From an uncultured Flavobacteriaceae bacterium (GTDB lineage: Bacteria > Bacteroidota > Bacteroidia > Flavobacteriales > Flavobacteriaceae): 64,000 nt of DNA. How positions within the stretch are numbered: the first letter of the stretch is position 1; each line of letters opens with the position of its first letter. The stretch covers positions 1 to 64,000 of the forward strand of contig CAJWVI010000005.1 of assembly GCA_913048115.1 (NCBI GenBank). Direction: 5' to 3'. Position numbers and translations under genes: made by a program. This document shows, in pieces, positions 1-64,000 of this stretch. The notes beneath the pieces are model-generated. The model was not told where the DNA came from and searched no databases. It saw nothing but the letters and a program-made list of their open reading frames with translations.

Positions 1-2
1 CA

Positions 3-110
3 TTAGTAAGACAGTATAAGATTTCAGAAAAGAAAACACCTATTGAAATAGAACCACTGATTACCTTAAAGCCAACAAATGCATTGTTAGAATTTATCCA
101 AAGAGCATAA
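3..110 (+). CDS. C-terminal fragment of a CDS running off the window edge (possibly cytochrome P450)
   Basis: Open frame from position 3 reads LVRQYKISEKKTPIEIEPLITLKPTNALLEFIQRA*; the ITLKP(K/T)N tail resembles P450 C-termini, but the fragment is too short to be sure. Confidence 0.4.
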   Translation, partial: LVRQYKISEKKTPIEIEPLITLKPTNALLEFIQRA

Positions 111-139
111 AAACAGATGTTAAGATTTAAAAGTATCCC

Positions 140-1069
140 ATTACGATAGACACAAAACACCAACACACTGCCTTTATTAAAACCGAAGCCCAGCGCCTTG
201 GGTTTATGTCTTGTGGCATTAGTAAAGCAGGATTTTTGGAAGAAGAAGCTCCAAGGCTAGAGGCTTGGCTTAACCAAAACCGGCATGGTGAGATGCGGTA
301 TATGGAAAACCATTTTGACAAACGTCTGGACCCAACCAAACTTGTAGAAGGCTCTAAAAGCGTTATTTCTTTATTACTAAACTACTTTCCAAAACAGCAA
401 CAACGAGAGGACAGCTATAAAATCTCTAAATATGCGTATGGAACAGATTATCACAGTGTTATTAAAGACAAGTTAAAAGAATTACTCTTTACGATACAAG
501 ATCAAATTGGAGAAGTCCACGGGCGTGCGTTTGTTGATAGTGCTCCGGTACTTGATAAGGCGTGGGCAGCAAAAAGTGGTTTGGGTTGGATTGGTAAGCA
601 TAGTAACTTACTCTCCAAACAAGCAGGGTCTTTTTACTTTATAGCAGAGCTCATTGTAGATCTTGACCTAGACTATGACACCCCCGTAACAGATCATTGC
701 GGTAGTTGCACGGCCTGTATAGATGCTTGCCCAACCCAGGCAATCGTTGAGCCTTATAAAGTAGATGGTAGTAAATGTATTAGTTATTTTACCATTGAGC
801 TTAAAAACGAAATCCCCTCTAGTGTGAGTGGGCAGTTTGATGATTGGATGTTTGGATGTGATGTGTGTCAAGACGTATGTCCTTGGAACAGGTTTAGCGA
901 AGCCCACAAGGAACCTTTGTTTGATCCCAATCCGCAGGTGTTGTCCAACTCAAAGAAAGATTGGGAAGAGGTTACCAAAGAAGTGTTTTCAGAAATTTTC
1001 AAAAAGAGTGCTTTAAAGCGAACCAAGTTTGAGGGTTTGCGCCGAAACATTACATTCTTGAAACCATGA
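140..1069 (+). CDS. queG: Epoxyqueuosine reductase QueG (N-terminus extends upstream of the first ATG at 206)
   Basis: Two 4Fe-4S motifs ([23 protein letters not shown]), '[18 protein letters not shown]', '[12 protein letters not shown]'. Upstream in-frame codons encode the expected helix ...[12 protein letters not shown]. First in-frame stop is at 128-130; no ATG/GTG/TTG before 206. Confidence 0.9.
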
Positions 1070-1194
1070 TTAGGGTGCTAAACAGCTCTTTAGGCTATTG
1101 ATGTATCTCTGTATCAATTAATTTTCAATTTACACTATCATTTTAAATACACTCTGTTACATTTGTAGTGTATTATTAAAAACGTACCGTTCTT

Positions 1195-3489
1195 ATGAGT
1201 AAACAAAGCAAACGTAAAGAAGCACTGTTATACCACTCCAAGCCAAGGCCAGGAAAGATTGAGGTTGTTCCTACCAAAAAATATGCAACACAACGAGATT
1301 TATCATTGGCATATTCTCCTGGAGTAGCAGAACCTTGTTTAGAAATAGCAAAAGATGTTGAAAATGTATACAAGTATACGGCCAAAGGTAATTTGGTAGC
1401 GGTTATAACAAATGGTACTGCGGTATTAGGCCTTGGAAATATTGGTCCTGAAGCATCCAAGCCCGTTATGGAGGGCAAGGGTTTGTTGTTCAAGATATTT
1501 GCTGACATTGATGTGTTTGACATAGAAATTGACACCGAAGATATTGATGCTTTTGTAGAAACAGTAAAAAATATTGCACCCACTTTTGGTGGAATTAATC
1601 TAGAAGATATTAAAGCTCCAGAAGCCTTTGAGATTGAAAGAAGGCTGAAGGAAGAATTGGATATACCTGTTATGCATGATGACCAGCATGGTACGGCAAT
1701 TATTTCTGCAGCAGCATTGTTAAACGCACTTGAGCTAACACATAAAAAAATTAATGAAGTAAGAATTGTAATAAGTGGTGCAGGTGCTGCAGCGGTATCA
1801 TGTACAAGACTTTATAAAGCCTTTGGCGTAGTAAGAGCAAATATTGTAATGTTAGATAGTAAGGGAGTCATTAGAGATGACCGAAGTGAGCTATCGACCG
1901 AGAAGGCAGAATTTGCTACCCATAGAAAGATAGACACCTTAGATGAAGCTATGGTTGATGCAGATGTTTTTGTAGGGCTTTCTGTTGCAGATATTGTAAC
2001 CCCTAGTATGTTAAAGTCAATGGCGGCAGACCCTATTGTTTTTGCTATGGCAAACCCAAATCCTGAGATTGAATATCTACTGGCTTGTAAAACAAGAGAT
2101 GATATTATTATGGCAACAGGGAGAAGCGATCATCCTAATCAAGTTAATAATGTGTTAGGATTTCCATTTATTTTTAGAGGTGCTCTTGATGTTCGTGCTA
2201 CAAAAATCAATGAGGCTATGAAGATGGCTGCTGTAAAGGCCTTGGCTGCACTTGCCAAAGAGCCGGTGCCAGAGCAAGTAAATGTTGCCTATGGAGAAAC
2301 CAAACTTATTTTCGGAAAAGACTATATCATTCCTAAACCTTTTGACCCAAGGTTAATAGAGAACATCCCTCCAGCTGTTGCAAAAGCGGCTATGGAGAGC
2401 GGTGTGGCAACTGCACCTATTAAAAATTGGCAGAAATATAGAGATGAGCTAAATGAGCGCATGGGGAGTGATAACAAGATTATTCGCTTGCTATACAGTC
2501 GTGCAAAACAAAATCCAAAAAGAATTGTCTTTGCCGAAGCAGATCATTTAAATGTACTGAAAGCTGCGCAAATAGTCTATGAAGAAGGAATAGGTATTCC
2601 TATTTTGTTGGGTAGAAAGGCCGTTATTGAAGAGCTCATGGAGCAACTTGAATTTGATGCTGATGTGCAAATTATGGACCCAAAGTCTGATGAGCAAGCT
2701 GAAAACTTAGCCAAATATGCTCAAGAATTATTTGTGATTAGAAACAGGAATGGAGTTACCCTTTTTGATGCACAAAAGTTAATGCGTGAGCGCAACTATT
2801 TTGCTGCTATGATGGTTAACCAGGGTGATGCTGATGCAATGATTTCTGGGTACTCTAGGGCATATCCATCTGTGTTACGACCAGTTTTGGAGACTATTGG
2901 GCGCTTTGATGGAGTGAATAAAATTGCAACAACTAATATGATGTTGACTAAAAGAGGTCCTCTCTTTATAAGCGATACTTCTATCAATATTAACCCTACT
3001 GCCAAAGAATTAGCTAAGATTGCCCAGATGACAAACTACACCATGAAGTTGTTTGGAATAACACCTGTAATTGCAATGATAAGCTATGCTAATTTTGGTT
3101 CTTCAAAAGATCCACACGCAACAAAAGTGCGTGATGCCGTTGGGTATTTGCATAGAACAAACCCAGACATGCATATTGATGGGGAGTTGCAAACAGACTT
3201 TGCTTTAAACCCTGAAATGTTACAAAGTAAATTTCCATTTTCAAAGTTGGCAGGAAAAAAAGTGAATGCACTCATATTTCCAAATTTAGATGCTGCTAAT
3301 AGTAACTATAAATTACTAAAAGAGATCAATGGTGTTGATTCTGTAGGGCCTATTATGCTTGGAATGCGAAAGCCTGTTCATATCCTTCAGTTAGGGGCTA
3401 GTGTAGAAGAAATAGTAAATATGGCAGCAGTTTCTGTAATAGATGCACAGCAAAAAGAAAAACGAGAGAAAACAGCCCAAAAGCAGTAA
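1195..3489 (+). CDS. maeB: NADP-dependent malic enzyme with C-terminal phosphotransacetylase-like domain
   Basis: 764 aa; malic enzyme motifs (YSPGVAEPC, MHDDQHGTAI, FAMANPNPEI) followed by a PTA-like domain (DADAMISGYSR). Confidence 0.93.
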   Translation: MSKQSKRKEALLYHSKPRPGKIEVVPTKKYATQRDLSLAYSPGVAEPCLEIAKDVENVYKYTAKGNLVAVITNGTAVLGLGNIGPEASKPVMEGKGLLFKIFADIDVFDIEIDTEDIDAFVETVKNIAPTFGGINLEDIKAPEAFEIERRLKEELDIPVMHDDQHGTAIISAAALLNALELTHKKINEVRIVISGAGAAAVSCTRLYKAFGVVRANIVMLDSKGVIRDDRSELSTEKAEFATHRKIDTLDEAMVDADVFVGLSVADIVTPSMLKSMAADPIVFAMANPNPEIEYLLACKTRDDIIMATGRSDHPNQVNNVLGFPFIFRGALDVRATKINEAMKMAAVKALAALAKEPVPEQVNVAYGETKLIFGKDYIIPKPFDPRLIENIPPAVAKAAMESGVATAPIKNWQKYRDELNERMGSDNKIIRLLYSRAKQNPKRIVFAEADHLNVLKAAQIVYEEGIGIPILLGRKAVIEELMEQLEFDADVQIMDPKSDEQAENLAKYAQELFVIRNRNGVTLFDAQKLMRERNYFAAMMVNQGDADAMISGYSRAYPSVLRPVLETIGRFDGVNKIATTNMMLTKRGPLFISDTSININPTAKELAKIAQMTNYTMKLFGITPVIAMISYANFGSSKDPHATKVRDAVGYLHRTNPDMHIDGELQTDFALNPEMLQSKFPFSKLAGKKVNALIFPNLDAANSNYKLLKEINGVDSVGPIMLGMRKPVHILQLGASVEEIVNMAAVSVIDAQQKEKREKTAQKQ

Positions 3490-3574
3490 TGTTTCAGAAC
3501 AAAATTTAGTTTTTATCCCTTTAGATAAGCCAATAAAATATATTATATTTGGCATACAAACATCAAAAAAACGT

Positions 3575-4156
3575 ATGATAACCCAATTACATGGAAGACT
3601 TGTTGAAAAATCGCCAACCGATGTAGTTATAGACTGTCATGGTGTTGGGTATTTTGTAAACATATCATTGCATACGTTCTCACAACTACCTGTATCAGAT
3701 AGTGTTATGCTGTTCACTCATTTGCAAGTGCGTGAAGACGCGCATATTTTATATGGGTTTTCTAGCGTGGCAGAGCGAGAGATTTTTAGGTTATTAATTT
3801 CGGTTTCTGGAGTTGGAGCTAGTATAGCTCGTACGATGTTATCATCATTATCTCCAAAACAAGTAACCGAGGCTATAGCGGGAAGTGATGTTGCAACCAT
3901 TCAATCTGTAAAAGGTATTGGGGCAAAAACAGCCCAACGTGTCTTGTTAGATCTAAAAGAGAAAATTTTAAAAGTGTATGGCCTGGACGATGTTTCTATA
4001 GTTTCAAGCAATACGAATAAAAATGAAGCGTTATCTGCTTTGGAGACCTTAGGTTTTACGCGTAAACAAGCTGAAAAAGTTTGTGATTCTGTCGTTAAAG
4101 AAAACCCACAGGCCACTATTGAGGAAATTATAAAGCAGGCTTTAAAAAAATTATAA
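3575..4156 (+). CDS. ruvA: Holliday junction branch migration protein RuvA
   Basis: MITQLHGRLVEKSPTDVVIDCHGVGYFV; HhH region GVGASIARTMLSSLSP / VKGIGAKTAQRVLLDLK. The ORF track start at 3443 is too far upstream; ATG at 3575 fits RuvA. Confidence 0.93.
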   Translation: MITQLHGRLVEKSPTDVVIDCHGVGYFVNISLHTFSQLPVSDSVMLFTHLQVREDAHILYGFSSVAEREIFRLLISVSGVGASIARTMLSSLSPKQVTEAIAGSDVATIQSVKGIGAKTAQRVLLDLKEKILKVYGLDDVSIVSSNTNKNEALSALETLGFTRKQAEKVCDSVVKENPQATIEEIIKQALKKL

Positions 4157-4159
4157 GTA

Positions 4160-7100
4160 TTGGGCACAAATTTAACAAAGTTTAAAAATAGCTTTTTTAA
4201 ACAACTCGTATTTTTAAGTATTATCCTTGGAGGGTTTTCATGTGTATTTGCACAGGATTCTACTGCAACAGGCTCCTCTATGGGCCGTATTGAGTTGCCT
4301 CCAGCTTCAAGTATAGAGAGTTTATACACTTATGACCCTGTTACAGATAGCTATTACTATAGTGAAATGTTAGGAGACTTCAATGTAGGCTTGCCGCTCG
4401 TTTTAAGTCCAGAAGCGTATCGTGATTTGATTTTAAAACAGCAAATGCGCGATTATTTCAAAGAAAAGATTGATGCTGTAGATGGAAGAAAAGAAGGCTC
4501 TGAGGATGGTCAGAAAAACTTATTGCCGAAGTTTTATGTGAATTCAAGTTTCTTTGAATCCGTATTTGGAGGCAATACTATTGAAGTAATACCCCAAGGT
4601 ACCGTAGAAATGGATCTAGGACTGCTGTATACTAAACAAGATAACCCAGCTTTTTCACCAAGAAACAGAAGCAATTTCTCTTTAGATTTTGACCAACGTA
4701 TCAGTTTAAGTTTGTTGGGTAAAGTAGGGGAGCGCCTGCAGGTGACAGCAAATTATGACACCCAGTCTACCTTTGACTTTCAAAATCAAGTAAAACTAGA
4801 GTTTACTCCTACTGAAGATGATATTATTAGATCTATTGAGGTGGGTAATGTAAGCATGCCATTAAATAGCACCTTAATTCCAGGGGCTCAAAGTTTATTT
4901 GGTGTAAAAACTCAATTGCAATTTGGAAAAACAACGATTACGGGAGTATTCTCTGAGCAACAATCTGAAACTAGAAATGTAACAACTGAAGGTGGAGGGA
5001 CTATTACAGATTTTGATATTTATGCCTTAGATTATGATGAAAATCGTCATTTTTTCTTGGCACATTATTTTAGAGATACTTATGACAGAGCATTACAGCA
5101 ATATCCTTTCATTCGTTCTAATGTTCAGATTACACGTGTTGAAGCTTGGATAACCAATCGAGGCAATCAAACACAGGATGTTCGTAATATTGTAGCACTT
5201 CAAGATATTGGAGAGGCTGATATTTCAAATATTGGATTAAACGCTATTCCTGGTGGATTTTTAAACAAGCCTTCTTCTTCATTTCCAGACAATGGAAACA
5301 ATGATTTTAATCCCTTTGGTATTGAAGATCAAAGCGCTCAAGGTATTTTAAGCGAACAGATACGCGATATAGCAACTGTGCAACAAGGTTTTGGTGGTGT
5401 TCAAGTTCAAGATGGTGCAGATTTTTTAACATTAGAAAATGCAAGAAAATTAAGGGCTAATGAATATACAATCAACTCTCAATTAGGATATATTTCTTTA
5501 AATCAACGCTTAAATAATGACGAAGTTTTTGCCGTTTCATTTCAATACACTGTAAACGGTAAAGTATACCAAGTTGGAGAGTTTTCTACCGACGGTGTAG
5601 ATGCCACTGGAGGACTCGTAAGGCCTGGGGAGCCTGGTAATCCTGGTATAAACGATATCGAAGGAATTCCTCAAAATCTAATTGTAAAATTATTAAAGAG
5701 TAACATCACCAATGTTTCTGAACCTATTTGGGACTTAATGATGAAAAATATTTATGGTCTAGGGGCCTTTCAATTAGAGCAAGAAGACTTTAGATTGGAT
5801 ATTCAATATAAAGATCCAGCACCATTAAACTATATCACAGCCGCAGAAGGGACTCTTTCAAATCCTGCAATTGCATTGCCTGATGATGTTGACAACAAAA
5901 CATTGTTGAAGGTGTTTAATCTAGACAGATTAAATTTTAATAATGACCCGCAACAAGGGGGAGACGGCTTCTTTGACTTTATTCCAGGTCTTACTGTTGA
6001 TCAGCAAAATGGACGTATAATATTTACGAGTGTGGAACCCTTTGGAGAATACTTGTTTAATAAACTTGATGATGCTACTGCTGGTTCTTCTTTGTATGAT
6101 ATGCCATCGAGTTACAATGCAAACCAAGAAAAATATGTTTTTAGATCTCTTTACAGGGTTACAAAAACACAAGCAGAACAAGAAGATAATGACAAGAATA
6201 AATTTCAATTAACAGGACGCTATAAGTCTAGTGGAGGAAATGGTATACCAATAGGAGCATTTAATATCCCTCAAGGTTCTGTAGTGGTTACAGCCGGAGG
6301 AAGAACCTTGTCTGAAGGAGTAGATTACACTGTTAATTATCAAGCTGGAACTGTGCAGGTTTTAGACCCTTCCTTATTGGCATCTAACACTCCTGTAAAT
6401 ATTACAGTAGAGAACAATACACTGTTTGGCCAACAAACAAAACGTTTTACAGGTTTAAACGTTGAACATAAATTTAACGACAACTTTATTATAGGAGGTA
6501 CTTATTTAAAACTCAATGAGCGTCCTCTTACTCAAAAATCTACCTATGATGTAGAACCTATTAACAACCAAATATTTGGTGTTAATTTAAATTATGCAAC
6601 ACAGGTTCCTTTCTTTACACGCCTGGTTAATAAACTTCCAAATATTGATACAGACGTAGAATCAAATTTTTCTATTCGTGGTGAATTTGCATACTTGTTG
6701 CCAAGCGCACCAGAGGTTTCAGACTTTGGAGGTAGAACAACTGTGTATATAGATGATTTTGAGTCTTCACAAACAGAGTTTGATATTAGCTCACCCCTAA
6801 CGTGGCGCTTGGCTTCATCTCCAGACGGCTTTGGTGGAGAGGTAGGAAATAGTATTTTAGAGTATAATTATAAACGTGCTCGTTTAAACTGGTACACTAT
6901 TGATCCTATTTTTTACAGCAGTCAACGTCCAGATGGAATAACAGTTCAAGATTTGTCCTCACCATTTACAAGACGTATTTTTAGAGATGAAATATTTCCA
7001 GCACAAGATATTATTCAAGGGCAAACACAGGCTATATTTTCTTTAGATCTCTCATATTATCCAAGTGAGCGTGGTGAATATAATTTTAATCCAGCTGCAT

Positions 7101-10100
7101 CAGGCACCAATGAATTGCCAAATCCTGCAAGTAATTTTGGAGGTATTTCTAGACAATTAACTACCACAGATTTTGAGAGAAGTAATGTAGAATTTATCCA
7201 ATTTTGGGTAATGGATCCATTTATTTACGAAGAGAATGACACAAACAATGGAGGTACCTTAAGTTTTAATTTAGGTAACATTTCAGAAGATATCTTGAAA
7301 GATGGACGTAAGCAATACGAAAACGGATTACCTCAAGATGGTGAAACAACCAATACAACCCCGACGGTTTGGGGTAAAGTGCCAACCAACCAGTCCTTGG
7401 TTTATACCTTTGATACAGAAGGGGAACAACGCATAAACCAGGATATAGGATATGACGGTTTAAACAATACTGAAGAAAGCGCGATGTTTCCTGCTTTTAG
7501 TGGTCTTCCAGATCCAGCAAATGATAACTACCAATATTTCTTGCAAGCTACTGGTGACATAAGAAATCGATACAAACAATACAATGGTACAGAGGGTAAC
7601 TCTCCTGTAGCGGTAACAAATACAAACCGTGGTTCTACAACACAACCTGATGTGGAGGATATTAACCGTGATAACTCTATGAACACTGTAGATAGTTATT
7701 ATGAATACAATATTCCTATATCACGTGATGCGCTTACACCAGCTACAAACGATTTTGTAACAGATGTGCGTGAGAGCACTATTACACTTGATGATAATAG
7801 TTCTTTGGATGTACGTTGGGTTCAGTTTAAAGTGCCAGTGTCAGGGTATGATAGAGCAGTAAATGGAATATCAGACTTTAGATCTATTCGTTTCATGCGC
7901 ATGTACATGTCTGGTTTTGAGCAAGCAACAACACTTCGTCTTGGGACACTAGAATTGGTGCGCGGTGATTATAGAAGGTACTTACAGACCCTAGATAACG
8001 TAACAATGGAGGATCCAGAGTTGGATGATACTGTTTTTGAAGTGGAGGCCGTTAATATCATTGATAATGAAAACAGGCAGCCCATACCATACAGGCTACC
8101 TCCCGGTGTTATAAGAGAACAGCTTAATAATAACAATAATATTATTAGACAAGATGAGCAATCACTAGCAATTCGGGTTTGTGGATTAGAACCAAATGAT
8201 GCGCGAGGTGTGTATAAGAACTTTAGCGTAGATATGCGTCAATACAAAAATCTAGAAATGTTCATTCATGCAGAGTCTATTGTAAATGAAACTGCTTTGG
8301 CTGAGGGTGATTTGGTTGCCTTTATTAGAATGGGTAATGATTTAACCGAAAGTTTCTATGAGATACAAATACCTTTAAAGCCAACGTCCTTTAGCACTAC
8401 TAGTGCCGAGGAAATTTGGCCCCTAGAGAATAGAATGGACTTACCACTTAGCCTATTACAAGATCTTAAGGCTATTGTTCTTGGGGATCCTGCATTGTAT
8501 TCTCCAAACCAACTACACTTTTTTGAAGAAGGCGAACTAGATGGATTACCATCTAATATTCTTCGAGTAGGAATGAAGGGTAACCCGAGTTTTGGAGATG
8601 TGCGTGTTGCAATGATTGGTGTTCGTAATGAAACCAACACAGAGCTTTGTGGCGAGGTTTGGTTTAATGAATTGCGTCTTTCTGAGTTGCAAAACCAAGG
8701 AGGTTGGGCCGCTGTTGCAGCTATGGATGCAAATTTCGCAGATTTCGCAAACATTAGTGCAACGGGTAGGGTAAGCACCATTGGCTTTGGCTCTTTAGAG
8801 CAAGGTCCAAATGATCGTAGTAGAGAAGATGTAGAAGAGTATGATGTGGTGACTAATTTTAACTTAGGACAAATGCTGCCTAACAAATGGGGTATTCAAT
8901 TACCTTTTAATTATGGATTGTCAGAAAAATTAATAACACCACAGTTTGATCCTGAGTACCAAGATGTAGAGCTGCAATCTAGATTAGACAATGAAGGTAA
9001 TTCTAGCAGAAGAGAAGAGATTTTAGGACAGTCTGTAGATTATACAAAAAGGCAGAGTATTAATTTTATTGGAGTTCGTAAAGAGCGCACCGGTGAAGGC
9101 AAGCCAAAGGCCTATGATATAGAAAACCTTACCTTGTCTGCGTCATACAATCAAATAGATCATAACGATTTTGAAATTCAAGATGCTTTAGATCAAAATG
9201 TGCGCCTAGGAGGTACGTATGCATACAACTTCACCCCTAAAACATTTGAGCCTTTTAAAAAGAATGATTCTATTTTTACAGGGAAATACTGGCAATTTTT
9301 AAAAGACATTAACCTTAACTATTTACCAACTAACATTGCAGTAAACTCTAACATTTTACGCCAACACAATGAGCAAAAGTTTAGAGAATTGAATCTAGAA
9401 GACGGTAATATAGGCTTGCCGGTGCTCTACCAAAGAAATTACTTGTTTGATTGGGATTATGCCATTAACTACAATCTAACAAAATCATTCCGGTTTAATT
9501 TCACGACTTCAAACAATAGAATTGTAACCAACTATATTGATGATGCAGGTTTTGCAGATAATCAAATTGGTGTTTTTGATGGCTTCTTTGATATTGGAGA
9601 TCCTAATCAACATTTTCAATCTCTACAATTAAATTATGACTTGCCTACTGCAAAATTCCCTTTCTTAAAATGGATTAGAGCTACCTATTCTTACACTGGA
9701 GATTTCCAGTGGCAGGATGGAAGTGATTTGTTTAATAATATTGATATTGAATTAAGTGACGGGACTACACAAACCTATGATTTAGGAAATTCAATACAAA
9801 ATGCAAGCACACACCGTATTAATACTACACTAGATTTTAATGCATTTTACAGATACATTGGGCTTTCTAAAAGGAAAAGCAATAGCAGAAGAGAAAGTGG
9901 TGGTAATACCGGGGGCCGTGGAGGTGGAGCAGGCTTTGATGCAAAAGGCAAAGGCGGTAAGAGCGGAAAAGAAAATTCTAAAAGTTCTGCAATTGGATCT
10001 ATTAGTAGTGAAGGTAAAGAAAAATCAGGTGGGGCAAGAGGCTCCTCTGGAGCAGCAGGTGGATTAAATGGCGGAGATAAAGCGGTGAATACCATCATTG

Positions 10101-11443
10101 GGCTAGCAACAATGATTAAAAAAATTCAATTTAATTATCAAGAAACAAACGGTATATTTTTACCAGGATATAAACGATCTATTGGCTTTGTGGGTACCTT
10201 AAAACCAACATCTGGATTTACCTTTGGTAGTCAAGCAGAAGTTAGGGATATCGCTGCGCGTAATGGATGGTTAACACTATATCCAGAATACAACGAGCAA
10301 TATACCGAGAATGAAACAAATCAACTAGATGTTCAAATTAATTTAGAACCAATTCGTGATTTAAAAATTGATATTAACGGAAGTAGAATCTACGCAGAGA
10401 ACTATTCAGAAAACTATATTATTGAAGGCGGGATGTATAATTCATTAACGCCAGTAACTTCAGGGAATTTTAATATTTCAACCTTATTAATAGCAACTGC
10501 ATTTCAAAACACAACAGATGAGTCATCACAGCCTTTTGATGCCTTTAGAAGCAATAGATTAATTATTGCCAACAAATTGGCATTAGATTTTTATGGTACT
10601 GATGCATTTCCTGTTGATCCAGAAACAGGATATCCTGTTGGATTTGGGGCGACAAGCCAAGATGTATTATTGCCAGCATTTTTAGCAGCCTATAAAGGGA
10701 ACGATGCTCAAAGTGAAAAGAAAGGTATTTTAAGAGATGTGCCATTACCAAACTGGGATATCAAGTATACTGGTTTAATGCGTTTAGGTTGGTTTAAAAA
10801 ACGTTTTAAGCGCTTATCATTACAACATGGTTATAGTGCTGGATATACAGTGAATCAGTTTCAGACTAATTTAGATTATAACAGATCTAGAGACGGTAAT
10901 GCTGCAACCGCATCTATAGACCAAGCTGGAAACTTTAAGAGTGAGCAGTTTTTAACCAACGTAAACCTTACCGAGCAGTTTTCACCATTATTGAAAATTG
11001 ATTTAGAAATGAAAAACTCTGTAAAAATTTCTGCAGAACTAAGAAAAGATAGAGCTTTGGGTCTTAGTTTTGCTAATAATCTTTTAACAGAGATTAAAGG
11101 TGATGAAGTTGTAGTAGGTCTTGGTTATAGAATTAAAGACTTACGTATCGGGACTAACTTTGGAGGTAAAAAGCAAATATTAAAAAGTGACTTGAACTTT
11201 AAGCTAGATCTTTCACGAAGAGACAATAGAACTATTATACGTTATTTAGACATAGAAAATAATCAAACTACTGCAGGGCAAACTATATATGGTCTTCAGT
11301 TACTGGTAGATTATGCTTTAAGTAAAAGCCTAACTGCTGCCTTTTATTATGACCATACTTTTTCTGAGTATGCTATTTCTACTGCGTTTCCTCAAACCAC
11401 TATACGCAGCGGCTTGACGTTGCGATATAATTTTGGTAACTAA
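4160..11443 (+). CDS. sprA: T9SS outer membrane translocon protein SprA
   Basis: 2427 aa outer-membrane protein with signal peptide, TTG start 3 nt after ruvA stop; size, repeated beta-rich segments and ruvA-sprA-gcvH order match Bacteroidetes SprA. Confidence 0.92.
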   Translation: MGTNLTKFKNSFFKQLVFLSIILGGFSCVFAQDSTATGSSMGRIELPPASSIESLYTYDPVTDSYYYSEMLGDFNVGLPLVLSPEAYRDLILKQQMRDYFKEKIDAVDGRKEGSEDGQKNLLPKFYVNSSFFESVFGGNTIEVIPQGTVEMDLGLLYTKQDNPAFSPRNRSNFSLDFDQRISLSLLGKVGERLQVTANYDTQSTFDFQNQVKLEFTPTEDDIIRSIEVGNVSMPLNSTLIPGAQSLFGVKTQLQFGKTTITGVFSEQQSETRNVTTEGGGTITDFDIYALDYDENRHFFLAHYFRDTYDRALQQYPFIRSNVQITRVEAWITNRGNQTQDVRNIVALQDIGEADISNIGLNAIPGGFLNKPSSSFPDNGNNDFNPFGIEDQSAQGILSEQIRDIATVQQGFGGVQVQDGADFLTLENARKLRANEYTINSQLGYISLNQRLNNDEVFAVSFQYTVNGKVYQVGEFSTDGVDATGGLVRPGEPGNPGINDIEGIPQNLIVKLLKSNITNVSEPIWDLMMKNIYGLGAFQLEQEDFRLDIQYKDPAPLNYITAAEGTLSNPAIALPDDVDNKTLLKVFNLDRLNFNNDPQQGGDGFFDFIPGLTVDQQNGRIIFTSVEPFGEYLFNKLDDATAGSSLYDMPSSYNANQEKYVFRSLYRVTKTQAEQEDNDKNKFQLTGRYKSSGGNGIPIGAFNIPQGSVVVTAGGRTLSEGVDYTVNYQAGTVQVLDPSLLASNTPVNITVENNTLFGQQTKRFTGLNVEHKFNDNFIIGGTYLKLNERPLTQKSTYDVEPINNQIFGVNLNYATQVPFFTRLVNKLPNIDTDVESNFSIRGEFAYLLPSAPEVSDFGGRTTVYIDDFESSQTEFDISSPLTWRLASSPDGFGGEVGNSILEYNYKRARLNWYTIDPIFYSSQRPDGITVQDLSSPFTRRIFRDEIFPAQDIIQGQTQAIFSLDLSYYPSERGEYNFNPAASGTNELPNPASNFGGISRQLTTTDFERSNVEFIQFWVMDPFIYEENDTNNGGTLSFNLGNISEDILKDGRKQYENGLPQDGETTNTTPTVWGKVPTNQSLVYTFDTEGEQRINQDIGYDGLNNTEESAMFPAFSGLPDPANDNYQYFLQATGDIRNRYKQYNGTEGNSPVAVTNTNRGSTTQPDVEDINRDNSMNTVDSYYEYNIPISRDALTPATNDFVTDVRESTITLDDNSSLDVRWVQFKVPVSGYDRAVNGISDFRSIRFMRMYMSGFEQATTLRLGTLELVRGDYRRYLQTLDNVTMEDPELDDTVFEVEAVNIIDNENRQPIPYRLPPGVIREQLNNNNNIIRQDEQSLAIRVCGLEPNDARGVYKNFSVDMRQYKNLEMFIHAESIVNETALAEGDLVAFIRMGNDLTESFYEIQIPLKPTSFSTTSAEEIWPLENRMDLPLSLLQDLKAIVLGDPALYSPNQLHFFEEGELDGLPSNILRVGMKGNPSFGDVRVAMIGVRNETNTELCGEVWFNELRLSELQNQGGWAAVAAMDANFADFANISATGRVSTIGFGSLEQGPNDRSREDVEEYDVVTNFNLGQMLPNKWGIQLPFNYGLSEKLITPQFDPEYQDVELQSRLDNEGNSSRREEILGQSVDYTKRQSINFIGVRKERTGEGKPKAYDIENLTLSASYNQIDHNDFEIQDALDQNVRLGGTYAYNFTPKTFEPFKKNDSIFTGKYWQFLKDINLNYLPTNIAVNSNILRQHNEQKFRELNLEDGNIGLPVLYQRNYLFDWDYAINYNLTKSFRFNFTTSNNRIVTNYIDDAGFADNQIGVFDGFFDIGDPNQHFQSLQLNYDLPTAKFPFLKWIRATYSYTGDFQWQDGSDLFNNIDIELSDGTTQTYDLGNSIQNASTHRINTTLDFNAFYRYIGLSKRKSNSRRESGGNTGGRGGGAGFDAKGKGGKSGKENSKSSAIGSISSEGKEKSGGARGSSGAAGGLNGGDKAVNTIIGLATMIKKIQFNYQETNGIFLPGYKRSIGFVGTLKPTSGFTFGSQAEVRDIAARNGWLTLYPEYNEQYTENETNQLDVQINLEPIRDLKIDINGSRIYAENYSENYIIEGGMYNSLTPVTSGNFNISTLLIATAFQNTTDESSQPFDAFRSNRLIIANKLALDFYGTDAFPVDPETGYPVGFGATSQDVLLPAFLAAYKGNDAQSEKKGILRDVPLPNWDIKYTGLMRLGWFKKRFKRLSLQHGYSAGYTVNQFQTNLDYNRSRDGNAATASIDQAGNFKSEQFLTNVNLTEQFSPLLKIDLEMKNSVKISAELRKDRALGLSFANNLLTEIKGDEVVVGLGYRIKDLRIGTNFGGKKQILKSDLNFKLDLSRRDNRTIIRYLDIENNQTTAGQTIYGLQLLVDYALSKSLTAAFYYDHTFSEYAISTAFPQTTIRSGLTLRYNFGN

Positions 11444-11476
11444 AAAATATAAACACATAATTAAACGTATTAAACT

Positions 11477-11857
11477 ATGAACATTCCGGCACATTTAAAA
11501 TACACGAAAGACCACGAATGGATTAACATTGATGGAGATACTGCCACTGTCGGTATCACAGATTTTGCGCAAGGCGAACTTGGTGATATTGTATATGTAG
11601 AAGTAGAAACACTAGACGAGACTATGGACGCAGATGAGGTCTTTGGTTCTGTAGAGGCAGTGAAAACCGTTTCAGATTTGTTTTTACCGCTCTCTGGAGA
11701 GATTATAGCATTTAACGATAGCCTAGAGTCTGATCCAGAAAAAGTAAACAATGATCCTTACGGCGAAGGATGGATGATAAAGATTAAGATCTCTAATCCA
11801 GACGAAATAGAAAACCTATTAGATGAAGCAGGATATAAAGAGCTTGTTGGGGCCTAA
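11477..11857 (+). CDS. gcvH: Glycine cleavage system H protein
   Basis: YTKDHEWI...VGITDFAQGELGDIVYVE...FGSVEAVKTVSDLFLPLSGEI lipoyl-lysine motif. Confidence 0.96.
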   Translation: MNIPAHLKYTKDHEWINIDGDTATVGITDFAQGELGDIVYVEVETLDETMDADEVFGSVEAVKTVSDLFLPLSGEIIAFNDSLESDPEKVNNDPYGEGWMIKIKISNPDEIENLLDEAGYKELVGA

Positions 11858-12221
11858 AGTTCTCCTTGTTATAAGTGTATCATATACGCTTTTTATTACA
11901 ATAGCCTTTTTGATTCCAATAACAAACCAGGTGCCAAAACTAGCATTTCCTTTTGCAGATAAGAGTATACATCTTATATTAAATGCAGGACTTTTTGTGG
12001 TGTGGTCTTGGTATGTTATATCTAAAACAGTTAAAATTTTAAAAACACGCACACTAGTTGTTTTGTTTGTATGTACTTTTTTTTACGGCATACTTATTGA
12101 AGTGATACAAGGTAGGTATCTAGCCACAAGGGGTGCAGATATCTTTGATGTAGTTGCAAATATGTTTGGGTTGTTCTTGGGCTTGTTTGTGGTTAATGTG
12201 TCAAAAAAATTTATTTCATAA
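11823..12221 (+). CDS. VanZ family membrane protein
   Basis: 132 aa multi-TM protein: PFADKSIHLILNAGLFVVWSW ... YGILIEVIQGRYLATRGADIFDVVANMFGLFLG. Overlaps the gcvH 3' end by 35 nt. Confidence 0.8.
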   Translation: MKQDIKSLLGPKVLLVISVSYTLFITIAFLIPITNQVPKLAFPFADKSIHLILNAGLFVVWSWYVISKTVKILKTRTLVVLFVCTFFYGILIEVIQGRYLATRGADIFDVVANMFGLFLGLFVVNVSKKFIS

Positions 12222-12292
12222 TATTACACAGGTATTGTTATCAAATACAATAGATTTTCTATATTTTTATCAACGATAATTTAATTTCAGTT

Positions 12293-13009
12293 ATGGAGTC
12301 CAAAAAAAATGAAAAAGCAGATTTAAAACAATGGAGTGGTGTCTACTTTCTAGCAGGCCTTGCTTTTATGTTATTTTTATCTTGGCAAGCAGTAGAGTGG
12401 AAGTCTTATGATAGAGACTTATCATTAGATACCTTGAATGTAGGGGATGATCTTGATGAAGACATTCCAATTACAGAAATATTAACGCCACCACCACCAC
12501 CACCACCACCACCACCAGCGCCAGAGGTTATAGAGGTTGTTGAGGATGAAGAAGATATAGAAGAAACAATTATAGAGTCTACAGAGATTAGTCAAGAAGA
12601 GGAGATCGTAGAGATCGAAGAGATTGAAGAAGCTGGAGAGATCATTGATGATGTGCCTTTTGCTGTTATTGAAAATGTACCTATTTACCCTGGTTGTGAA
12701 AGTGCAGGAAATAATGACGCAAAGAAAAAATGTATGTCAGGAAAAATCCAAAAATTTGTACAAAAGAAGTTTAATACAGATTTAGCTAGTGATCTAGGTC
12801 TGGAAGGGATACAGCAAATTTATGTTCAATTTAAGATTGACAAGACGGGTAATATTACAAACGTACAAGCGCGTGCGCCACATCCTAAACTAAAACAAGA
12901 AGCTATTAACACCATAAAAGCTTTGCCAAAGATGACACCAGGAAAACAAAGAGGTCAAGCAGTAGGAGTATTGTACTCCCTTCCTATTAGATTCCAGATA
13001 GAGAACTAG
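12293..13009 (+). CDS. Energy transducer TonB
   Basis: N-terminal TM, poly-proline (PPPPPPPPPP) and Glu-rich linker, C-terminal TonB fold (VENVPIYPGCE...TGNITNVQARAPHPKLKQEAINTIKALPKMTPGKQRGQAV). Confidence 0.92.
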   Translation: MESKKNEKADLKQWSGVYFLAGLAFMLFLSWQAVEWKSYDRDLSLDTLNVGDDLDEDIPITEILTPPPPPPPPPPAPEVIEVVEDEEDIEETIIESTEISQEEEIVEIEEIEEAGEIIDDVPFAVIENVPIYPGCESAGNNDAKKKCMSGKIQKFVQKKFNTDLASDLGLEGIQQIYVQFKIDKTGNITNVQARAPHPKLKQEAINTIKALPKMTPGKQRGQAVGVLYSLPIRFQIEN

Positions 13010-13030
13010 AAGATTTTTTTTACTATATAA

Positions 13031-13061
13031 ATCCCGCTCATTTTTGAGTGGGATTTTTTTG
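13031..13061 (+). terminator. Rho-independent terminator after tonB
   Basis: ATCCCGCTCATTTTTGAGTGGGATTTTTTT hairpin plus T-tract. Confidence 0.85.
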
Positions 13062-13127
13062 TTTTAAACCTTCTTGATACTTGAGCGTCTATCTCTCATA
13101 TATTTAACATAGATAATGTGTTATAAA

Positions 13128-13159
13128 TTGGTTAGAATTATAGATGTGCCGTATCTTTG
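13128..13159 (+). promoter_or_regulatory. Putative Bacteroidetes sigma-A promoter for ctaB-cox operon
   Basis: TTG at 13128-13130, 21 nt spacer, TATCTTTG at 13152-13159 (TTG-n19-23-TAnnTTTG consensus). Confidence 0.65.
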
Positions 13160-13197
13160 CACACTCAAAATAAGGGGTTAAACTAAAAATAAATCTG

Positions 13198-14091
13198 TTG
13201 TCAGTCACGCAAACACAAATATCACCCACTTCATGGGTTAAAAACTTTACAGAGATAACCAAGCTTAGGTTGTCTGTAAGTGTTGTATTTTCTTCTGTTG
13301 CAGGGTATTTGCTTGGAGCAACACAGGTTGATTTTGTGGTTTTGTTGCTTTTGTGTGTCGGTGGATACTGCATGGTAGGAGCAAGTAATGTCTACAATCA
13401 AATTATGGAGCGTGATTTAGATATCCTTATGGATAGAACTAAAAATAGGCCCATTCCAGTTGGTAGAATGTCTGTTTCTGCATCCCTATCACTAGCAATT
13501 GTATTAACACTTGTTGGGTTATCAGTATTGTATAGTATAAACCCACAAACAGCAATGTTTGGGGCTATCTCAATCTTTATATATGTTTTTCTATATACCC
13601 CATTAAAAACCAAAACACCCTTATCTGTATTTGTTGGAGCGTTTCCAGGGGCCATACCATTTATGTTGGGATGGGTCGCTGCAACTAATGATTTTGGTAT
13701 TGAGCCAGGTACTTTATTTATGATTCAGTTTTTTTGGCAATTCCCTCATTTTTGGGCTATAGGTTGGTTTTTGTTTGATGATTACAAGAAGGGTGGGTTT
13801 TTCATGCTACCAACAGGTAAAAGAGATCGCGGCACAGCCATACAAGTAATTCTTTATAGTATTTGTACGGTTTTGGCCTCACTAATCCCCGCATTTGGGG
13901 TGACTGGAATGTTTTATATCACTCCGGTTTCAGCAGTAATTATTGGAGCTTTAGGGCTTTGGTTTATTTATTACGGCATCCGGTTGTATAAACAAAAAAC
14001 AGACAAATCTGCAAAACAACTTATGCTGGTAAGTGTTAGCTATATTACATTGTTGCAAATTATTTATGTAGCAGATAAATTTATTAGATAA
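13198..14091 (+). CDS. ctaB: Protoheme IX farnesyltransferase (heme O synthase)
   Basis: UbiA-type: ITKLRLSVSVVFSSVAGYLLG, NVYNQIMERDLDILMDRTKNRPIPVGRM; TTG start. Confidence 0.93.
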   Translation: MSVTQTQISPTSWVKNFTEITKLRLSVSVVFSSVAGYLLGATQVDFVVLLLLCVGGYCMVGASNVYNQIMERDLDILMDRTKNRPIPVGRMSVSASLSLAIVLTLVGLSVLYSINPQTAMFGAISIFIYVFLYTPLKTKTPLSVFVGAFPGAIPFMLGWVAATNDFGIEPGTLFMIQFFWQFPHFWAIGWFLFDDYKKGGFFMLPTGKRDRGTAIQVILYSICTVLASLIPAFGVTGMFYITPVSAVIIGALGLWFIYYGIRLYKQKTDKSAKQLMLVSVSYITLLQIIYVADKFIR

Positions 14092-14108
14092 GTACACCCA
14101 TTTAAAAT

Positions 14109-14699
14109 TTGAAAAATATGGACTATACAGAGGGTACAGAACAACAGAAAATAGGAAGAGCAAAAAAGAACATGTTACTTTTTGCTATGATAAGTTTAGG
14201 GATGAGTTTTGCTGGTTTAACCAGTGCGTATATTATTAGTAAAGAACGCCCAGATTGGTTGACAGATTTTGAAATACCGCAAGCATTTTTTACTAGTGTT
14301 GCTGTAATGATATTGAGTAGCATTACGTTTATTCTGGCAAAGAAAGCCGTGAAGGCTGAGCAGAATTCTAAAGGGATGGTCTTGCTGTTAACAACGCTTA
14401 TACTAGGGGTCGTATTTGTGTATTTACAATTTCTTGGTTTTTCACAAATTATAGATAACGGATATTTTTTTACAGGGAGTGAAAGTAGTATTACCACATC
14501 ATTTATATATTTAGTGGTGTTATTACACCTCGCGCATATTGTTGTTGGTCTTATCTGTGTCTTGATAGTAATTTATAATCATTACAAATTAAAGTATACA
14601 AACGGAAAAACCCTTGGCATTGAACTTGCTACTACATTTTGGCACTTTGTAGACATCTTATGGGTCTATCTGTTTTTGTTTTTATATTTCGTGAGATAA
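14109..14699 (+). CDS. Cytochrome c oxidase subunit III-like (short paralog; ATG at 14118 is an alternative start)
   Basis: Heme-copper oxidase subunit III TM pattern; LLHLAHIVVGL and TTFWHFVDILWVYLFLFLYFVR C-terminus. Confidence 0.88.
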   Translation: MKNMDYTEGTEQQKIGRAKKNMLLFAMISLGMSFAGLTSAYIISKERPDWLTDFEIPQAFFTSVAVMILSSITFILAKKAVKAEQNSKGMVLLLTTLILGVVFVYLQFLGFSQIIDNGYFFTGSESSITTSFIYLVVLLHLAHIVVGLICVLIVIYNHYKLKYTNGKTLGIELATTFWHFVDILWVYLFLFLYFVR

Positions 14700-14744
14700 A
14701 AAATTAATGTATTTTTGAACTAAATTAAAAATTGATTTCTATTT

Positions 14745-15725
14745 ATGGAAACAACTGTTGCATCAACAACGCCTGAAGGCGATGTTTGGGGAGGTGGAAA
14801 CCAACCATTAAGGGCTAGTTATGGTAAAATGATGATGTGGTTTTTTATCGTTTCTGATGCCTTGACTTTCTCTGGATTTTTAGCCGCCTACGGCTTTTCA
14901 AGATTTAAATTTGTAAATGCTTGGCCTATCGCCGATGAGGTATTTACTCACTTTCCGTTTTTGCATGGAGTTCCAGCACCTATGTTCTACGTTGCCTTTA
15001 TGACCTTTGTTCTTATTTTTTCTTCTGTAACGATGGTGTTAGCTGTAGATGCAGGACATAAAATGCAGCAAAGTAAAGTGGCAATGTATATGTTTTTAAC
15101 CATTATTGGAGGTGCCATATTTGTGGGTTCACAGGCCTGGGAATGGGCAACATTTATCAAAGGAGATTACGGTGCTGTAGAAACTAGAGGTGGTAAAATA
15201 TTACAATTTTTAGACACTGAAGGAAGTCGTGTTGCTATTGGTAGTTTTGCGGAATCCATGCAAAGCACTGCAACAGAACATGCAGAGAGTAACGGTGTTT
15301 GGTTTATGGGCGGTAATCAACAAACCTCTTATAACCTTGAAGAAGTAACAGCTGGTTTCTTAGCGAATGACAATTTGTTAATACGTACACAATACTTAGA
15401 TGAAAATGGGCATCCAACTGTTTTATCTAGAGCTGCTTCAATTGAAAAAATCCAAAATGACGGGAAGTTGGTAGTGGAAGGAGCAAACCTCAAACGCAAT
15501 GAGTATGGGCATCCATTATTTGCAGATTTCTTTTTCTTTATTACAGGTTTCCACGGCTTCCACGTATTTTCAGGGGTATTGATTAATATCATTATTTTCT
15601 TTAACGTAGTTATAGGAACTTATGAGCGCAGAAAGAGTTATGAAATGGTAGAAAAAGTAGGATTGTATTGGCATTTTGTCGATCTAGTTTGGGTATTTGT
15701 ATTTACCTTCTTTTACCTTGTTTAA
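14745..15725 (+). CDS. Cytochrome c oxidase subunit III (long form)
   Basis: GFHGFHVFSGVLINI and YWHFVDLVWVFVFTFFYLV; about 100 aa loop between TM segments. Confidence 0.9.
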   Translation: METTVASTTPEGDVWGGGNQPLRASYGKMMMWFFIVSDALTFSGFLAAYGFSRFKFVNAWPIADEVFTHFPFLHGVPAPMFYVAFMTFVLIFSSVTMVLAVDAGHKMQQSKVAMYMFLTIIGGAIFVGSQAWEWATFIKGDYGAVETRGGKILQFLDTEGSRVAIGSFAESMQSTATEHAESNGVWFMGGNQQTSYNLEEVTAGFLANDNLLIRTQYLDENGHPTVLSRAASIEKIQNDGKLVVEGANLKRNEYGHPLFADFFFFITGFHGFHVFSGVLINIIIFFNVVIGTYERRKSYEMVEKVGLYWHFVDLVWVFVFTFFYLV

Positions 15726-15753
15726 ATAATAATCATATTTAGTAGTATATAAA

Positions 15754-16197
15754 ATGGGACATCACCAACACAGTTTAGCAATCTTTAGAGGAAGGCTTAA
15801 GTTCAAATCTATCGAACAAAAAATTTGGGGAGTATTTATATTCCTTTCTATTATAACGATTGTTGAAGTCGCTTTTGGTATTATTAAACCAGCATCTTTA
15901 ATGAGTCCTTTTTTGTCTCCTTTTGAAGGTGAATTGTTTGCAACTTTTGCAAATATTTTTTTGTCTCCATTTATTTACATGAAGCCATTGAATTTAATTT
16001 TCATTGTCCTTACTATAGTAAAAGCATACTACATCACTTGGGATTTTATGCACATGCGAGATGAAACAAAATCTTTACGACGTATGGTTGTTTGGACCGC
16101 TATTTTCTTAATTTGCTACTTAGTTTTAATTCTTCTTATTGAAGGAGATTATATTTTTGAAGTATACAAAAACAATTACGTTAAGTTTGATTTTTAA
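15754..16197 (+). CDS. Cytochrome C oxidase subunit IV family protein
   Basis: Small membrane protein directly after cox3, AYYITWDFMHMRDETKSLRRMVVW. Confidence 0.85.
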   Translation: MGHHQHSLAIFRGRLKFKSIEQKIWGVFIFLSIITIVEVAFGIIKPASLMSPFLSPFEGELFATFANIFLSPFIYMKPLNLIFIVLTIVKAYYITWDFMHMRDETKSLRRMVVWTAIFLICYLVLILLIEGDYIFEVYKNNYVKFDF

Positions 16198-16224
16198 CTC
16201 ACACAAAGTAATTTACACCACCTT

Positions 16225-16255
16225 AAAAATCCTGCTATATTAGCAGGATTTTTTT
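16225..16255 (+). terminator. Rho-independent terminator after cox operon
   Basis: AAAAATCCTGCTATATTAGCAGGATTTTTTT. Confidence 0.85.
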
Positions 16256-16292
16256 ATTCGCATATTTTATTTGAATATTAACAATAGGCTTC

Positions 16293-16323
16293 TTGGTAAA
16301 CACTGTTTTGTAGTGTATTTTTG
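16293..16323 (+). promoter_or_regulatory. Putative promoter for the SCO operon
   Basis: TTG 16293-16295, 20 nt spacer, TATTTTTG 16316-16323; TTG start codon at 16342. Confidence 0.6.
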
Positions 16324-16341
16324 TAATACTAAATCAAATTC

Positions 16342-17028
16342 TTGGAAACATCAGAAAAGAGTATTAAAAAGAAAATAGTCCTTGGAGTATTGTTCTTGTT
16401 GCCCATTGCCATTTATATGTTTTTTGCAACTGGAGTTAATAATTTCGGGAAACTCCCCGTACTATCAGAAGACGTGAGTAGTGTCTCTAGTTTTAAGGAC
16501 CTGAACGGGAACCCTGTCACGTTAGATAATAAAATCACAGTTCTTGGTTTTTTCGGAAAAACACCTCTACAGACCAAAGCCTATACCTATAACTTGGCAC
16601 ACAAGATTTACAAAAAAAACCATGAGTATAATGAATTTCAGTTCTTAATTCTCTTACCAGAAGAGGCAAGAAACGGTGCTAAAATACTAACTGCAAAAAT
16701 TTCAGAAATTGCAGCGACATCTGCCTGGACATATGCCTTTGGAACTCCACAGGCCATAGAGGAGGTCTTTGCCTCTCTCAAAAGCGGCTACACACTTGAT
16801 GGGTCACTCTCTAGTAGTTTTGTTTTTATTATTGACAAGGATGTTCGCTTGCGAGGTAGAAACGATGATGAAGATATGCAAGACGGCTTAGTGTATGGAT
16901 ATAACTCTGCAGATATTGGAGATATCAATAACAGAATGAGTGATGACGTGAAAGTAGTTTTGGCAGAGTATAGAAAGGAAACCAAAGAGAACAGTAGGCG
17001 AAATGAAATCTTAGTAAAACAAGAATAA
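16342..17028 (+). CDS. Membrane-anchored thioredoxin-fold / SCO-like protein lacking the CxxxC metal site
   Basis: N-terminal TM then 'FKDLNGNPVTLDNKITVLGFFGKTPLQTKAYTYNLAHKIYKK'; position immediately upstream of a SCO gene. No CxxxC. Confidence 0.65.
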   Translation: METSEKSIKKKIVLGVLFLLPIAIYMFFATGVNNFGKLPVLSEDVSSVSSFKDLNGNPVTLDNKITVLGFFGKTPLQTKAYTYNLAHKIYKKNHEYNEFQFLILLPEEARNGAKILTAKISEIAATSAWTYAFGTPQAIEEVFASLKSGYTLDGSLSSSFVFIIDKDVRLRGRNDDEDMQDGLVYGYNSADIGDINNRMSDDVKVVLAEYRKETKENSRRNEILVKQE

Positions 17029-17717
17029 TGAAAGCAAAGTATATAGGTCTTTTTGCGGTTATTTTAATTTTCTCCATTTTGTTTATTCCTAAAATACATG
17101 ATCGTATTGTTAATAATACCATTGTAGATAGCAATAGAATGAGCAAGGCTAAAAGTCAAGATGCAGATGTAGTTGTTGACACATCAAAGGTATTATTGAC
17201 TTTGCAAGAGGTTCCTGCTTTTACTTTTGTAAATCAAGACAACAACACTATCACCAATGAATTTTATAAAGGAAAGGTATTTGTTGTAGAATTTTTCTTC
17301 TCTAGCTGCACCACGATCTGCCCTATTATGAATAGAAACATGTTGCAGGTGCAGGATGTATTTGCAGACCAAGAAAATTTTGCAATTGCTTCCTTCTCAA
17401 TAGATCCATTATATGACACTCCACAGGTGCTAAAAGCATATGCCAATCAATATGGAGTAAATCATCCGAACTGGAATTTTTTAACGGGTGATAAGACGAT
17501 CATTCATACACTTTCAAACGAGGGGTTTAAACTTTTTGCTGCAGAAGATGAAGATGAGATAGATGGTTTTTCTCATTCGGGATTATTTGCACTTATAGAT
17601 CAAAATGGAATGGTGCGTTCCAGAAAAGATAAACACGGCAATCCTTTATTTTATTACAACGGCCTTGAACAGGAGGGAATCGATATGTTGATAACCGATA
17701 TTAAAAAAATATTATAA
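17028..17717 (+). CDS. SCO1/SenC family protein
   Basis: VFVVEFFFSSCTTICPIMNRNM (CxxxC copper motif), FSIDPLYDTPQVLKAYA, DGFSHSG. Confidence 0.9.
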   Translation: MKAKYIGLFAVILIFSILFIPKIHDRIVNNTIVDSNRMSKAKSQDADVVVDTSKVLLTLQEVPAFTFVNQDNNTITNEFYKGKVFVVEFFFSSCTTICPIMNRNMLQVQDVFADQENFAIASFSIDPLYDTPQVLKAYANQYGVNHPNWNFLTGDKTIIHTLSNEGFKLFAAEDEDEIDGFSHSGLFALIDQNGMVRSRKDKHGNPLFYYNGLEQEGIDMLITDIKKIL

Positions 17718-18295
17718 TGGAAACACAAACAAAACAACCCAAGAGTAAATATACTTTATGGATATGGATTCTTTCCATAGTCATCCCAGTAGCGGTAGCA
17801 ATATTGTTTACTGTTAGAATTCCTGGTGTTGAACGCATGGGCTTTTTGCCTCCAATTTATGCGAGTGTTAACGCACTTACTGCGGCTGTCTTAATTATAG
17901 CGCTTTATCACATTAAACAAGGTAATAGAAACGCGCATGAAACCTTTATGAAATTAGCAATAGGGTTATCTGTTTTGTTTTTACTGATGTATGTTGTGTA
18001 CCATATGACTTCAGATTCAACAAAATTTGGCGATACAAATGCAGATGGATTAGTATCAGAGATAGAATCTCAAGCATTAGGGGCTATTAGATATGTTTAC
18101 TATTTGTTGTTAATTACCCATATTACACTATCGGTAACTGTTATTCCCTTTGTCTTAGTTACCTACGTAAGAGCTATTCGTGGCGACTTTAAAATGCATA
18201 AAAAAATAGCGAGAATTACATTCCCGTTGTGGTTATATGTTGCTGTTACAGGGGTTATTGTCTTTCTTATGATTTCACCATACTATCCTACTTGA
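17717..18295 (+). CDS. DUF420 domain-containing membrane protein
   Basis: Multi-TM, 'LPPIYASVNALTAAVLIIALYHIKQGNRNAHETFMKLAI', 'HKKIARITFPLWLYVAVTGVIVFLMI'. Confidence 0.85.
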   Translation: METQTKQPKSKYTLWIWILSIVIPVAVAILFTVRIPGVERMGFLPPIYASVNALTAAVLIIALYHIKQGNRNAHETFMKLAIGLSVLFLLMYVVYHMTSDSTKFGDTNADGLVSEIESQALGAIRYVYYLLLITHITLSVTVIPFVLVTYVRAIRGDFKMHKKIARITFPLWLYVAVTGVIVFLMISPYYPT

Positions 18296-18296
18296 T

Positions 18297-18509
18297 ATGA
18301 AAATAGGGCTGATATTTCTTTTACTACTTATATGTGTGCTTCCTGCAGAGGCGCAATGCGCTATGTGTCGTGCTGTGCTTGAAAGTGAGCAGAGTGGTAC
18401 AGCCGCCAAGGGTATAAATAACGGGATTATGTATTTAATGGTCTTTCCTTACCTTTTGGTAGGAACTGTAGCATACTTGGTTTACAGGAATCGCCAGAAA
18501 ACTACCTAG
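18297..18509 (+). CDS. Small conserved membrane protein with N-terminal CAMC motif
   Basis: 70 aa: signal/TM, AQCAMCRAVLESEQSG, second TM; immediately downstream of DUF420 gene. Confidence 0.7.
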   Translation: MKIGLIFLLLLICVLPAEAQCAMCRAVLESEQSGTAAKGINNGIMYLMVFPYLLVGTVAYLVYRNRQKTT

Positions 18510-18665
18510 TGGTCTTTTATTTTTTTTTAATGAGGGCGTAACAATTAGCGCTTTTTATAGTCTAATGTATATCTTATCTGCAATACAACTTTATAAAGTC
18601 TTAACAAGAATTTGACAGCCTAACAGTTTAAGGGGCTGTTACTTTGTAACTCAATAAAATACAAC

Positions 18666-19388
18666 ATGATTGAAATAAGCGATTTACACAAATCATATCA
18701 CATGGGTAGTAACTCGCTACATGTTTTAAAAGGGATTGACTTTTCTGTCAAAGAAGGTGAAATGGTTTCTATTATGGGTTCTTCAGGGTCAGGGAAGTCA
18801 ACTTTATTAAATATTTTAGGGATGTTAGATGAGGCAGATTTGGGCTCATATACACTTGACGGAAAACTCATTAAAAACCTAAACGAAAAAGTTGCAGCCA
18901 AATACAGAAATCAATTTTTAGGATTTATATTCCAATCATTTAATTTAATTAACTACAAAACAGCACTAGATAACGTTGCGATGCCGCTTTATTACCAGGG
19001 TGTAAAACGTGCAGAGCGCATGGAAAAAGCATATCATTATTTAGAGAAGGTTGGATTGGCAAATTGGGCAAGTCATTTACCAAGCGAGCTCTCTGGAGGT
19101 CAAAAACAACGCGTTGCAATTGCACGTGCACTAGCAAGTGACCCTAAGGTGCTCCTAGCTGATGAGCCTACAGGAGCCTTAGACACAAAAACATCTTGTG
19201 AGGTTATGGAGTTAATTCAGCAAATTAATGATGAAGGTAAAACCATACTTTTAGTTACTCATGAAGATGACATTGCACACATGACCAAGCGTATCGTGAG
19301 GCTTAAAGATGGATTGATTATAGATGACACCATAGTAACTCAAGTACGGGCAGATGAAGCCAGACGTAACGCTGAAGCGCATGTTTGA
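18666..19388 (+). CDS. ABC transporter ATP-binding protein (MacB/LolD type)
   Basis: Walker A GSSGSGKST, signature LSGGQKQRVAIARAL, Walker B VLLADEPTGALD. Confidence 0.95.
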   Translation: MIEISDLHKSYHMGSNSLHVLKGIDFSVKEGEMVSIMGSSGSGKSTLLNILGMLDEADLGSYTLDGKLIKNLNEKVAAKYRNQFLGFIFQSFNLINYKTALDNVAMPLYYQGVKRAERMEKAYHYLEKVGLANWASHLPSELSGGQKQRVAIARALASDPKVLLADEPTGALDTKTSCEVMELIQQINDEGKTILLVTHEDDIAHMTKRIVRLKDGLIIDDTIVTQVRADEARRNAEAHV

Positions 19389-20625
19389 TATAGATCGTTG
19401 GCAAGAAATATTTGAAGCTATTGGTAAAAATAAGCTCCGCACTTTTTTAACAGGGCTATCTGTGGCATCTGGTATTTTTATTTTGGTTATTCTTCTGGGT
19501 TTTAGTAGTGGTATTCAAAAAGGTGTAAAAACCCAATTTGAGCAAGATGCTGTTAACCGGATCTCTATAAGAACTCGCGTCACAACCAAAGAATATAAGG
19601 GCTTAAACCCAGGGCGAAGAATACAACTGCATAATGATGATTTTTCTCAAATCAATAATGCATATGCAGATCAACTAGAATACAAAACGGCCATCTATAA
19701 TATGTGGTCAAGTCAAGTTACCTATAATGGAGAGACTGGAAATTACAGATTAGAGGGTGCCAATCCAGACCAACAATTTATTGAAAATGCCAGTCTTGTC
19801 TCTGGTCGTTTTTTAAGCCAAGATGATATGTCTGAAACCCGTAAGGTAGCAGTTATTGGTAATATTATTAAAGAAGACTTGTTTAAAGAGAAAAATCCTG
19901 TTGGTGAAATTATTTCCATATTTGGAGTTAACTTTAAAGTAATTGGGGTGTATACAGACCCAGGAGGGGCAAGAGAAGAAGGACGCGTTTTTGTGCCACT
20001 TCCAACTGCGCAAATTGCTTTTAATGGTGGTGATAGGGTTAGATCACTCGCTTACACAGTAAAGATGCATAATGATTTTGATCAGGCTGTAGCCCTTAGT
20101 ACCGCTCTTTCACAAAACATTAAACAAGACCTTAAATCAAAATATATTATTTCTCCTGATGACAGAAGCGCAGTGCGTGTAGATAACACCCTGGAAGAAG
20201 CCAAAAAGATTTATAGCCTTATTGATATTATACGTAATGTTTTTTGGTTTATTGGCATTGGAACTATTATTGCAGGTGTTGTAGGGGTTAGTAATATTAT
20301 GCTCATTATTGTAAAAGAGCGCACTAAAGAAATTGGAATCCGTAAAGCTATTGGAGCTTTGCCAAGTTCTATTATTGGATTGATTTTGCAAGAGTCAATT
20401 TTTATTACCTCCATTGCTGGATTTATTGGTCTTTTTCTTGGCGTTGGCTTGTTGCAGATTATAAGCCCAATGATCGATAATGATTTTATCAAATCTCCAC
20501 AAGTAGATTTTAACACAGCTATTACAACGGTATTTATTTTAATTTTTGCTGGGGCACTTGCAGGTTATTTCCCTGCAAGAAGGGCAGCCAATATCAAACC
20601 TATAGACGCATTAAGAGATGAGTAG
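19381..20625 (+). CDS. ABC transporter permease (MacB/FtsX family), first copy
   Basis: MFDIDRWQEIFEAIGKNKLRTFLTGLSVASGIF; VKERTKEIGIRKAIGA; C-terminal P-A-RRAANIKPIDALRDE. Confidence 0.93.
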   Translation: MFDIDRWQEIFEAIGKNKLRTFLTGLSVASGIFILVILLGFSSGIQKGVKTQFEQDAVNRISIRTRVTTKEYKGLNPGRRIQLHNDDFSQINNAYADQLEYKTAIYNMWSSQVTYNGETGNYRLEGANPDQQFIENASLVSGRFLSQDDMSETRKVAVIGNIIKEDLFKEKNPVGEIISIFGVNFKVIGVYTDPGGAREEGRVFVPLPTAQIAFNGGDRVRSLAYTVKMHNDFDQAVALSTALSQNIKQDLKSKYIISPDDRSAVRVDNTLEEAKKIYSLIDIIRNVFWFIGIGTIIAGVVGVSNIMLIIVKERTKEIGIRKAIGALPSSIIGLILQESIFITSIAGFIGLFLGVGLLQIISPMIDNDFIKSPQVDFNTAITTVFILIFAGALAGYFPARRAANIKPIDALRDE

Positions 20626-20667
20626 TTTTTTTGCTATTACATTTTAAGATCAATAAAAAATAAAACA

Positions 20668-21927
20668 ATGTTTAACAAAGATCGCTGGAACGAAATACTA
20701 GAGGCATTAAATGCTAATAGATTTAGAACGATGCTCACCGCATTTGGTGTGTTTTGGGGCATCTTTATTCTTGTTTTATTATTAGCATTAGTCACGGGGC
20801 TTAGAAATGGTGTAAGTAAAGATTTTGGAGACTTTGCCACCAACTCTATGTTTGTATGGGGGCAAGGAACTTCAAAGCCTTATAAAGGGTTGCCAAAAGG
20901 AAGACGCGTGCAATTTAAGATGATTGATGGTGAGATTCTAAAAGAAAAAATACCAGAATTGAAAATTGTCTCTCCAAGAAACCAATTGGGCGGTTATCAA
21001 GGTGCTAATAATGTTACAAGAAAAGAAAAAACAGGTGCTTTTAAAGTCTGTGGCGATTACCCAGAGTATATACTACAGCAACCTATGGATATTCTAGCGG
21101 GGCGTTTTATAAGCTATTCAGACATTAACGAAAAGCGCAAAGCTGTGGTTATAGGTAAAGGTGTTGTAGAGAGTTTGTTTGACCTTGGGGAAAACCCAAT
21201 AGGTGATTACATAAAGATTAATGGCGTCAATTTTCTGGTGGTTGGAACCTTTAAAGCCCCAAGTAGTGGAGGAGATAGTGAAGAGTTAGCTAATACTGTT
21301 TACGTGCCCTTTACTACTTTTAATCAAGTATTTAATAATGCAGATAATGTAATGTATTTTGCTATTACTGCGCAAGATAATTTAAGTATTACTACTTTAA
21401 AACCAAGGGTTTTAGAAATTATGCGGGAGCAGCGTACCATACATCCAGATGATCAAAGGGCTATAGGTAATCGTGACTTGGCAGAATCTTTCGAGAAGAT
21501 TACAGGTTTGTTTGATATTTTAAAATTTGTAGGATTTTTCGTGGGTGCCCTAGTGTTGTTATCTGGAGTTATTGGTATTAGTAATATCATGTTAATTGTA
21601 GTAAAAGAACGCACCAAAGAAATTGGTATTCGGCGCGCGTTGGGTGCAACCCCCTGGGATATTAGAGCACAGGTATTACAAGAATCATTAGTGCTTACAA
21701 TACTTTCGGGTATGGTAGGAGTTGCAGTATCTGCTGGTGGTATTTGGTTAATGAATTATGTACTAACATTAAGTGGCCCGGTAGAAAATTTTGCCAACCC
21801 TTCTGTAGACATTGGCGTGATTGGCATTGCTTTATTTATTTTAATAGTATCTGGAATTTTAGCGGGTTTAATTCCTGCTACCAGAGCCACACAGATGAAA
21901 CCCGTAGATGCATTACGGATAGATTAA
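20668..21927 (+). CDS. ABC transporter permease (MacB/FtsX family), second copy
   Basis: MFNKDRWNEILEALNANRFRTMLTAFGVFWGIF; VKERTKEIGIRRALGATPWDI; paralogous to previous gene. Confidence 0.93.
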   Translation: MFNKDRWNEILEALNANRFRTMLTAFGVFWGIFILVLLLALVTGLRNGVSKDFGDFATNSMFVWGQGTSKPYKGLPKGRRVQFKMIDGEILKEKIPELKIVSPRNQLGGYQGANNVTRKEKTGAFKVCGDYPEYILQQPMDILAGRFISYSDINEKRKAVVIGKGVVESLFDLGENPIGDYIKINGVNFLVVGTFKAPSSGGDSEELANTVYVPFTTFNQVFNNADNVMYFAITAQDNLSITTLKPRVLEIMREQRTIHPDDQRAIGNRDLAESFEKITGLFDILKFVGFFVGALVLLSGVIGISNIMLIVVKERTKEIGIRRALGATPWDIRAQVLQESLVLTILSGMVGVAVSAGGIWLMNYVLTLSGPVENFANPSVDIGVIGIALFILIVSGILAGLIPATRATQMKPVDALRID

Positions 21928-22008
21928 TACTTTCTGAAATGTTATAATTTTAGAAACATTAAAAACAAACGTTTAACTAAAAAGCACCCTGTTATAAGGG
22001 CTATAGAA

Positions 22009-23169
22009 ATGAAAAGAACAGGAACTATCATCACATTACTTATCATAGTAATTGCATTTTCTGCAGGTATTTGGTACATCTATTCAAAAGATAAAACAAA
22101 TCCTGTAGTATATCAAACAGAAACAGCCAGTATTAAAACTATTGTAAAAAAGACAGTGGCTACAGGAAATATTGTTCCTAAAGAAGAGGTTCTAATTAAG
22201 CCTAATATTTCAGGAATTATCTATGAAATATTTGTTTTGGCTGGGGATGTTGTTCAAAGCGGTGATTTAATTGCCAAGGTAAAGGTAGTGCCAAACGTTA
22301 ATTCTTTAAACAGTGCTAAAAACAATATAAACAGTGCTAAAATACAAGTAGAAACAGCGCGGTTAGCACTAGAAAGCCAGAAGCGTATTTATATGCGTCA
22401 AAAAGATTTGTTTGACAAAGGAGTAACTTCTGCAAATGATTTTGATCAAGCTCAATTGAGCTATAGTCAAGCACAACAGCGATATAATCAAGAAAATGTA
22501 TTGCTTACAGGGGCAAAACAAACCTTTGATATTGTAAAAACAGGTACAGCAAGTGGCCTAGGTGCCGCAGCCAATACAGAGATTAGAGCTACCGTGTCGG
22601 GCATGGTACTTGATGTTCCTGTAAAGGTGGGTAACCAAGTAATAGAGTCTAACAACTTTAATGATGGTACAACTATAGCAACCCTTGCGAATGTTGAAAA
22701 AATGATTTTTGAAGGAAAAGTAGATGAGAGTGAAGTTGGAAAAATAACAGAAAACCTGCCGCTAGAAATTACAGTTGGTGCTATTGAAAATAAAAAGTTT
22801 AATGCCGTACTTGATTTTATTGCTCCTAAAGGAGTGAGTGAAAATGGCGCCATACAATTTGAAATAAAGGGTACCCTTAACAAGCAGGACAACACTTTTA
22901 TTCGTGCAGGACTAAGTGCAAACGCTTCTATTATTTTAGCAAAGGCCGAAGATGTATTAAGCATAAAAGAAGCCCTAGTTCAATATGATGTAAAAACAAA
23001 AAAGCCATTTGTAGAAGTAGCAACAAGTGAACAAAAATTTGAGCGTAGAGATATTAAACTTGGAGTTAGTGATGGTCTTTATGTAGAGATTTTAGGTGGC
23101 GTAACACCACAAGACAATATTAAGGTTTGGAATCAATTAAAACCAGCTCCTGGAGGCAATGCCTGGTAG
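22009..23169 (+). CDS. Periplasmic adaptor subunit (HlyD/MacA family), first copy
   Basis: TGNIVPKEEVLIKPNISGIIYEIFVLAGDVVQSGDLIAKV; coiled-coil hairpin; C-terminal barrel. Confidence 0.9.
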   Translation: MKRTGTIITLLIIVIAFSAGIWYIYSKDKTNPVVYQTETASIKTIVKKTVATGNIVPKEEVLIKPNISGIIYEIFVLAGDVVQSGDLIAKVKVVPNVNSLNSAKNNINSAKIQVETARLALESQKRIYMRQKDLFDKGVTSANDFDQAQLSYSQAQQRYNQENVLLTGAKQTFDIVKTGTASGLGAAANTEIRATVSGMVLDVPVKVGNQVIESNNFNDGTTIATLANVEKMIFEGKVDESEVGKITENLPLEITVGAIENKKFNAVLDFIAPKGVSENGAIQFEIKGTLNKQDNTFIRAGLSANASIILAKAEDVLSIKEALVQYDVKTKKPFVEVATSEQKFERRDIKLGVSDGLYVEILGGVTPQDNIKVWNQLKPAPGGNAW

Positions 23170-23245
23170 TAATTAATTTAATATTTTACAAATAGTGTAA
23201 CAATTTGATTAAGCTAAAGACTTACACAACAACTACAATCAACGT

Positions 23246-24691
23246 ATGAAAAAGTTAGGAATTTTATTTTTTGTCTTAACCATTGCTACTGCGGCAGATG
23301 CCCAGGTAAAGAAATGGACACTTGCACAGTGTGTGCAGTACGCCTTAGACAATAACATATCAGTAAAACAAAGTGAGCTAGACTTAGCAGCTACAGACAT
23401 TGATAAGATGACTGCTAGTGGGGCTTTTTTACCCTCATTAAACTTTAATACTAATACCTCAGAGAATACAGGGTTGAGTTTTAACCCGCTAACCAATAAT
23501 GCTCAAACCACAACATTTTTATCTGTTAATGGTTCTGTAAATGTTGGGTATACACTCTTTGATGGTTTAAGAAATTATAAAAGAGTGCAACGTGCAGCGT
23601 TATCGCAATTGTCAAGTCAGTACAGATTAGCAAAAATGAAGGATGATATTTCTTTGTTTGTTGCTAATGGGTATCTACAGGTTTTATTAAACAAAGCAAA
23701 TGCAGCGGCAGTTGTTGCCCAAAACCAAGTAACTAAACAGCAAATACAGCGCACCCAAAAGTTGGTGGATGCAGGGGTCTTACCTAGAGGTGATTTATTA
23801 GAAATTGATGCCACAAATGCAGGTGAGCAACAACGAATAGCGGTAGCAGAAAATGCAGTTAGAATCTCTTTAATTGGCCTAGCGCAATTATTACTAATAA
23901 AAGACTACGAAAACTTTGATGTTGTAGACGAGGACTACGAGGTGGTTAATAACACTGTTGGTTTAAAAACAGTAAGCGAAATCATAGCGGGTGCTAAAGA
24001 GTCTCGTTCTGAAGTTAAAATTGCAGCCCAAAACGTACGCATTTCACAAAAAGATGTACAAATAGCTAAAGGAGGAAACTGGCCAACTATAAGTGCATTC
24101 TTTGGTTATAATACACGATACACAGATGCAAGCAATTTCACTCAAGCACTAGATCCAAACAATCCTTTTATAACGCAGGAAATTGGTATTGTTGAACAAA
24201 CAGGGCAAACGGTTGTGGGGCAATTTCCTAACACGATAAGTAGCGAAGTAAGTGCAGATCCTTTCTTAGATCAAGCCTATGAAAATGACGGAATTAGTTA
24301 TGGCTTACAATTAAGTATTCCTGTATTTAATGCATTCTCGGTAAAAGCAAATGTAAGGCGAAGTAAGATTTCTCTAGAAAGAAGTAAACTTCAATTAGAG
24401 CAAGCAACACTAGATTTAGAGTCAAATGTATATCAAGCATATGTGGATGCAGAAGGTTCAAGAAAAGCCTATGAGGCGGCTCAAAAATCTGTAGCATCTC
24501 AAGAGTTAGCATTTCAATATGCAAATGATAGATATGACGCTGGGGCTACCAATGCCTTTGATTTTAGTCAATCTAAGTTGCGCTACGATACTGCTGTTGT
24601 AGAATTAAATAGGAGTAAGTACGATTATATTTTTAAAATCAAGGTGTTGGAGTTATACTTCGGTATTCCAGCCACCGAGTTAAAATTTTAA
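23246..24691 (+). CDS. TolC family outer membrane efflux protein
   Basis: WTLAQCVQYALDNNISVKQSELDL; repeated helical TolC motifs; YDAGATNAFDFSQSKLRYDTAVVELNRSKYDYIFKIKVLELY. Confidence 0.92.
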   Translation: MKKLGILFFVLTIATAADAQVKKWTLAQCVQYALDNNISVKQSELDLAATDIDKMTASGAFLPSLNFNTNTSENTGLSFNPLTNNAQTTTFLSVNGSVNVGYTLFDGLRNYKRVQRAALSQLSSQYRLAKMKDDISLFVANGYLQVLLNKANAAAVVAQNQVTKQQIQRTQKLVDAGVLPRGDLLEIDATNAGEQQRIAVAENAVRISLIGLAQLLLIKDYENFDVVDEDYEVVNNTVGLKTVSEIIAGAKESRSEVKIAAQNVRISQKDVQIAKGGNWPTISAFFGYNTRYTDASNFTQALDPNNPFITQEIGIVEQTGQTVVGQFPNTISSEVSADPFLDQAYENDGISYGLQLSIPVFNAFSVKANVRRSKISLERSKLQLEQATLDLESNVYQAYVDAEGSRKAYEAAQKSVASQELAFQYANDRYDAGATNAFDFSQSKLRYDTAVVELNRSKYDYIFKIKVLELYFGIPATELKF

Positions 24692-24692
24692 T

Positions 24693-25976
24693 ATGAAGAA
24701 AAAAACACTTTTTTGGATTTTAGGTATTGTTGCACTTGTTGCAGTTGTTCTAGTTGGAGGTAAAAAGGCCGGCGTGTTTGGAGAAACCAAACGAGGCAAA
24801 GAGGTTGAGATAGCCAAGATCACGCCTATAGATATCATTGAAACTGTAGCCGCTACAGGAAAAATACAACCAGAGGTAGAAGTAGCTCTTTCTTCTGAGG
24901 TTTCTGGAGAAATTATATTGCTTCCTATCAAAGAGGGACAAGAGATTAAAAAAGGAGAACTGTTGGTGAAGATCAATCCAGATTTAATTCAAGCAGTAGT
25001 AAGTCAAAGTCAAGCAGGACTTCAAAATGTTAAGGCACAATTAGCACAAGCAGAAGCTTCGGCTAGAAATGCAAAAGCAAACTACGATAGAAATAAAACG
25101 CTGTTTGATAAAGGAGTTATCTCAAAATTAGATTGGGATCGTTCTATTGCAGAATATGAAGGTGCACAAGCTAATGTAAAATCTGCTTTCTATAGTGTAA
25201 AGAGCGCAGCCGCAAGTTTAAAGCAGTCTCGCGATAATTTATCTCGTACGGCTATCTATGCTCCTATGTCTGGAACTATTTCAAGATTGGCCGTTGAGCT
25301 GGGAGAACGTGTTGTTGGAACTGCACAGATGGCTGGAACAGAGATTGTTCGTGTAGCAGATCTTACGAACATGGAGGTTGAGGTAGATGTAAATGAAAAT
25401 GATATTGTAAAAGTAAATGTTGGTGATCAAACTATTGTTGAGGTAGATGCTTATTTAAAAAGAGAGTTTAGAGGTCAAGTAACAGAGATTGCTAATTCTG
25501 CCCTAACTGCCTTGTCTGCAGATCAAGTAACTAATTTTAAGGTAAAAGTTCGTATTTTGCCTGCATCATATGCAGACCTAACAGAGGGGAAACCAGAAAG
25601 TTATTCTCCATTTCGTCCAGGGATGACAGCAACAGTAGATATTATCACCAATACAAGGACTAATATTATTGGAGTTCCAATTAGCGCTGTTGTAATAAAA
25701 ACAGACACTACTTGCACCAAAGAAAAAGTCAAGAAAAATAAAATCACATCTGCTAAGCAGCAAAAGTATGAAGTGGTTTTTGTAAAAAATGGTTCAAAAG
25801 CTGGACTTCGTGTAATTAAAACTGGAATTCAAGACGATAGTAATATTGAGGTTCTTTCTGGATTAGTAGCTGGAGATGAGGTAATAACAGGGCCTTATAA
25901 TACAGTCACAAAATCTTTAAAATGCGATGATCTTATAGATCTTAAACAAGAGGAGTTAGAAGATATAGAAGAATAA
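24693..25976 (+). CDS. Periplasmic adaptor subunit (HlyD/MacA family), second copy
   Basis: ATGKIQPEVEVALSSEVSGEIILLPIKEGQEIKKGELLVKI; lipoyl/barrel-sandwich pattern. Confidence 0.92.
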   Translation: MKKKTLFWILGIVALVAVVLVGGKKAGVFGETKRGKEVEIAKITPIDIIETVAATGKIQPEVEVALSSEVSGEIILLPIKEGQEIKKGELLVKINPDLIQAVVSQSQAGLQNVKAQLAQAEASARNAKANYDRNKTLFDKGVISKLDWDRSIAEYEGAQANVKSAFYSVKSAAASLKQSRDNLSRTAIYAPMSGTISRLAVELGERVVGTAQMAGTEIVRVADLTNMEVEVDVNENDIVKVNVGDQTIVEVDAYLKREFRGQVTEIANSALTALSADQVTNFKVKVRILPASYADLTEGKPESYSPFRPGMTATVDIITNTRTNIIGVPISAVVIKTDTTCTKEKVKKNKITSAKQQKYEVVFVKNGSKAGLRVIKTGIQDDSNIEVLSGLVAGDEVITGPYNTVTKSLKCDDLIDLKQEELEDIEE

Positions 25977-26644
25977 TGGCAACAATACTTTGCATAGAAA
26001 CAGCAACTAAAAATTGCTCTGTAGCGCTTTCGGTTCATGGAAGCGTTATTGCTTTAATGCAGGACAATCCTAAGAATGAGCCAGCGCAGCATTTTTCTCA
26101 TGCAGAAAAATTACAGCAGTACATAACACAGGTGCTTGCAGTAGCCAAGATCTCAAAAAACAAGCTCGATGCTGTTGCTGTTAGTAAAGGCCCTGGTTCT
26201 TACACGGGCTTAAGAATTGGAGTTTCTGCCGCAAAAGGTCTCTGTTATGCCCTAGATATTCCTTTAATTTCTATTTCAACCTTAGCATCATTGGCAAGAC
26301 AAGTTGATGGCACTCTGGTAGTCCCTATGCTAGATGCTAGAAGAATGGAAGTCTACTCTGCTGTTTTTTCTACCAAAATAAAACAAATAAGAGAAACGCA
26401 AGCTCAAATTATAACACAAGATTCTTTTGAAACATACCTTGCTGGTGCAGAGGTGACTTTTATTGGCGATGGTGTCAAAAAGTTTCAAGAGGTATGTACC
26501 CATCCAAATGCTACCTTTATAAATGATGCCTTACCATCTGCCTCTCAAATGGCAGGGGTTGCTAATACTAAATACAGTAAAAGCACTTTTGAAGATGTTG
26601 CTTATTTTGAGCCTTATTATTTAAAAGATTTTATTTCTCACTAA
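25976..26644 (+). CDS. tsaB: tRNA threonylcarbamoyladenosine biosynthesis protein TsaB
   Basis: ILCIETATKNCSVALS; VSKGPGSYTGLRIGVSAAKGLCYALDIPLISISTL. Confidence 0.95.
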   Translation: MATILCIETATKNCSVALSVHGSVIALMQDNPKNEPAQHFSHAEKLQQYITQVLAVAKISKNKLDAVAVSKGPGSYTGLRIGVSAAKGLCYALDIPLISISTLASLARQVDGTLVVPMLDARRMEVYSAVFSTKIKQIRETQAQIITQDSFETYLAGAEVTFIGDGVKKFQEVCTHPNATFINDALPSASQMAGVANTKYSKSTFEDVAYFEPYYLKDFISH

Positions 26645-26771
26645 TTCATTGTATTGTTTGTTTTTTTGCGCTTTTTTCTCTGCGTTACTGCAATCAAAAC
26701 CCCGGTATTTATTTTAAAATGTCATCTTAGTTCTTGAGAACAATCAATTCAATTATATGTATTTTTAGCCT

Positions 26772-28007
26772 GTGAATATCAAAGCATACGATGTTATTAT
26801 AATTGGTGGTGGAGCGGCAGGATTTTTTGCTGCGATCAACCTTAAAACCATTTCCCCCAAACTTAAAGTTGCTATTTTAGAGCGAGGTAACGAGGTGCTT
26901 ACTAAAGTAAAAATTTCTGGAGGCGGAAGATGTAATGTTACCCATGCAGAATTCGTGCCCAGTGACCTTTCTAAAAATTATCCAAGAGGAGAGAAAGAAT
27001 TGTTGGGTCCTTTCCATACATTTATGACAGGTGATACCCTAGCTTGGTTTGAACAAAGAGGGGTTTCTATTAAAATGGAAGAAGATGGTAGAATGTTTCC
27101 AACCACAAATACTTCACAGACGATTATAGATTGTTTTTTAAAAGAAATCTCAACCCTTGGTATTTCATTATTAAAAGGTCAGCCTGTAAAAGAGATTCAT
27201 ACACAAGACAATGCTTGGACTATTAAAACCACCTCTGATTTATATGCAGCTCAAAAGATTGTTATAGCCACAGGGAGTAATCCAAAAATATGGAATGTTT
27301 TGAAAGGCTTACAGCATACAATCATACCACCCGTACCCTCCTTGTTCACTTTTAATATCAAAGACCAACGAATTCTAGATTTACCAGGCGTTTCTAAAGA
27401 GGTTAGTGTAAAAGTGATGGGCTTAAATGGCAAGGTAGTTTTGGAGAGCGAGGGTCCTTTGTTAATAACACATTGGGGTATGAGTGGTCCTGCTATCTTG
27501 AAGCTTTCTGCTTGGGGTGCTAGAGAATTAGAAACAGTATCCTATAAATTCACCATTATTGTTAATTGGTTGTTATACCAAACTCAAGAAGAGGTCCTAG
27601 TAGCGTTATTAAAACTTAAAACTAAGCAGCCCAAACAAACAGTTCTTAAATATGCTCAATTTGAAGTTCCAAAACGATTGTGGCAAAGTTTGGTGCAAAC
27701 AAGCGGGATAGAAGCAACAGAGATTTGGGCAGATATTTCTAAAAACAAACTTCAAAATTTAGCACAACAACTTACGCAATCCTATTTTGAAGTAAACGGT
27801 AAAAGCACCTTTAAAGAGGAGTTTGTTACCGCAGGTGGTGTAGCTTTAGAAGAGGTTAATTTTAAAACTTTTGAAAGCAAGATACATCCTAATTTATATT
27901 TTGCAGGAGAAGTAATGAATGTTGACGCTATTACAGGAGGGTTTAATTTTCAAAATGCCTGGACGAGCGGTTATATTGTGTCCAAGGCAATTTCTGCAAA
28001 GCAGTAA
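26772..28007 (+). CDS. NAD(P)/FAD-dependent oxidoreductase (HI0933/BaiN-like)
   Basis: DVIIIGGGAAGFFAAINL; KVKISGGGRCNVTHA; C-terminal VTAGGVALEEVNFKTFESKIHPNLYFAGEVMNVDAITGGFNFQNAWTSG. GTG start. Confidence 0.92.
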   Translation: MNIKAYDVIIIGGGAAGFFAAINLKTISPKLKVAILERGNEVLTKVKISGGGRCNVTHAEFVPSDLSKNYPRGEKELLGPFHTFMTGDTLAWFEQRGVSIKMEEDGRMFPTTNTSQTIIDCFLKEISTLGISLLKGQPVKEIHTQDNAWTIKTTSDLYAAQKIVIATGSNPKIWNVLKGLQHTIIPPVPSLFTFNIKDQRILDLPGVSKEVSVKVMGLNGKVVLESEGPLLITHWGMSGPAILKLSAWGARELETVSYKFTIIVNWLLYQTQEEVLVALLKLKTKQPKQTVLKYAQFEVPKRLWQSLVQTSGIEATEIWADISKNKLQNLAQQLTQSYFEVNGKSTFKEEFVTAGGVALEEVNFKTFESKIHPNLYFAGEVMNVDAITGGFNFQNAWTSGYIVSKAISAKQ

Positions 28008-28169
28008 GCCTTCAATAGGCATTTTCAGAGGAGTGCTATAGGGCTTAAAGACTTTTTAAACAGCTAGTAAAATATGCTGTACTAAGTTGTGAAGGATCAT
28101 TTTTAAAAGGCCTCTATTTTCGTATCTTTACTTCTTAAATTTAAGCCATCCAATTTAGGGCCCACACTT

Positions 28170-29261
28170 ATGACCAATCAAGACTTTATTCCAAAACCAT
28201 ATACAGAAATACTAGAAAACGGAAGCGTGTCCTATCAATCACCCAGTAATATTGCTTTGGTAAAATATTGGGGAAAGTACGCAGAACAATTACCTCAAAA
28301 TGCTTCTGTAAGTTTTACCCTAAGTCAATGTAGAACAGAAACCACGGTGCACTTTAAAAAAAAGAATGAAGATTCTTTTGATTTTGAGGTCTACCTTGAT
28401 GGAGTGCGTGAATTAGGTTTTGAGCCTAAGATTAAGAAATTCTTTGAGCGTGTGGAGCATTACATTCCATTTATTAAAAAGTATCACTTTGTTATTAGAA
28501 CAAAAAATACCTTTCCGCATAGTAGTGGTATTGCAAGTTCTGCAAGTGGTATGAGCGCCCTAGCAATGTGTCTTGTAGCCATAGAAAACAAGTTAAACCT
28601 TCCTAAAGAACAACAAGCACAACACAAAGAGTTTGGCTTACAAAAGGCTTCCTTTTTAGCTCGTTTAGGTTCAGGAAGTGCAGCTAGAAGTTTAGAGGGG
28701 CCTTTGGTTGTTTGGGGAGAACACTCAAAAATAGAAGGCAGTAGTAACCTTTTTGGAACACGCTACCCATACGCTATTCATGAGAATTTCAGCAATTACC
28801 AAGATACTATTTTGTTGGTAGATAAGAATGAAAAACAAGTAAGCAGCACGGTGGGTCATGATTTGATGCATCATAACCCTTATGCTACAGAGCGTTTCAA
28901 AGAAGCAAATAACAACCTAGAAAAACTCATTTCTATTTTTGAACAGGGTGATATAGATGCCTTTATTACGCTAGTAGAAAGTGAAGCGCTTCAATTACAT
29001 GCCATGATGATGGCTAGTAAACCGTATTTTATTTTAATGAAACCAAATACATTAGAAATCCTCAATCGTATCTGGAGCTATAGAATCAAAACAGGTAGTA
29101 AAGTGTGTTTCACCCTAGATGCTGGAGCCAATGTTCATGTGCTGTATCCGGACTCAGAAAAAGATGCTGTAGCTAGGTTTATCAAAGACCAACTCGCCCA
29201 TTTTTGCAAAGATGGCGCATACATAGATGATTTTTTAGGTCAGGGTGCAACAGTGTTGTAG
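28170..29261 (+). CDS. mvaD: Diphosphomevalonate decarboxylase
   Basis: SPSNIALVKYWGKY; NTFPHSSGIASSASGMSALA; GSGSAARSL. Confidence 0.93.
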   Translation: MTNQDFIPKPYTEILENGSVSYQSPSNIALVKYWGKYAEQLPQNASVSFTLSQCRTETTVHFKKKNEDSFDFEVYLDGVRELGFEPKIKKFFERVEHYIPFIKKYHFVIRTKNTFPHSSGIASSASGMSALAMCLVAIENKLNLPKEQQAQHKEFGLQKASFLARLGSGSAARSLEGPLVVWGEHSKIEGSSNLFGTRYPYAIHENFSNYQDTILLVDKNEKQVSSTVGHDLMHHNPYATERFKEANNNLEKLISIFEQGDIDAFITLVESEALQLHAMMMASKPYFILMKPNTLEILNRIWSYRIKTGSKVCFTLDAGANVHVLYPDSEKDAVARFIKDQLAHFCKDGAYIDDFLGQGATVL

Positions 29262-29354
29262 TCTTTATTTAATCCTTTTATAGCCATTGCCTTAGGCAAC
29301 AGTTTTTACTCTTGTTTTTAAGATTTTCATAACAATATATAAGCTCTTTTAAAG

Positions 29355-29362
29355 TATCTTTG
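29355..29362 (+). promoter_or_regulatory. Putative -7 element (TATCTTTG) upstream of mevalonate kinase gene
   Basis: Exact TAnnTTTG match 40 nt before ATG; no clear -33 TTG. Confidence 0.45.
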
Positions 29363-29401
29363 TAATTATTATGTACCTTTATTGGTATAATTTAAATTTT
29401 C

Positions 29402-30340
29402 ATGAAAGGTCCTCTCTTTTATTCAAAAATATTACTCTTTGGAGAGTATGGTATCATCAAAGATTCCAAAGGGCTTTCTATTCCTTATAATTTTTTTAAA
29501 GGTGCATTAAAGACAGATCAAAAGCACACTGATGCCGCTATCAAATCTAATGAGAGCCTTCATCATTTTGCTGTTTATTTGGAGAAATTACAAAATGACA
29601 CTCCTACTTTAGCGACCTTCAATACAGAAGCTTTACAGCTTGATGTCGCGCAAGGAATGTATTTTGATAGCACCATTCCACAAGGCTATGGTGTTGGAAG
29701 TAGTGGTGCTTTAGTAGCTGCTATTTATGATAAGTACGCCACAGATAAAATTACAGTACTAGAGAATTTAACACGTGAAAAACTCTTAACATTAAAAAAT
29801 ATCTTTGCCGCTATGGAATCTTTTTTCCACGGAAAGTCTTCTGGCCTAGACCCCTTAAATAGTTACTTAAGTTTGCCTATTCTTATAAATAGCAAAGAAG
29901 ATATAGAAAGTGCAAACATTCCCTCTCAGACGGTAGACGGTAAGGGTGCTGTATTTCTATTAGATACTGGTATTGTTGGAGAAACAGCTCCAATGGTACA
30001 TATCTTTATGGAAAACATGAAGCAGGAGGGTTTTAGAAATATGTTAAAAAATCAATTTGTAAAACATACTGATGCTTGTGTGCATGATTTCTTAAAAGGA
30101 GATGTAAATTCTCTCTTTGGAAATGTAAAACAACTTTCTAAAGTGGTTCTAGATAATTTTAAACCTATGATTCCTACTGAGTTCCAAACGCTTTGGAAAA
30201 AAGGTATTGATACCAATGCTTACTACTTAAAACTATGTGGTTCTGGCGGTGGCGGTTATATGTTAGGTTTTACAGAAGATATTGACCATGCTCGCACAGC
30301 ACTCAAGGATCACAAACTAGAAGTAGTATATAATTTCTAG
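29402..30340 (+). CDS. Mevalonate kinase (GHMP family)
   Basis: KILLFGEYGIIKDSKGLSIP; IPQGYGVGSSGALVAAIYDKY; FHGKSSGLDPLNSYLSLP; LCGSGGGGYMLGF. Confidence 0.88.
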   Translation: MKGPLFYSKILLFGEYGIIKDSKGLSIPYNFFKGALKTDQKHTDAAIKSNESLHHFAVYLEKLQNDTPTLATFNTEALQLDVAQGMYFDSTIPQGYGVGSSGALVAAIYDKYATDKITVLENLTREKLLTLKNIFAAMESFFHGKSSGLDPLNSYLSLPILINSKEDIESANIPSQTVDGKGAVFLLDTGIVGETAPMVHIFMENMKQEGFRNMLKNQFVKHTDACVHDFLKGDVNSLFGNVKQLSKVVLDNFKPMIPTEFQTLWKKGIDTNAYYLKLCGSGGGGYMLGFTEDIDHARTALKDHKLEVVYNF

Positions 30341-30366
30341 ATAACGCTCAACTCATTTTATCTTTT

Positions 30367-31272
30367 ATGTTCAGCAGAAAACAAAAACACATCATGTTAA
30401 AGTTTTTCAGCCTGTTCTCTGTTGTTAGAGGGTACAATATTTTAGTTATTATTCTGGCTCAATACCTCACCTCTGTATACATCCTGGCGCCAAATTTACC
30501 AGTAGGTAAAGTTCTTTTTGATGTCAATGTGTTGCTATTAGTTCTAGCCTCTGCTGCGGCCATTGCTGCAGGTTACATTATCAATAGTTTTTATGATAGT
30601 GAGAAAGATCTTATCAATAGACCAAATAAAACGGTATTGGATAGGCTGGTAAGTCAAAACACAAAACTATCGGGGTATTTTATCCTTAATTTTCTTTCTC
30701 TGGTATTTGCTAGTTCTGTTTCTTTTAGAACTGTGCTATTCTTTTCGCTCTATATTTTTGCTATTTGGCTGTATTCTCACAAACTCAAGAAGTTTTTGTT
30801 TATTGGAAATATTACCGCTGCAATTTTAGCGGTCATACCTTTTTTTGCAGTGTTTATTTACTATCAAAACTTTAGCGATGTAATTTTTGTACATGCTACC
30901 TTTCTATTTTTGCTTATTTCTATGAAGGAACTCACCAAAGATTTAGAAAATATAAAAGGGGACTTAGCGCAAGATTATAAAACCATACCCGTTGTCTATG
31001 GGGTTTCTTTGGCAAAAATAATGCTGTGGTTACTTAGTGCTGTTACTCTAGTGCCAATAGTACTACTGCTTAAGAATTTCTCAATAGGGTATATGAACTA
31101 CTATTTTTATGGTAGTATAGTGGCCTTGGTTGTTTTTGATTTAATTCTCTTGAAATCTAACAAAAGATTACACTACCTTATTTTGCATAATATTTTAAAA
31201 TTCATCATTGTATCGGGTGTTTTTAGTATTGTGCTTATCAACGTAAATCTGGTCTTGAGTCGCGTTTTTTAA
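30367..31272 (+). CDS. UbiA family prenyltransferase (GGGP geranylgeranyltransferase-like)
   Basis: Multi-TM; AAGYIINSFYDSEKDLINRPNKTV (NxxxDxxxD motif); KELTKDLENIKGDLAQDYKTIPVVYG. Confidence 0.85.
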   Translation: MFSRKQKHIMLKFFSLFSVVRGYNILVIILAQYLTSVYILAPNLPVGKVLFDVNVLLLVLASAAAIAAGYIINSFYDSEKDLINRPNKTVLDRLVSQNTKLSGYFILNFLSLVFASSVSFRTVLFFSLYIFAIWLYSHKLKKFLFIGNITAAILAVIPFFAVFIYYQNFSDVIFVHATFLFLLISMKELTKDLENIKGDLAQDYKTIPVVYGVSLAKIMLWLLSAVTLVPIVLLLKNFSIGYMNYYFYGSIVALVVFDLILLKSNKRLHYLILHNILKFIIVSGVFSIVLINVNLVLSRVF

Positions 31273-31384
31273 AGCTATACTCAACATTTGGTTTAGGTGT
31301 TTGTATGCTTTTTTTTATAAATAGCATCATTGGTGCTGTCGAGGTCGTTCAAAAAACATCAACAAAATTGATTAAATTAGCCCT

Positions 31385-32356
31385 ATGCAAAAAGAAAATT
31401 TATTGAATGTAGCCCTAGCACAAATAGCTCCAGTATGGCTTGATAAAGTTGCTACGCTTGAAAGAATATACGCGCAAATTAAGGGTGCTGCAGCAAAAGA
31501 CACTGAGCTCATTATCTTTGGTGAAGGTCTGCTGCCTGGTTATCCATTTTGGTTGGCATTAACAGGGGGTGCAAAGTGGAACACAAAGGCTAATAAAGAA
31601 CTCTACGCGCATTATGCTCGCAACGCAGTTACGATAGAAAATGGCGATTTAGACCAAGTATGTGCTTTGGCCAAAAAGCATCATATGGCTGTTTATTTAG
31701 GCATTATAGAGCGCCCTTTAGATAGAGGAGGGCATAGTCTTTATGCTTCTTTGGTTTATATCAATCAAGAGGGTGTCATACACTCTGTGCATCGTAAATT
31801 ACAACCTACCTATGATGAGCGTCTTGTTTGGGCTCCTGGAGACGGAAATGGCTTGAAAGTCCATGCACTTAAACAATTTACCCTAGGGGGGCTTAATTGT
31901 TGGGAAAACTGGATGCCTTTGCCTAGAGCATCACTTTACGGGCAAGGAGAGAATTTACACATAGCCGTCTGGCCAGGAAGTGCTCATAATACCAAAGACA
32001 TTACTCGGTTTATCGCCAGAGAGTCTCGCAGTTATGTAATTTCGGTATCAGCATTGATGTCAAAAAGTGATTTTCCTCTAGAGACCCCACATTATTCTAA
32101 AATTTTAGAAAAGAGTCCAGATATCTTAGCTGATGGAGGTAGCTGTATTGCAGGTCCAGATGGTGAATGGATTTTGGAACCAGACACCCAGACTGATGGA
32201 AACATCTACCATACCTTAGATTTTAATAAGGTATATGAAGAACGTCAAAACTTTGATCCTGTGGGTCATTACTCTCGTCCAGACGTAACCAAATTAATTG
32301 TAAACAGAGAACGCCAATCTACCATTTGTCTTGTTGATAATATGGAGGAGGAATAA
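31385..32356 (+). CDS. Nitrilase (carbon-nitrogen hydrolase, branch 1-like)
   Basis: Catalytic E (FGEGLLPGYPFWL), K (HRKLQPTYDERLVWAPGDG), C (LGGLNCWENWMPLPRASLYGQGE), WPGSAHN. Confidence 0.9.
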   Translation: MQKENLLNVALAQIAPVWLDKVATLERIYAQIKGAAAKDTELIIFGEGLLPGYPFWLALTGGAKWNTKANKELYAHYARNAVTIENGDLDQVCALAKKHHMAVYLGIIERPLDRGGHSLYASLVYINQEGVIHSVHRKLQPTYDERLVWAPGDGNGLKVHALKQFTLGGLNCWENWMPLPRASLYGQGENLHIAVWPGSAHNTKDITRFIARESRSYVISVSALMSKSDFPLETPHYSKILEKSPDILADGGSCIAGPDGEWILEPDTQTDGNIYHTLDFNKVYEERQNFDPVGHYSRPDVTKLIVNRERQSTICLVDNMEEE

Positions 32357-32448
32357 ACAACGTTGTCTGTCGTTTTTAAAATATTTTGGCATGTTTTTTC
32401 TTTCTAATTTTCAGATTAGGGAATCAATGTAATTCATAATTTAAAGCG

Positions 32449-32456
32449 TATCTTTG
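32449..32456 (+). promoter_or_regulatory. Putative -7 element (TATCTTTG) upstream of rluB-like gene
   Basis: Exact TAnnTTTG match 40 nt before ATG. Confidence 0.45.
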
Positions 32457-32495
32457 CGCCCAATTTAAAATACCTGAATTTCAGGAAACTACATC

Positions 32496-33383
32496 ATGAG
32501 CAGAAACGATAATAGACCAAAAGGAGCCAACAAAGGGCACGGTAAAAATGCGAAGTTTAAAAGTAATGATCGCAATGCAACATCGAAGCCAAGAGACGGA
32601 AAATCTAGAGCGGGTGAGTTAAAACCAACTCCAAAAACTGTTACTCCAAAGCCAGCAAAGAAAAAACATGACGTGGTAGATGGAATTCGTTTAAATAAGT
32701 ACATATCAAACAGTGGTATTTGTTCTCGTAGAGAGGCAGACACCTATATCGCTACTGGTTTAGTTTCTGTAAATGGAAAGATCATTAATGAGATGGGCTA
32801 CAAGGTAAAACTAGAAGATGATGTGCGTTTTGATGGGCGTCGTCTTAACCCAGAGCCTATGTCTTACGTGCTATTAAACAAGCCTAAAGGATTTGCTACT
32901 ACAACTAGTACAAATGACACCAAAGGAAATACCGTGATGGATTTGGTTGCTAATGCTTCTTCGGGTCGTATTACTCCTATTGGTAGACTTGGTAGAAATG
33001 CTACAGGCTTATTGTTTTTCACCAATGATGACAAACTTAAAGAGAAATTGAGTAAAAAAGGAATGGAGCGTTTGTTTCATGTTGAGCTTGATAAAAATCT
33101 AAAAGCTGCAGATCTTAAAGAAATTTCAGAAGGAATTCAAATTGGACCAAAGAAAATTCAGATTGAAGAAATAAGCTATGTAGATAATAAACCTAAAAAA
33201 GAAGTTGGGTTAAAAATCAAGCATATGGGAAACAGTGTAATTCGTGAAATATTTGATCATTTAGGATACAACATTTTGCGTTTAGACTGTGTTACTTTGG
33301 CACATTTAACCAAGAAAGATCTTCCAAGAGGACGCTGGAAAACGCTAACTAAAGAAGAGTTAGAGTTGTTTTCTATGCTTTAA
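32496..33383 (+). CDS. 23S rRNA pseudouridine synthase (RluB/RsuA family) with basic N-terminal extension
   Basis: S4 domain RLNKYISNSGICSRREADTYIATGLVSVNGK; GRLGRNATGLLFFTNDD; basic low-complexity N-terminus. Confidence 0.93.
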   Translation: MSRNDNRPKGANKGHGKNAKFKSNDRNATSKPRDGKSRAGELKPTPKTVTPKPAKKKHDVVDGIRLNKYISNSGICSRREADTYIATGLVSVNGKIINEMGYKVKLEDDVRFDGRRLNPEPMSYVLLNKPKGFATTTSTNDTKGNTVMDLVANASSGRITPIGRLGRNATGLLFFTNDDKLKEKLSKKGMERLFHVELDKNLKAADLKEISEGIQIGPKKIQIEEISYVDNKPKKEVGLKIKHMGNSVIREIFDHLGYNILRLDCVTLAHLTKKDLPRGRWKTLTKEELELFSML

Positions 33384-33390
33384 TTGTTAA

Positions 33391-34788
33391 TTAAGTTATG
33401 GTTTCTCTATGGGAGCCATTTCTTGTTTGACTGTCTTGAAATAGCTCCAAAAGAACTACTGCAATTACAACACTATATTCTATAGCAACTAGCGCTAGGT
33501 TTTCATTAAACCCTTCAGCGCCATAGGCTGCGTAGCTCAAAAAAACCATAAAGCTCCATACCAAAGCAAATTTGTACTTGGTAAACACGCTTAACAGTAG
33601 GGGTGTTGCTACATACCAAGGGTGAACTGTTGTGGATAATAAAAAGTAAATAGAAACAGCAAAAAGCAGTCCTGTGATGAGTTGTTGTGTGGTTTGGTTT
33701 TTTCTAAAAAAAGTTAGTATAATAACACAGGCTATTACCACTAGTGGTAATACAAGACCAACGGTGGCTATGATGTTCCACCCAACACTTTGAAATCCAA
33801 TCCACCGTATGATATAGTATACACTTGCATTAAATTCAAAACGTTGAAACCATAAACCAATAGTTGTACCAAAGTTTAGCAAAAAGACTTTAGATAGAAA
33901 GGGAGCGAATGTAATTGCGATAGTTCCAAAAACTACCCAATAGAATTTTTTCATTATCCAGAATCCTTTTTTGAAGAGTCCCTCTGGAGCTAGATACTTA
34001 TAAAATAGCGGAAGTAATAAAAGGGGCAGTAGTTTTACAGAAACTGAAATCCCTAACAATATAGCAGCCCAAAACCACTTGTCTTTATGCAGCAGGTATA
34101 ATGCCCATACTAAAAAAAGAAGCATCACGCCTTCAAAATGAAGATTTCCAGTAAGTTCTATGATGATAAATGGATTTAAAAAATACCAAAAGATGTTTCT
34201 TGCAGGTAGCTTGAGTTTCTCTAAAAGCTTTTTCCCAAAATATAAGATACCAATATCTGCTAAGATCATTAAGATACGCAAACCTATTACAGAGCCCAGG
34301 ATAGAACCTTTAGCAAGTAAGCCAGCCAAAGCAAAGCAAAGCTGGTTGATAGGAGGGTAGTTGCTGTAATGACTTGCATTAAGGCCTCCCATACCCTTAA
34401 TGAGTATGCTGCTATTTGAAATAGCGTCTAAAGAAGTTAAGCTGCTCGCTGGTAGATCTGCATTAGAGAGCTGTTGTGGGGTGAATACATAAGGATTTAT
34501 TCCTAGATTGAGGAGTCTACCATCCCATATAAAGCGATAAAAATCTTGTGATAAATTAGGAATGGCAGGTAAAAATAAAAGCCGGAATAGGATGCCGAAA
34601 GCAGCTAAGACCCAAAAATTTAATTTGGAGTATTGTGTCATTCTATAGGCACCATAAAACAAACCACCATATAGAAGCAGTAGGTTTAGAAAGTCACTTC
34701 GCTCTAAGAAATACGCAAAAAGAACATAAAGTGTTATACTCCCAAAAACAGGAACCAGTAGTTGTGTATATGCTTTTAAATATTTAAT
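33391..34788 (-). CDS. Integral membrane glycosyltransferase (GT-87/mannosyltransferase-like); N-terminus extends upstream of the TTG at 34662
   Basis: NLSQDFYRFIWDGRLLNLGINPYVF, YPPINQLCFALAG, TVHPWYVATPLLLSVF. In-frame upstream codons KYLKAYTQLLVPVFGSITLYVLFAYFLERSDFLNLLLLYGG form an added TM helix; no ATG/GTG/TTG before the stop at 34834-34836; ATT at 34788 or 34815 are candidates. Confidence 0.8.
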   Translation of the reverse strand: MKYLKAYTQLLVPVFGSITLYVLFAYFLERSDFLNLLLLYGGLFYGAYRMTQYSKLNFWVLAAFGILFRLLFLPAIPNLSQDFYRFIWDGRLLNLGINPYVFTPQQLSNADLPASSLTSLDAISNSSILIKGMGGLNASHYSNYPPINQLCFALAGLLAKGSILGSVIGLRILMILADIGILYFGKKLLEKLKLPARNIFWYFLNPFIIIELTGNLHFEGVMLLFLVWALYLLHKDKWFWAAILLGISVSVKLLPLLLLPLFYKYLAPEGLFKKGFWIMKKFYWVVFGTIAITFAPFLSKVFLLNFGTTIGLWFQRFEFNASVYYIIRWIGFQSVGWNIIATVGLVLPLVVIACVIILTFFRKNQTTQQLITGLLFAVSIYFLLSTTVHPWYVATPLLLSVFTKYKFALVWSFMVFLSYAAYGAEGFNENLALVAIEYSVVIAVVLLELFQDSQTRNGSHRETIT

Positions 34789-34849
34789 TGTGTTGTGTTT
34801 ATTTGTATCATTAATAGCCCCTACTATCCACCATTAGTTATCAATATTT

Positions 34850-36007
34850 TTAATCTTGCCACTGGGCAATAAATAAATTAGTATCACGACCTCCTCCGTT
34901 ATTTCTATTTGAAGAAAACGCTAAGTACTTTCCATCATTGCTAAATACAGGAAAGGCATCAAAGGTTTGTCCATGAGTTACCCTTTGTAAGTTTTTTCCA
35001 TCCAGATCAATCAAGTATAAATTAAATGGAAAACCACGCTCTGCTTCATGATTGCTGCTAAATAATATTTTTTGTCCGCTGGGGTGAAAAAATGGACTCC
35101 AGTTTGCATTCCCTAAATTAGTGAGCTGCTTTAGGTTGCTTCCATCTGCATTACAGATGTATAATTCCATATCAACAGGTTCTACCAGGCCATCTGCTAG
35201 CAAATCTTTGTATTTTTTAATTTCTGTTGGGGTTTTTGGTCGTGAAGAACGAAAAATTAACTTCGTCCCATCTGGTGAGAAAAAGGCACCTCCATCATAG
35301 CCCAGCTCATCGGTAATTTGTTTTACATCACTACCATCTATATTCATGGTATATAGTTCAAGGTCTCCACTACGCGTTGAGGTAAATACAATTTTATCTC
35401 CTTTTGGAGATACAGTTGCTTCTGCATCATAACCGGGTTCTGTGGTAAGTTGTGCGGTAATATTCCCTTCTAGATCTGCTACAAAAATATCAAAGCTGTC
35501 ATACACAGGCCACACATAATTACCGTTTTTACGAAGCGGCACCTCTGGGCAATTTTCGTCTACTAGGTGCGTGCTTCCGTACACGTAGTGTTTGTTGTCT
35601 GGCAGAAAATAAGCGCAGGTAGTTCTTCCTTTTCCAGTAGAAATCATTGGAGGTTTGGTGTCTTTAAATGTTTCTTGTGCATTCATTAAAAACATTTGGT
35701 CACAGCCAACTCCCCAGTCTTTATAATTAGATTGAAATACTAATTGCTTGTCATCAAAACTCCAATACGCCTCTGCGTTATCACCTCCAAATGTTACCTG
35801 GCGTATGTTTTTAAGATGTATTTCTTCTGGATAAATAAGTGTGTCTTGAGTTACTGGATCTAATACTGCTTCCCTAGTACCCCCTGTTACGCTAAGTGTT
35901 TTGCTAGTTGTTGACAAGGTCTCAACAGTAGAGATTGTTTTTTCTTTGGTGCTATTTTTACAGGAAAGTAACAAACAAAGAATGACAAGGGTAGTAAGGT
36001 GTCTCAT
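34850..36007 (-). CDS. TolB-like WD40/PD40 beta-propeller lipoprotein
   Basis: Lipobox-like LLLSCKNS; repeated SPKGDKIVFTSTRSGDLELYTMNIDGSDVKQIT / SPDGTKLIFRSSR motifs. Confidence 0.9.
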   Translation of the reverse strand: MRHLTTLVILCLLLSCKNSTKEKTISTVETLSTTSKTLSVTGGTREAVLDPVTQDTLIYPEEIHLKNIRQVTFGGDNAEAYWSFDDKQLVFQSNYKDWGVGCDQMFLMNAQETFKDTKPPMISTGKGRTTCAYFLPDNKHYVYGSTHLVDENCPEVPLRKNGNYVWPVYDSFDIFVADLEGNITAQLTTEPGYDAEATVSPKGDKIVFTSTRSGDLELYTMNIDGSDVKQITDELGYDGGAFFSPDGTKLIFRSSRPKTPTEIKKYKDLLADGLVEPVDMELYICNADGSNLKQLTNLGNANWSPFFHPSGQKILFSSNHEAERGFPFNLYLIDLDGKNLQRVTHGQTFDAFPVFSNDGKYLAFSSNRNNGGGRDTNLFIAQWQD

Positions 36008-36014
36008 ATTTCAG

Positions 36015-36022
36015 TAATTTTG
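36015..36022 (+). promoter_or_regulatory. Putative -7 element (TAATTTTG) for the M28 peptidase gene
   Basis: TAnnTTTG match 15 nt upstream of the ATG at 36038. Confidence 0.45.
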
Positions 36023-36037
36023 CACAAAAATAAGGAT

Positions 36038-37276
36038 ATGCGTTTAGTTATTGTAGGATTGATGATGCTCTTTGTGATATCTTGTCACGAAGCCCCAAGA
36101 AATGTGGTGACCATGCAAGAAGATGTAGCTGTTCTAGCGGCAGATGAAATGGGAGGCAGACAAACTGGAACACCCGGCGAGTTGCTCGCTGCAAAATACA
36201 TCATAACTCGTTTTGAAGCTATTGGGTTAACTCCAAAAGGGAGCCAGGGCCAATATACTCAAACATTTTCCTTTAAGGCGAGCGAGAACCCTCACGAGCA
36301 GTCTGAATTTACTTACATACAAGAAAATGGGTCGGTAACGGGTACCAATGTCATTGGATATATAGACAACAATGCTCCCAATACCGTTATTATAGGAGCG
36401 CATTATGATCATTTAGGAATGGGAGGCGATGGCTCATTGCATAGAGAAGGACCAGCAATTCATAACGGAGCAGATGACAACGCAAGTGGTGTTGCTATAC
36501 TGCTGCGTCTTGCTGAAACATTAAAAAACAACTCTCCTTTAGTAACTCAAAATAATTATTTGTTTATGGCCTTTTCTGGAGAAGAAATGGGGCTGTTAGG
36601 CTCTAATTATTTTGTAAAAAACCCAACGATAAATACCAAAAAGGTAAGCTACATGATAAATATGGATATGGTTGGAAGGCTTAACAAAGAAAAAATAGTA
36701 GCGGTCCATGGCGTTGGAACATCTCCTTTATTTAAACAAACATTGTTTGCCAATAATGACCAAGGCTTAACTATTAATGAGCACGATAGTGGTGTGGGCC
36801 CTAGTGACCATACGTCTTTTTATTTGGCAGATATTCCAGTGCTTCATTTTTTTACAGGACAGCATACAGATTATCATAAACCCGGTGACGATGCAGATAA
36901 ATTAAATTATGAAGGAATGGAGCGTATCTCGGCATATATTACCAATGTGGTTACAGATTTGGATGATGCAGGACAATTAGTATTTAAAAAAACTAAAAAC
37001 GAAAGTGAAGAAGTTCCTATGTTTAAAGTAGCGCTTGGTGTAGTTCCAGACTATTTGTTTAATGGAGAAGGCCTTCGTATTGATGGCATTAGCGAAGATA
37101 AGCCAGCTCAAAAAGCAGGATTACAACGCGGTGATATTGTCGTTAAATTGGGTGCATTAGACACCCCAGATATGATGTCATACATGAAGGCCTTGGCTAG
37201 TTTTGAGGTGGGAGCAACCACAACTGTTACTGTCAATAGAGGTGGCGAAATTTTGGAGCGCCAAGTAACGTTTTAA
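36038..37276 (+). CDS. M28 family zinc metallopeptidase lipoprotein with C-terminal PDZ domain
   Basis: Signal with ISCHEA; VIIGAHYDHLGMGG, NGADDNASGVAILLRLAE, FSGEEMGLLGS, GPSDHTSFYLADIPVLHFFTGQHTDYHKPGDD; PDZ IDGISEDKPAQKAGLQRGDIVVKLG. Confidence 0.92.
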   Translation: MRLVIVGLMMLFVISCHEAPRNVVTMQEDVAVLAADEMGGRQTGTPGELLAAKYIITRFEAIGLTPKGSQGQYTQTFSFKASENPHEQSEFTYIQENGSVTGTNVIGYIDNNAPNTVIIGAHYDHLGMGGDGSLHREGPAIHNGADDNASGVAILLRLAETLKNNSPLVTQNNYLFMAFSGEEMGLLGSNYFVKNPTINTKKVSYMINMDMVGRLNKEKIVAVHGVGTSPLFKQTLFANNDQGLTINEHDSGVGPSDHTSFYLADIPVLHFFTGQHTDYHKPGDDADKLNYEGMERISAYITNVVTDLDDAGQLVFKKTKNESEEVPMFKVALGVVPDYLFNGEGLRIDGISEDKPAQKAGLQRGDIVVKLGALDTPDMMSYMKALASFEVGATTTVTVNRGGEILERQVTF

Positions 37277-37288
37277 ATAAAGCCTTAC

Positions 37289-38779
37289 TTAGGCTTTGCT
37301 TGTTAGGCTTTTAAAGAAGACAAACCCAAAGCCTATAAAAAGCATGAGGTGGAACGGGAACAGCCCAAAATCTCCTCCTTGGTCTCCTACAATAAAGGCA
37401 GAATACATTCCAAAGGCAAAATAGCACATCAAGAGTCCTTCAAAAATAACGTTTACTGAAATATTATTTTTCAAGTACTTGTTGTCTTTCCATTTATCTT
37501 TTAGGGTACTAATATTAAATTTTGGGGTACGTATAAAATCACTTTTTATACCAATATGCCCTTCAATGACCGCAATAGTATTGTGTAACGAAAAACCCAT
37601 CGCTACAGAGAAAAAGGCGAAAAACATTCCAGTGTATTTTATAAACTGTTTGAACCCTCCTCCATAAATAGATTTGAAAGTGTGCCAATAGCAAACAAAG
37701 AAAATCACAGTGCTAATCACAAAGAAACTCATCACTATGAAATAAACTTTAAGATGCTCGTATTCGTTTTTAATATAAAGCATTGGGATACTTAAAATAG
37801 CCACTAAAAAAATGTTTAAAAACATGGTGCTATTTAGTAAATGAAGTACGCTATGTATCTTGGTTTTTAAAGACACATTTTTACTTACCAAGACCCGTCT
37901 TGCCATTTTTTGAAAATTTTCCGCACCTCCTTTATTCCACCTAAACTGCTGTGAGCGAGCTGCACTTATTACAACTGGTAATTCTGCAGGAGTTTCTACA
38001 TCTTCTAAGTATTTGAATTTCCATGATTTAAGTTGTGCTCTGTAACTAAGGTCTAAATCTTCTGTTAAGGTGTCTCCCTCCCAATTTCCAGCATCCAAAA
38101 TACACGTGCGCCTCCAAGCACCTGCAGTTCCATTAAAGTTTATAAAGTGCCCTTTGCTGTTTCTGCCTACTTGTTCTAAGGTAAAGTGAGCATCAAGTGC
38201 AAAGGCTTGTATTTTAGTTAAGATAGAGTAGTTTTTGTTAATATGTCCCCAACGCGTTTGTACCACACCAATTTCTGGATCTTTAAAATAAGGTATGGTG
38301 CGCTCTAGCCAATTGGTTTGAGGAAGGAAATCTGCGTCAAAAATAGCGATGTATTCTCCTTTAGCTATTTTTAAACCTTCTTTTAATGCACCTGCTTTAA
38401 AGCCTGATCTATTGGTGCGTGTAATGTGTTGTATGTCTAGGCCAGTAGCTTGTAGCTGCTTTATTTTTATTGCCGTTGTTTGTAGAGACTCATCTGTAGA
38501 ATCATCGAGAACTTGTATTTCAAGTTTTTCTCTTGGATACTCTAGTGTAGCAATGTTGTTCAACAAGCGCTCCATTACATACATTTCATTATACACTGGA
38601 AGCTGGATAGTTACCAGGGGGATTTCCTCAGGATTTTTAAAATCAAAGGTATCGCTATGCGTTATTTTTTTCTTAGCATTTAGATAATTAAAGAGAAGGT
38701 TTAATTGCGCTAATGCATACATAAATATAAGCAATAGCGAAATAGAATAAATAACCATGATGATGATTTCCAGTGTCAT
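37289..38779 (-). CDS. Cellulose synthase-like family 2 glycosyltransferase (multi-TM)
   Basis: PLVTIQLPVYNEMYVMERLLNNIATLEYP; FDADFLPQ; GTAGAWRR; TLTEDLDLSYRAQLKSWK; QQFRWNKGGAEN (QxxRW). Confidence 0.93.
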   Translation of the reverse strand: MTLEIIIMVIYSISLLLIFMYALAQLNLLFNYLNAKKKITHSDTFDFKNPEEIPLVTIQLPVYNEMYVMERLLNNIATLEYPREKLEIQVLDDSTDESLQTTAIKIKQLQATGLDIQHITRTNRSGFKAGALKEGLKIAKGEYIAIFDADFLPQTNWLERTIPYFKDPEIGVVQTRWGHINKNYSILTKIQAFALDAHFTLEQVGRNSKGHFINFNGTAGAWRRTCILDAGNWEGDTLTEDLDLSYRAQLKSWKFKYLEDVETPAELPVVISAARSQQFRWNKGGAENFQKMARRVLVSKNVSLKTKIHSVLHLLNSTMFLNIFLVAILSIPMLYIKNEYEHLKVYFIVMSFFVISTVIFFVCYWHTFKSIYGGGFKQFIKYTGMFFAFFSVAMGFSLHNTIAVIEGHIGIKSDFIRTPKFNISTLKDKWKDNKYLKNNISVNVIFEGLLMCYFAFGMYSAFIVGDQGGDFGLFPFHLMLFIGFGFVFFKSLTSKA

Positions 38780-39471
38780 TTTTTAAACGAATATTTAAAA
38801 ATCCAAGTTAGGATTTTGATGCCAGCAAATATAGCACCTTTTACGGTACCCGAAACCTTTGAAACTCCAATTCTGTTTCTGTACTTCATAGGGATCTCTG
38901 TGTAGCTGTATTTTTGTCTTAGGGCTTTTAATTGCATTTCAACAGTCCATCCATAGGTTTTGTCTTCCATGTGGAGGGCCAGTAATTTGTCATACTTTAT
39001 GGCTCTAAAAGGGCCAAGGTCTGTAAAACGAGAACCAAAAAGCAGTTTCATTAATGAGGTGGCTAGCCAGTTTCCAAATTTTTGCGGCACCGTCATAGCG
39101 CCTTTTTCTCTCAGTGTTTTAACACGAGCACCAATAACAAGATCTATGTTTTTTTCAATAATAGGCCTTACTAGCGATGTTAATTGCTCTGGGTAGTCAC
39201 TATAATCACCATCTAGAAAAACAATAATATCGGGCTTGATTTCTTGTTGGGCCACATAGGCCATAGCTCTTAAACAAGCATGCCCATACCCTCTTTCCAG
39301 TTCTGTTAAGACTTTAGCTCCTGCTTCTCTTGCCTTTTTAGCAGTTTGATCTGAAGAATTATTATTAACTACAATAATTTCGTCAACAATCGACGGAATA
39401 TCTTGAATGACTTTAACTATTGAGCTTTGTTCATTGTAAGCTGGAATGATGACCTTAATTATTTTATTCAA
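38776..39471 (-). CDS. Family 2 glycosyltransferase (DPM/DPG synthase-like)
   Basis: IKVIIPAYNEQSSIVKVIQDIPSIVDEIIVVNNNSSDQT; VFLDGDYSDYPEQL; LGPFRAIKYDKLLAL. Confidence 0.92.
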   Translation of the reverse strand: MNKIIKVIIPAYNEQSSIVKVIQDIPSIVDEIIVVNNNSSDQTAKKAREAGAKVLTELERGYGHACLRAMAYVAQQEIKPDIIVFLDGDYSDYPEQLTSLVRPIIEKNIDLVIGARVKTLREKGAMTVPQKFGNWLATSLMKLLFGSRFTDLGPFRAIKYDKLLALHMEDKTYGWTVEMQLKALRQKYSYTEIPMKYRNRIGVSKVSGTVKGAIFAGIKILTWIFKYSFKK

Positions 39472-39902
39472 TTTTCTTTTGTAGAGATTTTGAGTTCTTT
39501 TTGTTGCGCTGGTACGATATGCTCATCAAAATACCAAGAGGACCATTTTTCGATCGATAAAAAAAGACCGACACCAACAAATAGGGTTGTAACAATTAAT
39601 AGAATTAAATTTTTTCGTTTACTTTTCTTATCAATGGCGCATTGATTTTGTTTTTTTCTGAAAGAATAAACACCATAGATACCTATACACAATGCGACCC
39701 CCTTTAATACCCAGGCTCCCGTTCCAGAGCTTCCGTCTTCTTTGTAAAAGAAATCAGCAAAAGATATAGCATAAACACCGCTCATTAAACCAAACATAAA
39801 TAAAATAGCAGGTGCAACACAACACAGGATTCCTGCAATTGCAGCACTAATAGAATATTTCAAGCTCCACTTAATTAGATTTGGTTTTCTTTCTAGAGTC
39901 AT
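39468..39902 (-). CDS. MerT-like small membrane protein (predicted metal(loid) transport)
   Basis: Vicinal Cys-Cys in first TM: ISAAIAGILCCVAPAILFMFGLMSG; multi-TM; located within arsenic gene cluster. Confidence 0.6.
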   Translation of the reverse strand: MTLERKPNLIKWSLKYSISAAIAGILCCVAPAILFMFGLMSGVYAISFADFFYKEDGSSGTGAWVLKGVALCIGIYGVYSFRKKQNQCAIDKKSKRKNLILLIVTTLFVGVGLFLSIEKWSSWYFDEHIVPAQQKELKISTKEN

Positions 39903-39931
39903 AGTGTTTTATTTAAAATTAATCAAAGTTA

Positions 39932-40642
39932 CTAAATATGTTTTTTATAATACTTGTAAATCTCATCTGCAGATCCACCCAACCATTTTTTCATGTATAT
40001 CATCAAAAAGTGATATTGCACCCTCCATATTCCTTTTTTCTGGTACAGCCTTGCAGAGGTGACTATCCATTGTTGAATCACGACAAATTGCTTTCGTTTG
40101 TAGAGTTCGTTAATCAGTATGTTATCTTCATAGATAGTATATTGTTCATCAAAGCCTCCTATTTCTTCAAAGAGATCTTTGGTAATGAACTGGCTTTGAT
40201 CTCCACCACGACACACGCGCCAATTAAAACCAGTGCACCAACTAGCGAGTTTTAACCACCAATGGTTGCTGTCAAACTTCATCTTAAAACACCCTGCTAG
40301 TTTTTGTTTATTCACTTGTGAAATAATAAGGGCGTCAAACCCATTTGGTGGATTTGAATCTGCATGTAAAAAATATAAAATACTGCCTTTGCATTTTTTT
40401 GCTCCAAAATTCATTTGTTTAGCCCGTCCTCTCTCTGAAGAGAAAACATGAACAGCAATGGGAGAAGTTTTTGAGAATTTCATTACTAACCCAACCGTTT
40501 GATCATTACTACCTCCATCAATAACACAAATTTCTGAAATGTTACCCGCCGTAGCTTTTTGGCTTAGGTGTGTTAAAAGCGCTTCAATTATTGAAGCCTC
40601 ATTGAGGACAGGAATGATAATGCTAATAGTATGTATAGGCAT
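39932..40642 (-). CDS. TIGR04283-type (arsenosugar-cluster) family 2 glycosyltransferase
   Basis: ISIIIPVLNEASIIEALLTHL; SSERGRAKQMNFGAKKCKGSILYFLHADS; RVCRGGDQSQFITKDLFEEIGGFDE. Confidence 0.85.
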   Translation of the reverse strand: MPIHTISIIIPVLNEASIIEALLTHLSQKATAGNISEICVIDGGSNDQTVGLVMKFSKTSPIAVHVFSSERGRAKQMNFGAKKCKGSILYFLHADSNPPNGFDALIISQVNKQKLAGCFKMKFDSNHWWLKLASWCTGFNWRVCRGGDQSQFITKDLFEEIGGFDEQYTIYEDNILINELYKRKQFVVIQQWIVTSARLYQKKGIWRVQYHFLMIYMKKWLGGSADEIYKYYKKHI

Positions 40643-40666
40643 ACATATATAGGGTTCAAGTTGTTT

Positions 40667-41458
40667 TTACATGTTTAATTTCCAGTCATAATCCATGTAC
40701 AGTACTTTTGCATCGCTATTGATTTTTGTGTCTGCATATGTATTTAAAAAATCAATAAGATTTCCTTCTTGATTGAAGTCTTTTGAAAACCAATTAAATA
40801 TTTTTGATACCCTTATTAGCTCTGGTGTAATTGTATTTCTTTGTGTATCATTCACAAATTTTTTGGCCAAAGTGTCTAATTGCAGATCTACTTTTTTTGC
40901 AGTAAAGGCTTCGTTTAATAAGGGTGGGCAGGAGAAAGACGCACAATTTATACCGAAATGAATTCTAGGGTCTCCCATTTTTCTTAGAATTTGATGTTCT
41001 ATTTCATTTAAATTGTAAAGAGTGCCTCCAAGTTTCCATAAAGATTGTTTCCAAGGTTTTTTGATGTCTTTAATACTCTCAATGGGTTGATTTCTTATTA
41101 TTAAATCTATGGTCAGGGCATTATAGGCATTCATCCAGTAGGCTAATTTGTCTTCATGGCTCCATATCTCTGTGGGCATTTGTTTGCCTAGTTGAGCTAT
41201 GTATAAACGCAGGACCGTTCTGTTTTTTGTAAATTGAGCATAGTCAACGCTTCCATCTAGACGAACAAAATTGTTTAGTAGTTCATTAAACCCTGCGTGA
41301 TCAAAAGCCTCTTTGCTAGTGTTTTTTTTGAGTACTTCTGTATTGTTAAGGCCAGGTAATGTTGGCACACTTTTTTTTGAATTGACCACTTTTTGTGATG
41401 CGCTAGCGCCAAAAAGAAAAAGCGTGATCGTTGATATAATTACATAATTCTTCATCAT
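40667..41458 (-). CDS. DUF547 domain-containing secreted protein
   Basis: Signal peptide; KLAYWMNAYNALTIDLII...HQILRKMGDPRIHFGINCASFSCPPLLNEAFTAKKVDLQLD (DUF547 signature). Confidence 0.88.
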   Translation of the reverse strand: MMKNYVIISTITLFLFGASASQKVVNSKKSVPTLPGLNNTEVLKKNTSKEAFDHAGFNELLNNFVRLDGSVDYAQFTKNRTVLRLYIAQLGKQMPTEIWSHEDKLAYWMNAYNALTIDLIIRNQPIESIKDIKKPWKQSLWKLGGTLYNLNEIEHQILRKMGDPRIHFGINCASFSCPPLLNEAFTAKKVDLQLDTLAKKFVNDTQRNTITPELIRVSKIFNWFSKDFNQEGNLIDFLNTYADTKINSDAKVLYMDYDWKLNM

Positions 41459-41560
41459 TTATAGTCTATGGCAATTAAACAGGTGTGCGTTTAAATAAAA
41501 AAAGGCTATGTCTTAGTCGAGCAATAGACTTTATAATTACAATTTTTTTGTTGGTTTTTT

Positions 41561-42529
41561 TTAGCAGCATCCCCCGCCGTCATAATGGTAGGTAGATTCG
41601 CTAAAATAAATATCATTTCTACCAAGCCCTTGCAGTGCTTTTGTTGTTTTGTCACAAATAGCTAAGGGTTGGTTTTTTAATAAAATATGTCCTTTACCAT
41701 CGTCAAAGAAATCTTCATCTCCATAATAAATAGCAGCTCTACCTGTAAAGATACAAGGACCGTCTTCTGGCATAGGGTCTTTAATAGCGGCTACCTCTAT
41801 AGACTCTATGTAAATTAATTCTTCTGTTGGGTAGTTTTTTGGGTCAAGAATTCTGTAAGGTTTTCTGGCTCTAATCTCGATTGTTCCAAATCCTACATCT
41901 GTAAGGGCTTTAACATATTGTGCAATAGGCAAGCTGCCACTTAAGCAAAGTGCACGAAGACGGTCGTCCTCTCGAAGGGTATCATTCATCGGCTGCTCAC
42001 AGGTAGGATCACTCATTACTAATTTTCCGTGAGGTTTTAAAACACGATACATTTCCTCAATGGCTCGTTTTAAATCTTCTGCTTTAAAGATGTTAAACAA
42101 ACAGTTTTGTGCTGCTACATCAATACTGTTGTCATCAACAGGAAGATGCAAAGCATCTCCTTTTTTTAGGTCTACAAACTCAGATTTAAACCAATCGTTT
42201 TGTGCTTCGGCAACTTTAAAGTTTTTGCGAGAAGCCTCTAGCATTTCATCTACAACATCAACTCCTACAACACCTGCTTTTTGACGGTTGAAATAAGAGA
42301 ATTGCAACAATTCCATACCTCCACCAACGCCTACATATAGCATTTTTGGATTGTTTGATAAATCTCGCGCATGGACTGTGCTACCGCACCCGTAATTCAT
42401 TTCTTGCATGATTTTAGGGATTTTTAATCCTGGTAATTCCCAAACTGGGTTGGTTGTACAACAAAGTCCAATATCTGGTGTAAGGGCTGCTTCTTTATAA
42501 ACATCATGTGTAGCGTCTAGGTAGCTCAT
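41561..42529 (-). CDS. arsM: Arsenite methyltransferase ArsM (arsenosugar type)
   Basis: SAM-binding VGVGGGMELLQFSYF, VLKPHGKLVMSDPTCEQPM; conserved Cys residues CCTTNP, CLSGSLPIAQY; C-terminal GGGCC. Confidence 0.9.
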   Translation of the reverse strand: MSYLDATHDVYKEAALTPDIGLCCTTNPVWELPGLKIPKIMQEMNYGCGSTVHARDLSNNPKMLYVGVGGGMELLQFSYFNRQKAGVVGVDVVDEMLEASRKNFKVAEAQNDWFKSEFVDLKKGDALHLPVDDNSIDVAAQNCLFNIFKAEDLKRAIEEMYRVLKPHGKLVMSDPTCEQPMNDTLREDDRLRALCLSGSLPIAQYVKALTDVGFGTIEIRARKPYRILDPKNYPTEELIYIESIEVAAIKDPMPEDGPCIFTGRAAIYYGDEDFFDDGKGHILLKNQPLAICDKTTKALQGLGRNDIYFSESTYHYDGGGCC

Positions 42530-42615
42530 TGTTTTAGTGTTTTTTTGTTCTTATAAAAATTAACAAAATAAAATGTAAATTCTTAAAAAGTTGCCCGGCA
42601 GGCATTATATTTTAT

Positions 42616-43428
42616 TTATAGTGATTTGATGAGCTCTGTAAACAGGGTGATCATTTGTGGTTCTGCCTTTCCAGCTTGTGCTATGATATCTGGAATATCA
42701 ACGGGTTTTAAATTGTCTGGATCACACTCGTCTGTCAATACAGAAAGCGCAATAACAGGGAGTTGCAAATGATTGGCAACAATAACCTCTGGCACTGTAC
42801 TCATTCCAACGGCATCTGCGCCAATAACTTTTAGGTATTTATATTCTGCCCGGGTTTCAAGTTGAGGCCCCACAACACTTGCGTATACTCCTTTATGGAG
42901 TGTGATATTACGAGCCAGAGCAATTTCTTCTATTTTGGCATTCATGATAGCATCATAGGGTTGATTCATGTCTACAAAACGCTCTCCTAAAGCAGAGATG
43001 CCTTTAAAGGCCAAAGGCGAACCACCTTGAAGGTTGATGTGGTCATCAACAAGCATAATCTCTCCTTTTTTGAAGTTTAGGTTAATGGCCCCGGAGGCAT
43101 TACTTACAAATAATTTTGTAATTCCTAGTCCTTTCATAACGCGGACAGGAAAGGTAACATCAAGAAGAGAATAGCCTTCATAGACATGAAAACGACCCTG
43201 CATTAACACTACTTTTTTTCCTGCTAGTTCTCCATAGATTAATTTTCCTTTATGAAACTCAACGGTTGCCGTAGGGAAATTAGGAATATGGTTGTAGCTC
43301 ATTTCTGCCTCAATGGTTACATGGTCAATGATTTTGCCTAAACCAGTTCCTAGAATGATTCCTATCTCTGGAGTTCCAAATCCACGTTTTTGTAAAAATT
43401 CTATAGCTTCGTCGATGTATTTAATCAT
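42616..43428 (-). CDS. Purine nucleoside phosphorylase
   Basis: GIILGTGLG; MQGRFHVYEGYS; LFVSNASGAINL; GPQLETRAEYKYLKVIGADAVGMSTVPEVIVANH. Confidence 0.95.
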   Translation of the reverse strand: MIKYIDEAIEFLQKRGFGTPEIGIILGTGLGKIIDHVTIEAEMSYNHIPNFPTATVEFHKGKLIYGELAGKKVVLMQGRFHVYEGYSLLDVTFPVRVMKGLGITKLFVSNASGAINLNFKKGEIMLVDDHINLQGGSPLAFKGISALGERFVDMNQPYDAIMNAKIEEIALARNITLHKGVYASVVGPQLETRAEYKYLKVIGADAVGMSTVPEVIVANHLQLPVIALSVLTDECDPDNLKPVDIPDIIAQAGKAEPQMITLFTELIKSL

Positions 43429-43513
43429 AGGGTTTATTATGCTTTTGGTGTAATTATATGTAAAAGGTATTCTTTATTATTTTAGTATATCAAAAATACG
43501 GTTTTCTAAAATG

Positions 43514-44194
43514 CTAGTCTTTCAAGTGGCTTAAGAATTTGTGAAACACCTCTATATCTTTGATGTCATCAAAAATGTCTACATCATTTTTCTCTGTTAA
43601 CAGGCCTACTTTTTCTAATTCTAAATCTTTTAGCGTGTTTTTTAAAACGCTTTGCGCTCCCCAGGTTTTATTTTTAAACAGTGATGGCTTGATCATTTTC
43701 ATGCCCAATAAATAATACCCGCCGTCTTGCGCAGGACCGATAACAAAATCGTTTTTATCTAATGCTGTAAAGCCTTGTTCTATATCTTGTGTGGTCATCT
43801 CATACATGTCACTGCCAATAATGATAGCTCGCTGATAGCCCATGTTAAAAACATCTGTAAAGGCATTATGCATTCTCAGGCCTAAGTTTTCTCCTTCTTG
43901 TTGTTTTTTTCTAAAAATGCTAGGATCCCAAATATCATTGTCTCTAATTTGTACAGAGTAATATACGTAGGTGTCTGCACTACAAGGGCGTGTTATTTTT
44001 TCGGTATGCGCTAGTAGAAATTTATAAATACTTAGGGCGCTTTGATCACCAACGGTAGCTGCCAAACGTGTTTTGCATTTACCTAATTCTGGATTGCGTG
44101 TAAAAATGATAAGGGCATTTTTTGAAGTGGGGAAGTGGAAAACCTCTTTTGAGTTTTCATTGCCTGCTGTATTTTTTAATCCTAAAATTGCCAT
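43514..44194 (-). CDS. TIGR04282-type (DUF2064) glycosyltransferase of arsenosugar clusters
   Basis: ALIIFTRNPELGKCKTRLAATVG; IIGSDMYEMTTQDIEQGFTAL; NDFVIGPAQDGGYYLLGMK. Confidence 0.88.
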   Translation of the reverse strand: MAILGLKNTAGNENSKEVFHFPTSKNALIIFTRNPELGKCKTRLAATVGDQSALSIYKFLLAHTEKITRPCSADTYVYYSVQIRDNDIWDPSIFRKKQQEGENLGLRMHNAFTDVFNMGYQRAIIIGSDMYEMTTQDIEQGFTALDKNDFVIGPAQDGGYYLLGMKMIKPSLFKNKTWGAQSVLKNTLKDLELEKVGLLTEKNDVDIFDDIKDIEVFHKFLSHLKD

Positions 44195-44214
44195 AGTGAT
44201 TTTGGTAGAACGTC

Positions 44215-44718
44215 TTATTTATTGATAACTTTTATGCCCTTGGTGAGCCACTTACTCCACTTTTTTGAATAGGCGTGTATGCTATCTGTCTCTTTTTGAT
44301 TTAGATTTACTACGGGTAAATTATTGTTTTTCCAATCAAAGATGCCTCCATACAGGTTTTTTATATTAGTATATCCTGCTTTTTGTAGTTTCTCGCCAAT
44401 GTCCTCGCTTCTTACACCCAAAGAACAATACACAACAATGGGAGTGTCTTTGTTTTTTATGTTTTTTGAAACCGTTTTTATATCGAATGTTTTATAACCA
44501 ACATGCCTTGCTCCTTTAATGTGGCTCAGATCATATTCTTTTTTTTCACGGGTGTCTAGAACAATGGTGTTGGCATCATCTTGGAGGGTTGCTAGTGTTT
44601 CACAAGAAATGTACGGGATACTATCATTATTGTATGTTTCAAGAACCTGCTTTAATGTTTGTTGTGAAAACATAGTACTGGCTCCTAAAAAAAACAATAT
44701 GCAATACAGTGTTTTCAT
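44215..44718 (-). CDS. Secreted rhodanese-like domain protein
   Basis: VLDTREKKEYDLSHIKGARHVGY; VVYCSLGVRSEDIGEKLQKAGYTNIKNLYGGIFDWKN. Confidence 0.9.
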   Translation of the reverse strand: MKTLYCILFFLGASTMFSQQTLKQVLETYNNDSIPYISCETLATLQDDANTIVLDTREKKEYDLSHIKGARHVGYKTFDIKTVSKNIKNKDTPIVVYCSLGVRSEDIGEKLQKAGYTNIKNLYGGIFDWKNNNLPVVNLNQKETDSIHAYSKKWSKWLTKGIKVINK

Positions 44719-44722
44719 GCCT

Positions 44723-45790
44723 TTATGCCGTTACGGTTCCTTGGCAACTACTTCCTGCGCCAGCGGTACAGCCGTAACAGTGTTGCGAAATAACAATATC
44801 TCTATCGTTTAAAATAGTTTCATTATACTGGTTAATGTGTGTTACTTTACTTGCAACTTTAAGACCAAGCATTTGGTTGAAATCACAATCATACAGCCAT
44901 CCGTCCCATGAAATAGAAATGGTGTTGGTGCACATTACGTTTTTAACTGCCGCAGGATTGTAAGCCTCTACTAGTTGGTACATGTAATCTTCGTAGTTTT
45001 CACTAGCAATTAGGTAATCTAGAAATCTAGAAATAGGAAGATTTGTAATAGCAAAAAGATTGTGAAATTGTATATTAAAATCGGCAAGTAAGGCGCTTTT
45101 AAATTCTTTCTCCATGCTTACCTGATCACCAGGTAAATAGGCCCCATTTGGGTTGTATACCAGATCTAGTTTTAAATCACTTCCTGGCATACCATATCCA
45201 ACGGCATTTAATTCTTTTAATGCTGTGATAGACATATCAAAAACTCCTTCTCCACGTTGTTTGTCTGTTTTGCCTCTTGTCCAGTGCGGCATTGAGCTCA
45301 CTACATGGACCCTGTGTTTTTTGAAAAATTCAGGCAGGTCATGATATTTTTTATTAGCCCTAAGTATCGTAAGGTTACTGCGTACTATAAAGTCTTGAAT
45401 ACCGGCTTTACTGGCCTGTTCAACAAAACGTCTAAAGTTAGGATTCATCTCTGGGGCGCCTCCTGTTAAATCAAGGGTGTGTGCATCTGTATTTTTTATT
45501 ACCTCAAGACACCTCTGCATGGTTTTCCAGGTCATGATTTCTTTTCTATCTGGACCAGCATCCACGTGGCAGTGTTCACACACTTGGTTGCACATATACC
45601 CCAGGTTTATTTGAAGAATTTCTAGTTTTTTAGGACGAAGTGGAAATTCATTGGTCTCTTTTATTTTTTTTGCAAAGGTTGGGAGTTCTCCATTTTTGAA
45701 AATACCATTGCTTAAAATCTCTAATTGTCTATTTGCGCTAGCCAATTCGTTGTCTCTTTTTTGGAGTGATTGTTGTTTTAGTTTTGCCAT
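44723..45790 (-). CDS. arsS: Arsenosugar biosynthesis radical SAM protein ArsS
   Basis: Radical SAM CxxxCxxC in LQINLGYMCNQVCEHCHVDAGPDRKE; LDLTGGAPEMNPNFR; C-terminal QHCYGCTAGAGSSCQGTVTA. Likely start MAKLKQQSL at 45790. Confidence 0.92.
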   Translation of the reverse strand: MAKLKQQSLQKRDNELASANRQLEILSNGIFKNGELPTFAKKIKETNEFPLRPKKLEILQINLGYMCNQVCEHCHVDAGPDRKEIMTWKTMQRCLEVIKNTDAHTLDLTGGAPEMNPNFRRFVEQASKAGIQDFIVRSNLTILRANKKYHDLPEFFKKHRVHVVSSMPHWTRGKTDKQRGEGVFDMSITALKELNAVGYGMPGSDLKLDLVYNPNGAYLPGDQVSMEKEFKSALLADFNIQFHNLFAITNLPISRFLDYLIASENYEDYMYQLVEAYNPAAVKNVMCTNTISISWDGWLYDCDFNQMLGLKVASKVTHINQYNETILNDRDIVISQHCYGCTAGAGSSCQGTVTA

Positions 45791-45855
45791 AGATACTCCG
45801 TGGTATTTTTTGTTTATGATGCCTTTAACGTTGCGGTGCAACAATTTGGCATTGG

Positions 45856-46191
45856 TTACATTTCCAGTTTGTTCACTTTATTCATCATCATGGTTCCATG
45901 TACTAGTGTGGCTCCACTTTTAATGGCAGCTCCCACGTGTATAGCCTCCATCATTTGTTCTTTGGTTACGCCTCGTTGCAAAGAGTCTTTTGTGTATGCC
46001 TCTATGCAATATGGGCATTGTTCTGTGTGCGAAACTGCTAGGGCAATCAATGACTTTTCACGAGCTGTAAGAGCTCCTTCTTCAAATACTTTGCCATAGT
46101 AGTCAAAAAATTTGTTACCAAGCTCTTCGCTCCATTCTGTTATTTTTCCAAATTTTTTAAGATCTGCTGGGTCATAATAATTGTTTGCCAT
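45856..46191 (-). CDS. Arsenosugar-associated peroxidase-like (carboxymuconolactone decarboxylase/AhpD family) protein
   Basis: ALAVSHTEQCPYCIEAYTKDSLQRGVTKEQMMEAIHVGAAIKSGATLVHG (CxxC AhpD-like motif). Confidence 0.88.
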   Translation of the reverse strand: MANNYYDPADLKKFGKITEWSEELGNKFFDYYGKVFEEGALTAREKSLIALAVSHTEQCPYCIEAYTKDSLQRGVTKEQMMEAIHVGAAIKSGATLVHGTMMMNKVNKLEM

Positions 46192-46450
46192 AGATGTGGT
46201 GTATTTTAGGAGTCGCTAAAAAAGACACCTTGTTTTTTGATTATAAAACGTAAATATAAGCATTAGTCTAAAGGATAGAAAGATGCTTACAGGTTTTGGG
46301 AATATTATTAAAAATAGATTTTTTGATTTGTCTTAAGATAAGCAATCATGTAGAGTTTTTTTTAAAACAGTTGTGCTTTAATTTTTTTCTAGACAAAAAT
46401 GGGGAAGTACCCTGCACCATTTCTTGATCAGACCGTAAAAGGTATTAAAA

Positions 46451-46483
46451 CAAAAAACCCCGAAACTAATGTTTCAGGGTTTT
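46451..46483 (-). terminator. Rho-independent terminator downstream of tRNA-Phe
   Basis: Minus strand reads AAACCCTGAAACATTAGTTTCGGGGTTTTTTG; stem AAACCCTGAAAC / GTTTCGGGGTTT. Confidence 0.8.
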
Positions 46484-46487
46484 AATG

Positions 46488-46560
46488 TGGTGCCTCCAGG
46501 AATCGAACCAGGGACACATGGATTTTCAGTCCATTGCTCTACCAACTGAGCTAAGGCACC
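46488..46560 (-). tRNA. tRNA-Phe (GAA anticodon)
   Basis: Minus strand GGTGCCTTAGCTCAGTTGGTAGAGCAATGGACTGAAAATCCATGTGTCCCTGGTTCGATTCCTGGAGGCACCA; 7 bp acceptor stem, TTCGATTC T loop, CTGAAAA anticodon loop; no encoded CCA. Confidence 0.95.
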
Positions 46561-46593
46561 ATTTGCTTTGTTAAATAATTAACTTAGCGGCTG

Positions 46594-46601
46594 CAAATAT
46601 A
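46594..46601 (-). promoter_or_regulatory. Putative -7 element (TATATTTG) for tRNA-Phe
   Basis: Minus strand TTTTG-CAACAATGAAAATACCAT-TATATTTG upstream of the tRNA. Confidence 0.6.
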
Positions 46602-46799
46602 ATGGTATTTTCATTGTTGCAAAACAATTTTTTGAAAAATATCCTTTTTTAATTTATAGCATATAATTCTACAAACAGCGGCTTGTCTAGCTGGCTGTTT
46701 TGTTTTGCGAGATAACAAATTCAGGAAAGATTGAATTGAATGTCAAAATTCTTCTTTGCTGTTGAAATAACTACGTATTTTTGTCGTCTTTGCAACGAT

Positions 46800-47528
46800 A
46801 TGAATGTTATAATAGATGTTGGAAACACCTTATGCAAGTTCGCTATTTTTGATGGCCATACCCTTGTTGAAAAACAAAGCTGTGAAAAACAAGACGCGAT
46901 GTTTCACAGTAAGCAACTTGTAAAAAGCTATCCAAAGCTTACACATTGTATTTTGTCTTGTGTGGGGGATCTTTCAAAAGAGATGCTTGCCTTACTAAAG
47001 CAATCATTTTTGGTTCATGTATTATCTCACAAAAGTGTCATTCCATTTATAAATCAATACAAAACACCCATCACATTGGGGGTAGATAGAATTGCGCTAA
47101 TATCTTGCGCCGCAACAAAGTTTCCAGAACAAAATGTATTGGTTATTGATGCTGGTAGCGCAATCACCTATGACTTCTTAACGGCTCATAATCAATATTT
47201 AGGAGGTGCAATTGCCCCTGGAATAGCCATGCGATACAAATCATTGCATACATTTACAGAAAACTTACCATTATTAGAAAAAAAATCTGTCTTCTCTGTG
47301 ATTGGTGATAGCACAGAAAGCGCAATGCATAGTGGTGTCATTCAGGGAGTTGTGTTTGAAATTGATGGTGTGATAAACCAATATAAAGAACAATACACCG
47401 AAATAACAATTATTTTAACAGGTGGAGACGCTCATTTTTTGCGAGATAGATTAAAAAATGACATCTTTGCCAACTCAAATTTTCTGTTAGAGGGCTTAAA
47501 TTATATTTCAGAACTTAATAAAGATTAA
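46800..47528 (+). CDS. coaX: Type III pantothenate kinase
   Basis: MNVIIDVGNTLCKFAIFDG; TLGVDRIALISCA; VLVIDAGSAITYDFL; YLGGAIAPGIAMRYKSLHTFTENLP; GGDA. Confidence 0.94.
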   Translation: MNVIIDVGNTLCKFAIFDGHTLVEKQSCEKQDAMFHSKQLVKSYPKLTHCILSCVGDLSKEMLALLKQSFLVHVLSHKSVIPFINQYKTPITLGVDRIALISCAATKFPEQNVLVIDAGSAITYDFLTAHNQYLGGAIAPGIAMRYKSLHTFTENLPLLEKKSVFSVIGDSTESAMHSGVIQGVVFEIDGVINQYKEQYTEITIILTGGDAHFLRDRLKNDIFANSNFLLEGLNYISELNKD

Positions 47529-47533
47529 TACTG

Positions 47534-48769
47534 ATGCGAATAATTATTGGAGTATTCTTACTCATTTCTACCTTAACTATGGCCCAAAGCGGGACTTCGT
47601 CACCGTATTCGTTTTATGGCATAGGATCTCTTAACTTTAAAGGGACCGTTGAAAACAGAGCTATGGGAGGCATAAGCGTTTTCTCAGATAGTATTCACCT
47701 TAATATTCAAAACCCTGCTGGTTTGGCAGATCTTGAATTAATTAGCTACGGTATTGGTATAAGCCACAAAGAAACCACACAAAAAACACAGACGCAACAA
47801 CAAAGTCAGTCTACATCATCTTTTGATTATTTGGCATTGGGTATTCCTATGGGAAAACTTGTGGGTAGTTTTGGTTTGATTCCATACACCTCTGTTGGCT
47901 ATGATACGCAAAATGTTGTAGCAGATGTTACTACAAGATACACTGGTCAAGGGGGTCTTAACAAAGCTTTTTTGACATTTGCATACAGACTAACACCAAA
48001 TTTAAGTTTTGGTATTGACACAAATTATAACTTCGGAAATATAGAAAATACAGCATTTAGCGAGCAAGCTGATCTAGAGTTAGCCTCTAGAGAAGAAAAC
48101 AGGTCAGACCTGCTTGGGTTTAGTTTTAATTTTGGGGCACGATATAAGGCAAAAGTCTTTAGAGATTTACAAATCCAAACATCTGCAGCCTATACTCCAG
48201 AAACAAACTTTAAGTCTGAGAACGCTCGTCAAAGAGCCTCTATATTTGTTTTGCCTTCCGGGACTCAAGTTGTTCGTGAAGAAATTGAAGTTGCTGTAGA
48301 GGATACCGATTTCACATTTCCCTCTCAACTTACCCTTGGTGCTGGAATTGGAAAACCAAAAACTTGGTTTGTTGGGCTTGAATACGTAAATCAAAAAACA
48401 AGCAATTTAACCAATCGTACTTTTGAATTGGAGAATATCACTTTTACAGATGCTTCAAAATATAAAATTGGAGGGTTTTATATCCCTAAGTATAATTCAC
48501 TCACAAGTTACTATAAACGTATCGTTTACAGAGCTGGAATACGCTTTGAAGAAACGGGTATAAACTTAAATGGTCAAAACATAAACGAGTTTGGCATATC
48601 TTTTGGAGTTGGTTTGCCTGTTGGTAGATTATTCTCTAATGTTAATGTAGGTTTTGAGATAGGAAAAAGAGGAACTACAGACTTTGGTTTAATACAAGAA
48701 AACTTTATCAATACTTTTATAAGCATGTCATTTAATGACAGATGGTTTGATAAAAGATATTTAGATTAA
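47534..48769 (+). CDS. Outer membrane beta-barrel protein (FadL/PorV-like, Bacteroidetes conserved)
   Basis: Signal peptide; SSPYSFYGIGSLNFKGTVENRAMGG; alternating beta-strand pattern. Confidence 0.8.
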   Translation: MRIIIGVFLLISTLTMAQSGTSSPYSFYGIGSLNFKGTVENRAMGGISVFSDSIHLNIQNPAGLADLELISYGIGISHKETTQKTQTQQQSQSTSSFDYLALGIPMGKLVGSFGLIPYTSVGYDTQNVVADVTTRYTGQGGLNKAFLTFAYRLTPNLSFGIDTNYNFGNIENTAFSEQADLELASREENRSDLLGFSFNFGARYKAKVFRDLQIQTSAAYTPETNFKSENARQRASIFVLPSGTQVVREEIEVAVEDTDFTFPSQLTLGAGIGKPKTWFVGLEYVNQKTSNLTNRTFELENITFTDASKYKIGGFYIPKYNSLTSYYKRIVYRAGIRFEETGINLNGQNINEFGISFGVGLPVGRLFSNVNVGFEIGKRGTTDFGLIQENFINTFISMSFNDRWFDKRYLD

Positions 48770-48787
48770 CAATACAAAATTAGTACA

Positions 48788-50155
48788 ATGAAATTAAACG
48801 TTTTTTTAACGGGAGTATCACTTGCCTTGGCTCTAGTATCAACTTCTAGTGTAGCGCAAGATGGGCAAGAATGTATAGCGATGGTGTCGTTGTTTACCGA
48901 GCCAGCAAAAGCAAAAAATTACCAAGAAGCATACAAGCACTATGACAATGTAGTTACTAAGTGCCCTCAAACAACTATGGCGATATATCAATATGCTGCC
49001 AAAATGTTTGGAGACTTTATTAAAAATGGAGATAAAACTAAAATTTCAGATTTAGAAAAATCATACCAGCTAAGAATGCAATATTACCCTTCTAAAACTA
49101 AAGAGGGATCTGTGTTAAGTAAATTAGCCCAAGTACGTTTTGATAATGGTATTGGTACCAAGCAAGAGCAGTTTTCTTATTTTGATGCTGCTTTCAAAAA
49201 AGATGCAGCAAATTTTAAAAGTCCAAAAGCGCTGTATACGTATTTTTCTTTAGCAAAAGATCTGTATACAGATGGTCAAAAAGACTTACAAGAAGTGTTT
49301 AACTTGTATGATGTTGTTAAAAACAAAATGGAAGTAGAAGAGGGTAAGTTGGCAAAGAGACTTACAGACCTTATTGATAAAGAAGAAACTGGAGTAGCTT
49401 TGTCTAGTAAAGAAAAGAAGAGGTTGAGTGCTTACGAGAAAAACTTAAGCATTTTTGGTAAGGTAAAAGGGAGTGTAGACTCTAAATTAGGTAATGTTGC
49501 CGATTGTCCTAACCTTGCTATTTTATACAATAAAGATTTTGAAGCCATGAAAGGTGACATTAGCTGGATACGTAATGCAGCAGGACGCTTGTCTGGAAAA
49601 GATTGTACAGAAGATCCTCTCTTTATCAAGCTAGTAGAACAATTGGATAGATTAGAGCCAAGTGCAGACACCAAAATGTACTTAGGACAACTAGAGGATC
49701 AAAACGGGAATACTTCAAAAGCATTAACCTATTATGAGCAGTCTGCAACAATGCAAACAGACCCTAACAAACAGGCTAGAATCTATTATAAAATTGCAGA
49801 AGCAAAACGCAAATCAGGAAATTATAGTGCCGCGAGAAATTACTATAAAAAAGTCTTGAATGTAAAGCCAAATGACGGTAGATCTTATTTGAAAATTGCT
49901 GCTATGATAGCAAAAAGTTCAACAAGCTGTGGTGGAACTCCTTTTGAGAAAAGAGCTGTAAACTGGAAAGCTGCAGAGTATGCAGATAAAGCTGCTAGGG
50001 TAGATCCTTCTATTGGAAGAAATGCAAGAGCCGCTGCAGATAGCTATAGAGCTCGCGCTCCACAAAAAACGGATATTTTCTCTGCTGGAATGGCTGGAAA
50101 AAGAATCGTTCTCAACTGTTGGGTTGGTGGTAGTGTAAGGGTGCCAAATTTATAA
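48788..50155 (+). CDS. Tetratricopeptide repeat secreted protein
   Basis: Signal peptide; TPR-like ALTYYEQSATMQTDPNKQARIYYKIAEAKRKSGNYSAARNYYKKVLNVKPNDGRSYLKIA. Confidence 0.85.
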   Translation: MKLNVFLTGVSLALALVSTSSVAQDGQECIAMVSLFTEPAKAKNYQEAYKHYDNVVTKCPQTTMAIYQYAAKMFGDFIKNGDKTKISDLEKSYQLRMQYYPSKTKEGSVLSKLAQVRFDNGIGTKQEQFSYFDAAFKKDAANFKSPKALYTYFSLAKDLYTDGQKDLQEVFNLYDVVKNKMEVEEGKLAKRLTDLIDKEETGVALSSKEKKRLSAYEKNLSIFGKVKGSVDSKLGNVADCPNLAILYNKDFEAMKGDISWIRNAAGRLSGKDCTEDPLFIKLVEQLDRLEPSADTKMYLGQLEDQNGNTSKALTYYEQSATMQTDPNKQARIYYKIAEAKRKSGNYSAARNYYKKVLNVKPNDGRSYLKIAAMIAKSSTSCGGTPFEKRAVNWKAAEYADKAARVDPSIGRNARAAADSYRARAPQKTDIFSAGMAGKRIVLNCWVGGSVRVPNL

Positions 50156-50156
50156 C

Positions 50157-50732
50157 ATGAACATTAAATCACATAGCATACAAAGCGTGATGGCCCTAAT
50201 TGTGGTCATCACGCTTTTTGCGTGTGATGCAAATTATAAAGACAAACAAAGATTGTCTATTAAGGATGACCAGCCCCTAGCAATTGGCAAACAGATCAAT
50301 CTAAAATATACAGACAGTGGCAAGGTAGTCTCTCATTTATTGGCAAAAAGCTTAATAGACTTTTCTAATTATGAGTTTCCGTATCAAGAGTTCCCAGACG
50401 GGGTAGAGGTGCATTTTTGGGAAGACGGTGAAGAAAGCACCGTTGTCTCAGACTACGCCATTAGGTATAGTGCTACCGGGATGATAGACTTACGTGAAAA
50501 TGTAGTTTTAATAACAAGTGATAGCCTGGTTTTAAAAGCGTCGCAATTATACTGGGATCAATCAAACAAATGGGTTTTTACAGACCAAGCCTATCAAATA
50601 AAATTTAAAGATGGCTCTTATAATGATGGAGCACGCTTTGATTCTAGCCAGGATTTCACAGAATTTTTGTCAAGAAAAAATGCTGGAGTACAACTTATAG
50701 AACAACAAGAAACCCAAGAAAATGCAAAATAA
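50157..50732 (+). CDS. lptC: LPS export ABC transporter periplasmic protein LptC
   Basis: Lipoprotein signal (TLFACDAN); YEFPYQEFPDGVEVHFWEDGEESTVVSDYAIRYSATGMIDLRENVVLITSDSLVLKASQLYWD. Confidence 0.88.
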   Translation: MNIKSHSIQSVMALIVVITLFACDANYKDKQRLSIKDDQPLAIGKQINLKYTDSGKVVSHLLAKSLIDFSNYEFPYQEFPDGVEVHFWEDGEESTVVSDYAIRYSATGMIDLRENVVLITSDSLVLKASQLYWDQSNKWVFTDQAYQIKFKDGSYNDGARFDSSQDFTEFLSRKNAGVQLIEQQETQENAK

Positions 50733-50931
50733 AATCTACCAACTTTTTGAATACGCGTATCTAGTAATGGCTGCTTTCTCATTATACCTTGTTGCAACAC
50801 ATTGGGTAGATAATAGGGGTCGCGCTTATATGTTTATTTTCTTTGCCATAGTGGCTGTGTTTATGTTTTTCTTTAAACGTAAATTTAGAAAGATGGTTGA
50901 AGACCGCGCAAAAGGTCAAAACAAAAAGTAG
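50722..50931 (+). CDS. Small conserved membrane protein (lptC operon)
   Basis: 69 aa, two TM segments, overlaps the lptC stop; basic C-terminus. Confidence 0.7.
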   Translation: MQNKIYQLFEYAYLVMAAFSLYLVATHWVDNRGRAYMFIFFAIVAVFMFFFKRKFRKMVEDRAKGQNKK

Positions 50932-51097
50932 AGACACTAAAGTAAGTTAGGGCATAATTTTGAGAGATATGCTCATTATTTGTTCTTGTAATGAAACCTA
51001 TAAGACAATACATTGCTTCATTGTTAGGGCTCTATAAGTCTCAAGCTCAATATCATTTCTTATATTTGTATAGTACCTAAACGTTTATAGCAACCTT

Positions 51098-52354
51098 TTG
51101 GAATACCACCTTATCATTATTGTTTTGTCTCTTATTTTTTCTGCCTTCTTTTCGGGGATGGAAATCGCGTATGTATCATCCAATAAAATTTATATAGAAA
51201 TTGAGAAAAAACAACAAAGCCTAATAGCGGCTATTCTCAAGAAAATCACCAAAAGACCTTCCAAATTTATTGCTACCATGTTGGTGGGAAACAACATTGC
51301 TTTGGTTGTGTATGGGTTTTATATGGGAGATTTGTTAATGCAATACATACCTATAGAAGGTGCTCCTGGACTCCTGGTGCAAACCATAGTTTCTACCCTG
51401 GTGATTTTGCTTACAGCAGAGTTTTTACCTAAAGTTTTCTTTCAAATATACGCCAATGATTTGGTGAAGTTTTTTGCGCTCCCAGCATATTTTTTCTACA
51501 TCATTTTTAGCCTAGTTTCTGAATTTATTTTATGGATTTCTGATCTCGTTCTTAAATATGTTTTTAAAACAGATGGAGATAAGGTGCGCCTTAGTTTTAG
51601 TAAAATTGAATTAGGGAATTACATTAGCGAGCAAATGGAAACGGTGGAGACTCAAGATGAGGTAGACTCTGAAATACAAATATTTCAAAAAGCCTTAGAT
51701 TTTTCAGACATTAAGTCTCGTGAGGTTATGATTCCAAGAACCGAAGTAGTAGCTGTTGATCTTACTACTGCTATCCAAGGCTTAAGCAAGCAGTTTACAG
51801 AAACAGGACTTTCAAAAATAATTGTATACAAAGATAATATAGATGATGTGGTAGGCTATGTCCATTCTTTCGAGTTGTTCAAAAAACCAGAGATCCTTCA
51901 AGATATGTTAATGCCAGTTGTCTTTGTGCCAGAGACCATGCTAGCAAAAGATGTGCTTAATATATTAAGCAAAAAACATAAAAGTATCGCAGTGGTGGTA
52001 GATGAGTATGGTGGCACCAGTGGGGTTATAACCGTAGAGGATATTATCGAAGAATTATTTGGCGAAATAGAAGATGAACACGATAATACAGCCTTAATAG
52101 AAGATGTGTTAGCACAAAATGAGTATCGATTCTCGGCACGTCATGAAGTTGATTACCTAAATGAAAACTACAAGCTTTCATTGCCAGAGCATGAGCATTA
52201 TGAAACCTTAGGTGGAATGATTGTTAGTTTTACAGAAGGGATTCCTGGTAAGGGAGAAATTGTTATTATTGGTGACTATAGTGTTAAAATCTTAGAAGTT
52301 TCTAATACTAAAATTGACTTGGTTGAGATTAAAACGTATAACCCAGATGTGTAG
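51098..52354 (+). CDS. CNNM/CorC-family (hemolysin-like) transporter with CBS domains
   Basis: DUF21 TM domain FSAFFSGMEIAYVSSNK; CBS pair SREVMIPRTEVVAVD / VVDEYGGTSGVITVEDIIEELFGEIEDEHD. TTG start. Confidence 0.92.
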   Translation: MEYHLIIIVLSLIFSAFFSGMEIAYVSSNKIYIEIEKKQQSLIAAILKKITKRPSKFIATMLVGNNIALVVYGFYMGDLLMQYIPIEGAPGLLVQTIVSTLVILLTAEFLPKVFFQIYANDLVKFFALPAYFFYIIFSLVSEFILWISDLVLKYVFKTDGDKVRLSFSKIELGNYISEQMETVETQDEVDSEIQIFQKALDFSDIKSREVMIPRTEVVAVDLTTAIQGLSKQFTETGLSKIIVYKDNIDDVVGYVHSFELFKKPEILQDMLMPVVFVPETMLAKDVLNILSKKHKSIAVVVDEYGGTSGVITVEDIIEELFGEIEDEHDNTALIEDVLAQNEYRFSARHEVDYLNENYKLSLPEHEHYETLGGMIVSFTEGIPGKGEIVIIGDYSVKILEVSNTKIDLVEIKTYNPDV

Positions 52355-52533
52355 TCTATTTCACACTCAGTGAACGTAAAAACATCCCTTCCTATTTCAG
52401 AATAGAAATGCATCCATCTTTTAGCTGTAACTTTTGCCCAAAACTATTTTATTAATGCAGGGAAAATGGTATTTTCGCCCCCTAAATTAATGTGAACCTT
52501 GTATGTAGGGGGTTCTTAAATTAAAAATGACAA

Positions 52534-54657
52534 ATGGCAATATTAAACAGCATTAGAAAAAGAGGAGTTTTCCTTATTATCATTATAGCGTTAGCATTAT
52601 TTTCATTCATCCTTGCAGATGTGATTCGTAATGGTGGATTTTCTTCAGAAAAATCACTAACCACAGTGGCTACTATAAACGGTGAGACACTTACTCGGGA
52701 CACCTTTATGAAGCAAGTGGAGCTAACCCAGCGTAACTTGGGTGAAAATGGTACTACAGCACAAGCAATGGGCTTGGTTTGGGATCGTGAATTACGTAAT
52801 GTATTACAGCAACAACAATACGATGCATTAGGACTTACAGCTCAAAAAGAACAACTAGAAGCCTCTTTGCGTCAAGGGCTGGCATCAAATCCAACATTTC
52901 AGGATGCTGACGGCTTTTTTAGTGCGCTAAAGGTGCAGGAATACATTGCAAATGTTAAAGCATCAAACCCTACGGCTTATCAACAATGGCTAGATTATGA
53001 AAATAGCCTAAAGAGTAGTACACTTCAAACTACCTACTACAACATGATTAAAGCAGGTATGAGAAGTACCATAAGTGATGGAGAACAACAATACCGTTTT
53101 GAGAATGACAAAATTAACATGCAATACGTGTATGTGCCTTACACGACTGTTGCAGACACAGATGTCGTTGTTACAGATGCAGAAATGGAAGCTTACATTA
53201 GAGACAATGCTACAGATTTTGAGGTAACACCCCAGGTAGATATTCAGTATGTGTCTTTTTCTGAAACACCGTCAGATATAGATATTCAAGATGCAGAAGC
53301 AAATATTACCGCTCTTTTAAAAGACCGCGAAGTTTACAATTCAAACATCAAAGATACAGAGATATTAAAAGGGCTGGAAAACACGACAGACTACTTAAAC
53401 TTTGTAAATGACAATAGTGATATTCCTTTTCAAGACGTATATTTCTTTAAAAGTGATATTCCTGAGGCTTTCGCAGCAGATCTTTTTGCTACAGAGGTAG
53501 GCGCAATATATGGTCCTTACAAAATGGGAAACACTAATAACATTTCAAAAGTAATTGGAGTGACGCAAATGCCAGATTCTGTTCAATCAAGACACATTTT
53601 AATAAGGTACCAAGGTTCCTTTAGAGCTTCTGACGCTATAACACGAAGTAAAGAAGATGCAAAGGCAATGGCAGATAGTATAACTACCATAATAAAAAGA
53701 AACAAAAATACTTTTGAAAATTTAGCCAAGACACTATCTGATGATAAATCAAACAGTGATAAAGGCGGTGACCTAGGATACTCTGGGCCAGGAAAAATGA
53801 CCAAAGAATTTAATGACTTTATATTTGATAACAAAACAGGTGCTCTTGGCGTTGTTGAAACAACCTATGGTTTCCATGTAGTAGAAGTTCAAGAACAAAA
53901 AAATAAGCAGAAAGCTATTAAGTTTGCTACCATTAGCAAAGAGATAGAGGCTTCAGAGAAAACACTCAATGAGGTCTTTGCTAGCGCCTCTAGGTTTGAA
54001 TTAGCAGCTCAAAAAGGTGATTTCTTTGAAATTGCAAAAGGGCAAGAGCTTGTATTAAAGCCAGTAAACAAAATTGGAGCTTTAGACGCTACTATTCCAG
54101 GAGTTGGTAACAATCGTAGCATTGTAAACTGGGCTTTTGGAGAAGAAGCAGCTGTTGGAGATGTAAAACGTTTTAATATTCTAGATGGATATGTTGTTGT
54201 TCAACTTACTAGAAAAAGCCCAAAAGGCTTAATGAGTATTGCTGAGGCATCTGCCTTGGTAATGCCAAAGGTTAGAAACCAGAAAAAAGCAATACAAATT
54301 AAAGCCAGTATGATTGGTGATGATTTAGATGTTATTGCTACTGCTCAGGGGGTAAGTGTTCAAAACGCTACCGCTATTACTATGGCAGCGCCAACAATTC
54401 CTGGTGCTGGAGCAGAACCTGCAGTAGTAGGAGCTGCGTTTGCTAAAGCTGCTGGAGAAACTACGGGTCTTATTACAGGGGAAAAAGGAGTATTTAAAGT
54501 ACGTGTTACTGCTGTCAATAATGCGCCAGTTTTAGAGACTTACACGCTATACGCAAATAGGCTAAACAATGCTGCTACACCAACGGTAAACACGAAGGTA
54601 TACCAAGCCCTAAAGAACGCTGCAGAGATTGATGACAATAGAGCTAACTTCTTTTAA
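52534..54657 (+). CDS. Peptidylprolyl isomerase, PpiD/SurN type
   Basis: N-terminal TM ILNSIRKRGVFLIIIIALALFSFILADVIRNGG; parvulin domain SRHILIRYQG...GGDLGYSGPGKMTKEFNDFIF...TTYGFHVVEV. Confidence 0.93.
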   Translation: MAILNSIRKRGVFLIIIIALALFSFILADVIRNGGFSSEKSLTTVATINGETLTRDTFMKQVELTQRNLGENGTTAQAMGLVWDRELRNVLQQQQYDALGLTAQKEQLEASLRQGLASNPTFQDADGFFSALKVQEYIANVKASNPTAYQQWLDYENSLKSSTLQTTYYNMIKAGMRSTISDGEQQYRFENDKINMQYVYVPYTTVADTDVVVTDAEMEAYIRDNATDFEVTPQVDIQYVSFSETPSDIDIQDAEANITALLKDREVYNSNIKDTEILKGLENTTDYLNFVNDNSDIPFQDVYFFKSDIPEAFAADLFATEVGAIYGPYKMGNTNNISKVIGVTQMPDSVQSRHILIRYQGSFRASDAITRSKEDAKAMADSITTIIKRNKNTFENLAKTLSDDKSNSDKGGDLGYSGPGKMTKEFNDFIFDNKTGALGVVETTYGFHVVEVQEQKNKQKAIKFATISKEIEASEKTLNEVFASASRFELAAQKGDFFEIAKGQELVLKPVNKIGALDATIPGVGNNRSIVNWAFGEEAAVGDVKRFNILDGYVVVQLTRKSPKGLMSIAEASALVMPKVRNQKKAIQIKASMIGDDLDVIATAQGVSVQNATAITMAAPTIPGAGAEPAVVGAAFAKAAGETTGLITGEKGVFKVRVTAVNNAPVLETYTLYANRLNNAATPTVNTKVYQALKNAAEIDDNRANFF

Positions 54658-54679
54658 AAGAATCAAAACTATTTCTAAG

Positions 54680-54714
54680 GCCGCCTACTTTTTTAAAGTA
54701 GGCGGTTTTTTTTT
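54680..54714. terminator. Bidirectional hairpin terminator between ppiD-like gene and blh
   Basis: GCCGCCTACTTTTTTAAAGTAGGCGGTTTTTTTTT; T-tract on plus strand; A-rich sequence on the other side is within blh. Confidence 0.8.
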
Positions 54715-55584
54715 AAACATTTTTGAAATAACAAATGAATGCGCAAAGGTTATTGCTCCTAAAAAAGAAAACACAATAGGTAGGAAGATTTGTTTGTCAT
54801 CCTTAAATAGATAAAGCAAAGCACCAATTCCAGCAATAGAAATAAACCACACTAGAAATGATTTTTGCACATATTTAATAAACGACTTCCAGGAAACTTC
54901 TTTGTATAGATACGATAGCTGTTCTATAATAGATGGAATACTGTGCCATAGAATAAAATAGATACCAAAGCTCCATATTAGGTTAGATATTTTAAACACT
55001 ATAAAAAACACAAATAATAAAAAGAGCTCATAGGCAATTAATCCTAAATTAAATGTTTTGTCTAAGTAGTACTTAATCCCTACGATTATAAGCACTACAA
55101 AGGAGCCTAGCAACACATAATTATAAACATTAGCGTGCAATGAGCTACCAATAATATCTTGTACTATAACAGACACCTCTTCTTTGTTTAATGCAAGTAT
55201 TAAGAAAAGTACTACAAGACCATAACTTAAGTATAGTGTATTGTTTAATAAGTTATTTTTATGACTAATGCTATGAAAGTGTTGTTCTCCAAAATGATAC
55301 CCGCTAAATAGAATAAAAAATAACATAGCGATCTTGGGTGCTATAAAGAATATGAGCGCCGCAACAACGACAACCAAGATATATCCAAATAAAAATAGCC
55401 CTAATCTTTTATAGGTAGCAGCTTCTTTTATTTTGCTTACAATTGAAATATCATTACTTCCATGAAGAATTCCTAAAGTAAAAATAAAGAAAAATGCGAT
55501 GCCATATTGTGCGTTTTCAGGTATTTGTCTGGTAAGCCATAAGCAAAAAAAGGTGCTTGTAATCAAGATATTTTTAATGTTCAT
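54685..55584 (-). CDS. blh: Brp/Blh family beta-carotene 15,15'-dioxygenase (retinal synthesis)
   Basis: Multi-TM with LGILHGSNDISIV, FSGYHFGEQHF, ILWHSIPSI; conserved His residues; divergent from proteorhodopsin. Confidence 0.9.
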   Translation of the reverse strand: MNIKNILITSTFFCLWLTRQIPENAQYGIAFFFIFTLGILHGSNDISIVSKIKEAATYKRLGLFLFGYILVVVVAALIFFIAPKIAMLFFILFSGYHFGEQHFHSISHKNNLLNNTLYLSYGLVVLFLILALNKEEVSVIVQDIIGSSLHANVYNYVLLGSFVVLIIVGIKYYLDKTFNLGLIAYELFLLFVFFIVFKISNLIWSFGIYFILWHSIPSIIEQLSYLYKEVSWKSFIKYVQKSFLVWFISIAGIGALLYLFKDDKQIFLPIVFSFLGAITFAHSFVISKMFKKKPPTLKK

Positions 55585-55711
55585 CCTCTAAATTTATCAA
55601 ATTAATAGTGTAATTTATTAAAGTTTATGAAATTACTTTAAAAAGTATTTGGTTGTTGCAATTTTTTTTGTTTTATTTATACTTATAAACTATAAACAAA
55701 ACTGAAATAAA

Positions 55712-56431
55712 ATGACAAATTCTACTTTATTAATTCTAGGAGACGTAAATAGTCCCGTGAATTTTACATTCTTTATTGGATGTATGGCAATGATGGCAGC
55801 TTCTGCTTTCTTTTTCTTATCATTAAACCAATTTGACAAAAAATGGAGAACTTCTGTTTTAGTTTCTGGTTTAATTACTTTTATTGCGGCAGTACACTAC
55901 ATGTACATGCGTGACGCAGCTATGGCTGGTGATGTTATGAATATTACTGCATTTAGATATGTGGATTGGATTTTAACTGTACCGTTAATGTGTGTTGAAT
56001 TTTACCTAATCCTTAAAGTGGCTGGTGCCAAAAAATCTTTAATGTGGCGTTTAATTTTACTTTCTGTGGTAATGCTTGTTACAGGATATATGGGAGAATC
56101 TGGTTCTGATTCTGTAATATTTGGAACAATATCTGGTTTAGCTTATTTCGCAATAGTATACGAAATTTGGTTAGGTGGAGCAGCAAAATTAGCAAAAGAA
56201 GCTGGTGGAGATGTGTTACACGCTCACAAAATACTATGTTGGTTTGTACTTGTTGGTTGGGCAATTTACCCAGTTGGTTACATGGCAGGAACAGCAGGAT
56301 GGTATGGTGAAGCAGGTTCATTCTTTGGAATGCAACTAGATATGCAAGTGCTTTACAACATCGCCGATGCAATTAACAAAATTGGATTTGGTTTAGTTAT
56401 TTATTCTTTAGCAGTTAAGAAAACAGCTTAA
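55712..56431 (+). CDS. Proteorhodopsin, DTE-type light-driven proton pump, Met at the 105-equivalent
   Basis: Helix C RYVDWILTVPLMCVEFYLIL (D-T-E at D97/T101/E108 equivalents), AVHYMYMRD His75 equivalent, helix G Lys in NIADAINKIGFGLVIYSLA. Confidence 0.96.
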   Translation: MTNSTLLILGDVNSPVNFTFFIGCMAMMAASAFFFLSLNQFDKKWRTSVLVSGLITFIAAVHYMYMRDAAMAGDVMNITAFRYVDWILTVPLMCVEFYLILKVAGAKKSLMWRLILLSVVMLVTGYMGESGSDSVIFGTISGLAYFAIVYEIWLGGAAKLAKEAGGDVLHAHKILCWFVLVGWAIYPVGYMAGTAGWYGEAGSFFGMQLDMQVLYNIADAINKIGFGLVIYSLAVKKTA

Positions 56432-56457
56432 GTTACCTAAACTTATAATTACATATT

Positions 56458-56487
56458 AGCGCAACCTTAGGGTTGCGCTTTTTTTTT
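56458..56487 (+). terminator. Rho-independent terminator after proteorhodopsin
   Basis: AGCGCAACCTTAGGGTTGCGCTTTTTTTT. Confidence 0.9.
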
Positions 56488-56530
56488 GCACTATTTTAAC
56501 GCTCACAAGGTGTTTTGTTTCTTAGCTTTT

Positions 56531-57436
56531 TTAAGCAATCATATCATCAAAGGCAATGACAGTGTTGTATCCTTTATTTTTGAAGTAGTTCATGTCGCTA
56601 TTTTTTCCAGTTGCCAATATAAAGTCACCTCCCCACGCTCCTAGACTCTTAATAGTGTTTGGGTAGTCTTTAAATAATAGTTCTTTAATAGTTTGTTGCC
56701 CTAAGAGCTTTGAGATTTTCTGCTCATGAGCCTCTAAGATTCTTTCAAAATCCTGAAGGGTATAACATACAAGAGTTTTTTTACTAAGGTCTGTAATGGT
56801 TTCTAGTAGCCTTGAATCTTTCTTTATTTTTTTGTAGGTTTCAATTCCTTTTTTACTATCCTGTTTTTGATTGAGATGCACAAAAAACAAACAATCTGTA
56901 AAACTCCAAGAAATGGCGCAAGGTTGCACCTCTGGCTTTTTATGTTTTATGGTGTAAAAAATAGGGGTGTTGTGCTGCGCTGCAGCAATATCATAGCCAC
57001 TACCTCCAAAACTTTCTTTTAAGAGTGTAAAGCCATCTATCTGTGCCCACTGAGCTATGTTGTTGATTAGTGTAGAGGAGGTTCCTAGCCCCCAATCTCT
57101 TGGGAAGTCAAGTTGTGTTACCACACTTAAACCCCTACATCCTTTAAGAAATGAAGAATTATGATTTCTAGCTGTTTGTAAAATACGACAAAGTGTCTCT
57201 GTAGTGCTAGAATGATTCCTTGCGGTTAATGTTTCTGTCTCGATGTGAGTTTCAAACCATATGGCTCCAGCATGATCTTTACTTATCCAGTGAATGCCTG
57301 GTGTCGTGCCTTTGCTTACACAAAGGGATTGTCCATATTTTGTTGGAATTGCCAATGCCGTGGCTCCGTCCAAAACAACATACTCTCCTGTAATAAGAAG
57401 TTTTCCGTTGCTATAATATGTTAATTGCTCCCCCAT
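56531..57436 (-). CDS. GYDIA family GHMP kinase (mevalonate/phosphomevalonate kinase-like)
   Basis: SNGKLLITGEYVVLDGATALAIPTKYGQSL; RDWGLGTSSTLINNIAQWA; SFGGSGYDIAAA. Confidence 0.9.
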   Translation of the reverse strand: MGEQLTYYSNGKLLITGEYVVLDGATALAIPTKYGQSLCVSKGTTPGIHWISKDHAGAIWFETHIETETLTARNHSSTTETLCRILQTARNHNSSFLKGCRGLSVVTQLDFPRDWGLGTSSTLINNIAQWAQIDGFTLLKESFGGSGYDIAAAQHNTPIFYTIKHKKPEVQPCAISWSFTDCLFFVHLNQKQDSKKGIETYKKIKKDSRLLETITDLSKKTLVCYTLQDFERILEAHEQKISKLLGQQTIKELLFKDYPNTIKSLGAWGGDFILATGKNSDMNYFKNKGYNTVIAFDDMIA

Positions 57437-57437
57437 G

Positions 57438-58751
57438 TTATGCTCTTAATTGTTCAACAAAATCGATGACCGCACTATGAGAAATTTGCTGTGTCGTGAA
57501 ATGTACTACAGCTGCCTGTTTTTCTGTATCGGTGGCTTGTACCCCATTTAAAATATTCATTAAATGCATTTTCATGTGCCCTTTCTGTATACCAGTGGTT
57601 ACCAAAGAGCGCAATGCGGCAAAGTTTTGTGCTAAGCCTGCAACAGCTACTAACTGCATTAATTTCTTAGCATTTGGGTTTTGTAAAAGATCAAAAGAAA
57701 AGCGCACCAAAGGATGTAATGATGTTAAGCCACCAACGGTTCCTAGGGCTAGTGGAAGTTCAATCCACATTTTAAAAACATTGTCTTCAATCTCTGCGTG
57801 TGTTAAACTGCTATATTGACCATCTTTAGATGCATAGGCATGTATCCCAGCCTCTACCGCTCTAAAGTCATTTCCTGTAGCTAGAATAACAGCGTCAATG
57901 CCGTTCATGATTCCTTTGTTGTGGGTAACGGCTCTTCTTGGAGTTGCCTTAGCGATAGCGATAGCACGAACTAACTTTTCTGCAAATACGCGTCCTGAAA
58001 CATCTTTTTGAGCCAATTGATCTACATGGCAGGATACAGAAGCGCGAACCAAGCACTCTGGTACATAGTTAGACAAAATACTCATAACAACTTCTGGAAA
58101 GGTGTTAGCGCTTTTAAAAAGGTGATATGTTTTAGCCTCTCTTTCAAAAGTTTGAGCAAATGTCTCTAGACACGTATTAATAAAATTGGCGCCCATAGCA
58201 TCCAATGTTTCAAAGGTGCAATGTAGTTGAAAAAACCCCTCTAGAGTTTGGGTGGTATCAATGAGCTTGATGTCTACCAGGCCACCTCCACGCTTCTTCA
58301 TGTTTTTTTCAACAGCGATAATACTAGCCACTAGTTTGGGCTTTATAAAGGCAAAAAAGCCTGTCATGTCTGTCACATTTCCGAAGTAGTTGAGATGTAC
58401 TTGGCCATTTTTAATAGTGCTAATAACCTGTGTGGTAAAGCCTCCCTTTTCTAGCCAAAATTTTGCAGCATTACTAGCGGCAGCAACTACAGAGCTTTCT
58501 TCAATCACCATAGGGATTGTGTACAAGGTGTTGTTGATTAAAAAGTTGGGTGCAACCCCCATTGGTAGGTAGTAGTTGGATATGGTGTTTTCTATGAAAT
58601 CATCATGTAGTTTTTGGAGCGCTGTGTTGCTATTCCAGTACGTTTGAAGCACTTCAGTAGCGGTCTCATTTCCATTAAAATAGGCCTGTGTAAGCCACGT
58701 AATTTTTTGAGACTTGGAAAGTTTTGAAAATCCTGAAACGGGATTCGTCAT
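57438..58751 (-). CDS. mvaA: Hydroxymethylglutaryl-CoA reductase, degradative (class II) type
   Basis: GFSKLSKSQKITWL; ENTISNYYLPMGVAPNFLINN; MVIEESSVVAAASNAAKFW; NKGIMNGIDAVILATGNDFRAVEAG. Confidence 0.93.
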   Translation of the reverse strand: MTNPVSGFSKLSKSQKITWLTQAYFNGNETATEVLQTYWNSNTALQKLHDDFIENTISNYYLPMGVAPNFLINNTLYTIPMVIEESSVVAAASNAAKFWLEKGGFTTQVISTIKNGQVHLNYFGNVTDMTGFFAFIKPKLVASIIAVEKNMKKRGGGLVDIKLIDTTQTLEGFFQLHCTFETLDAMGANFINTCLETFAQTFEREAKTYHLFKSANTFPEVVMSILSNYVPECLVRASVSCHVDQLAQKDVSGRVFAEKLVRAIAIAKATPRRAVTHNKGIMNGIDAVILATGNDFRAVEAGIHAYASKDGQYSSLTHAEIEDNVFKMWIELPLALGTVGGLTSLHPLVRFSFDLLQNPNAKKLMQLVAVAGLAQNFAALRSLVTTGIQKGHMKMHLMNILNGVQATDTEKQAAVVHFTTQQISHSAVIDFVEQLRA

Positions 58752-58943
58752 ACATTTGAGTTTTAAGCTACAAAGATACTATAAAGCTTAGTATGTTGTT
58801 GAATATGAAAGCATCTTGAAATTTTAATTTTTTTAGATTATATGTTTTTTTGTACACGCTAGGCTGACCTTGTATTTAACCCTCAAAATAGGACCTAGTT
58901 TCATATAATTTTGTTAAACTTGTGTTATCATAAAATTAACATA

Positions 58944-61121
58944 TTGAAGACTACAACCTACCTACGATTTTTTCTGCTTTTTCTTATAACAATTAGTTCT
59001 GTAACGGGACAACAAAAAGACATCACTCTTGAAGAAATTTGGAGTGGGGGATTTAGAACGCAAGGTTTAGAGGAGTTACGCTCATTGAAAAACGGCAAAC
59101 AATACGCGGTTCTAAATTACAACAGGCGCTCTAGTGCATCCACGGTTGATGTGTATGATTATAAAACCGGAGAAAAAGTAAAGACTGTAGTCTCTTCAAA
59201 TCAAGTCGAGGGAGCTACTTATTTTTTAACATACAGCTTTAGTGAGGATGAATCTAAGCTTTTACTAGCAACAGATCTAGAACAAATTTACAGGCGTTCT
59301 TCTTTGGGTACTTATTATGTGTATGACATATATAACAAAGAAATGACTCCTGTCTCTGAACAAAAAATACAAGAACCTGTTTTAAATGCTGCAGGAACTA
59401 AAGTGGCCTATGGCTATAATAATAATATCTTTATTAAAGACTTAGCTAGTGGCAGCACCACACAAATTACAAATGATGGATTAAAAAACAGCATCATTAA
59501 TGGTATTACAGACTGGGTGTATGAAGAAGAGTTTGCATTTGTGCGCGCCTTTGACTGGAACAAAGATGGGACCAAGATTGGGTACATAAAGTTTGATGAG
59601 AGTGAAGTGCCTCGTTTTTCTATGGATGTGTACGGTACAGACCTGTACCCTACTCAACAAGTATTTAAATACCCTAAAGCTGGAGATCCTAATGCTAGTG
59701 TTAGTCTGCACGTATATGATGTAGAGGCCGGAAGAACAAGCAACGTAGATCTATCTGCTTATAATACCTACTATATTCCAAGAATTAAATGGACTATGGA
59801 TACTAATGTACTAAGTGTACAAACTACAAACAGAAAACAAAATGTTGTAGACCTTATTTTTGTTGACACCTATAACAATGAGACCTCATTAGTGCATCAA
59901 GAAAAAGATGATGCCTATGTTGATATTACAGATGATCTCACCTTTTTTGAAGACAATAGTTTTATCTGGACTAGTGAGCGTGATGGATGGAACCATATCT
60001 ATCATTTCAATAAAAACGGAAAACTTAAAAACCAAATCACAAAGGGCGCTTGGGAGGTAACCAATTATTACGGCTATGACCCAATGAGCAATACTGTTTT
60101 TTATCAAAGCACAGAAAATGGGAGTATTAACCGTGGCGTGTATAGTGTCGATGTTAAAGGCACTAATAAAAAAGGCCTCTCTGTGCAGCAGGGAACAAAT
60201 AGTGCTTCTTTTAGTGCAGATTTTTCTTATTTCATTAACACCTTTCAAAGCGCAACATCGCCAAGTGTGTATTCTTTAAATGATGCAAAGACAGGTGCTG
60301 TTGTTAAAGAGATTAAAAACAATACAGCAGTAGCAACTAAAGTTGCAGGCTATAAAGTATCTCCTAAAGAATTTTCTACTATTTCTATCAATGGGTATGA
60401 TTTAAATATGTACACCATCAAACCTCTTGATTTTGATGCCAGTAAGCAATACCCATTGTTTATGTATCAGTACTCGGGTCCAGGTTCACAAAATGTAGCA
60501 AATCGATGGAATGCGAGTAATGATTACTGGCATCAAATGTTGGCCCAGCAAGGATATATTGTAGTATGTATAGATGGAAGAGGGACAGGATTAAAAGGAA
60601 GAGATTTCAAGAAAGTAACTCAATTAGAACTTGGGAAATACGAGGTGCAAGATCAAATTGATGCTGCAAAAAAATTGGGTACTAAATCTTATATTGACGC
60701 AAGTAGAATAGGTATTTGGGGCTGGAGCTATGGAGGCTTTATGTCTAGTAATTGTTTGTTTCAAGGAGCAGACACCTTTGCTATGGCTATAGCTGTTGCG
60801 CCTGTAAGTAGTTGGAGGTTTTATGACACCATCTACACAGAACGGTACATGGCTACCCCTCAAGAAAACGCAAAGGGCTATGATGCTAATTCGCCAATAT
60901 CTCATGTCGATAAAATGAAAGGGTCATTTTTACTAGTACATGGTAGTGCAGATGATAATGTACATGTGCAAAATACAACGCGTTTGGTAGAGGCCTTAGT
61001 GCAAGCCAATAAACAGTTTGACTGGGCGATCTATCCAGACAAAAACCATGGTATTTATGGAGGTAACACCCGCTTACATCTATACACCAAGATGACTAAT
61101 TTTATTAAAGAGAACTTATAA
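58944..61121 (+). CDS. S9 family peptidase (dipeptidyl peptidase IV-like), TTG start likely
   Basis: DPPIV N-terminal propeller; catalytic GIWGWSYGGFMSSN, HGSADDNVHVQNT, DKNHGIYGG. Confidence 0.94.
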   Translation: MKTTTYLRFFLLFLITISSVTGQQKDITLEEIWSGGFRTQGLEELRSLKNGKQYAVLNYNRRSSASTVDVYDYKTGEKVKTVVSSNQVEGATYFLTYSFSEDESKLLLATDLEQIYRRSSLGTYYVYDIYNKEMTPVSEQKIQEPVLNAAGTKVAYGYNNNIFIKDLASGSTTQITNDGLKNSIINGITDWVYEEEFAFVRAFDWNKDGTKIGYIKFDESEVPRFSMDVYGTDLYPTQQVFKYPKAGDPNASVSLHVYDVEAGRTSNVDLSAYNTYYIPRIKWTMDTNVLSVQTTNRKQNVVDLIFVDTYNNETSLVHQEKDDAYVDITDDLTFFEDNSFIWTSERDGWNHIYHFNKNGKLKNQITKGAWEVTNYYGYDPMSNTVFYQSTENGSINRGVYSVDVKGTNKKGLSVQQGTNSASFSADFSYFINTFQSATSPSVYSLNDAKTGAVVKEIKNNTAVATKVAGYKVSPKEFSTISINGYDLNMYTIKPLDFDASKQYPLFMYQYSGPGSQNVANRWNASNDYWHQMLAQQGYIVVCIDGRGTGLKGRDFKKVTQLELGKYEVQDQIDAAKKLGTKSYIDASRIGIWGWSYGGFMSSNCLFQGADTFAMAIAVAPVSSWRFYDTIYTERYMATPQENAKGYDANSPISHVDKMKGSFLLVHGSADDNVHVQNTTRLVEALVQANKQFDWAIYPDKNHGIYGGNTRLHLYTKMTNFIKENL

Positions 61122-61154
61122 TCAATAAATAATTAATAATTAATATTCACTAAT

Positions 61155-62744
61155 ATGGAATTTAAATTTGGAGGTTCACAGACAAACCAAAAAACGGTGC
61201 TAGGGCACCCATCTGGTTTGTTTGTTTTGTTTTTTACAGAAATGTGGGAGCGTTTTTCTTACTATGGTATGCGAGCACTCTTAGTGCTTTTCTTGATATC
61301 TTCAGTACTTGACGAAGGTTGGGGCTGGGATCGCTCAGAAGCATTAGTATTATATGCTTGGTATACTGGTTTAGTATACATTACACCTATTTTTGGTGGA
61401 TTGATTGCAGATAAAATAATGGGCTATCGCAATGCTATTATTTTAGGAGCATTGTTAATGACCTTGGGTCATGCTTCTATGGCTCTAGAAGGAGTTGCAG
61501 ATCCATTTTTCTATTTAGGTCTTGGTTTGTTGATTATTGGAAACGGTTTATTTAAACCGAATATTTCTTCAATGGTTGGACAGCTTTACAAAGGTCAGGG
61601 AGATGAGAAAGATGCTGGTTATACTATTTTCTATATGGGTATCAACGCAGGGGCCTTTTTAGGTATTTTACTTTGTGGGTATATTGGCGAAAAAATAGGA
61701 TGGCACTTTGGGTTTGGTCTAGCGGGTATCTTTATGCTTTTTGGAATGTTACAATTCTATTTTGCGCAAACTATTTTTGGAAAAATTGGATTGTCACCAA
61801 AAAATGCTGAAGATTTTGATGATGCAATCGAAGACGCAGTAGAACACACAAAAGATGCTGTTGAAGAAACAGTACCTGATGCAGAAACAAGTAAAGTAAC
61901 AAAAGATAGATTGGTGGTAATTGGAATTCTTGCCTTCTTTACTATTTTCTTTTGGTGGGCTTTTGAACAAGCAGGAGGGTCTATGACTATTTTCGCAAAA
62001 GATTATACAGATCGTCTATTAACTGGAGACGGAGCTGCTACTTTTAAGATATTTAATACCCTATTGACCATTATACCAATGATTATTATTACTTGGGTAC
62101 TTTCTATGTTGTTTAAACAAACGTTTGCTAAATACTCGTTATCTAATATCCTTTTAGGAACTAGTTTTGTTATTATTTGGGGTATCGTAATCTGGATGCT
62201 ACAAAGAGAATGGGTGTCTGAATCTGCAGAGGTTCCTGCTTCTTGGTTTGGGATCTTAAATTCATTCTTTATAATTGCATTTGCGCCGTTATTCTCTAAA
62301 ATATGGGCCAGTAAGTTGAATCCTACAGGTCCTGTAAAATTTGCCATTGGTCTTATTTTGTTAGGTCTTGGGTTTGGAGTGTTGGCGTATGGCTCGATGG
62401 GGATTCCATTAGGAGCTAAAACAGCATCTGTAAGTATGATTTTCTTAATAGTAGCCTATTTGTTACATACTCTAGGAGAGCTTTGTGTTTCTCCAGTAGG
62501 ACTCTCTTATGTAAGTAAACTAGCGCCGGTGAAGCTTGTTGGATTGATGTTTGGAGTTTGGTTTGTAGCCAACTTTATAGCAAATACAGCAGCCGGTATT
62601 ACAGGTAGTTATATGGATCCAATTCTTGAAGAGAAAGGGCTTACTTATTTCTTTATGATCTTTACATTGATTCCTATTGCAGCAGGTATTGTAATGTTAT
62701 TGCTTAACAAAATGCTCTTAAAGAAGATGCACGGTATTCGTTAA
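61155..62744 (+). CDS. Peptide MFS transporter (POT/PTR2 family)
   Basis: HPSGLFVLFFTEMWERFSYYGMRALLVLFL; GNGLFKPNISSMVGQLY; FYMGINAGAFLG. Confidence 0.94.
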   Translation: MEFKFGGSQTNQKTVLGHPSGLFVLFFTEMWERFSYYGMRALLVLFLISSVLDEGWGWDRSEALVLYAWYTGLVYITPIFGGLIADKIMGYRNAIILGALLMTLGHASMALEGVADPFFYLGLGLLIIGNGLFKPNISSMVGQLYKGQGDEKDAGYTIFYMGINAGAFLGILLCGYIGEKIGWHFGFGLAGIFMLFGMLQFYFAQTIFGKIGLSPKNAEDFDDAIEDAVEHTKDAVEETVPDAETSKVTKDRLVVIGILAFFTIFFWWAFEQAGGSMTIFAKDYTDRLLTGDGAATFKIFNTLLTIIPMIIITWVLSMLFKQTFAKYSLSNILLGTSFVIIWGIVIWMLQREWVSESAEVPASWFGILNSFFIIAFAPLFSKIWASKLNPTGPVKFAIGLILLGLGFGVLAYGSMGIPLGAKTASVSMIFLIVAYLLHTLGELCVSPVGLSYVSKLAPVKLVGLMFGVWFVANFIANTAAGITGSYMDPILEEKGLTYFFMIFTLIPIAAGIVMLLLNKMLLKKMHGIR

Positions 62745-62764
62745 GAACACAATTTTTATTAACA

Positions 62765-62795
62765 AAAAACGTTCCATTTTATGGAACGTTTTTTG
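62765..62795 (+). terminator. Rho-independent terminator after POT transporter gene
   Basis: AAAAACGTTCCATTTTATGGAACGTTTTTTG. Confidence 0.85.
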
Positions 62796-62808
62796 TTTAA
62801 TATACCCT

Positions 62809-63357
62809 ATGAAAAATTTACTTTTATTACTAATGGTTCTTGTTTCAACCACTACTGTTAATGCTCAAAAAAAGATTAACTGGATGTCTATTAATGACGC
62901 CCTTGCAGCCCAAGCCCAAAACCCAAAATATATTTTTATTGACATGTATACACCCTGGTGTGGCCCTTGCAAGCTGCTAGATAGAAATACATTTACCAAT
63001 AAAGATGTAATAGAATATTTTAATACGCATTATTACGCGGTTAAGTTTAATGCAGAGGGTATTGAGCCTGTACGCTATATGGATCAGCCTTTTGGAAACC
63101 CTTCCTACGATCCAGCAAAATCTACCCGTAGAAACTCTCAACATCAATTTGCAAAGCACTTAGGTGTTAAGGCATATCCAACCCTCGCTTTTTTAAATAT
63201 GAAGGGCCAATTACTTACCAACGTACAGGGCTACCAAACTGCTCAACAATTAGAATTGTACTTGAAACTATTTGTCACAGAAGTATACTTAGATTTTAAA
63301 TCACAAAATGATTTTAGCACCTATATCACTAATTTTAAACCTGCTTTTGTAGAGTAA
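62809..63357 (+). CDS. Secreted thioredoxin-family protein, tandem copy 1
   Basis: Signal peptide; YIFIDMYTPWCGPCKLLDRNTFTNKDVIEYFNTHYYAVKFNAEG. Confidence 0.9.
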   Translation: MKNLLLLLMVLVSTTTVNAQKKINWMSINDALAAQAQNPKYIFIDMYTPWCGPCKLLDRNTFTNKDVIEYFNTHYYAVKFNAEGIEPVRYMDQPFGNPSYDPAKSTRRNSQHQFAKHLGVKAYPTLAFLNMKGQLLTNVQGYQTAQQLELYLKLFVTEVYLDFKSQNDFSTYITNFKPAFVE

Positions 63358-63361
63358 GTTG

Positions 63362-63369
63362 TATCTTTG
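63362..63369 (+). promoter_or_regulatory. Putative -7 element (TATCTTTG) upstream of thioredoxin copy 2
   Basis: Exact TAnnTTTG match 19 nt before the ATG at 63388; no well-spaced -33 found. Confidence 0.4.
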
Positions 63370-63387
63370 CTCGTCAATATAATACTT

Positions 63388-63933
63388 ATGAAACAAGCAT
63401 TTTTTTTAGTCACACTATTTTTAGTGACAAGCACCCTAACTGCTCAGAAAATAGATTGGATGACTATGGATGAGGCCTTAGCGGCCCAACAGCAAACTCC
63501 TAAAAAAATATTTATGGATGTCTATACCTCTTGGTGTGGCCCCTGTAAATTATTAGATAAAAATACCTTTACCAATAAAGATGTTATTGCTTACGTTAGT
63601 GAAAATTATTATGCGGTAAAATTTAACGCAGAGGGCAAGGACGCTGTCACCTATCAAGGCTTTACTTATACAAACCCTAACTATAGAGAAGCAAGACGTG
63701 GTAGAAATGCCACTCACTTTTTTGCCGACGCCCTAAAGCTTCAAGGGTATCCTAGTTTGGTATTTTTTGAAGATGAGGGTTCATTAATCCAAGCTGTTTC
63801 TGGCTACAAAACTCCACAACAATTAGAGCTGTATTTAAAAATGATCGCCACAAATGATTATAAGGAGGTGACTTCGCTTGCTAAATGGAAGGTGTATCAA
63901 GATAATTTTAAAGCCACCTTCACCTCCAAATAA
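63388..63933 (+). CDS. Secreted thioredoxin-family protein, tandem copy 2
   Basis: Signal peptide; KIFMDVYTSWCGPCKLLDKNTFTNKDVIAYVSENYYAVKFNAEG; ATG at 63388 fits the signal peptide better than the track start at 63367. Confidence 0.9.
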   Translation: MKQAFFLVTLFLVTSTLTAQKIDWMTMDEALAAQQQTPKKIFMDVYTSWCGPCKLLDKNTFTNKDVIAYVSENYYAVKFNAEGKDAVTYQGFTYTNPNYREARRGRNATHFFADALKLQGYPSLVFFEDEGSLIQAVSGYKTPQQLELYLKMIATNDYKEVTSLAKWKVYQDNFKATFTSK

Positions 63934-63954
63934 AATTTATTCCCAGATATAAGC

Positions 63955-63991
63955 TCCCTTTTCATAAGTGCTATGAAAAGGGATTTTTTTT
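63955..63991 (+). terminator. Rho-independent terminator after thioredoxin copy 2
   Basis: TCCCTTTTCATAAGTGCTATGAAAAGGGATTTTTTTTT. Confidence 0.85.
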
Positions 63992-64000
63992 TGTCTACAG

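Follow-up and report, generated by a model that had tools for sequence, protein, structure and literature searches.

Proteorhodopsin (PR) and blh are commonly regarded as one transferable unit. In Flavobacteriia the two genes are adjacent, PR-bearing genomes are smaller, and the pair has been gained and lost at fixed sites; at the L-serine dehydratase site of Polaribacter, repeated loss has been inferred (Kumagai et al. 2018, PMC5932025). A related case is the xanthorhodopsin of Dokdonia, a single gene inserted between conserved genes (Riedel et al. 2013, PMC3587595). Co-transfer of PR with the genes of retinal biosynthesis was described by McCarren and DeLong, as cited in PMC1885257.

The locus described here is carried by an uncultured member of the Flavobacteriaceae and was analysed in a window of 64,000 nucleotides, the whole stretch of DNA considered. 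Like the pair of Kumagai et al. (PMC5932025), its blh and PR are adjacent and divergent, occur in smaller PR-bearing genomes and are mobile between sites. However, the site is a different one, between a PpiD-like gene and a GHMP kinase gene rather than, for instance, at L-serine dehydratase as in Polaribacter, and blh and PR are of unlike ancestry. As in Dokdonia (PMC3587595), the rhodopsin is present or absent within a syntenic region, a pattern interpreted in that case as the rhodopsin gene alone having been transferred or lost; the Dokdonia gene is a second rhodopsin without blh, whereas the present one has blh as its neighbour and appears to have undergone later replacement within the gene. 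The co-transfer cited in PMC1885257 likewise has both photosystem genes side by side, but here the co-ancestry of the pair was tested and rejected. Neither intragenic exchange of PR nor a conflict between PR and blh trees was reported in the literature searched, a search that left most subscription journals outside, and as far as this literature shows the PpiD/GHMP kinase site, the partner mismatch and the intragenic replacement are new. The interpretation that we hold with good confidence is a single insertion of a chimeric blh-PR unit at this site, followed by exchange of the opsin core in at least two congeners, with HMG-CoA reductase (HMGR) as a bystander.

The features of the locus are the following, by window coordinates:

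52534..54657, plus strand: PpiD/SurA-like peptidyl-prolyl isomerase (Rotamase_3, E=2e-31; SurA_N_2), left side of the conserved backbone
54677..54709, no strand: terminator with a 15-bp stem between the convergent PpiD and blh genes, overlapping the last blh codons
54685..55584, minus strand: blh, beta-carotene 15,15'-dioxygenase (PF15461, 1.6e-32; TIGR03753, 159 bits against a cut-off of 95)
55585..55711, no strand: divergent blh/PR intergenic region, 127 bp, genus-type in 5/5 species in the alignment
55712..56431, plus strand: PR (PF01036, 131.7 bits against a cut-off of 24.6)
56012..56347, plus strand: PR interior (gene nucleotides about 301-636), the window equivalent of the tract that is foreign in congener G256
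56432..56530, plus strand: PR 3' flank, with a hairpin at 56458-56479 and a T-run
56531..57436, minus strand: GYDIA-family GHMP kinase (NF040656, 412 bits against 225), right side of the backbone, convergent with PR
57438..58751, minus strand: HMGR (PF00368; TIGR00532, 287 bits against 260), 1 bp from the GHMP kinase
58911..61121, plus strand: S9 (DPP-IV-type) peptidase (PF00930, PF00326), the next backbone gene, in conserved order

Open reading frames and family matches at these coordinates bear out the original prediction that blh and PR lie between a PpiD-like isomerase and the GHMP kinase-HMGR pair. The isomerase converges with blh, blh diverges from PR across 127 bp, and PR converges with the GHMP kinase across 99 bp. 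All six genes are in the places predicted, and the span 54685-58751 is bounded exactly by the blh stop and the HMGR start. The terminator hairpins at 54677-54709 and 56458-56479 are both strong. The window genome has 2.0 Mb in 80 contigs and a single rhodopsin gene. Four further species-level genomes of the genus show this gene order too, so that it is no mere product of chance or of an assembly quirk, and a terminator hairpin similar to the one between PpiD and blh is found in all five PR-bearing congeners.

The PR protein belongs to the type-1 rhodopsin fold family and holds the D-T-E motif (Asp85/Thr89/Glu96), the Schiff-base Lys223, His62, and a methionine (Met93) at the position that tunes colour. 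Green absorption would be expected, as for flavobacterial PRs in general. Proteorhodopsins in the PDB match the protein at E=1e-96 to 1e-43, the best being 9jou ('Proteorhodopsin', 326 bits). Blh matches the Brp/Blh family above its cut-offs, and its conserved histidines (His41, His97, His214 and His282) are invariant across the aligned loci. Together, the DTE motif, the Schiff-base lysine and the Blh histidines suggest that the locus would encode an ordinary light-driven proton pump of the retinal-proteorhodopsin kind.

The genus sample comprised 11 genomes, five with PR, four with the kinase and without PR, and two that are incomplete and therefore uninformative. The PR-bearing congeners (G000, G253, G256, G257, G259) have genomes of 1.8-2.1 Mb, and in all five a distance of about 100 bp separates PR from the kinase gene. 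The PR-lacking congeners (G077, G251, G252, G258; 3.2-3.6 Mb) possess the kinase, and in these four well-assembled genomes it directly adjoins the PpiD-like gene at a distance of about 90-115 bp, the empty junction holding nothing but one terminator in a short spacer. The regional order in PR-bearing species is fmp-TPR-LptC-CNNM-PpiD-blh-PR-GHMP-HMGR-S9-POT, and that of PR-lacking species is identical except for the absence of blh and PR; the sole deviation is additional sequence between LptC and CNNM in G252. Beyond the genus, the gap between PpiD and the GHMP kinase is below 200 bp in 33 of the 40 PR-bearing Flavobacteriaceae of other genera examined, which have their PR elsewhere. The isomerase-GHMP kinase-HMGR-S9 peptidase order, which had been expected to be common in Flavobacteriia, is thus kept in the PR-lacking congeners, with its PpiD-kinase adjacency found in most of the outside genomes as well. 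The proposed comparison of this junction in relatives with and without PR gave undisrupted synteny, and the idea of PR/blh as an insertion into a conserved backbone has stood.

On a tree built from four backbone proteins, the PR-bearing species form a clade (support 100) nested in a grade of PR-lacking species, which occupy the deeper branches of the genus. The empty sites in PR-lacking congeners and in outside genera, read on this tree, indicate that the empty state is ancestral and that one insertion suffices. Moreover, the junction tolerates insertions, since other genes are found in it in two genomes: a DUF2157/GDYXXLXY pair in G225, and an outer-membrane protein with a Fic protein in G123. 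Ancestral presence of PR/blh at this site, in the genus ancestor or earlier, with repeated loss in the PR-lacking species, would have a precedent in the loss at fixed sites documented in Flavobacteriia (PMC5932025). We nevertheless regard it as very improbable, given that the site is empty both in the genus's two deepest lineages and in the other genera examined, and that the PR-lacking junctions contain just the short terminator spacer. Under the insertion reading, blh and PR, divergent and each with its own terminator, would constitute a self-contained photosystem unit, and we infer that this unit entered the PpiD/GHMP intergenic space once, in the ancestor of the small-genome PR-bearing clade.

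A mobile element or genomic island was considered as the form of the insert and rejected. No integrase gene was found between PpiD and the GHMP kinase, no convincing direct repeats flank the insert ends, and no tRNA target adjoins it, the sole tRNA in the window lying 8 kb away. Base composition was uninformative on foreign origin (GC 0.30 in blh, 0.354 in PR, 0.364 in the window), and a scan for sigma-70 promoters stayed at chance level, with 22 found against 21.5 expected.

The position beside HMGR had led to the proposal of a locus linking precursor supply with retinal cleavage and opsin, and this part of the original prediction is not supported. The kinase-PR adjacency is private to one subclade of the genus; PR lies beside the GHMP kinase/HMGR pair in none of the 56 PR-bearing genomes outside the genus with a recognised GHMP kinase. 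PR and the kinase converge, with a terminator on each side, and do not share a transcription unit. The carotenoid operon is on another contig (C13), where a MerR/B12-domain regulator is found with crtI, crtB, a hydroxylase resembling CrtZ and a lycopene cyclase of the PF18916 type. This type of cyclase was identified by reading the neighbourhood of crtB, while a search for the PF05834 lycopene cyclase across the genus returned chance-level matches only. Selection might in principle have put PR/blh next to HMGR so as to co-regulate isoprenoid supply with retinal and opsin, HMGR and blh being steps in one long pathway and the genes adjoining in five species. Against this stand the lack of any independent recurrence outside the genus, the convergent arrangement with its two terminators, the location of the intermediate crt genes elsewhere, and the fact that PR-lacking relatives hold GHMP-HMGR in the same place and order, all of which leaves functional clustering scarcely credible. 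The proximity to HMGR is most readily explained as incidental to the insertion point: the HMGR/GHMP pair would be a bystander, present beforehand and read towards PR from its own side, and beta-carotene would come from the crtI-crtB-crtZ-crtY operon elsewhere in the genome.

The ancestry of the two inserted genes was analysed in a family-wide set of 117 loci. Judged from the sequences, the blh and PR trees are incompatible, blh grouping with relatives of the host and PR with opsins of a distant clade. The blh genes of the five PR-bearing species form one clade (100), which joins G118, G185, G201, L143, L146 and L148 (96); the grouping of the genus with these relatives is supported at 95/97, and G118, G185 and G201 are also its nearest relatives on the backbone tree. 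The blh clade is on a long stem, so that its placement is supported but deep. The PR genes of the genus instead join the opsins of G047, L128, L129, L132, L133 and those similar to G165 (97/99). The PR tree hence departs from the backbone tree, a result that answers the suggested comparison of gene and species trees and supports the insertion reading. In G047, L129, L132 and the next group outwards (G123, L136-L144), blh-PR lies between dnaK and thioesterase-menF-menD-like genes, some of these names being assigned from the beginning of the protein. In approximately unbiased (AU) tests, the position that the PR tree would require of blh is rejected (p=4e-6 with the three nearest, 0.0013 with the wider group), as is the position that the blh tree would require of PR (p=1.4e-6); the tests thus do not accept a co-inherited PR-blh cassette with one shared phylogeny. 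The conflict is common in the family, as 18 of the 33 supported PR splits disagree with a supported blh split. Adjacent divergent blh and PR are found in all 75 loci having both.

The 3' flank of PR is homologous, almost up to the GHMP kinase stop, to the PR 3' flanks that other genera have in their dnaK-blh-PR-men loci. Outside the genus it matches L142 best, with a score of 122 against a shuffled maximum of 30, followed by L137, L138 and L136, which agrees with a foreign origin of PR. For the 127-bp region upstream of PR, no outside match exceeded the shuffles. The unit would thus be chimeric, with blh from the lineage of the host relatives, and PR together with its 3' flank from the PR lineage located between dnaK and menaquinone genes in other genera. 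The exact donor is absent from the sample.

A serious alternative to the import of an already chimeric pair is relocation, in which blh with its native PR moved from a site between an M28 peptidase and tRNA-His-PIG-L to the PpiD/GHMP junction, and PR was swapped later. Two blh relatives, G201 and L143, have blh-PR between the M28 peptidase and tRNA-His-PIG-L-CGS, and the genus blh is nearest to genomes using this site; the site is empty in the PR-lacking G251 and G252, with its M28 and tRNA-His-PIG-L flanks adjacent, and the M28 surroundings are rearranged in G000. On the other hand, no remnant of PR or blh was found in the empty site. The PR 3' flank, moreover, is foreign-type up to the GHMP stop, which gives the insert a non-native right end. 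Relocation is in our view somewhat unlikely, and import of the chimeric pair is preferred.

After the insertion, PR seems to have continued to change. G256 and G259 are sisters on the backbone tree (99), with DNA identities of 92-96% in GHMP, HMGR and PpiD and 91% in blh. Their PR genes are only 82% identical overall, with 94-100% in the first 180 nucleotides, 59-88% in the middle and 91% at the end, and the dN of PR (0.126) is three to eight times higher than that of blh, GHMP and HMGR (0.016-0.037). The PR interior appears to have been replaced by two different foreign alleles in G256 and G253, at gene nucleotides about 301-636 and 328-693, with closest matches L142 and L132, respectively. 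In a permutation test both tracts reached p=5e-5, the lowest value that 20,000 permutations allow, and no comparable foreign tract appears in the window allele. The gene ends, promoter region, blh and terminator of both mosaics are all genus-type. Correspondingly, the genus is monophyletic in the tree of PR gene ends (97/98), and the tree of the PR middle splits it over three positions, none of the bootstrap trees (0%) recovering it as monophyletic. Against the interpretation stands a protein-level AU test on the full PR set in which only the five were held together; it gave p=0.10. A second weak PR match in G253 (contig C24, position 24392) showed no PR remnant in its reading frames.

The main caveat is chimerism of metagenome assemblies, as all five PR-bearing congener genomes are or appear to be such assemblies, with one per species. 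The parents of the mosaics have exact runs of 23-32 bases in common in conserved blocks of PR, which would permit a short-k assembly switch between co-occurring species as well as real recombination, and a single Fram Strait study is the source of both G256 (FRAM18_bin137) and L142, which resembles the donor. However, there are two cases in different assemblies with different donors, each requiring two switches within 720 bases that end in the genome where they began. In G256 the contig spans 646 kb in a 7-contig genome, and the source study, as a whole rather than per bin, had PacBio HiFi and Illumina data (PMC8254474). The conflict between PR and blh is, in addition, independent of the G253 and G256 genes. 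Chimeric assembly as the cause of both mosaics is thus considered improbable. Instead, at least two congeners would have exchanged the opsin core again after insertion. Homologous recombination would have been the means, with the conserved DNA encoding the first helices and the last helix as its probable points of entry, and blh, promoter and terminator would have stayed in place.

In its general form, this proposal treats the flavobacterial opsin as an independently exchangeable core, whose interior is swapped between genera by recombination via first- and last-helix DNA, while blh, promoter and terminator descend vertically at a fixed locus, with the result that the two neighbours would routinely differ in ancestry. 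Our judgement on this extension to the Flavobacteriaceae is evenly balanced. The occurrence of occupied and empty sites within one genus makes gain, partner mismatch and opsin replacement separable. Should such in-place swapping of opsin cores be real, trees of PR ought not to be taken for trees of the host or the photosystem, and selection on colour, pump rate or antenna binding would become testable as a driver.

As for the ancestral allele, parsimony favours the window type (G000, G257, G259), whereas the resemblance of the 3' flank to L142 would agree with the G256 core instead. Between G000 and G259, the dS of PR is 0.47 against 1.3-1.6 in the neighbouring genes, a difference that may reflect codon bias or further exchange.

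Across the 117 loci at which the proteorhodopsin gene (PR) and blh were compared, 18 of the 33 supported PR splits contradict supported blh splits. This degree of conflict suggests that the two genes, though neighbours, have been exchanged independently throughout the family.

At the empty native PR site of PR-lacking congeners, a tRNA-His lies between PIG-L and the M28 peptidase (L256:7754-8414 and L259:8104-8516, two fetched regions), and one is also found near PR in the blh relatives G201 and L143. The PpiD-GHMP kinase junction is occupied by unrelated inserts in two further genera:

L215 (genome G225), PpiD-GHMP kinase interval: DUF2157 and GDYXXLXY pair
L234 (genome G123), PpiD-GHMP kinase interval: outer-membrane protein and Fic-domain protein

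The 3' flank of PR carries a TTTTAACG/C element at 13 of 124 loci (L129, L130, L132, L136, L138, L140-L142, L144, L081, and those of the window's own genus), located about 65-70 nt past the stop codon, beyond the terminator T-run; downstream of other genes the count is 0-1.

The PpiD-blh interval holds a terminator of its own, which overlaps the final codons of blh (protein end KKPPTLKK):

Window 54677-54709: terminator hairpin

A MerR regulator, which carries a B12-binding domain and could be a CarH/LitR-like light sensor, stands ahead of the carotenoid genes; these are encoded on another contig of the window's genome (G000):

G000:C13 about 39200-43670 (= L211:6201-10667): crtI-crtB-crtZ-crtY (PF18916) operon
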